Below are positions 1-28,573 of a stretch of DNA of 28,573 nt, in pieces; position 1 is the first letter of the stretch, and the number at the start of each line of letters is the position of its first letter. The stretch spans positions 1 through 28,573 of the IMG/VR virus record IMGVR_UViG_3300006192_000026. The stretch is one strand, 5' to 3'. Source of the stretch: a virus. The notes beneath the pieces are model-generated. The model was not told where the DNA came from. It ran no database searches and saw only the letters and a program-made list of their open reading frames with translations. The position numbers were made by a program, and so were the translations under genes.

Positions 1-80
1 GGAAGGAACTGGCCCAAGCGCTGTTCGATCTGATCGACGGCGAGTTGGCCGCCCTGCCGGAGGGCGCCGATCATGCCTGA
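1..80 (+). CDS. Partial CDS, C-terminal end of an unknown early protein
   Basis: An open frame enters the window from the left and reads 25 codons from position 3 to a TGA at 78-80, ending in an acidic, Leu/Ala-rich helix-like tail. The next gene's ATG (73) lies inside its last codons, the same overlapping arrangement seen throughout the following operon, which supports this being a real gene end. Too little is visible to name a family. Confidence 0.5.
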   Translation, partial: KELAQALFDLIDGELAALPEGADHA

Positions 81-516
81 TCGGCTTGGGAACGGGGGTT
101 TACACCCCCGTTCAACCCATGGCGTAACACGCCACACAGTCCCCCTTCCCGGCATCCGGATCCAGCGGTCCAGGAAAAAGGGGGTCCAGTTGCCCGAAAG
201 CGCCCGATACGTCGGTCGGCCAACCATCTGGGGCAATCCGTTCGAGCATCGCCACTGGGGGCACGCCAAGGCGACGCTCCACCATGATCGTTGGCTTCAT
301 GGTCAGTTGGGTGCGCTGTCACTCGAGTCGATGGGCTTCTCAGTCGCCGAGATCGATGCGCTCTTCCGCCTGCGTGAGCGCGTAATGACGCGGCTTCACT
401 CACTCGCTGGCTGTAACCTTGCCTGTTGGTGCCCGATCACAAGTCGCTGGTGCCACGCGGACAACCTGCTGCGTATGATTCCCTTCCATGCGGATTGCGA
501 ACGGTGGGCGGCATGA
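73..516 (+). CDS. DUF4326 domain protein
   Basis: A 147-residue protein. From about residue 29 it has the DUF4326 signature: an RIQRSRKKG stretch, then YVGRPTIWGNPF (residues 46-57), and a Cys-rich end with Cys114, Cys118, Cys120 and Cys127 in a CNLACWC...CHAD arrangement, as in other members. The family is common in phage early regions and its biochemical role is not established; the conserved Cys/His residues suggest metal or nucleotide binding, which is inference. The first 28 residues do not resemble the family and their DNA contains a perfect hairpin (91-112), but no later ATG, GTG or TTG precedes the domain, so ATG 73, overlapping the upstream stop, is retained. Its stop overlaps the next ATG (513). 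Confidence 0.8.
   Translation: MPDRLGNGGLHPRSTHGVTRHTVPLPGIRIQRSRKKGVQLPESARYVGRPTIWGNPFEHRHWGHAKATLHHDRWLHGQLGALSLESMGFSVAEIDALFRLRERVMTRLHSLAGCNLACWCPITSRWCHADNLLRMIPFHADCERWAA
91..112 (+). other. Perfect 9-bp hairpin inside the start of the DUF4326 gene
   Basis: The arms AACGGGGGT (91-99) and ACCCCCGTT (104-112) are perfectly complementary around a 4-base loop. There is no T-run after it, so it is not a classical terminator. It lies about 20 bases after the start codon, in a part of the protein outside the DUF4326 domain, and could affect translation or mRNA decay. That function is inference. Confidence 0.4.
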
Positions 517-842
517 ACGGACCCCGCTCTCCCGAATGCGCCGAGGCGGTGCGCCGCTGGATGCTCGCCCAGATCAGCGAGCGAGCCAACGTCTTCTATC
601 AGGGGCCGATGCCCGCAGCTGGTGGCGGCGATGCCGGGCACCATTTCACCATCTCGGTCCCGGTGGCCGATGCGGACAGCCTTCTTGGCCTGCGCAGCCT
701 CTCCGGGCCGGTGCTGTCGCCCCCTGGTCTGTCGCCCTGCCTCGATGTCTCTGTCGTGCTGGTGGTGCCCAGCCCCACAATCCAGACCCGTGGCCGCTGG
801 TCGCGCCGCGAGGTCACCGTTCACGTCAAGGGGAACGCATGA
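513..842 (+). CDS. Hypothetical early phage protein (109 aa)
   Basis: A 109-residue protein starting at ATG 513, whose last bases overlap the TGA of the DUF4326 gene (514-516). It has a short N-terminal helix with the motif PECAEAVRRWM, a Gly-rich loop near residues 35-42, and a beta-rich, hydrophobic second half. No transmembrane segment or known catalytic motif is visible and I do not recognise a family. Start and stop overlaps with both neighbours make it a credible member of the early operon. Confidence 0.6.
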   Translation: MNGPRSPECAEAVRRWMLAQISERANVFYQGPMPAAGGGDAGHHFTISVPVADADSLLGLRSLSGPVLSPPGLSPCLDVSVVLVVPSPTIQTRGRWSRREVTVHVKGNA

Positions 843-1297
843 TGGTCATTCGTCTCCCCCACATGCCCGGCGAGGAACCCGCACCCAGGCAGAACAAGTT
901 TCGCGCGCGGCGCACGCCGTGCAATCAGGGGCATACCCACGCGAGCGCTGCCGAGGCGGGCCGCTGCAACGATCTGACCCTGCTGCAACGCGGCGGGCAT
1001 ATCCGCAACCTCGAGCAGCAGCCCAAGTTCACCTTCACCGATAGCGACGGTCGCCAGATCAAGCAGCTCAGCGGGCAACCCATGCGGTACACCGCCGATT
1101 TCCGGTATGACGAGGCCGGGAATGATGGCGAATGGCATGATGTCGTCGAGGATTTCAAGTCGCTGGCCACGATGACCGAGGCGGCGACGCTGCGCCTTGC
1201 CCTGTTCAAGCATTACCACCCCGGAAAACTGAAAATCGTGGGCCGTGGCATTGCCGCGCGCGGCACCGGGGGACGGCGAAAGGGAGCCGGGCGATGA
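839..1297 (+). CDS. DUF1064 protein, PD-(D/E)XK-like phage nuclease candidate
   Basis: A 152-residue protein. The pattern matches DUF1064: SAAEAGRCNDLTLLQRGGHI (helix, residues about 39-58), NLEQQPKFTF, then a YTADFRYDE strand and VVEDFKS with an Asp...Glu-x-x-Lys arrangement typical of the PD-(D/E)XK nuclease fold. DUF1064 proteins sit in phage replication/recombination regions and are thought to act as structure-specific or packaging-related endonucleases; the activity here is inferred. Two ATGs in tandem (839, 842) overlap the preceding TGA, so the start could be either. The C-terminus is basic (GGRRKGAGR). The next gene's ATG (1294) overlaps its stop. Confidence 0.8.
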   Translation: MMVIRLPHMPGEEPAPRQNKFRARRTPCNQGHTHASAAEAGRCNDLTLLQRGGHIRNLEQQPKFTFTDSDGRQIKQLSGQPMRYTADFRYDEAGNDGEWHDVVEDFKSLATMTEAATLRLALFKHYHPGKLKIVGRGIAARGTGGRRKGAGR

Positions 1298-1524
1298 GCA
1301 GTCGCCGCAATCCGGCGCGCCCGGCCAACAACGTCGTGACCGAAATGGTCATGGAATTGCATCGCCAGCAACAGGCCGGGGGCCTGACCAACATCGGCAT
1401 GATCGACCAGCAGGGCCGTGTCTGGATCTCCGGAACCATCGACCTCGCGATGCTCGCCCATGTGACGGAATACGCCCTGCGGCGCGAGTTTGCTGCCCCG
1501 CGCTACGCCCAAGGTGCCAAGTGA
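1294..1524 (+). CDS. Small hypothetical phage protein (76 aa)
   Basis: A 76-residue protein whose ATG overlaps the upstream TGA and whose TGA overlaps the downstream GTG. It has a basic N-terminus, a Gln-rich helix (residues about 18-30) and a central segment (GRVWISGTIDLAMLAHVTEYALRRE) that looks like a short beta hairpin followed by a helix. No family is recognised. The tight coupling on both sides is the main evidence that it is expressed. Confidence 0.6.
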   Translation: MSSRRNPARPANNVVTEMVMELHRQQQAGGLTNIGMIDQQGRVWISGTIDLAMLAHVTEYALRREFAAPRYAQGAK

Positions 1525-1889
1525 GCGGCCTGCGCCTTTGCGCCACGGCTCGTGCGCAGCGAGACCGGCTGGTGCGCATGGGATATGCCCGTGGCGCGAC
1601 ACAGGCGGCGCTCGCTGCGCGCCTCGGGCTTTCTCCCAGCGGCATATCGCGCATTCTGGCCCGCCTTGATGCCCGACCGGATGCTGCCGAATTGCGCGTC
1701 CGGCGGCTGCGCGCGCCACGGCGCACTGGGCCCCGCCCGATCTGGCCTGACTGCCCACCGCATCTGGCCCGCGAATATCAGCGCATCCGCGCGATCATCG
1801 GATCGCGAGCCGCGCGAGACCAGCTGCTTTCGATTGAGGCGCGCGCCCGCGCTTCCGTTCCGTTTCCAACATCCGGGAGCCTGACATGA
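1521..1889 (+). CDS. Helix-turn-helix DNA-binding protein
   Basis: The start is GTG 1521, which overlaps the previous stop (GTGA), giving 122 residues. Residues about 25-50 form a clear helix-turn-helix: ATQAALAARLGLSPSGISRI, with the A-x-x-x-G turn and the S-x-S-x-x-S recognition helix of Cro/MerR/resolvase-type HTHs. The remainder is Arg/Pro-rich, with a C-terminal helix around REYQRIRAIIGSRAARDQL. It may regulate the early operon or serve in replication; the sequence does not say which. The stop overlaps the ATG of the ParB-like gene. Confidence 0.65.
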   Translation: MSGLRLCATARAQRDRLVRMGYARGATQAALAARLGLSPSGISRILARLDARPDAAELRVRRLRAPRRTGPRPIWPDCPPHLAREYQRIRAIIGSRAARDQLLSIEARARASVPFPTSGSLT

Positions 1890-3124
1890 GTCGACCCGCT
1901 ACCGATCGCATGAAGCACAATCCGCCCCTCGGCACACTCCCGGTGCTGCAATACGTGCTGCCCGCCCAGCTCACGATCGATGCGAGCTATCAGCGCACGC
2001 TCGACACAGCGGCAAGCCAGGCCCTGATACGCCAGATCGCCCAGCACTGGGATTGGGACCTGTGCCTCCCTCTTGTCGTCTCGCGCCGCGCCGACGGCAG
2101 CCTCTACGTGATCGACGGCCAGCACCGGCTGGCAGCGGCGAGGATACGCGGCGATATCGTGCAGTTGCCCGCCGTTGTCGGCAGCTATGCGTCGACAGCT
2201 GACGAAGCGGCGAACTTCGTGCACCTCAACCAGCAGCGCCGCCCGCTCGGCAAGCTCGACCTGTTCAAGGCGGCGGTGGCCAGCGGCGATACCGAGGCGA
2301 CCGAGATCGTCGCCGCGCTCGATGCCGCCGGTCTGTCCGTCGCGCCGCACATGAACCCGATCTCGTGGGCCCCGGGCGCGCTCGCCAACATCGGTGGCAT
2401 CCAGGCCAGCTGGCGGCGCCATGGGCCCGACGTCACCCGGCTGGCGCTCCGTGCGCTGCGCGAAGGCTTCGACGGCCAGGTCTTGCATTATGCCGGCAGC
2501 ATCTTCCCCGGGGTTGCCGCCGTCGTCTCGGCAGAAGCCAGGCAGTTCAGGCCCGCCTTCACCGACAAGTCGTGGGCCGCCCTGATCGCGATGATCCGCA
2601 GCAGGACGCAGGACGAATGGCGCAGCGCGATGTTGATGGCCCGCGCCCACGACCCGAACCTGACGTTCCCCAAAGCGAGCGAGAAGGTTCTGCTGGATGC
2701 GTGGGATGCCGATGCCGACACGCTGATCACGCCTGCGGCGTCTGCCCCGGCACCCGCTGCATCGACAGCCAAGCCCAGCGCACCGCCTCCCCCCGCCCCG
2801 CCGTCGACCGCGCGCACAGGCCGCCCAACAATCCCGACCGGGTTGTTCTCCAAGGGGAAGAACACCGTTGCGCCTGTTGCTACGCCGAAGGCGGCACCTG
2901 CGAAGCCCACGGGTGGTGCACCGAAGGCAGCACCGGCGAAGCCCGCGGCTGTCGCCCCCACGCAGTCAGTGTCCGGGACGGCTGGGGCCAGCAGCGGGCT
3001 TCGCCGGTTCATCCCCGGCGCTGACCAGAAGGCCTGGTGCAGCCAGTGCGACCGCCGTGTCGGCGCCGCCGAATTTTTCAACTGCAAGGATGCGTTCTGC
3101 TCCTTCAAGCGAGAGCCGCGCTGA
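1886..3124 (+). CDS. ParB/sulfiredoxin-fold protein with C-terminal Cys4 motif
   Basis: A 412-residue protein. Residues about 20-135 are a ParB-N-like nuclease/DNA-binding domain with the hallmark DGQHRLAAA (77-85) and a following FVHLNQQRRPLGKLDLF segment. Residues about 285-370 form a Pro/Ala/Lys linker with internally repeated APKAAPAKP units. The C-terminus carries Cys385, Cys388, Cys400 and Cys405 in a WCSQCDRRV...CKDAFC arrangement, a probable zinc-binding tail seen in alphaproteobacterial phage proteins. Phage ParB-like proteins of this type occur next to replication genes; the role (DNA binding, nuclease or CTP-dependent switch) is unproven here. It is coupled by overlaps to the genes on both sides (ATG 1886, TGA 3122-3124). 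Confidence 0.75.
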   Translation: MSRPATDRMKHNPPLGTLPVLQYVLPAQLTIDASYQRTLDTAASQALIRQIAQHWDWDLCLPLVVSRRADGSLYVIDGQHRLAAARIRGDIVQLPAVVGSYASTADEAANFVHLNQQRRPLGKLDLFKAAVASGDTEATEIVAALDAAGLSVAPHMNPISWAPGALANIGGIQASWRRHGPDVTRLALRALREGFDGQVLHYAGSIFPGVAAVVSAEARQFRPAFTDKSWAALIAMIRSRTQDEWRSAMLMARAHDPNLTFPKASEKVLLDAWDADADTLITPAASAPAPAASTAKPSAPPPPAPPSTARTGRPTIPTGLFSKGKNTVAPVATPKAAPAKPTGGAPKAAPAKPAAVAPTQSVSGTAGASSGLRRFIPGADQKAWCSQCDRRVGAAEFFNCKDAFCSFKREPR

Positions 3125-3300
3125 TGTTCCGGATCCTGCTGTTTGCCTACCTTGGCTTTGTCGTCATCCTCGATCTCGCCGCCTTCGCGCTCTACATCAA
3201 GATGGATCCCCCGCGCGGCGGCTGGCAGTATCTGGCCCGTGTGACCGACCTCACTGTGATCGCCTGCACAGTCGCGATTGCTGCGCAGGTGATCTCGTGA
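3124..3300 (+). CDS. Small two-helix membrane protein
   Basis: A 58-residue protein starting at ATG 3124, inside the upstream stop. Residues about 2-25 (ILLFAYLGFVVILDLAAFAL) and 40-57 (VTDLTVIACTVAIAAQVI) are hydrophobic and long enough to cross the inner membrane, joined by a polar loop DPPRGG. Small inner-membrane proteins in phage early regions are often exclusion or host-modifying proteins, but nothing specific supports a function here. Its TGA overlaps the GTG of the initiator gene. Confidence 0.6.
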   Translation: MFRILLFAYLGFVVILDLAAFALYIKMDPPRGGWQYLARVTDLTVIACTVAIAAQVIS

Positions 3301-4358
3301 GCAACCACGTCTCATCCGAGGTCACCAAGCGCCTGCTTGGCAGCGCGACGCGCAAGGCGCTTCTCGCGCTCATGGCCGACAAGGCCAGTGACTATGGCAC
3401 CGGCATCTGGGCGAGCAAGCAGACGATGGCCGACGAGCTCGAGGTCACCAAGCAGACGGTGATCACCACCATCAAGGGCCTGGTCAACGATGGCCTGCTG
3501 GTGGAGGTGGGCCATCGGCAGTGTGCGAATGGCTATCTGGTCGAATATGCCATCGATCTGGCCGCTGTGCGTGCGCTGCCTCTGGTCAAGGCGCATGCAA
3601 AGGACCGGTCAAAGGGTTTGACCGGTCAAACTGCTTTACCGGTCAAACTGGCTGACCCCACCGGTCAAACTGCTTTACCCCACCAGTCAAACTGTTTGAC
3701 CCAAACCATCCAAGAACCATCCTTGAACCATACCCCCCCTACCCCCCGCCGGGGGAGCGAGGGCGCGTCGGCTCGAATTCCTGAGGACTGGAAGCTGCCA
3801 GCCATCACCGACCTGCCTGCCTCAATCGCTGCGCTGGCCCGCCAGTGGCCGGCTGGTGCCTACGAGGCCGAGGGCGAGGCATTCCACCAACATTGGCTGG
3901 GGCGTGGTCACCGGCGGGCTGACTGGTCCGCGCTGTGGGCGTCGCGGGTTCAGGCCCGGCATGACGCCGTGATGCGGTCGGCCAAGGCTGGCGTGGCCTA
4001 TGCGGCGGCTGGAAGCGTTGCCAGCCAGGCCGCGCCGCCGGTGGAGCGAGCCCCGGTCACCGCCAAGCGCCGCGAGGATGCGCGCTCGGCAGAGTTGCAC
4101 GATGCGCTGGCCGAGCAGCTGGGGCAGCGCCTGTGGGAGCAATGGTTTGCCCCGGCGGCCCTGATCTTCGACGAAAGCGGCGGCCTGGTCGTGGTGGCCC
4201 CGACCGCTTTCAGCCGCACCCAACTCGAAACCGCGCATGCCGCATCCATCGAGGCTGCGCTCGCCACGCTCGGGCGGGGCGTCGACTGGATCCGGTTCAT
4301 CGCAGACAGCGCCGCAACACCGGCAAAAGGAAAGAAGGGGGGCTCGCAGCGTGGTTGA
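3297..4358 (+). CDS. Phage replication initiator (HTH, DnaT-like, DnaA-domain-I-like)
   Basis: The start is GTG 3297, overlapping the preceding TGA, giving 353 residues. Residues about 12-75 are a winged HTH (KQTMADELEVTKQTVITTIK) like lambda O or HTH_36 initiators. Residues about 105-150 are a low-complexity linker encoded by the iteron array. Residues about 185-220 (EGEAFHQHWLGRG...ADWSALW) resemble the DnaT primosome segment. Residues about 265-333 match DnaA domain I (LGQRLWEQWFAPAALI, then GLVVVAPTAFSRTQLE), the region that recruits DnaB helicase in DnaA. The expected role is to bind the origin inside its own gene and load the host helicase. The domain calls are from pattern recognition and the origin is inferred. 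The GTG of the NusG-like gene overlaps its end. Confidence 0.8.
   Translation: MSNHVSSEVTKRLLGSATRKALLALMADKASDYGTGIWASKQTMADELEVTKQTVITTIKGLVNDGLLVEVGHRQCANGYLVEYAIDLAAVRALPLVKAHAKDRSKGLTGQTALPVKLADPTGQTALPHQSNCLTQTIQEPSLNHTPPTPRRGSEGASARIPEDWKLPAITDLPASIAALARQWPAGAYEAEGEAFHQHWLGRGHRRADWSALWASRVQARHDAVMRSAKAGVAYAAAGSVASQAAPPVERAPVTAKRREDARSAELHDALAEQLGQRLWEQWFAPAALIFDESGGLVVVAPTAFSRTQLETAHAASIEAALATLGRGVDWIRFIADSAATPAKGKKGGSQRG
3604..3701 (+). repeat. Iteron array, candidate replication origin
   Basis: Five direct copies of a 13-base unit ACCGGTCAAACTG begin at 3604, 3621, 3638, 3660 and 3682, so the start-to-start spacing is 17, 17, 22, 22. Copies 2-4 are perfect, copy 1 differs at two positions and copy 5 at one (ACCAG). 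Inverted halves GTTTGACC occur at 3616 and 3694, making a perfect 16-base palindrome at 3616-3631. The array lies inside the initiator gene between its HTH and DnaT-like regions, the same place as the lambda origin within gene O. The origin call is inference from that architecture. Confidence 0.75.
3704..3731 (+). repeat. Three 11-base-phased AACCAT repeats next to the iterons
   Basis: AACCAT occurs at 3704, 3715 and 3726, exactly 11 bases apart, in the least GC-rich stretch just after the iterons. Helical phasing beside an iteron array suggests a secondary protein-binding or unwinding element of the origin. That role is inference; the repeats themselves are visible. Confidence 0.45.
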
Positions 4359-4917
4359 GGCCGGACAAAACGATTGGTGCATCCTGCGGACGCAATCTGC
4401 CAACACGCTCGGCCTTGCCGCTGCCCTTACCGATAGCGGCTGGCGTGCATGGACCCCGACCGAGGTGATCACACGCCACCATGGACGGCGGCCCATCGTT
4501 CGGCAGGAGATTACTGTCCCGCTGATGCCGTGCCTGGTCTTTGTCGGCTGGACGCACCTGGAGGAAATGATCGCGCTCGCCCGGTCCACCATGTCCTATC
4601 GCACTTGGGATCCGGCAGCGAAGCGCATGGTCGTCCGCGGCTATCCACACTTCCGGGTGCTGCAAGTCGGGGATCGCTATGCCCGTGTGACTGATTCCTC
4701 GCTCACTGGCGTGCGGCTGGCCGAGAGCACCCGCGCCGTGAAGGTCAAGCAGCTGACGCTCAAACCGGGTGCGCAGGTCCGGATGATCGGCGGCTTGCTC
4801 GACGGGCTGCTGGGCAAGGTGGAAACCATCAGCGGCAGGTTTGCCCAGGTGCGCTTTCCCGGCTGGCATATGCCGCTGGCGACCGCTGTGCATCTGATCG
4901 AAGAGGTGAAATCGTGA
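4351..4917 (+). CDS. NusG-like transcription elongation/antitermination protein
   Basis: With GTG 4351 as start (overlapping the initiator's TGA) the product is 188 residues, close to the length of bacterial NusG. Residues about 7-100 follow the NGN pattern: NDWCILRTQS, then GWRAWTPTE and VPLMPCLVFVGW, which align with the RNA-polymerase-binding domain. Residues about 137-170 are a KOW motif (LKPGAQVRMIGGLLDGLLGK). NusG paralogues such as RfaH and LoaP modify RNA polymerase to read through terminators. Placed directly before the virion genes, this one is a good candidate for the late-gene antiterminator; that job is inferred. The GTG of the next gene overlaps its stop. Confidence 0.8.
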   Translation: MVEAGQNDWCILRTQSANTLGLAAALTDSGWRAWTPTEVITRHHGRRPIVRQEITVPLMPCLVFVGWTHLEEMIALARSTMSYRTWDPAAKRMVVRGYPHFRVLQVGDRYARVTDSSLTGVRLAESTRAVKVKQLTLKPGAQVRMIGGLLDGLLGKVETISGRFAQVRFPGWHMPLATAVHLIEEVKS

Positions 4918-5186
4918 GTAGGCCGGAATTCCAACCGGAGGAACTCGCCGCCATCAGCATGATGATGAGGGCTTCGAAGGATCTGCCGGACGAGATGTGG
5001 GCCGTTGCCGCCGTGCAGAACCTGGCCTGCCTCTATGCGAAGATTGAGCCGCTGCTGCCGGAAGTCGACAAGGCCATGCTGATCGGAATAGGCGGCTATA
5101 TCGCGCATTTGGGGAAGGCCGAAATGATGGCTGAAATTCAGGCCGGGATGGCTATTGCACGGGCGCTGAAAAAACCTCCGATCTAA
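4914..5186 (+). CDS. Small hypothetical phage protein (90 aa)
   Basis: A 90-residue, mainly helical protein starting at GTG 4914 inside the TGA of the NusG-like gene. It is Met- and Ala-rich (ISMMMRASKDLPDEMWAVAAVQN) with no charged clusters or transmembrane segment. I do not recognise a family. It closes the coupled early operon that began upstream; the following 290 bases have no + strand gene. A partner role with the NusG-like protein is possible but unsupported. Confidence 0.6.
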   Translation: MSRPEFQPEELAAISMMMRASKDLPDEMWAVAAVQNLACLYAKIEPLLPEVDKAMLIGIGGYIAHLGKAEMMAEIQAGMAIARALKKPPI

Positions 5187-5341
5187 GCCGCCTCCATCTC
5201 GCGATGGCGCATCAACGCCTCCCGCGCGGCCTCGGCTAGATCGCCGCGATGCCGGGGCAGCGTGACATTCGGCCCAGCATTGGTGATGCTCTTTTCGAAC
5301 TTGGGCAGCTGCGGCGGGCCAATGTTCGCGAGGATGTCCAA
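5183..5341 (-). pseudogene. Antisense ORF fragment, possible gene remnant
   Basis: On the minus strand a frame of 52 codons runs from TTG (5341-5339) to TAG (5185-5183). Its composition looks coding: a Pro-rich start (NIGPPQLPKFEKS) and an amphipathic end (GDLAEAAREALMRHREMEAA). A TGA lies five codons upstream of the TTG and no ribosome-binding site is visible, so it looks like the C-terminal remnant of a gene cut off on the side of the adjacent low-GC insertion. It could equally be chance. No family is recognised. Confidence 0.25.
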
Positions 5342-5479
5342 ACTTGCTGCATATCAACGCAGGTTTGAGCTTAGCTTCTCCTCAAATCCATCCAATATGG
5401 CGGAAATACCTCAGTTTTAACCTGCGATTGATAGATGGTGAGATAACCTGTTCAGGTTCATTTGCGCCTAGGGGGATTC
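5187..5479. promoter_or_regulatory. Intergenic region with AACCTG/CAGGTT inverted repeats
   Basis: This spacer has no + strand gene. Its first part holds the antisense fragment. From about 5340 it is AT-richer and carries the hexamer AACCTG or its complement four times: CAGGTT at 5360, AACCTG at 5419 and 5445, CAGGTT at 5453. The last two form a palindrome with a 2-base centre (5445-5458) about 20 bases before the next start codon, a typical operator position. No convincing -35/-10 pair was found. The regulatory reading is inference. Confidence 0.35.
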
Positions 5480-6595
5480 GTGCCTTTCTACTTTCGTAAG
5501 TCGGTCAATGCCGGACCTTTCCGCTTTAATTTCTCCAAGAGTGGAGTCGGCATCTCGGTCGGCGTAAAGGGGCTTCGTGTCGGAACTGGGCCAAGAGGGC
5601 ATTATGTGCAGGCCGGTCGAGGTGGCTTTCATTACCGCGCATCGCTGGGTGGGGAGCGGACCAGGCGGCAGCCATCTTTCGCGGCTAGCGGACGCCCGCC
5701 AATAGCGCCTCCGCAGCACGCGGTAGACGACATGATCGCGGTGACATCTAGTAACGTGCTGGAGATGCAAGATTCGGCTTTCGCCGATGTGCTCGCGGAC
5801 CTCAATCAGAAGCATAAGCAAATGCAGATGAGCATGACTCTGCTGATTGCGAGCACTGCGCTGGCTGTTCTGGTTTTGGCGAGCATCGGCTCGGGCGCTA
5901 TCGGCATTTTCCTTTTGGTGCCGATCGCTTGGGCCATCGGCGCATGGCTTGACTCGTTCAAGCGCGTCGCAGTGCTGTTTTATGATGTTGAGGACGATAC
6001 CCAGCAGCGGTTCGCCGCGATCTGCGCAGCCTTTGATGAGCTGGCAAATTGTGAGGGAAAATGGCATATCGAGGCGGGAAAAGCCGTCCATGACCTGACG
6101 ACGTGGAAACAGCAGGCCGGAGCCTCGCATCTCGTCAGACGTAACGCTACGACCCTCGACTACCGGTTACCGCAGGTTCTGCGATGCAATGTAACGCCGC
6201 CAGCCTTTCAGGTTGGCAAGCGAACGATCTACCTCTTGCCCGATGTCGCTTTGATTCACGATGCCAGCGGGTTCGGAGCGGTCAGCTACCACGCCTTGCA
6301 GGTGAACTGGCAGCCATCAAACTTCATCGAAACAGATCAGGTTCCGCGTGACGCAGAAATCGGCAGCTATACGTGGGAGCATCCCAACAAGTCAGGCGGG
6401 CCGGATCGGAGATTCAAGAGCAACAAACGCCTTCCGGTTTGCCGCTACGAGGCGATGCATCTTGCCAGTGCCAGCGGCATGAATGAGCTTCTCGAATTTT
6501 CACGGCGCGGCTTCGTGCAGCCGCTGGTAGCTGCTTTCCAGGCTATGCCCGCAAATAGCGAGATCGACGCGATCCGTGCGCTACCGAAGCGCTGA
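5480..6595 (+). CDS. DUF4236 membrane protein (moron-like)
   Basis: I chose GTG 5480 rather than the in-frame TTG at 5462, because AGGGGG (5470-5475) lies just before it and the product then starts PFYFRKSVNAGPFRFNFSKSG, as DUF4236 proteins normally do. The product is 371 residues. Residues 1 to about 55 are the DUF4236 domain. Residues about 115-165 hold two adjacent hydrophobic segments (LLIASTALAVLVLASI and GIFLLVPIAWAIGAWL). The remaining 200 residues are soluble and unrecognised. DUF4236 occurs in scattered bacterial and phage proteins of unknown function. Lower GC than the neighbours, its own leader and its position between early and late genes fit a moron carried for the benefit of the lysogen or against other phages. 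Confidence 0.7.
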   Translation: MPFYFRKSVNAGPFRFNFSKSGVGISVGVKGLRVGTGPRGHYVQAGRGGFHYRASLGGERTRRQPSFAASGRPPIAPPQHAVDDMIAVTSSNVLEMQDSAFADVLADLNQKHKQMQMSMTLLIASTALAVLVLASIGSGAIGIFLLVPIAWAIGAWLDSFKRVAVLFYDVEDDTQQRFAAICAAFDELANCEGKWHIEAGKAVHDLTTWKQQAGASHLVRRNATTLDYRLPQVLRCNVTPPAFQVGKRTIYLLPDVALIHDASGFGAVSYHALQVNWQPSNFIETDQVPRDAEIGSYTWEHPNKSGGPDRRFKSNKRLPVCRYEAMHLASASGMNELLEFSRRGFVQPLVAAFQAMPANSEIDAIRALPKR

Positions 6596-6647
6596 GCGAG
6601 AGATCGATTTGGCAAAGCGGAGATGACCGCGCGGATCGAGGGTGCCG

Positions 6648-6677
6648 TTGACATATTCTAGCGACGTGGGGTATCTT
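6648..6677 (+). promoter_or_regulatory. Candidate sigma70-type promoter
   Basis: A perfect -35 hexamer TTGACA (6648-6653) is followed after 18 bases by TATCTT (6672-6677), which matches four of six -10 positions. It lies in the 198-base gap before the gene at 6794, leaving a leader of roughly 110 bases. Nothing else convincing was seen in this gap. Confidence 0.45.
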
Positions 6678-6793
6678 GAGATCGAACAGGCCTTATATGC
6701 CAAAGCAACACCGAAGCGCGTGCTTATCCCCTTCGGATCGTTTGCATAAATCCTGCCTTCTGCGGGTGTGCCGCTGCATGGATATAGCCTACC

Positions 6794-7504
6794 ATGCTCA
6801 CAATCGCTGCAAACTTCGAGTTATCCGGCCTTCAGCGTGCCGCTAAAGCATTCGGAGCGCAACAGATGCCGTTCGCATCATCGCTGGCGCTTACGCGGCT
6901 TGCGCAGGGTGTATCGGCAGATGAGGCGGAGTCTGTCAGGGAAATCTTCGATAATCCAACACCATTCACCCAGAAGAGTTTCGCCGTCACAGCCGCCACG
7001 AAGAAAAAGCCCATAGCTTACGTGCAGGCGAGAAAAATCGCCGCACAATATCTGGCACCATATGTATATGGTGAAGATCGGTTTCTCGGGGGCAAAAAGG
7101 CTATGCTTGTGCCCCGTGATGTGGGGCTAAATCAGTTTGGCAACTTGCCGCGGAACAAGTTGAAAACACTGAAGGGCAAGCCAAATATCTTCGTAGGAAC
7201 GATTAAGTTTAAGAAGTCTGGGAAAACAATATCAGGTATTTGGCAGAGACCAGACAATGGCCTGCGCAGATCTGGCTATCGAGGAACAAAGGGCGCTACG
7301 CGTGGAGCTAAAACAGCAAGCTCTGTTGCTGGGACGGCCACCGGCCTCAAGCTCTTGATCCAGTTTGAGGATACTACCCCGGCTCCCAAGCACTTACCGT
7401 TCTACGAGCGTGCGAGGGCCTATGTCGCGAAGCACGCGAGGGACGAATTCACCACTGCCCTGCGTCAGGCATTCGAGACCGCCCGTCGCGGTCGGCACCG
7501 GTAG
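6794..7504 (+). CDS. Conserved-looking phage protein of unknown function (236 aa)
   Basis: A 236-residue basic protein. A TAG three codons upstream fixes ATG 6794 as the earliest start, although no good ribosome-binding site precedes it. The opening (LSGLQRAAKAFGAQQMPFASSLALTRLAQGV) resembles the first helix of phage minor tail or tail-completion proteins that act on 'all but two residues of every helix', followed by FDNPTPFTQKSFAV and a long Lys/Gly-rich middle. That suggests a virion-assembly protein standing away from the tail genes, but it is a weak call. It precedes the packaging region and has lower GC than the structural genes. It could also be a second moron with its own promoter (6648-6677). 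Confidence 0.5.
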   Translation: MLTIAANFELSGLQRAAKAFGAQQMPFASSLALTRLAQGVSADEAESVREIFDNPTPFTQKSFAVTAATKKKPIAYVQARKIAAQYLAPYVYGEDRFLGGKKAMLVPRDVGLNQFGNLPRNKLKTLKGKPNIFVGTIKFKKSGKTISGIWQRPDNGLRRSGYRGTKGATRGAKTASSVAGTATGLKLLIQFEDTTPAPKHLPFYERARAYVAKHARDEFTTALRQAFETARRGRHR

Positions 7505-7641
7505 GTGCCCCCCTCCCTCGGCTGCGCCCCTCCCATAGGGGGGGGGCGGTTGCGGGTCCTTCCGACCCCTATCGGAAACGTGGGTAATTGCGCGCCGCGT
7601 TGCGCGGCCAGCTACGGATCTGAAAAGGTGTCCGCACCCAA
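7505..7641. other. Structured intergenic region, candidate cos site
   Basis: Three stem-loops follow one another in this non-coding gap: a C-rich/G-rich stem around ATA (about 7527-7545), TTCCGA/TCGGAA (7560-7577) and GCCGCG/CGCGGC (7594-7608). A run of nine G residues (7538-7546) leads into GCGG. Directly after comes the first TGTCCGCACC repeat. Lambda-type terminases cut at a GC-rich, imperfectly symmetric cosN just before the small-terminase gene, so this is where a cos site would be expected. No cut position can be read from the sequence. Confidence 0.4.
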
Positions 7642-7908
7642 ATGTCCGCACCAATTGAGCTCATCTCGATCCGCGAATTCGCACGGCGTGACGGTTGCGA
7701 TGACAAGCTTGTTCGTCGAGCCGTAAAGTCCGGAAAACTTTTGGTTTCGGATGATGGCAGAGTTGATGCGGCACAGGTTGGATCAGCCTGGCGGAGGACC
7801 AATCGACGCGCGGCATCAGGTGCGGACAAACATGCACCGAAGAGTGCGGACAAACGGAAAGTGTCCGCACCCAAAAAGGCGGTGGATAAAATGTCCGCAC
7901 CTGCGGAC
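7629..7908. repeat. TGTCCGCACC repeat array, candidate terminase binding sites
   Basis: The decamer TGTCCGCACC occurs at 7629, 7643, 7862 and 7892. Its complement occurs as GGTGCGGACA at 7819 and as GTGCGGACA at 7844. A shortened complement TGCGGAC (7902-7908) makes a palindrome with the last copy. The first copy is outside the coding sequence and the second contains the start codon, so codon preference alone does not explain them. Lambda terminase small subunit binds repeated R sites in cosB beside its own gene; the same role is proposed here by analogy. Confidence 0.55.
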
Positions 7909-8286
7909 GATAAGCTTCGAACTGCGGTCGAAGACATCATCGGGGAGGAAAGCAGCAACTTCCTTGATGACGTGCTCGCAGGAAAATTTCACCTTCTGGG
8001 CGACGCTGAGAAGATCAAGGAAAATGCTCTCGCGGCCAAGCACCTTCTCGCCGCGCGGAAGGAAGCCGGAGACCTGATCGAGGTCGAGCGAGCAGAGGCG
8101 CTGTTTTTCGAAACGGCCAGGGCAGAGCGAGATGGTTGGATCAGCTTCCCGACCCGCATAGGCCCGCTCCTCGCTGCGGACCTTGATGTCGATGCGGACC
8201 GGGTCGTTGAGGCTCTCACGATCTATGTCCAACAGCAACTCGAGCAACTCGGCGACCCCGCAGCCGACTTCACCGCTCGCACTTAA
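7642..8286 (+). CDS. Terminase small subunit, Nu1-like
   Basis: A 214-residue protein directly before a GpA-type large terminase. Residues about 7-32 are an excisionase-like winged HTH (ELISIREFARRDGCDDKLVRRAVKSGKL), as in lambda Nu1, which recognises cosB. Residues about 50-95 are a Lys/Ala/Pro linker encoded partly by the TGTCCGCACC repeats. The C-terminal half is helical (KENALAAKHLLAARKEAGDLIEVERAEALFFETARAER), typical of Nu1-family small subunits. It should recognise phage DNA and hand it to the large subunit. The large-subunit gene overlaps its 3' end. Confidence 0.8.
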   Translation: MSAPIELISIREFARRDGCDDKLVRRAVKSGKLLVSDDGRVDAAQVGSAWRRTNRRAASGADKHAPKSADKRKVSAPKKAVDKMSAPADDKLRTAVEDIIGEESSNFLDDVLAGKFHLLGDAEKIKENALAAKHLLAARKEAGDLIEVERAEALFFETARAERDGWISFPTRIGPLLAADLDVDADRVVEALTIYVQQQLEQLGDPAADFTART

Positions 8287-10369
8287 CGAGGAAAGGCTAC
8301 GCCGCGCTCGACACCGCGGCTGGACACCGCCGCCCCGGATCAGCATTCCGGAATGGGCGGATCGATTTCGAAAGCACAAGGACGGCACGAACTGGCGGAC
8401 CTCGGAGGTCGAGGTGGCGCGCGGGCCGATGCTGGCACCGACTGAGCCGGGCGTTCACATTGTCACCGCGATGGTGGCAACGCAGCTGCTGAAAACGTCG
8501 CTCATCGAGAACATTACGGGCCATAAGGCCCATCTCGACCCTTGTGACATGCTGCTGGTTCAACCGAAGGAAGATGCTGCCGAGCAATTCTCCAAGGAGC
8601 GCATCGCCCCCTTTATCGCTGCTACACCGGTTCTTCGCGTCCTGATTGGCACAACCAAGACGCGCAAGTCCGAAGAGACGCTGCTCTACAAGTCGTTCCC
8701 CGGTGGCTTCCTGGCCCTTGTCGGCGCTGGCAGCCCCGACAACCTCGCCCGCCGCCCTGTGCGGATTGTCATGTATGACGAGGTCGACAAATACCCGGTT
8801 ACCCGGGAGGGTGACCCGATCGACATCGGCGATGAGCGCACCGCCAAATTTTCAAACTGGCTATCCGTTCGCGCGTGCTCTCCGACCGTCAAGGACGAAA
8901 GCCGGATTGAAGCCAGCTATCTGGAGTCCGACCAGCGCCGCGCCTCGGTAGCATGCCCTCATTGCGGCCACCGCCAGTTTCCGGACTTCTTCAAGCACGT
9001 TGAATGGGAGAAAAGCGAAAACGGCCATCGGCATCGCACGGAAACCGCCAGGCTCTACTGTGAAGCCTGCGGTGCAGGCTGGAGTGAGGGTCAGCGCAGA
9101 AAAGCGCTCCAGACCATTCGGTGGCACCAGACGCGCCCGTTCGAGTGCTGCGGTGAGCAGCAAGCACCCCTGGAAGCATACGATTCGGCTTGGCGCTTGG
9201 TCGCTGACGGCGCGGTCGACACTATCTGGGACTGGTGGAGCAGCGACCTTCACGCGGTCTACCGGGCGAAGTGCAGGATTTGCGGTGATTGGGCTGTCCC
9301 GAATGAGCATGCCGGCTTTCAAGCTGGCAAACTGTTTTCCCCCTGGGCGAAGGACAGTCCGGCGCACATTGCAAGGAAATGGATCGCAGCCGACGGCGAC
9401 GAAGACAAGAAGCAGGTCTGGTACAATACCCAGAACGCCCAGACGTATCGCAAGCATGCCGGGCGGGAAATCGTTCTGAATGGGCTCCTCGCCCGACGCG
9501 AAAATTGGCCAGCGGGTACCATCCCGGATGGTGTCGCCCTTCTCACCGCCGGCATCGATATCCAAGACTATCGCGTTGAAATCGAGGTTGTCGGATGGGG
9601 TCGGGACGAGGAAAGCTGGTCGATCGAGCATCACGTCATCGATGGCGAAATGTCCGATCCTTCGACCCGGACTGCCGTTGAAGAGTATCTGTTGCGCACA
9701 TGGCAGCGGAATGATGGAACGCAGTTCGAGATAAGGGCGGCATGCATCGATTCCGGCGGCCATCACACCGATGCAGTCTATAGCTTTTCGAAGGCGAACC
9801 TCGGCCGCAAGTGGTGGGCCATCAAGGGTGAGAGTGCCCGAACGGGCTTCCGCAACCCTGTCTGGCCGGTCAAGCGGCCCAGCTCGCGATCACGGAAAAG
9901 CTTCCGGCCCATCATCATCGGGGTCAATGCCGCAAAGGATTTCGTTCGCGACGCGCTGCACAAGGATACGCCGGGCGCGCGCTATATGCACTTCAATGGC
10001 GATTGGGATCAGCCTGCCTTTGAGCAGCTGACGGCCGAACGAATCCAGGTCGAGGGTGAAGGTGCCCTTCGCATCCGCAAATGGGTGCCGATCCCTGGGC
10101 GTGCCAATGAGCGTCTCGACTGCCGCGTCTATGCCTATGCAGCTCTACGCGGGCTGATCCATCTGGGGCTGAAACTGAACCGCGAAGCCGACAAGATCGG
10201 CGCCGCGATCGGCATCATCATCACGGCGATGCGCGGCAACGATGAGCAGTCGGCCGTCGAGCAACACCAGGAGTTGGCGCAGCCAGACGTATCGGCAGGG
10301 CCACAGAAACATGAGCAGACCGGCCCCAAACCTTTGGGGAAGCGAACCATAGGTCGCAGGTTAGCCTGA
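8225..10369 (+). CDS. Terminase large subunit, GpA family
   Basis: The motor and nuclease that packages DNA into the prohead. With ATG 8225 the product is 714 residues; TTG 8183 would add 14 more, and no start follows 8225 before conserved sequence begins. The family opening PPPRISIPEWADRFR is at residues 35-49. A Walker-A-like ATQLLKTS (85-92) leads into DPCDMLLVQPKEDAAEQFSKERI, and Walker B is IVMYDEVD (181-188). Two CxxC pairs (CPHCG, CEACG) lie around residues 240-290. The C-terminal part holds ACIDSGGHHTDAVYSF, matching the GpA nuclease region. The 62-base overlap with the small-subunit gene implies coupling. GpA-type enzymes normally cut cos sites. Confidence 0.92.
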   Translation: MSNSNSSNSATPQPTSPLALNEERLRRARHRGWTPPPRISIPEWADRFRKHKDGTNWRTSEVEVARGPMLAPTEPGVHIVTAMVATQLLKTSLIENITGHKAHLDPCDMLLVQPKEDAAEQFSKERIAPFIAATPVLRVLIGTTKTRKSEETLLYKSFPGGFLALVGAGSPDNLARRPVRIVMYDEVDKYPVTREGDPIDIGDERTAKFSNWLSVRACSPTVKDESRIEASYLESDQRRASVACPHCGHRQFPDFFKHVEWEKSENGHRHRTETARLYCEACGAGWSEGQRRKALQTIRWHQTRPFECCGEQQAPLEAYDSAWRLVADGAVDTIWDWWSSDLHAVYRAKCRICGDWAVPNEHAGFQAGKLFSPWAKDSPAHIARKWIAADGDEDKKQVWYNTQNAQTYRKHAGREIVLNGLLARRENWPAGTIPDGVALLTAGIDIQDYRVEIEVVGWGRDEESWSIEHHVIDGEMSDPSTRTAVEEYLLRTWQRNDGTQFEIRAACIDSGGHHTDAVYSFSKANLGRKWWAIKGESARTGFRNPVWPVKRPSSRSRKSFRPIIIGVNAAKDFVRDALHKDTPGARYMHFNGDWDQPAFEQLTAERIQVEGEGALRIRKWVPIPGRANERLDCRVYAYAALRGLIHLGLKLNREADKIGAAIGIIITAMRGNDEQSAVEQHQELAQPDVSAGPQKHEQTGPKPLGKRTIGRRLA

Positions 10370-10379
10370 GGGAAAAAGC

Positions 10380-10643
10380 ATGCGCTTCGACCGCAATACC
10401 AGCCTGCTGGCCGGCATGGATGATAGCGTGCTGCGCGCCCGTCTGGCGCAGATGCAGCAGGATTACCTTGATCTGAGTTCCGGCCGTAAAACAGTCAGCG
10501 GTGCCTATGCGCAGGGCGATGGCAGCAAGTCCGTCACCTATGATCGCACGAATATTGCCCAGCTGATCCAGGCTATCAGGCAACTGCAGGCACAATTGGG
10601 GCTCATCGATAATCCGCGCCGCGCCATCGGGGTGCGCTTCTGA
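10380..10643 (+). CDS. Head-tail joining protein, gpW-like
   Basis: An 87-residue protein with the gpW pattern: two helices (LRARLAQMQQDYLDLSSG and TNIAQLIQAIRQLQAQLG) flanking a beta hairpin (SGAYAQGDGSKSVTY). Lambda gpW is 68 residues and sits between terminase and portal, exactly as here. It closes the DNA-filled head and forms the platform for FII-like protein and the tail. The ATG follows the terminase stop by 10 bases with a GAGG-type site in between. Its TGA overlaps the portal ATG. Confidence 0.85.
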   Translation: MRFDRNTSLLAGMDDSVLRARLAQMQQDYLDLSSGRKTVSGAYAQGDGSKSVTYDRTNIAQLIQAIRQLQAQLGLIDNPRRAIGVRF

Positions 10644-12328
10644 TGGCCTCCCCGCCCTCGATCATTGATCAGAGCGGACGGCCGATCCCCGCTGGGGAAA
10701 TCGAACGTATCCGTGAAAGTGCACGGCGAAGCGGCAGCCGGATGCGTGGTCTGAACGGCCCCATGCCGCAGCTGTTCCCGTATGACGGCGCAGACTGGGG
10801 CTCCAAGGAGCTGGGCGGTTGGAACCCATGGATCCGCTCGCCAGATGCAGAAATCAACCTGCATCGCGATCGGATGGCGGGCCGCGTCCGCGATCTTCGC
10901 CGCAATGACCCGTGGGTTTCCGGGGCGATCAGCCGGATCCTGGATTCGACGATCGGCGTCTCATACCGCTTCGTCTCGAAGCCGGATTATCGGGCTCTGG
11001 CCCTACACGCCAAGGGATTTGATGCCAGCTGGGCAAAGGAGTACCGTCAGGCTCTGGAAGCCAAGTGGAGGAACTATTCCGACGACATCGGCCGCTTCGC
11101 GGATCTCGGTCTGCACAAGACGATGTCGCAGATCTGGCGCGTTGCCCTCGGACATAAGCTTGTAGACGGCGAAAGCCTGCTGGTGGCACATTGGCGTCCC
11201 GATCGCATTCATGCCGGTGGCGCGACCTATGCTACCTGCTTTCAGGGCGTTGACCCCGATTTGCTGTCGAACCCGCATCAAGGGCCTGATACCCGCTTCA
11301 TGCGCGGCGGTGTCGAGATCGACGTAGACGACGTCCATGTCGCCTACCACCTGCGCCGGGCGCATCAGAATGATTGGTACAATTCCGTTCAGAGTATGGA
11401 ATGGGACCGCATCGAACGCGTCGACCCCGATGGCTGGCGGCGTGTCTATCACGACTATGACCCGGAACGGTTTGGCCAGAGCCGCGGCGTTTCGGTTTTT
11501 GCTCCAGTCATCGGAAAGCTCAAGATGCTGGCCCGCCTCTATGGCGTGAAACTCCAAGCAGAGAACGTAGCCGCCGCATTCGGCCTCTATGTGACGTCGC
11601 CATATGATTTCGATATGGTCCGAGAGGCACTCGACAACCCGGACGACGAAGATAAGGCATTTGGCTGGTACCAGGATATGCGTTCCGATTTTCACTCGGA
11701 ACGCAATCTGCAGGTCAATGACGTCCGTCTCGCGACGCTCGCCCCGGGCGAGGACATCAAGTCGGTAGCACCTGGCGGCGGTCAACAGGATATTCGCCCA
11801 TTCGCCCATGAAATGCTGCGCGCAGTATCGGTCTGCCTCGGGACCTCTGCGGAAGAGGTGCACAACGACTATTCGGATGCAAGCTGGAGCTCTGCGCGCG
11901 CCGGCATCGTCCAATCGGAAAAAACCTACACCCGCCGGTGTGAAGAATTTGAACTGAACACGGCTGCGCCTGTCCTGTCGACTTGGCTGGAAGAGCCCTT
12001 CGAGCGCGGGGAATTGCCACTGCCGCGTAATGCCCCATCCTATCTGGAAATGCGCACGGCGTATTCGCGCGGACGTTTCCTAGGCGCTGCCCGTGGCTGG
12101 GTCGATCCGGTCGCTGAACGCCAGGGTGTCGTGCTCGGGCTCGATGCCGGGTTGTCGACGATGGAAGAGGAATGTGCGCGCCAGGGCGCTGACTGGGAAG
12201 AAAACCTCGAGCAGCGTGCCATCGAGTTCAATCGCATGAAGGAACTCGGCCTGCCACGCCCTGAGTGGCTTGGCGCTGATGCAACGGCCACTCAGGCCTC
12301 GCAACCTCCGGCCAAGGAACAACCCTGA
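10643..12328 (+). CDS. Portal protein, lambda gpB-like
   Basis: A 561-residue protein in the lambda-type order gpW-portal-protease. It matches lambda-family portals: RVRDLRRNDPWVSGAISRILDSTIG near the start, GESLLVAHWRP, a central HVAYHLRRAHQNDWY strand, SRGVSVFAPVIGKLKMLARL, and the C-terminal SAEEVHNDYSDASWSSARAG. It forms the dodecameric ring at the capsid vertex through which DNA is pumped, and contacts terminase outside and gpW after packaging. Lambda gpB is 533 residues, so the length is normal. TGATG overlaps join it to both neighbours. Confidence 0.92.
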   Translation: MASPPSIIDQSGRPIPAGEIERIRESARRSGSRMRGLNGPMPQLFPYDGADWGSKELGGWNPWIRSPDAEINLHRDRMAGRVRDLRRNDPWVSGAISRILDSTIGVSYRFVSKPDYRALALHAKGFDASWAKEYRQALEAKWRNYSDDIGRFADLGLHKTMSQIWRVALGHKLVDGESLLVAHWRPDRIHAGGATYATCFQGVDPDLLSNPHQGPDTRFMRGGVEIDVDDVHVAYHLRRAHQNDWYNSVQSMEWDRIERVDPDGWRRVYHDYDPERFGQSRGVSVFAPVIGKLKMLARLYGVKLQAENVAAAFGLYVTSPYDFDMVREALDNPDDEDKAFGWYQDMRSDFHSERNLQVNDVRLATLAPGEDIKSVAPGGGQQDIRPFAHEMLRAVSVCLGTSAEEVHNDYSDASWSSARAGIVQSEKTYTRRCEEFELNTAAPVLSTWLEEPFERGELPLPRNAPSYLEMRTAYSRGRFLGAARGWVDPVAERQGVVLGLDAGLSTMEEECARQGADWEENLEQRAIEFNRMKELGLPRPEWLGADATATQASQPPAKEQP

Positions 12329-12567
12329 TGTTCATCGATGTGACGCGGCACGGCGGTCTCAAGGTTTTGCGCTTGTCAGTTTCCGCCATCGCCTATCTGA
12401 GCGATCTATCGGACGGCTGCGCCATTCACTTGATCGGTGGTGAAACGGTGCGGGTCAACGAGGACCTTGCAGTGATCGAGGCCCGGTGCATGGTTCCGAG
12501 GGCAGATGTTTCTCCGGCGCCAGCCCCCCCTACCCCACGCCGAATGAATCGGGGGAAAGGCCAATGA
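12328..12567 (+). CDS. Small protein between portal and protease, FlbD-like fold
   Basis: A 79-residue protein starting at ATG 12328 inside the portal's stop. Residues 1 to about 55 show alternating beta strands, with an I-x-x-L...AIHLIGGETVRVNEDLAVIE pattern like the small flagellar FlbD family (a strand, a substrate-like loop, then VxE). Residues 56-79 are a Pro/Arg-rich tail. Its role in phage is unknown; the position suggests an accessory head protein. Its stop overlaps the protease ATG (12564). Confidence 0.55.
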   Translation: MFIDVTRHGGLKVLRLSVSAIAYLSDLSDGCAIHLIGGETVRVNEDLAVIEARCMVPRADVSPAPAPPTPRRMNRGKGQ

Positions 12568-13448
12568 TCGCATTCCCCCGGCACCTCGCCACCGGCTTGT
12601 TCAATAGCCCAATCGCACTCGATGACGCCGCCGCCCCGCTGGCTCTACAGCTGCTTGAACGCTCACTCGGCTTCAATGCCGATGGCGGTGCAGCGACGGA
12701 TTTGGGCGCAGGTGATGAGTGGGGGGGGCCGCGCAGAAATCGCGAGCGCGAAGTCGATTGCCCATACGATATCATCGCAGGCGTTGCCGTCATCCCCGTC
12801 AAGGGCATTCTGATTCAGCGCCTTGGTTGGATGTGGTGGTATGGCGAATTGTTCGGCGTGTCTGGCTATGACCGGATCCGCTACCAGTTCATGCATGCCC
12901 TCGCCAACGATGCTGTCGATGCGATCGCATTCGATGTCGATAGCCCAGGCGGCGACGTGGCGGGTTGCTTCGATCTCGTCGATACGATCTATGGCGCGCG
13001 CGGCATCAAGCCGATTGCTGCAATTCTGGGCGAAAATGCATATTCCGCTGCATATGCGATCGCTTCAGCTGTAGATCCTGGCAGGCTCTGGGTTCCCCGC
13101 ACTGGCGGCACTGGCTCGGTCGGAGTGATCTACATCCACCTGAGCATCGCAGACTGGCTTGCCAAGTCCGGCATTACGCCGACGCTGATCACGAAGGGCG
13201 CTTTCAAGGGCGAAGGCAGCGAGATGGTGGAACTGTCCAAAGGCGCGCGCGCGCGTCTGCAAAAGGATATCGACATCGTCGGCGAGCTCTTCGACGTCAC
13301 AGTCGCGCGAAACCGCAAGCTCACGCGCAAACAGGTTTTCGACACTCAGGCCGGTACCTTCCTTGGCTCTGATGGCATCGACATTGGCTTCGCCGACGCA
13401 GTTTCTGCGCCGGATGAGGCGTTCCGGGCGCTGCTCGAGCAGCTTTGA
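12564..13448 (+). CDS. Head maturation protease, S49 (SppA/gpC-like)
   Basis: A 294-residue protein. After a variable N-terminus it has the S49 core: AVIPVKGILI (75-84), DSPGGDVAG (126-134), the nucleophile in ENAYSAAYAIASA (Ser161), TGSVGVIYIH (183-192) and the general-base Lys in KGAFKGEG (most likely Lys215, about 54 residues after the Ser, as in SppA). It should process scaffold and other head proteins during prohead maturation. Many relatives carry a C-terminal scaffold extension; this one stops after the protease domain and the scaffold-like part is in the next gene. A strong hairpin lies between the two. Confidence 0.88.
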   Translation: MIAFPRHLATGLFNSPIALDDAAAPLALQLLERSLGFNADGGAATDLGAGDEWGGPRRNREREVDCPYDIIAGVAVIPVKGILIQRLGWMWWYGELFGVSGYDRIRYQFMHALANDAVDAIAFDVDSPGGDVAGCFDLVDTIYGARGIKPIAAILGENAYSAAYAIASAVDPGRLWVPRTGGTGSVGVIYIHLSIADWLAKSGITPTLITKGAFKGEGSEMVELSKGARARLQKDIDIVGELFDVTVARNRKLTRKQVFDTQAGTFLGSDGIDIGFADAVSAPDEAFRALLEQL

Positions 13449-13454
13449 TACTGC

Positions 13455-13474
13455 TCCGGGGGCCCGGCCCCGGA
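13455..13474 (+). other. Hairpin between protease and scaffold genes
   Basis: TCCGGGG (13455-13461) pairs perfectly with CCCCGGA (13468-13474) around a 6-base loop. There is no T-run, so it is more likely an mRNA processing or stability element than a terminator. It is followed by the ribosome-binding site AGGAGA (about 13485-13490) of the scaffold gene. Confidence 0.4.
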
Positions 13475-13496
13475 AAGGCCCAAACAGGAGACTACC

Positions 13497-14231
13497 ATGA
13501 ATATTGGCCGCCTCTCGGCCGGTACGAGCCGCTTTGCGCACCTCACCGGCCTTTCCCGCCGTTCTCGTCTCGCCGAGGACGATAACCAGGACGACAATGA
13601 CGAACCCAATGGCAAGAAGTCCCGTGCTGCCGATGATGACGACGGCGACGAGGATGAGCCGAAGGGCAAGAAGTCCCGCCGTGCCACCGACGATGACGAC
13701 GGCGACGAAGACGAGCCGAAGGGCAAGAAGTCGCGTGCCGCCGATGATGACGATGGCGACGAGGATGAGCCGAAGGGCAAGAAGTCGCGCCGTGCCACCG
13801 ACGATGGCGACGGTGATGAAGACGAGCCGAAGGGCAAGAAGTCGCGCCGTGCCGCGGACGACGAAGAAGGCGATGATGACAAGGAAGAAATGAGCGGCCG
13901 AAGCGCGCGGGCATCTGCCCGGATGCGCGAACAGGCGCGGATCGCAGCAATCCTGGGTCATCCGTCGGCCGCACACAACCTGCCTTTGGCCGTCAGTCTC
14001 GCCTGTGAAACGCGCATGACACGGCGTGAAGCCATTGCCGTGATGCGCGGTCAGGCGGCCAACGTCCGCGATGACGGTGACGACGACTATGTCCCTCGCA
14101 ATCGTCATGCGCGCGAGGACCGCGCATCGCGCAATCCGCGCATTGGCAGCGAACAACAGATCAGCGGAAAGCAGGCTGTCAGCGCGAGCTGGGACCATGC
14201 TTTCCAGAAGGCGGGCATCAAAACCCGCTGA
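13497..14231 (+). CDS. Probable scaffold protein with acidic/basic tandem repeats
   Basis: A 244-residue protein with AGGAGA just before its ATG. Residues about 36-128 are five tandem units of the type DDDDGDEDEPKGKKSR, alternating 18 and 19 residues, so highly acidic and basic patches alternate. Residues 143-190 (MREQARIAAILGHPSAA...LACETRMTRREAIAVM) match the helical tail found fused to the C-terminus of many phage S49 head proteases, which acts as internal scaffold. The remainder is Arg/Asp-rich, ending in SWDHAFQKAGIKTR. The position between protease and decoration/capsid supports a scaffold like lambda Nu3. It is unusual in being a separate gene with this repeat block. Confidence 0.7.
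   Translation: MNIGRLSAGTSRFAHLTGLSRRSRLAEDDNQDDNDEPNGKKSRAADDDDGDEDEPKGKKSRRATDDDDGDEDEPKGKKSRAADDDDGDEDEPKGKKSRRATDDGDGDEDEPKGKKSRRAADDEEGDDDKEEMSGRSARASARMREQARIAAILGHPSAAHNLPLAVSLACETRMTRREAIAVMRGQAANVRDDGDDDYVPRNRHAREDRASRNPRIGSEQQISGKQAVSASWDHAFQKAGIKTR
13602..13890 (+). repeat. In-frame tandem repeat (54/57-base units) in the scaffold gene
   Basis: Five near-identical units encode the alternating 18- and 19-residue repeats. Pairs of units form a 111-base higher-order period. DNA identity between units is high, including at third codon positions, which points to recent duplication and to likely copy-number variation by recombination or slippage. Confidence 0.8.
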
Positions 14232-14281
14232 TCCCTTCCCCCGGGCGGCCCACGCTTGCCCTTGCTTAATGGAGCCCTGCC

Positions 14282-14941
14282 ATGGGAAATCCCACCAACC
14301 CCGTGTTCACTGAACTGCGCCATGAAGGTGGCTACGTTGTCTGGGACCCCAGCAACGGCATGCTCACGCGCGAGGCGATCATGCTCATATCCGGCAGTGG
14401 CGTCTGCACCGCTGGCCTGGTGCTGGGCGCCCAGCTGACCTCCGGCGCTGCAGCAGCGACGGCCATCGGCACGAATACCGGAAGCGGCACTTTCGGCACC
14501 ATCACCGTGGCTGGTGCTGAGATCGGCAATTACACCGTCGAGTTCAACGATGCGACGCATTACGTCGTTTCGAATCCCAAGGGGATCGAGATCGGCCACG
14601 GCACCACCGGCACTGCCTTCAGTGCCGGGGGCCTCAGCTTCACGATCACCGCCGGCGGCACTGCCTTTGTCGCGGCCGACAGTTTCACCATCGCAGTGAC
14701 CGGCACCCTGAAATATGGCCCCTGGGACCCGACGGCAACGAATGGCCTCCAGCGGGTGGGCGGCATTCTCTGGAGCGGTCATCGCGATGCCACGTCGGCA
14801 GATCGCCGCGCCGTCGCCAATGTGCGCGGCCCGATGAAGGTGCAGGCCGCAGAACTGGTCTGGGGTGCCAATGTCACCACCCTCGCCCAGCAGAACGCCG
14901 CGCTCGATGCGTTGTCGCAGCTGGGCATTCTGCACGCCTGA
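14282..14941 (+). CDS. Head decoration protein, gpD-like with inserted domain
   Basis: A 219-residue protein, longer than lambda gpD (110). The opening HEGGYVVWDPSNGMLTREAIML and the closing GGILWSGHRDATSADRRAVANVRGPMKVQAAELVW match the gpD fold halves. Between them, residues about 45-145 form a Gly/Thr-rich beta domain (GSGTFGTITVAG, YTVEFND, GLSFTITAGGTAF, SFTIAVTG) of a kind inserted in many decoration proteins. It should bind the expanded capsid at the three-fold axes and stabilise it. GGAG precedes the ATG. Confidence 0.85.
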   Translation: MGNPTNPVFTELRHEGGYVVWDPSNGMLTREAIMLISGSGVCTAGLVLGAQLTSGAAAATAIGTNTGSGTFGTITVAGAEIGNYTVEFNDATHYVVSNPKGIEIGHGTTGTAFSAGGLSFTITAGGTAFVAADSFTIAVTGTLKYGPWDPTATNGLQRVGGILWSGHRDATSADRRAVANVRGPMKVQAAELVWGANVTTLAQQNAALDALSQLGILHA

Positions 14942-15047
14942 CCTGGCGCGGCCGGGGCGCCGCACCTTTCCGATCAACACTGGCGGCTGAACGCCGCGCG
15001 ACGCCTCCGGCTGCAAGGTTCAGCAGCCCAGCGATGGAGTTTCAACG
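14942..15047 (+). promoter_or_regulatory. Structured leader of the major capsid gene
   Basis: This 106-base gap is unusually long for this cluster and can fold. GCTGAAC (14986-14992) pairs with GTTCAGC (15018-15024) across a GC-rich loop, and GGCGC/GCGCC arms lie at about 14945-14961. GGAG (15036-15039) precedes the capsid ATG. An RNA element raising or timing capsid synthesis is plausible but inferred; no clear promoter was found. Confidence 0.35.
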
Positions 15048-16085
15048 ATGTCGATTATCAACGTCTTCCGTCAGGATCCGTTCTCCGAAGTGGCGCTGAC
15101 CAGTCAGGTCGAACGCATCCCTCACCTGCCCACCATGCTTGGCGATTATGGCGAAGCATTGTTCACGAACAATCCGATCCGCACCACGGCACTCGCCGTC
15201 GAAGAGCGCGATGGACAGCTGTCCGTGCTGCCCATGAGCCAGCGCGGGCAACCGACGAATTCGGAACGCCAGACCGAGCGCCGCAAGATGCGGTACTTCG
15301 ACGTGCCGCGCATCTTCAACGGCGATACCATCCATTCGCACGAGCTTCAGAACATCCGCGAATTCGGGCAGGAATCGGTGCTGATGCAGGTTCAGACCGA
15401 AGTTGCACGCCGCCTGGCCGGCCCCACGGGCTTGCTCTCGGTTCTGGATTATACCGAAGAATTCCAGCGTCTGGCCGCCGTCCAGGGTCTTCTGCTCGAT
15501 GCCGACGGCAGCGTATGGTTCAACTGGTTCGATGAGTTCGGATTCACGCAACCGGCTGAAATCGCGTTCAATCTCGACGCGAAGACCGAATACAGCCTGC
15601 GTCCGATCATCAATGCCCTGGTGCGATCGATGGCCCGATCCTCGAAGGGCGCATTCAATACCCAGACCTCGGTCACCGCCCTTTGCGGCGACAGCTTCTT
15701 CGACGCATTCATCACCCATCCCGATGTCGAAAAGACCTACAAGAACTGGTCGGATGCTGTCGAGCTGCGCAAGGGCGGGGCATTTCAGACCTTTCCCTTC
15801 GCTGGCGTTGAATGGGTCAACTATCGCGGTTCGGACGACAACACGACGATCAAGATCCCCGACGACAAGGTCAAGTTTTTTCCGGTCAACGCGCCCGGCG
15901 TGTTCGAAAAGGCCATGGCGCCCGGCGAATCCTTCGACTGGATCAACACCCCGGGCAAGGAACGCTACGTGCTCCCGATCTTCGATCGCGACCGCAATGC
16001 CTGGTGGCGCATGGAGGCGTACGAGTACCCGCTGTTCATCTGCAAGCGCCCCGAAGTGCTGCGGACCGGCAAGCAGGGCGCCTGA
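15048..16085 (+). CDS. Major capsid protein, lambda gpE-like
   Basis: A 345-residue protein, matching lambda gpE (341) in length and order after gpD. Recognisable gpE features are the opening NVFRQDPFSEVALTSQVERIPHLP, the RKMRYFDVPRIFNGDTIHSHELQNIR region, FGFTQPAEIAFNLDA, and the C-terminal half with VTALCGDSFFDAFITHPDVEKTY and a closing YPLFICKRPEVL. It forms the HK97-fold shell. Its stop overlaps the next ATG. Confidence 0.93.
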   Translation: MSIINVFRQDPFSEVALTSQVERIPHLPTMLGDYGEALFTNNPIRTTALAVEERDGQLSVLPMSQRGQPTNSERQTERRKMRYFDVPRIFNGDTIHSHELQNIREFGQESVLMQVQTEVARRLAGPTGLLSVLDYTEEFQRLAAVQGLLLDADGSVWFNWFDEFGFTQPAEIAFNLDAKTEYSLRPIINALVRSMARSSKGAFNTQTSVTALCGDSFFDAFITHPDVEKTYKNWSDAVELRKGGAFQTFPFAGVEWVNYRGSDDNTTIKIPDDKVKFFPVNAPGVFEKAMAPGESFDWINTPGKERYVLPIFDRDRNAWWRMEAYEYPLFICKRPEVLRTGKQGA

Positions 16086-16423
16086 TGTCGATCAACTGGG
16101 ATGATCTCGTCCTCGGGCCCGTCATGGGTATTTTTGGGGACGGGATCATCTACATGCCTCGCGTCGGCGCACCGGTCCCGATCCAGGATGCAGTGTTCGA
16201 TGAAGAGGCAAAAGAGCTTGTCATCGGCGATGATGGGCAGGCTACCACCCAGAAAATGCCTGTTTTGGGCATTCGTCTGGCCGCGCTCTCCCCTGATCTG
16301 TCCGTCGAGCCACGCCAGAATGACCGTGTACAAATCGTCAAAACAGGCAAGGTCTTCCTTGTCCGGGAGCCTATCCCGGATGGGCATGGGCATGTCCTCA
16401 TGAAGCTGATGGCCACCTCATGA
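16085..16423 (+). CDS. Head-tail connector, gpFII-like
   Basis: A 112-residue protein whose ATG (16085) overlaps the capsid stop. Lambda FII is 117 residues and follows the capsid gene in the same way. The pattern fits: a short N-terminal helix (NWDDLVLGPVMGIFG), beta strands around VPIQDAVFDEEAKELV, a PVLGIRLAALSP strand and the closing RVQIVKTGKVFLVREPIPDGHGHVLMKL. It should sit on gpW and form the last head ring for tail attachment. Its stop overlaps the tail terminator ATG. Confidence 0.75.
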   Translation: MSINWDDLVLGPVMGIFGDGIIYMPRVGAPVPIQDAVFDEEAKELVIGDDGQATTQKMPVLGIRLAALSPDLSVEPRQNDRVQIVKTGKVFLVREPIPDGHGHVLMKLMATS

Positions 16424-16962
16424 CCACATCTTCCGATCTGCTCGACATGGTCAAGACGGCTATCCTGGACGCTGATACTGCTGCGGGGAGCCGGGTCTAT
16501 TGCCCGGGCGACTGGCCATCACAGGCTTCGACAGTTCCTCAGGTCAAGCTGCGCATTTTGACCGAGATCCGGGCTGCTCTTGCCCGCTCTGGTGCCCCAC
16601 AATTCACGACCGTTGCAACGATCCGGGCATTTCTCGAGGTCCATAGCCCTGCCCTTGAGGATGACGGCGGCGCCAGTGCGGCGGAGGCAGATGTCTGGGC
16701 ACTCAAGCGCCAAATCGATGTTGCAATCGTGAATTCCTATCCGCTCACAAGCGCCATCCAATATATCCCGTCCATGCGGGCCGGGTTCTCCATCCAGGCT
16801 GACGGCGCGATGCATGTGGCCACCATCACCATGGATATCGACCTCGAATTTTTCGAGGGGACTGAAAATTTCGCGCCTGTGGATGCGAACGACCTCGATG
16901 GGATCGATCTTACCGCCGTCGAATACCCACCCGTCACCCTGGCGGTAAACCTCACCGAATAG
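16420..16962 (+). CDS. Tail terminator / tail-completion protein
   Basis: A 180-residue protein starting in the ATGA shared with the connector gene. The order connector, this gene, then sheath and tube is that of a tail terminator (lambda gpU or Mu gp37-like), the ring that ends tail polymerisation and joins the head. Visible features are an N-terminal helix (LLDMVKTAILDADTAAG), a PQVKLRILTEIRAAL strand-helix, an RAFLEVHSPALED strand and a beta-rich C-terminus. The assignment rests mostly on position; the sequence match is moderate. Confidence 0.6.
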   Translation: MTTSSDLLDMVKTAILDADTAAGSRVYCPGDWPSQASTVPQVKLRILTEIRAALARSGAPQFTTVATIRAFLEVHSPALEDDGGASAAEADVWALKRQIDVAIVNSYPLTSAIQYIPSMRAGFSIQADGAMHVATITMDIDLEFFEGTENFAPVDANDLDGIDLTAVEYPPVTLAVNLTE

Positions 16963-16974
16963 CAGGAGACAGCC

Positions 16975-17187
16975 ATGCGCATTGTCAGCGTGCCGGGCCG
17001 GCGCATCGTCGACCCCATTTCCCGCCGCGTCGTTGACGAAGCCGGGCTCGAAGTCAGCGAATTCGACCCTTTCTGGACGCATCTGATCGAAGATGGTGAT
17101 GTCGCGATCCTGACAGAATCGTCCGCCGCTCCGGCCGAAGGTGCTTCGTTGACCAACGAACCCGTACCCCACGACACCAAGGAGTAA
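16975..17187 (+). CDS. DUF2635 protein, Mu gp38-like
   Basis: A 70-residue protein with AGGAGA ahead of its ATG. It has the DUF2635 pattern: VPGRRIVDPISRRVVDEAGLEVSEFDPFWTHLIEDGDVAIL. In Mu and its relatives a protein of this family (gp38) lies just before the tail sheath gene, as here. Its function is unknown; conservation of position suggests a tail accessory or assembly role. The C-terminal 18 residues are polar and variable. Confidence 0.8.
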   Translation: MRIVSVPGRRIVDPISRRVVDEAGLEVSEFDPFWTHLIEDGDVAILTESSAAPAEGASLTNEPVPHDTKE

Positions 17188-17193
17188 CAGGCC

Positions 17194-18675
17194 GTGACGA
17201 TCAATTTCACTGGCATTCCGTCGAACCTGCGCGTGCCGCTGTTCTACGCGGAACTTGATCCCACCTATGCGAACACAGCCGCCCAGGATCAGCGAGGCCT
17301 GCTGGTCGGCCAGATGAGTGCACCGGGAACGTACACTCCTGGCGCCCTGGTCAAGCTGACCTCCGCGTCCGACGGTATTGCGGCTGCGGGAGCGGGATCC
17401 GTGCTGGCGCAGATGATCAAGGCCTGGCGCGACAACGACCCATCGGGTGAGGTGTGGGTTCTGCCCATTGCCGATGCAGACAGCGCCATGGCCGCGACCG
17501 GCAGCTTTACCATCACTGGCTCGGCCACCGCTGCGGGTACGCTGCCGCTCTATGTCGGCGGTATGCTGGTTTCCGTGTCTGTTTCCACGGGCGACACGGC
17601 TGCGACGGTGGCGACAAATGTGGCGACGGCGATCAACAACGCAGCTGCTGGCGTAACCGCAACTGCTTCCTCCGGCATCGTGACGCTGACTGCCGCCAAC
17701 AAAGGCACCGTTGGTAACGGCATCGATCTGCGTGTCGCCTATCAGGGCACCGCCGGCGGACAGAAGGTCCCCGCCGGTCTCTCGGTGGCGATCGCCGCCA
17801 TGGCGGGCGGGGCAACCGATCCCTCCCTCGCCTCACCTCTCGCAGCGCTCGGCGACAAGACCTTCGATTTCATCGTATCGGGCCTCAACAACACGATGGC
17901 GCTCGATGCTCTCAAGGCGCTGCTGTCCGACAGCAGCGGTCGATGGTCGCCTATGCAGCAACTCTATGGCCATGTGTTCACGGCCATGGCGGGTACGGCA
18001 GGAACGTTGGCGAGCGCCGGCGTTGCCCGCAACGATCAGCACCTTTGCATCATCGGCTTCAACGATTCTCCGACCCCATTCTGGGTCTGGGCGGCTGGCA
18101 TGATTGGCGCTGCGGCGGTCAGTCTGCGGGATGATCCCGCCCGGCCGCTCCAGTATGTCGCCGTCAGCGGCATCCTGCCGCCTCCGATTGCTTCCCGGTT
18201 CCCGATCGGCCTGCGCAACTCCACGTTGCTCTACAGCGGCATTTCGACATGGATCGTCGATGCTGGCCACAACGTCGTGATCGAGAACATGATCACGACC
18301 TATGTGGTCAATGCCCAGGGAAACAGCGACAACTCGTATCTCGAGGTCGAGACGCTGTTCACGCTGATGTATGTGCTGCGCTTTATGCGCAACCGCATCC
18401 AGACCAAATTCGGCCGCATGAAGCTGGCGGCGGATGGCACACGCTTGCCCGCCGGCAGCAGGGTCGTGACGCCCTCGTCGATCAAGGCCGACCAGATCGC
18501 GGCCTATCGCGAACTGGAAAGCGCTGGTTTCGTACAGAACGCCGCCGCGTTCGCGGCCGGGCTGGTGGTCGAGAAGGACACGACCAATCCCAACCGGGTT
18601 AACGTGCTTTGGCCGGGCACGCTCATCAACCAGCTGCGCATTTTCGCGATGCTGGTCCAATTTCGCCTGAGCTGA
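17194..18675 (+). CDS. Contractile tail sheath protein, Mu gpL-like
   Basis: A 493-residue protein starting at GTG 17194 with AAGGAG before it. The N-terminus (FTGIPSNLRVPLFYAELDPTYANTA) and the C-terminus (YRELESAGFVQNAAAFAAGLVV...RVNVLWPGTLINQLRIFAMLVQFRL) match Mu-family sheaths, whose C-terminal strand joins neighbouring subunits. Residues about 105-185 form an inserted Ala/Thr/Val-rich beta domain on the outer surface. Mu gpL is 495 residues. A sheath shows that the virion is a myovirus with a contractile tail. Confidence 0.92.
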   Translation: MTINFTGIPSNLRVPLFYAELDPTYANTAAQDQRGLLVGQMSAPGTYTPGALVKLTSASDGIAAAGAGSVLAQMIKAWRDNDPSGEVWVLPIADADSAMAATGSFTITGSATAAGTLPLYVGGMLVSVSVSTGDTAATVATNVATAINNAAAGVTATASSGIVTLTAANKGTVGNGIDLRVAYQGTAGGQKVPAGLSVAIAAMAGGATDPSLASPLAALGDKTFDFIVSGLNNTMALDALKALLSDSSGRWSPMQQLYGHVFTAMAGTAGTLASAGVARNDQHLCIIGFNDSPTPFWVWAAGMIGAAAVSLRDDPARPLQYVAVSGILPPPIASRFPIGLRNSTLLYSGISTWIVDAGHNVVIENMITTYVVNAQGNSDNSYLEVETLFTLMYVLRFMRNRIQTKFGRMKLAADGTRLPAGSRVVTPSSIKADQIAAYRELESAGFVQNAAAFAAGLVVEKDTTNPNRVNVLWPGTLINQLRIFAMLVQFRLS

Positions 18676-18685
18676 GGAGGGCACT

Positions 18686-19051
18686 GTGGCTGACAAACTT
18701 CTTGCCGGGGTGGCATATGTCACGATCGACGGCACTTCGTACTCGCTCGCAGGCGAAGGCAACTACCGCCTTTCTACCCGCAAACGGGAAACGCTCACGG
18801 GCCAGGATGGCGTGCACGGCTTTTCCGAGATGCCAACGGCCGGCATGATCAGCTGGAAGGGGCGCGACAGCGGCTCGCTGAGCATCCAGGCACTGAATGA
18901 CGCGGTCGACGTGACCGTCCAGCTGGAGCTCGCAAGCGGCAAGAACGTGATCGCGCGCAACGCCTGGCGTTCGGGTGATCCGATTGAGGTCAATAGCGAG
19001 GACGGGACCTTCCCCGTCGTGTTCGAATCGCCCGATGTGACGGAAAACTGA
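18686..19051 (+). CDS. Tail tube protein, Mu gpM-like
   Basis: A 121-residue protein (Mu gpM is 118) starting at GTG 18686 with GAGGAGG just upstream. The pattern RKRETLTGQDGVHGFSEMP followed by GMISWKGRDSGSLSIQALND and a C-terminal DPIEVNSEDGTFPVVFESPDV matches the family. It polymerises into the inner tube through which DNA passes. It directly follows the sheath and precedes the chaperone, as in Mu. Confidence 0.9.
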   Translation: MADKLLAGVAYVTIDGTSYSLAGEGNYRLSTRKRETLTGQDGVHGFSEMPTAGMISWKGRDSGSLSIQALNDAVDVTVQLELASGKNVIARNAWRSGDPIEVNSEDGTFPVVFESPDVTEN

Positions 19052-19052
19052 C

Positions 19053-19328
19053 ATGGATATGCCCGCAGCCGACGAAGCATCGGAAATCCCCGAAACGCTC
19101 ACCATCACCCTTCGCAAACCTATCGAGCACGCCGGTGGCAAGATCGAGAGCATCACCTTGCGCGAGCCCACGGCAGACGAGTGGGCGCGCTGGGATGGAA
19201 AGGAAGGCGTCGAAGCCGATATCATCGCCATCTCCACCATCGCCGGTATTCCGCAGGTTGCCGTGCGGAAGATGACCGTCAGCGATCTCCTGAAGGGATC
19301 GAGATACCTCGCTCGTTTTTTGGCCTGA
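19053..19328 (+). CDS. Tail assembly chaperone, short form (Mu gp41-like)
   Basis: A 91-residue protein of the phage tail assembly protein E/gp41 family: TLTITLRKPIEHAGGKIESITLREPTADEW and a helical end VSDLLKGSRYLARFLA. It coats the tape measure during tail assembly and is not in the virion. Near its end it carries the heptamer T TTT TTG (19316-19322) in the correct phase for a -1 slip, which would produce the long form ending at 19450. The start ATG lies one base after the tube stop; ATG 19059 is an alternative. Confidence 0.85.
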   Translation: MDMPAADEASEIPETLTITLRKPIEHAGGKIESITLREPTADEWARWDGKEGVEADIIAISTIAGIPQVAVRKMTVSDLLKGSRYLARFLA

Positions 19329-19450
19329 GGCCATTGGACTGGCGCGTCCGGCTGGTCGTGCTCGGCAGGATGTTCGGCAAGTTCCCTGACGAAGTCGCTA
19401 CGCGGCCATGGTCAGTACTAAATCAATGGCTGGAGGTGGCTGATGGTTGA
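19053..19450 (+). CDS. Tail assembly chaperone, -1 frameshift long form
   Basis: Slipping back one base at T TTT TTG (19316-19322) lets ribosomes read past the TGA at 19326-19328 into a frame that continues GLRPLDWRVRLVVLGRMFG...WSVLNQWLEVADG to a TGA at 19448-19450. The product is 132 residues: 90 from the first frame and 42 from the second. The downstream frame has no start or ribosome-binding site of its own. P2 and many other tailed phages make such an extended chaperone at about this point, directly before the tape measure gene. A small GGCC/GGCC stem (19322-19332) follows the slip site. The event is inferred from sequence. Confidence 0.8.
19316..19322 (+). other. Programmed -1 ribosomal frameshift site
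   Basis: The heptamer TTTTTTG is positioned as T TTT TTG relative to the chaperone frame, so both tRNAs can re-pair after a one-base backward slip. It lies two codons before the stop of the short form, and the -1 frame stays open to 19450. Confidence 0.8.
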
Positions 19451-21164
19451 GGAAGTCGCAAGGGTCGGCGTCGGCATCGTCGGGGATGATCGCACCGACA
19501 AGGCGTGGCAGTCTGCTGAGAAACGGGCCAAACGGGCGCAGAAGCGTATCGGGGACCTCAACCGCAATGCGCTCAATGACAATGAGCGGCGGACGGCCAG
19601 TTCGGCAAAGTCCATCCTTGGTTCGATGGCGCGGGTTGAGCGGGCGACAGCGAGCGCCTTTGGCAACAAGTCATTGGTCAAAACCCTCGCTGGCCGCCTG
19701 AGCGGGCTGACAGAGGCATCTTCTGCACTGGGCGAGGGATTTGCTGCCGCATCGCTTGCCGGTGACGGCCTTGCCGCCACAGTCGGCGTTGCAGGGATCG
19801 CGGTTGCCGGAACGGTGGGTGTGATGGGTGCCGCTGCTTACGCCGCGTTCAAGTTTTCCGATGGTTGGGCCAAGAGTGCGGCACAATTGTCCCGGACCGC
19901 TGAAATCATCGGCATATCCACGAAGGCCCTGACCGAGTTTTCCGCTGCTGCGGAGCGTGCAGGCATCGACAAGGGCACTGCCACGGGCGCCTTGGGCGGC
20001 CTGTCGCAGACCCTGAATGACGCGCGATATGGCCGCAACACCCAGGCCCTGGAGGTTCTGCGGCGTCTCGGCATCCGTATGAAGCTCAACAAGGACGGCA
20101 CAGTCAACACGGCCGCCATGCTTCCCACGATCGCGAATGCCATCAAGGGCCAGAATTCCAGCGGTCGTCGCACCGTGGCCAGATTGCTCGGCATTCCTGA
20201 GGCCGCCCTGCCCGCCTTCAGCCAGGGCGGAAAATCACTCGCAGCGGACATGAGGGATGCCGACAAGAACGCCGTCGTCATTGATGATGCAACTGGCCAG
20301 AAAGCTCGCGTCGCGGATCGGAAGCGCATCATTAGCGATCAGCATATCGATGCTGCCAAAAACGAGGCGGGTCGACGCGTGTCCGAGGCGATGAGCGGCA
20401 ATCTGGGCGATGCCCGCGATCGCGCAACAGAAGCATTCAATGATGCCGTGCATGGCGACTTCAAATCGGCGTCCAAACGCATTGGTGAAGCAGGGAGCTC
20501 TTTGCTGAAAGCTGCTGATACCCTCACGAGCAACATCGCGCACGTCACGGATCCTATCGCTGGCCATGTCCAGGCTATGGCGGACAAACAGAAGATTTGG
20601 GGTAGCGGAGCAACGCCAGATTTTGGATCGGCAACAGGAAAAAAGGCTGGCGATTTCCTGACGTTCTTCATGCGCCGTGGCTGGAGCAAGGAAGCCTCGG
20701 CCGGGATCGTGGCCAACATGATCGCGGAAAGCGGTTTGAACCCTTCGGCTGTGGCGGACAGCGGCCAAGCGTTTGGGCTTGGTCAGTGGCATCCCGACCG
20801 GCAGGCTAATTTCCGGCGCATTTTTGGCCACGACATCCGAAAATCGAACCAGTGGGAGCAGGCAGCCTTCTACGATTGGGAGTTGCGCAACACGCACAAG
20901 AAGGCTGGCGATATGCTGCGCAACACCAAGTCGGCGTCGGAGGCTGGTCAGATCATTTCACGATATCATGAAGCGCCGGGAGATGCTGATTTCCAGGCGT
21001 CACGGCGGGGTGATATCGCCGAAACCGTCGCCCAAACACCTACAGCCCAGCAACCTGTTCCCGTAAAGGTGGATGTTCATGTTCGGCATGACAAGCCGCC
21101 AAAGGTCACTGTGACGGCTGGCGCTGGAAGCAAACCAGCTGTCAGTCATGCCATGGCAAATTAA
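19443..21164 (+). CDS. Tape measure protein with lysozyme-like domain
   Basis: A 573-residue protein whose ATG lies inside the end of the frameshifted chaperone. Residues 10-75 are charged and helical, residues about 100-138 are a hydrophobic Gly/Ala/Val segment (LAATVGVAGIAVAGTVGVMGAAAYAAF) typical of tape measures, and the middle is helical. Residues about 400-530 match the phage tail lysozyme family (FFMRRGWSKEASAGIVANMIAESGL, with the catalytic-type Glu in AESG, then GQAFGLGQWH and YHEAPGDADFQ). It sets tail length and probably cuts peptidoglycan during DNA entry. For a tape measure it is short, implying a short tail. Its TAA overlaps the stop of a minus-strand gene. Confidence 0.88.
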   Translation: MVEEVARVGVGIVGDDRTDKAWQSAEKRAKRAQKRIGDLNRNALNDNERRTASSAKSILGSMARVERATASAFGNKSLVKTLAGRLSGLTEASSALGEGFAAASLAGDGLAATVGVAGIAVAGTVGVMGAAAYAAFKFSDGWAKSAAQLSRTAEIIGISTKALTEFSAAAERAGIDKGTATGALGGLSQTLNDARYGRNTQALEVLRRLGIRMKLNKDGTVNTAAMLPTIANAIKGQNSSGRRTVARLLGIPEAALPAFSQGGKSLAADMRDADKNAVVIDDATGQKARVADRKRIISDQHIDAAKNEAGRRVSEAMSGNLGDARDRATEAFNDAVHGDFKSASKRIGEAGSSLLKAADTLTSNIAHVTDPIAGHVQAMADKQKIWGSGATPDFGSATGKKAGDFLTFFMRRGWSKEASAGIVANMIAESGLNPSAVADSGQAFGLGQWHPDRQANFRRIFGHDIRKSNQWEQAAFYDWELRNTHKKAGDMLRNTKSASEAGQIISRYHEAPGDADFQASRRGDIAETVAQTPTAQQPVPVKVDVHVRHDKPPKVTVTAGAGSKPAVSHAMAN

Positions 21165-21499
21165 GGCGCAATCCTCTCCCCATCGGAACCCACTTCATAC
21201 CATCCTTTGCGAAGATAGTAATTACGCATTATCTTCTTTGCAAGAATTGCATAAATTACAAATATTGGCGCGCTTACAATTAAAATTCCAAATATTATTC
21301 CTGGCAATGAAATCTGTTCACCCGGTTTATATTCTAAAAATATTATCGCTTTTTCTATCTGATAAACTAATAACATGAACAGCGCGGCATGTTGCCATAC
21401 ACCCTTCACAAGAAAATATGCTGGTCCGCAAAGCAGTGACCAGAGCGCTGGAAGATTGACATCCTCAGCATATCCGTTCGCAGGATTCTCGAATCTCAT
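21161..21499 (-). CDS. Minus-strand membrane protein (moron, DUF2628-like)
   Basis: A 112-residue protein read from ATG at 21499. The reverse strand has AGGGAG six bases before it, so I prefer it to the upstream GTG at 21520. It resembles DUF2628: LPALWSLLCGPAYFLVKGVWQHAALF, then hydrophobic segments around residues 35-50 and 65-92, then a polar end. It is the only convincing minus-strand gene here, is much AT-richer than its flanks, and splits the tape measure from gpN. These are the marks of a moron inserted between conserved late genes. Its stop shares TTAA (21161-21164) with the tape measure stop, leaving no room for a terminator. The function is unknown. Confidence 0.65.
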   Translation of the reverse strand: MRFENPANGYAEDVNLPALWSLLCGPAYFLVKGVWQHAALFMLLVYQIEKAIIFLEYKPGEQISLPGIIFGILIVSAPIFVIYAILAKKIMRNYYLRKGWYEVGSDGERIAP

Positions 21500-21560
21500 A
21501 TCATACTCCCTGTTGACCACATTACTTTCCGTGATCCGGGGGTGAAGTCAAAGGCCAACT

Positions 21561-22937
21561 ATGCTCCAAGCCGCATCATTCCGGGGCGTACCCTTTGCTG
21601 TGACCAGTTCGGACACGGGCCTCGGGCGCCGCATTGCGCTGCACCAGTATCCCGGCAAGGACGAGCCTTGGGCGGAGGATATGGGGAGGTCCGCCCGTCG
21701 GTTCCGGTTGAGGGGTTTTGTGCTCGACGGGGACATCCTGATCGGCGGCCAATCAATCGATCTTCAGCGAAAGAACCTGATCGAAGCTGCGGAAAAGCCG
21801 GGCACCGGCACGCTCATCATGCCGACGCTGGGTGCGTTGACCGTCGCGCTCGAACGCTGCTCGATCAGCGAAGGGCTGGGCGCGAACAGCTTTTCGGACA
21901 TCGAGTTCGAATTTGTCGAGAGCGGCGCGCAGACCTTTCCGAGTGCGCAAACGTCAACCACGACGGCCACGACGAAAGCGGCAAAGCAGCTCAAGAAGGC
22001 AAAAACCAACGCATTTTCAAAGGCGATTGCCACCATCAAGAAAGGCTTGGCTACGCTGAATGGCGAATTGGCTGCCCTGAACAGCGAAATCGCGAATGTG
22101 ACCTCGCCGATCCGGGCGTCCGAGGCGGTCATTGCGCAGGCTTTCCTGGCCGCAAAATCTTGGGTTTCCGTCGTGAAGCGGGCGATCATCGATGCGACGG
22201 CCATGTATCGAGTGGCGGCAAATCTGGCTGGCTCATTTGGACGGTTCACGGCGGGCGGAAACATTGGCGTGATAGGCAGCAATACCTCCCCCTATGCGGC
22301 TGGAACATCGGTGGCAGATATCGTGCCGATCGCTTCGGCGGCCCGTGAGACGGCATTGGCAGCGGCAGATGCGTTCGCGCAGGTGGTAACCGATGCTGGC
22401 CTGTCCGTTCCGGACGACGTATCGACATCGGCCACGGCAATGATCGATGCATTGCTGGCTTGCTGCGCGGATCCGGCGGACGCGATCCGGCTCATTCTGT
22501 CGCTGATGGCGCATGTGCTCACCGGCGCCCAATCAGACGCCGCAGCCGCGATTGACCAGATGGTGCTGCGCACGCTGGCTGCGGCTCTGACCGTCGCCGT
22601 TTCGCAATATCAGCCGTCCAGCGCCGATGACGCCGCCGCACGCATCACCGATATCGGGGCCGCGCTCTATGCCCTGATGACGGCAGCCGCAGATGCGGGC
22701 GAAGACGAGGCGTTCGCGGCCTTGCGCGACTGCCGCGGGTCCGTTGTCAAAGATCTCCGCACACGCGGAGCGACACTGGCGACGCTTCGGACGTTCAATT
22801 TCGCTTTGGCATTGCCCGCTCTCACGCTGGCCCAATCCATCTATGCCGACGCCAACAGGGCGGACGAACTTGTGAGGCAGGCGGGCCCCGCGCACCCGCT
22901 GTTCATGCCCGCCAATTTCACGGCGCTGAGCTCATGA
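21561..22937 (+). CDS. DNA circularisation/baseplate protein, Mu gpN-like
   Basis: A 458-residue protein. Residues 5 to about 95 match the DNA_circ_N family: ASFRGVPFAVTSSDTGLGRRIALHQYPGKDEPWAEDMGRSARRF and LRGFVLDGDILIGG. In Mu this protein (gpN) follows the tape measure and takes part in the baseplate; the old name reflects a proposed role in circularising injected DNA. The rest is Ala-rich and helical with a Lys-rich stretch (KAAKQLKKAKTNAFSKAIATIKKG, about 130-155). AAGG lies 7 bases before the ATG. Its TGA overlaps the next ATG. Confidence 0.85.
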   Translation: MLQAASFRGVPFAVTSSDTGLGRRIALHQYPGKDEPWAEDMGRSARRFRLRGFVLDGDILIGGQSIDLQRKNLIEAAEKPGTGTLIMPTLGALTVALERCSISEGLGANSFSDIEFEFVESGAQTFPSAQTSTTTATTKAAKQLKKAKTNAFSKAIATIKKGLATLNGELAALNSEIANVTSPIRASEAVIAQAFLAAKSWVSVVKRAIIDATAMYRVAANLAGSFGRFTAGGNIGVIGSNTSPYAAGTSVADIVPIASAARETALAAADAFAQVVTDAGLSVPDDVSTSATAMIDALLACCADPADAIRLILSLMAHVLTGAQSDAAAAIDQMVLRTLAAALTVAVSQYQPSSADDAAARITDIGAALYALMTAAADAGEDEAFAALRDCRGSVVKDLRTRGATLATLRTFNFALALPALTLAQSIYADANRADELVRQAGPAHPLFMPANFTALSS

Positions 22938-24037
22938 GCGAAGAGCCCGCCATCGTTGTAAACGCGACTTGGCGTGGTGCGGACGATCTCACGCTGGTTA
23001 TCGACGGGACCGAATACGGCGGCTGGGAGGAAGTCGAAGTCACCTTGCGCGCCGAGGGGTTTCCCAACTCGTTCGAGATCAAGGCCAGCAAGCCGCCGAC
23101 CGTCACCATCGAGATTGCTGCAGGTGATCAATGCCAGGTGCTGCTGGGCAATGACCGCGTGATTTCCGGATACGTCGATCGGGTGATCCATACGAGCGAG
23201 GCAGAAGCCCACAGCATTGCGATCCTGGGGCGCGGGACCACACAGGACCTGGTTGATTGCGGCGCCGAGTGGCCGTCCCATCAGCTTATCGGGGGCAACG
23301 CCCAAACGATCGCTACCAGGCTCGCATCGGCCTACGGCATCACTGTCGTCATGCTCAATGGCGCCTCGCCAGGCGCAGATGTTACCCAATGGCCCCTGAA
23401 CTACGGGGAAACCGGCGCAGAGATCATTCAGCGCCTGGCGCGCGCGGCAGGCCTGCTGGCTTACGAGACATCGGAAGGCGAGTTGGCGCTCGCCTCGGCA
23501 GGAACGGCAGAAGCTGCTAGCGGCATCCGCTATGGCGAGAACGTGCAGGCCTGCTCGCTGGAAACATCGATGGATCAGCGGTTTTCGGACTATGTCTGCT
23601 GCACGGAATCCATGGATGCCATGATGGAAATGGGCGGTTCTGACTTTTACTTTAAGGCCACCGATCCGAACGTCCCGCGCCATCGGCTGACCTATCTTGT
23701 TGTCGAAAACGTCGCCAGCGACCCGCAGGCCTTCACGATCCAGCGGGCCAAATGGGAGTCATCGCGCCGGGCCGGGCGCGCCTTTGTGGCACGTGCCACG
23801 ATCGACAGCTGGCGGGACAGCAAGGGAACGATTTGGGCTCCCAACACTCTGATACCCGTGAAATTGCCGGCCATGGATGCCGAGGAAAAGCTGGTGATCG
23901 CGCAGGTCACCTTTCGCCGCACAAATGAAAGCGGGACCACCGCGGACCTGATCTGCATGCGGAAGGAAGCCTTCATGCCTGAGCCGATCACGCTCGTTCC
24001 TGTGAACCTGTCCGATGTGAATACCGGGGGGCAATGA
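22934..24037 (+). CDS. Baseplate hub protein, Mu gpP (gp44)-like
   Basis: A 367-residue protein (Mu gp44 is 379) starting in the ATGA shared with the gpN-like gene. Typical hub features are LTLVIDGTEYGGWEEVEVTLRAEGFPNSFEI, GDQCQVLLGNDRVISGYVDRV, and ETGAEIIQRLARAAGLLAYETSEGELAL. Mu gp44 forms a trimeric ring homologous to T4 gp27 at the base of the tail tube and holds the spike. The neighbouring gpN- and gp45-like genes agree with this. Its stop overlaps the spike ATG. Confidence 0.9.
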   Translation: MSEEPAIVVNATWRGADDLTLVIDGTEYGGWEEVEVTLRAEGFPNSFEIKASKPPTVTIEIAAGDQCQVLLGNDRVISGYVDRVIHTSEAEAHSIAILGRGTTQDLVDCGAEWPSHQLIGGNAQTIATRLASAYGITVVMLNGASPGADVTQWPLNYGETGAEIIQRLARAAGLLAYETSEGELALASAGTAEAASGIRYGENVQACSLETSMDQRFSDYVCCTESMDAMMEMGGSDFYFKATDPNVPRHRLTYLVVENVASDPQAFTIQRAKWESSRRAGRAFVARATIDSWRDSKGTIWAPNTLIPVKLPAMDAEEKLVIAQVTFRRTNESGTTADLICMRKEAFMPEPITLVPVNLSDVNTGGQ

Positions 24038-24603
24038 TGCGACGCGCCATCCAAAATCTGTTGGGCATAGGCCGGGCATCGACCATCGATGACAGCGGCG
24101 ATATGCAAAAGATGCAGGTGACCGAGGGGGCTGCTGGATCAGGATTTGCCGACCGCGTGACGGACAATGTTCCTCGCGTCACCGAATTCGGTTTCAGTTC
24201 GGCCCCGCCCGAGGACGCTGAGGTCCTGGTGATCCGACGCGGCGGGGACCGCGCTGCTCCGGTGATCATCGCCACGAGCCATCGTCCTTCGCGCCCGAAG
24301 GGCCTGAAACCCGGGGACGTCGCGCTTTACGACGTCCGTGGCGCGATATTTAAATTCACCGAAGCGGGGCAGGTGCTCGATTGCGCAGGGCTGGAGCTGG
24401 TCATTCAAAACGCGAGCAAGATCACGTTCGACTGCCCCGAGGTGGAAATCACAGGTAGCCTGAAGGTCGCCCAGACCATCACCGGCTTGAACGGTGGCCA
24501 CGCCGTCGAAATCGGCGCGCTGCGTGATGCCTACAACGCTCACAAGCACACGGGCGTCACCACGGGCGCCGGGACTTCTGGGGCGACGGACACAGCCGCA
24601 TGA
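24034..24603 (+). CDS. Baseplate spike, Mu gp45-like
   Basis: A 189-residue protein (Mu gp45 is 197). Two ATGs (24034, 24037) overlap the hub stop and either could start it. The N-terminal OB-like part (VTEGAAGSGFADRVTDNVPRVTEFGFSSAPP) precedes a beta-helical stretch with repeated strands (CAGLELVIQNASKITFDCPEVEITGS), then an HxH motif in NAHKHTGV (around residue 172). In Mu gp45 and P2 gpV such histidines bind iron at the tip of the trimeric membrane-piercing needle. Confidence 0.9.
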   Translation: MMRRAIQNLLGIGRASTIDDSGDMQKMQVTEGAAGSGFADRVTDNVPRVTEFGFSSAPPEDAEVLVIRRGGDRAAPVIIATSHRPSRPKGLKPGDVALYDVRGAIFKFTEAGQVLDCAGLELVIQNASKITFDCPEVEITGSLKVAQTITGLNGGHAVEIGALRDAYNAHKHTGVTTGAGTSGATDTAA

Positions 24604-25109
24604 GCGATATCATCACGAGCTGGAATGCAGAGACCGGCACCGGCGATTGGGTGTTCGATCCTGACAGCCCTTCGATCTGGGTGGATGATCAAGGCCGTCC
24701 TATCACCGACCAGAATGGCGGATTGATCAATGCCGTTCTCGCGCTTGGCATACCTACTTCCAGTGAACTTGCGACGGCCGTGCTCATCAGTCTGTTTTCT
24801 GACGGGCTCGCGAGCGAAGATGACGATCTGCCGGATAATACCGACGATCGGCGCGGCTGGTGGGGGGGGGCGATAGGTTCAAAGCTGTGGCTCCGGCAGC
24901 GGGCCAGGAAAACGGACAATCTGCTGAAAACCGTTCAGGATGATGTCGCACAGGCACTCGCATGGATGGTTGAAGATGGCGTTGCCGGAAAGATCGTTAC
25001 GGCTGCCGAATTCCAGGCCCCTAACGTGCTCGCGCTCTCTGTTGTGATCCAGCGCGCTGGGCGCGCTGACCTAACTCTTCGCTTCGCCAATTTGTGGGAT
25101 GCCGCCTGA
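24600..25109 (+). CDS. Baseplate protein, Mu gp46-like
   Basis: A 169-residue protein of the phage GP46 family: WVFDPDSPSIWVDDQGRPITDQNGGLINAVLALG, then LFSDGLASEDDDLPD...RRGWWGGAIGSKLWL and LLKTVQDDVAQALAWMVEDGVA. Relatives correspond to the wedge protein gp25 of T4-like baseplates. The WWGG motif is encoded across a run of nine G (24862-24870). Its start overlaps the spike stop and its TGA overlaps the next ATG. Confidence 0.88.
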   Translation: MSDIITSWNAETGTGDWVFDPDSPSIWVDDQGRPITDQNGGLINAVLALGIPTSSELATAVLISLFSDGLASEDDDLPDNTDDRRGWWGGAIGSKLWLRQRARKTDNLLKTVQDDVAQALAWMVEDGVAGKIVTAAEFQAPNVLALSVVIQRAGRADLTLRFANLWDAA

Positions 25110-26251
25110 TGCCCTACGAGCGTCCATCACTGACCGGTCTGCGCTCACAAGCCGCTGCGGATATCGCGGCTGGCCTGCCCGGCGTGAATGCCCTTCTCAG
25201 ATACAGCAACCTCGGCGTTCTCGGCGACGTGAATGCCGCGCTCGCCAACGGGCTCTATGGCTACCTGGACTGGATTGCAAAGCAGTCCGTGCCTTTCACG
25301 GCGACGGATGAGTACCTCGAAGGCTGGGCGGCCCTCAAAAGCGTAACCCGGACGGCAGCGGGGTATGCGTCAGGCCAGGTGATTTACAACGGCACCACCG
25401 GCAGAACCATTGCCGCTGGCACCTCATTGTCCCGTACCGATGGTGCGACATTCACCGTGCAAGACGATGTCGTTCTCGTAGGCGGTCTTGCCACGGTGAC
25501 GGTAAGGGCAGACGCGCCTGGCACTGATGGAAACACCCCGGTCGGTACGACGCTTTCAATCACGTCGGCGATTTCTGGCGTAAACTTTCAGGGAACCGTA
25601 TCTGTAGCTATCGAGGGCGGGACAGCCGTCCAGAATGACGATGATCTTCGGACCCGCATGATCGCCGCCTATTCGAGCCCGGCCTCCGGCGGATCGGCCT
25701 CGGATTATGTCAACTGGGCATTGGCGATTAACGGCGTCACGCGTGCCTGGCCGTTCCCCAACATCCATGGCTCTGGCACTGTCGGGGTGCTATTCATGAT
25801 GGACGATCTGCGATCGAGCTATGGCGGCTTCCCGCAAGGCACGAACGGAACGGCAGCATTGGAAACGCGCGCGGCTCATGCCACTGGCGATCAACTCATG
25901 GTTGCCAACGCGCTTTATTCCGATCAGCCGGTGACTGCCCTGGTCCATGCGATGGCGCCTACCCCGAATACGATCGGCCTGACGATTGCAGGCCTTGGCT
26001 CAAGCCCTTCTACTTCACTCCGGACAGCTATAGCCAAGGCCATTTCCGAAGCGCTGCAACAAGCAGCTGCGCCCGGCGGCGTTACTGCCCTTGATGATAT
26101 CAACAGCGCGATCCGTTCGGTTTCCGGAACTTCGGGCTTTGTCGTCACGGCCGTGACAGCATCAGCCGGAACGGTCTCCCCAACGCCTGCTGGCAACATC
26201 ACCTCATCAGCTGGCGCCCTGCCAGTCCTTGGCACGATCAGCTACATCTGA
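25109..26251 (+). CDS. Baseplate wedge protein, Mu gp47 / gpJ-like
   Basis: ATG 25109, overlapping the gp46 stop, gives 380 residues; an upstream in-frame codon at 25094 is less likely. It matches the Baseplate_J family: SNLGVLGDVNAALANGLYGYLDWIAKQ, ATDEYLEGWAALKSVTR, and DDDLRTRMIAAYSSPASGGSASDYVNWALAINGVTRAWPFPN. Baseplate J proteins form the wedge arms linking the hub to the fibres. The gene ends in a TGATG overlap with the gp48-like gene. Confidence 0.9.
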   Translation: MPYERPSLTGLRSQAAADIAAGLPGVNALLRYSNLGVLGDVNAALANGLYGYLDWIAKQSVPFTATDEYLEGWAALKSVTRTAAGYASGQVIYNGTTGRTIAAGTSLSRTDGATFTVQDDVVLVGGLATVTVRADAPGTDGNTPVGTTLSITSAISGVNFQGTVSVAIEGGTAVQNDDDLRTRMIAAYSSPASGGSASDYVNWALAINGVTRAWPFPNIHGSGTVGVLFMMDDLRSSYGGFPQGTNGTAALETRAAHATGDQLMVANALYSDQPVTALVHAMAPTPNTIGLTIAGLGSSPSTSLRTAIAKAISEALQQAAAPGGVTALDDINSAIRSVSGTSGFVVTAVTASAGTVSPTPAGNITSSAGALPVLGTISYI

Positions 26252-26787
26252 TGTCCTATTGCGCTGACGATTATGCCGCGGCGATCCGCGCATTGCTCCC
26301 GCGCGGCCGCGTGTGGCAGGCAGATCCAGGATCAGGTCAGGGAAATCTGGTTGAGGCCTTGGCAAAAGGCTGGGCCCGGCTGGACGCGGCAGCCTGGACG
26401 TTGCTCGAACAATCCCTTCCCGGCCGTAACCTGGATCTTGTGCCGGAATGGGAAGCATCCCTTGGCCTGCCAGACCCGTGCGCTGGCGCCGATGCATCAT
26501 TGCAGCAGCGAGCAGCCCAAGTGCTTTCGCGATTTGTTGCCGGAGGGGGACAGAGTGCGGCATTTTTCATATCATTCGCCGCCGCATTGGGATTTGAAAT
26601 CACCATCAGCATGGTCTCCCCCTTCAGGGTCGAGAACAGCGCCGTCGAAACCCCGCTGTATGAAGAGGAATGGCTTTTCGCTTGGAAGGTCCACGTCATC
26701 TCCAACACCAGCGGTTTGAGCAACGATGTCCTGCTTTGCGAACTCAACACGCTGAAGCCAGCCCATACCTGCGTCTCTATTGCATAG
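26251..26787 (+). CDS. Baseplate protein, Mu gp48-like (DUF2313)
   Basis: A 178-residue protein of the DUF2313/YmfQ family: DDYAAAIRALLPRGRVWQADPGSGQGNLVEALAKGW near the start, LVPEWEASLGLPDPC, LQQRAAQVLSRFVAGGGQSAAFFISFAAALG, and a C-terminal LLCELNTLKPAHTCV. Family members end the Mu-type baseplate cluster and connect it with the tail fibre, which follows here after 9 bases. Confidence 0.88.
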   Translation: MSYCADDYAAAIRALLPRGRVWQADPGSGQGNLVEALAKGWARLDAAAWTLLEQSLPGRNLDLVPEWEASLGLPDPCAGADASLQQRAAQVLSRFVAGGGQSAAFFISFAAALGFEITISMVSPFRVENSAVETPLYEEEWLFAWKVHVISNTSGLSNDVLLCELNTLKPAHTCVSIA

Positions 26788-26796
26788 CGAGGTCAG

Positions 26797-27324
26797 ATGT
26801 TCCGAATTGATAATTCGAGTTCCGTCGCGTCGCGACCGGCACCACTCGATGCTGGCACGCCTGGTTATTTCGGGAGAGGCGATGCGGTTGCGGGCACACC
26901 GCCGACGATTCTCAGCGCCGATTGGGCAAACATGGTGCAGGAAGAGATCCTTGCGCCGATTCTAGCGGCCGGCCTCACTCCGTCAAAATCCACGGTAAAT
27001 CAGCTTCTCACTGCGCTTCAGCAGTTGTTTGTATCCCAGTCTGTTCCCCACATTGTCGCATCGTCTTTCGGGGCGAACTCGATGTACCTGCAATGGTCGA
27101 ATGGGTTCAAGATTCAGGTGCAGGATATTACCCTTACTCCGGCATCCACCCAGACATTCAGCTATGCCAGCGCATTCAGCAATTGGTCTCGGGCATGGGT
27201 CAACGGTGACGATGGCGGAACTGACGTATCTCTTTACGTTACCGGAACTACGGTTGGGTCAGCAACAATTCGCAACTCATCCGGCAACACTGCCTCCGGA
27301 AATCTTTTCTCCATCGGATACTAA
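26797..27324 (+). CDS. Tail fibre-like protein, short
   Basis: A 175-residue protein. The N-terminus (APLDAGTPGYFGRGD...TILSADWANMVQEEILAPILAAGLTPSKSTVNQLLTALQQLF) is the baseplate-attachment segment common to phage tail fibres. The C-terminus (SFGANSMYLQWSNGFKIQVQDITL, then beta strands) resembles the receptor-binding tip of gp53-like fibres. The shaft is almost missing, so this is a compact fibre or one subunit of a larger assembly. GC is lower than in the baseplate genes, common for host-range genes that recombine often. Confidence 0.78.
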   Translation: MFRIDNSSSVASRPAPLDAGTPGYFGRGDAVAGTPPTILSADWANMVQEEILAPILAAGLTPSKSTVNQLLTALQQLFVSQSVPHIVASSFGANSMYLQWSNGFKIQVQDITLTPASTQTFSYASAFSNWSRAWVNGDDGGTDVSLYVTGTTVGSATIRNSSGNTASGNLFSIGY

Positions 27325-27333
27325 GAGGTGGAT

Positions 27334-27720
27334 ATGCCTTTTTTCTCACCGACCACAATGGGCTTCTATGACCCTGAGATGCATTCCGTAATTCCTGACG
27401 ACGCAACCGAGATCACGGCAGAAACTTATGATAGCCTGATGGCCGGACAGTCCTTGGGGCAGCGGATCGTGGTCGGTGAAGATGGCGCGCCCGGCTTGGC
27501 CTCCCCTGCTGAACCGACTGACGACGAAAAGCGGGCCTCCGTCAAGGTCGAGGCACGCAAACGCTTGGCCGCAACCGATTACACGCAGACTGCCGATGTT
27601 GCTGGATTGCTCAAAAACGTGGGCGCTTTTTGCGAATACCGTTCGGCCATTCGCGCTATTTTCAGGTCTCCCCCGGCTTCCCCGAACTGGCCCACAGCGC
27701 CCGATCCCGTCTGGGCCTGA
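27334..27720 (+). CDS. Tail fibre assembly chaperone-like protein
   Basis: ATG 27334, with AAGAGG (27323-27328) before it, gives 128 residues; an in-frame GTG at 27328 overlaps that site and is less likely. The N-terminal half (FYDPEMHSVIPDDATEITAETYDSLMAGQSLGQRIV) and the C-terminal half (RKRLAATDYTQTADVAGLLKNVGAFCEYRSAIRAIF...PVWA) match phage tail fibre assembly proteins that follow the fibre gene and help it fold. It is not expected in the virion. Confidence 0.75.
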   Translation: MPFFSPTTMGFYDPEMHSVIPDDATEITAETYDSLMAGQSLGQRIVVGEDGAPGLASPAEPTDDEKRASVKVEARKRLAATDYTQTADVAGLLKNVGAFCEYRSAIRAIFRSPPASPNWPTAPDPVWA

Positions 27721-27782
27721 ACACCGAAAATCTCTGATACAGCTTCGCTCCTCTCGGGGTGCCTTTTCTGTGAGTGACGCCC

Positions 27783-28573
27783 ATGGCTGACGCGACTGCA
27801 ACCACGCTTCCCAATTATCCGGCGGCTACGACTCTTGATGGCTCCGAACTCATACCGATCTGGCAGAATAACAAGCAGTGCTCCGCAACGGCAAATCAGC
27901 TGCTTGAGCCTGGATTGGATGAGATTGGCAATTATATTGCTGAAGCTCATCTTATTGCTAATCAGATTGTAGATGGCGCTACAGCAGTTGCAGCATCGGC
28001 AGGCTTCTTGAATGCGGTCGTCTCGACCGGAGGAACGCCGCCTTATGCGGTGACCGGCATTACCGCAGGCTCTGCCGGTTCTGGTGCGACAGTGGCTGGC
28101 GAGTTCGATCTTGTCATCAGCGGTGGCCCTGCTGGGCACAAAGCGCGCGTGATTGTCTCGGGCGGGCAGATCGCGGGCTATCGGATCATCAACGGCGGCC
28201 TTTCGACCAGCGGCGCCATGCCCACATACACCTTGCCCACGATTGCTGGGCTGACCGGTGCAACAGCTCCAACTGCGACGGTTGCTGCGCTGGCGAATGG
28301 CCAAACCTTCGAAGCCCTGTCCAGCGACAACCAGCGAGCCCTGCTTTGGCAGGTGTCGGGCGGGGTGTTGGCACCTGTCAACGACACCTCTGGTTCGCAG
28401 ATTTCTCGCTATTTGGGATCCTCCCTGCGATCCATTCTTGCCGAACTCGGGTCAGATCTGAGCGACATCACGAGCGCGTCGGTCGGCACGCTCCTGGGCA
28501 GCGGCAACCCGACCAACAACGACCGCATTCAGCTCTCGGTGCCCGTCGCACACACTGGCTTCACGACCAAAGT
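27783..28573 (+). CDS. Distal tail protein, partial (runs off the end)
   Basis: From ATG 27783 the frame stays open for 263 codons to the window end. The N-terminus (LPNYPAATTLDGSELIPIWQNNKQCSATANQLLE) has the look of the attachment segment at the start of phage side-tail proteins. The next part is Gly/Thr/Ser-rich beta sequence (TGITAGSAGSGATVAGEFDLVISGGPAG), followed by a more globular region. A receptor-binding protein or glycan-degrading tail protein is likely, but the missing C-terminus would be needed to tell. A 62-base gap separates it from the fibre chaperone. Confidence 0.65.
   Translation, partial: MADATATTLPNYPAATTLDGSELIPIWQNNKQCSATANQLLEPGLDEIGNYIAEAHLIANQIVDGATAVAASAGFLNAVVSTGGTPPYAVTGITAGSAGSGATVAGEFDLVISGGPAGHKARVIVSGGQIAGYRIINGGLSTSGAMPTYTLPTIAGLTGATAPTATVAALANGQTFEALSSDNQRALLWQVSGGVLAPVNDTSGSQISRYLGSSLRSILAELGSDLSDITSASVGTLLGSGNPTNNDRIQLSVPVAHTGFTTK

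Follow-up and report, generated by a model that had tools for sequence, protein, structure and literature searches.

Origins within initiator genes of known phages

In bacteriophage lambda, dimers of the O protein bind iterons, each of them a dyad unit (PMC5043065), and an adjacent AT-rich tract opens (PMC7466680); in vitro, only the two iterons next to this tract are needed (PMC7466680). In the lambda sequence (J02459) the O iterons are spaced by 20, 24 and 23 bp inside gene O. Gene 18 of phages P22 and L carries its own repeats inside the coding sequence, and the point that O-gene origins have phage-specific iterons was made for lambda, P22 and L together (PMC8022706); the P22 and L origins were assigned there from sequence and genetic exchange, with no appeal to a shared plan (PMC8022706). 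That O genes can contain origins with phage-specific iterons is, therefore, already published (PMC7466680; PMC8022706). How iteron-bound initiators choose the opening site and strand has been called an open question (review PMC5043065).

The initiator gene and its neighbors

We analyzed a virus record of 28,573 bp (IMG/VR IMGVR_UViG_3300006192_000026), referred to below as the window. Its stretch from 3604 to about 3755 is, with high probability, a phage replication origin situated inside its own initiator gene and acting through an array/unwinding mechanism. The features of this gene are as follows.

3297..4358, plus strand: O-like replication initiator gene, GTG start (PHROG, Pfam, AlphaFold2)
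About residues 1-92 of the initiator: winged HTH, confident in the AlphaFold2 model
Residues 107-155: disordered linker (AlphaFold2 model)
Residues 175-230: helical segment (AlphaFold2 model)
Residues 256-336: DnaA domain-I-like C-terminus, alpha/beta (AlphaFold2 and Pfam)
3607..3623, plus strand: dyad 1, GGTCAAAGGGTTTGACC
3616-3631, unstranded: perfect 16-bp palindrome, GTTTGACCGGTCAAAC, unique in the window
3624..3640, plus strand: dyad 2, GGTCAAACTGCTTTACC, 17 bp after dyad 1
3641..3657, plus strand: dyad 3, GGTCAAACTGGCTGACC, 17 bp after dyad 2
3663..3679, plus strand: dyad 4, GGTCAAACTGCTTTACC, 22 bp after dyad 3
3685..3701, plus strand: dyad 5, AGTCAAACTGTTTGACC, 22 bp after dyad 4
3704..3729, plus strand: second element, direct repeats of AACCATCC at 11 bp, in three codon phases
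3742..3755, unstranded: weak optional inverted repeat, CCCCC-cgcc-GGGGG

The N-terminus of the initiator matches phage replication initiation and O-like PHROG families (phrog_391, phrog_1032, phrog_8540 and others, E 1e-7 to 1e-10), an assignment that shows no direct homology to lambda O. The Pfam scan gave DnaA_N (C-terminus; 25.2 bits, cut-off 24.6) and HTH_36 only, with no plasmid Rep family; weak MarR/Crp-like matches also came from the domain search. The AlphaFold2 model had a mean pLDDT of 80.8. In Foldseek searches the N-terminus matched winged-helix regulators, DnaD and plasmid initiators, all with weak E-values; the nearest match of the C-terminal domain, also weak, was the DnaA domain I complex 4tps (E 4e-3). 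Structural matches among viral proteins include putative replication proteins; no solved structure matching the initiator by sequence was found.

Directly downstream (4354-4917), where a P-like helicase-loader gene was looked for and not found, there is instead a NusG/RfaH/UpxY-like transcription antiterminator gene; the DnaA_N-like domain of the initiator may stand in for the P-like loader. Relatives of the NusG-like gene were detected beside the initiator at four other loci (L008, L021, L030, L032). Upstream, at 1886-3124, the window encodes a ParB-like/DUF6551 protein whose long linker is rich in Ala and Pro and whose C-terminus is rich in cysteine.

Repeat array and second element

The array at 3604-3701 consists of five 20-nt copies with 80-100% identity to the reference copy. 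The dyads start at 3607, 3624, 3641, 3663 and 3685, thus the five copies and the 17, 17, 22 and 22 spacing given by the first-pass annotation were confirmed by position; its 13-base repeat unit, on the other hand, describes the array less well than a 17-bp imperfect dyad with the core GGTCAA-N5-TTGACC. The perfect 16-base palindrome that it had pointed out was found as well, and is a mere junction where dyads 1 and 2 abut; a separate meaning for it was dropped. The array was correctly placed between the HTH and the C-terminal domains, while the label 'DnaT-like' for the middle helical segment has proved weak. Copies of the dyad are confined to the array: GGTCAAANNGTTTGACC at ≤3 mismatches has 10 strand-matches in the 28,573-bp window, every one inside the array, with 0.38 expected, and none of 100 shuffled sequences gave 10 matches. 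The array and the sequence immediately to its right encode the disordered linker.

Adjoining the array, and missed in the first reading, are copies of AACCATCC at 3704 and 3715 with a partial one at 3726; the first AACC follows the center of dyad 5 at a distance of 11 bp. Among relatives this second element has the consensus AACCnYCC and recurs every 10-12 bp. Within the window's initiator gene, the 40-mers of lowest stability start at 3685-3694; a local stability minimum adjoins the last dyad, and at about 52% GC it is not AT-rich. Averaged over relatives, stability within the gene is lowest in the 40 bp that begin at the first AACC, where GC content is 0.10 below the gene's value and the strands are strongly asymmetric (skew −0.52). 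A DnaA-box origin was rejected: an exact DnaA box does not occur in the window, and TTWTNCACA at 0-1 mismatch is absent near the array, the nearest occurrence being at 4641 (one mismatch).

After the AACC repeats, counterparts of the weak inverted repeat, stronger than in the window, are present in about a third of relatives. As a universal third element a hairpin was rejected: stems of at least 6 occurred in no more than 13 of 40 relatives, against about 5% in controls, and the one in the window is weak. Several relatives have perfect stem-loops with TNAC loops shortly to the right of AACC, e.g. GAAGAAGC-tgac-GCTTCTTC (L012 890-960; linkers of L018 and L002).

Comparison with described origins

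As in lambda, the dyads of the window are situated in the initiator gene, between the parts encoding the DNA-binding and the C-terminal domains, the left spacing is shorter than the right, and the last iteron is followed on its right by a stretch that probably opens easily; the steps of 22-23 bp, which are conserved, adjoin AACC, just as the required lambda iterons adjoin the AT-rich tract. Lambda differs in its AT-rich tract, its dyad letters and the lack of AACCnYCC repeats in O (a search for AACCnYCC in a Sulfitobacter plasmid gene was negative as well), and the window differs from lambda in its DnaA_N-like C-terminus and in having no adjacent P-like loader gene. Gene 18 of P22 and L likewise encodes distant O-like proteins with in-gene repeats of their own; however, the letters and numbers of the repeats are different. 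Iteron plasmid origins share with the window initiator sites repeated at about 17-22 bp and an adjoining unwinding region, both putative in the window; in the window, unlike in these plasmids, the array is inside the gene, the units are dyads as in lambda, and no DnaA boxes flank the array. We think that the window origin would work like the lambda origin, as that of an O-like relative, without being a lambda-type module in every part.

A plan shared by divergent relatives

A close relative of the initiator is encoded in a Novosphingobium rosa prophage (52% identity in protein search); the N. rosa NBRC 15208 prophage (L001/L005) shares this putative origin. The search of viral contigs with the N-terminal alignment gave 109 loci, of which 80 were kept (61 distinct). 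A pattern made of DNA only, the last dyad plus CCCAAACC, found nine loci; eight of the nine were inside O-like genes, at the same position. About half of the matches to AACCATCC-N3/4-AACCATCC in viral contigs fell outside O-like genes; these resemble chance background. In 79 of 81 distinct O-like genes AACCnYCC was present and its first AACC was followed by another at 9-13 nt, 50 of the 79 having been found by protein alone; loci found with AACCATCC are circular for AACC conservation. Since finding some relatives by the AACC or dyad pattern makes conservation figures circular, protein-found sets were counted separately. The first-pass annotation had named relatives without any array as a finding that would speak against it, which is not what was seen: the protein search by itself gave 52 distinct relatives, in 50 of which the AACC repeat has an adjacent dyad array, and the two without the standard repeat, L090 and L037, have degenerate versions of it.

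Leftward of the first AACC, self-complementarity is highest at a distance of exactly 11 bp (4.67 of 7 pairs, the next best position having about 3; 4.88 of 7 in the protein-found set). Of 75 scored relatives, 70 have a last dyad step of 22-24 bp, independently of the dyad letters, and 17 bp is the commonest of the steps further left; the earlier suggestion that the switch from 17 to 22 bp may be meaningful has thereby gained strength. Seven of the further relatives (<90% identical to earlier ones) were assessable: five have a dyad at 11 bp, one fits if a degenerate first repeat is allowed (read by eye) and one has a degenerate element. The common plan is, therefore, a spacing of 17 bp for the left dyads and of 22-23 bp for the right ones, with the last dyad centered 11 bp from AACCnYCC. 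The C-terminal regions of the relatives differ (DnaA_N in the window and in L002, a sub-threshold DnaT in L041, no recognized domain in the others examined); the region has been exchanged while the origin plan was kept.

The letters of the dyads change with lineage: half-sites are GTCAA in sphingomonad-type phages, and TGAA, TGCA, GTGCA, GTGAA, GTCCC and others elsewhere. Half-site distance correlated with recognition-helix distance (r 0.51; 38 clusters, permutation p 2e-4), also when the rest of the domain was taken into account (r 0.39). All 40 relatives with Arg at the position of residue 53 of the window's initiator have GTG half-sites (G at the fourth base, both arms), all 20 with Gln have GTC or GTA (C or A at the fourth base), and one relative with Thr also has GG; the window's initiator combines Gln53 with GTC half-sites. 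On the tree these counts go back to no more than about three independent changes and are no independent statistical proof. The pattern suggests that Arg or Gln at residue 53 sets the half-site base, and this apparent rule would make initiator specificity testable by simple swaps.

AACCnYCC is nearly constant across the relatives while the dyad letters change. In an Arthrobacter phage AACCGTCC occurs in three copies at 11-bp steps, each in a different frame, and then once more; the element is also present in a Paracoccus element, and forms of the AACCATCA type are found in phages of Microcystis and Bifidobacterium. In gammaproteobacterial O-like genes (L227-L306) the variant is GAACCAGTCAnT, with the same frame in 57 of 61 genes and another frame in four; these genes have several unrelated dyad types beside the one common GAACCAGTCAnT.

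In a limited search of open-licence papers we found no description of the shared spacing plan or of the AACC element, so the novelty of this part is provisional; a search with the letters of AACCATCC returned only primers and unrelated sequences, and papers on origins inside phage initiator genes (lambda, Stx phages, P22, L) did not describe the shared plan. The sequence rule should allow origins to be located in many uncharacterized phages and prophages straight from the initiator gene.

Proposed mechanism

Dimers of the N-terminal winged HTH would bind the five dyads, as covariation and family membership suggest. The left dyads (17 bp) and right dyads (22 bp) would then be assembled into an ordered nucleoprotein array, the strain of which could open the AACCATCC repeats, which are strand-asymmetric and lie one helical turn away on the right, given their local stability and fixed position. 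Judging by its domain type and by DnaA biology, the DnaA domain-I-like C-terminal module may recruit the host DnaB helicase.

The case for an origin combines an O-like family and domain layout with an array that occurs nowhere else in the window and is constrained as DNA; the first-pass annotation's reading as a lambda-type 'origin inside O' is well supported by the family matches and by the coincidence of the array with the disordered linker. The AACC region is a local stability minimum with GC skew of −0.52. Conservation of the array, the spacing switch and the AACC element across divergent relatives points the same way, as does the correlation of dyad letters with the recognition helix, and the comparably spaced lambda iterons inside gene O and the repeats of P22 and L gene 18 offer a supporting analogy. 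Against an origin one could count that the second element, at about 52% GC, is not AT-rich in the lambda sense, that the next gene encodes a NusG-like antiterminator rather than a P-like loader, that the Arg/Gln rule derives from about three independent changes, and that the GC skew of the window, with a sign change near 4 kb, is noisy elsewhere.

Alternative explanations

The array sits in a disordered, low-constraint linker, and some marine relatives have in-frame 12-nt repeats; one could thus suppose that the repeats reflect a repeating protein linker and that the DNA itself has no function. However, the 17, 22 and 11 bp steps shift the copies between frames (codon phases of the dyad starts from 3607 to 3685 are 1, 0, 2, 0 and 1), therefore it is DNA and not protein that is conserved. 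When codons were redrawn in 2000 trials with the protein kept the same, similar 17-mer pairs reached a maximum of 25 (109 observed) and dyad centers a maximum of 7 (9 observed); the array was reproduced in none of the 2000 recodings and is, therefore, constrained as DNA. For the window, the reading frames and this synonymous null refute a protein-repeat explanation, whose probability we regard as negligible. The ParB-like gene just upstream could suggest that the array is a centromere (parS) for its product; yet no relative of this gene was detected beside any of 80 other array-bearing O-like genes (56 loci of >4.5 kb), and the dyad letters follow the initiator's HTH, so a ParB centromere was rejected as very improbable. 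Dyads close to the gene of a winged-HTH protein with weak MarR/Crp-like matches could also be operators at which this protein represses transcription within its own gene, with no role in replication. Four to five tightly spaced mid-gene copies with a fixed second element, the match to replication families and the DnaA_N domain make this unlikely; moreover, such arrays serve as origins in published O-like genes (PMC7466680; PMC8022706).

What the second element does is a finer question. We have moderate confidence that phages of very different hosts share a two-part origin code, in which lineage-specific dyads, spaced by 17 and then by 22-23 bp, would be read by the recognition helix, and the nearly universal AACCnYCC repeat, one helical turn away and independent of the dyad letters, would specify strand opening or helicase entry. 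AACCnYCC is thus a candidate for how iteron-bound initiators choose the opening place and strand. With the origin taken as right, one may tentatively propose that AACCnYCC is a site for a host factor, or for helicase or primase entry, and not just a stretch that opens easily: its letters hardly vary against changing dyad letters, it is strongly strand-asymmetric, and the consistent GAACCAGTCAnT beside several dyads in gammaproteobacterial relatives is what a clade-specific factor would give. On the other side, the element is the stability minimum, where lambda has its AT-rich tract, and the window is devoid of exact DnaA boxes. To our knowledge, AACCnYCC matches no recognized host site.

Other observations in the window

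An ORF at 5462-6595, between the replication and head genes, has an N-terminal motif FRFNFSKSGVGISVGVKGLRVGTGPRG and hydrophobic stretches. At 13600-13850, the translated ORF that comes after a protease-like gene contains a repeated acidic/basic stretch made of DDDDGDEDEPKGKKSR units.
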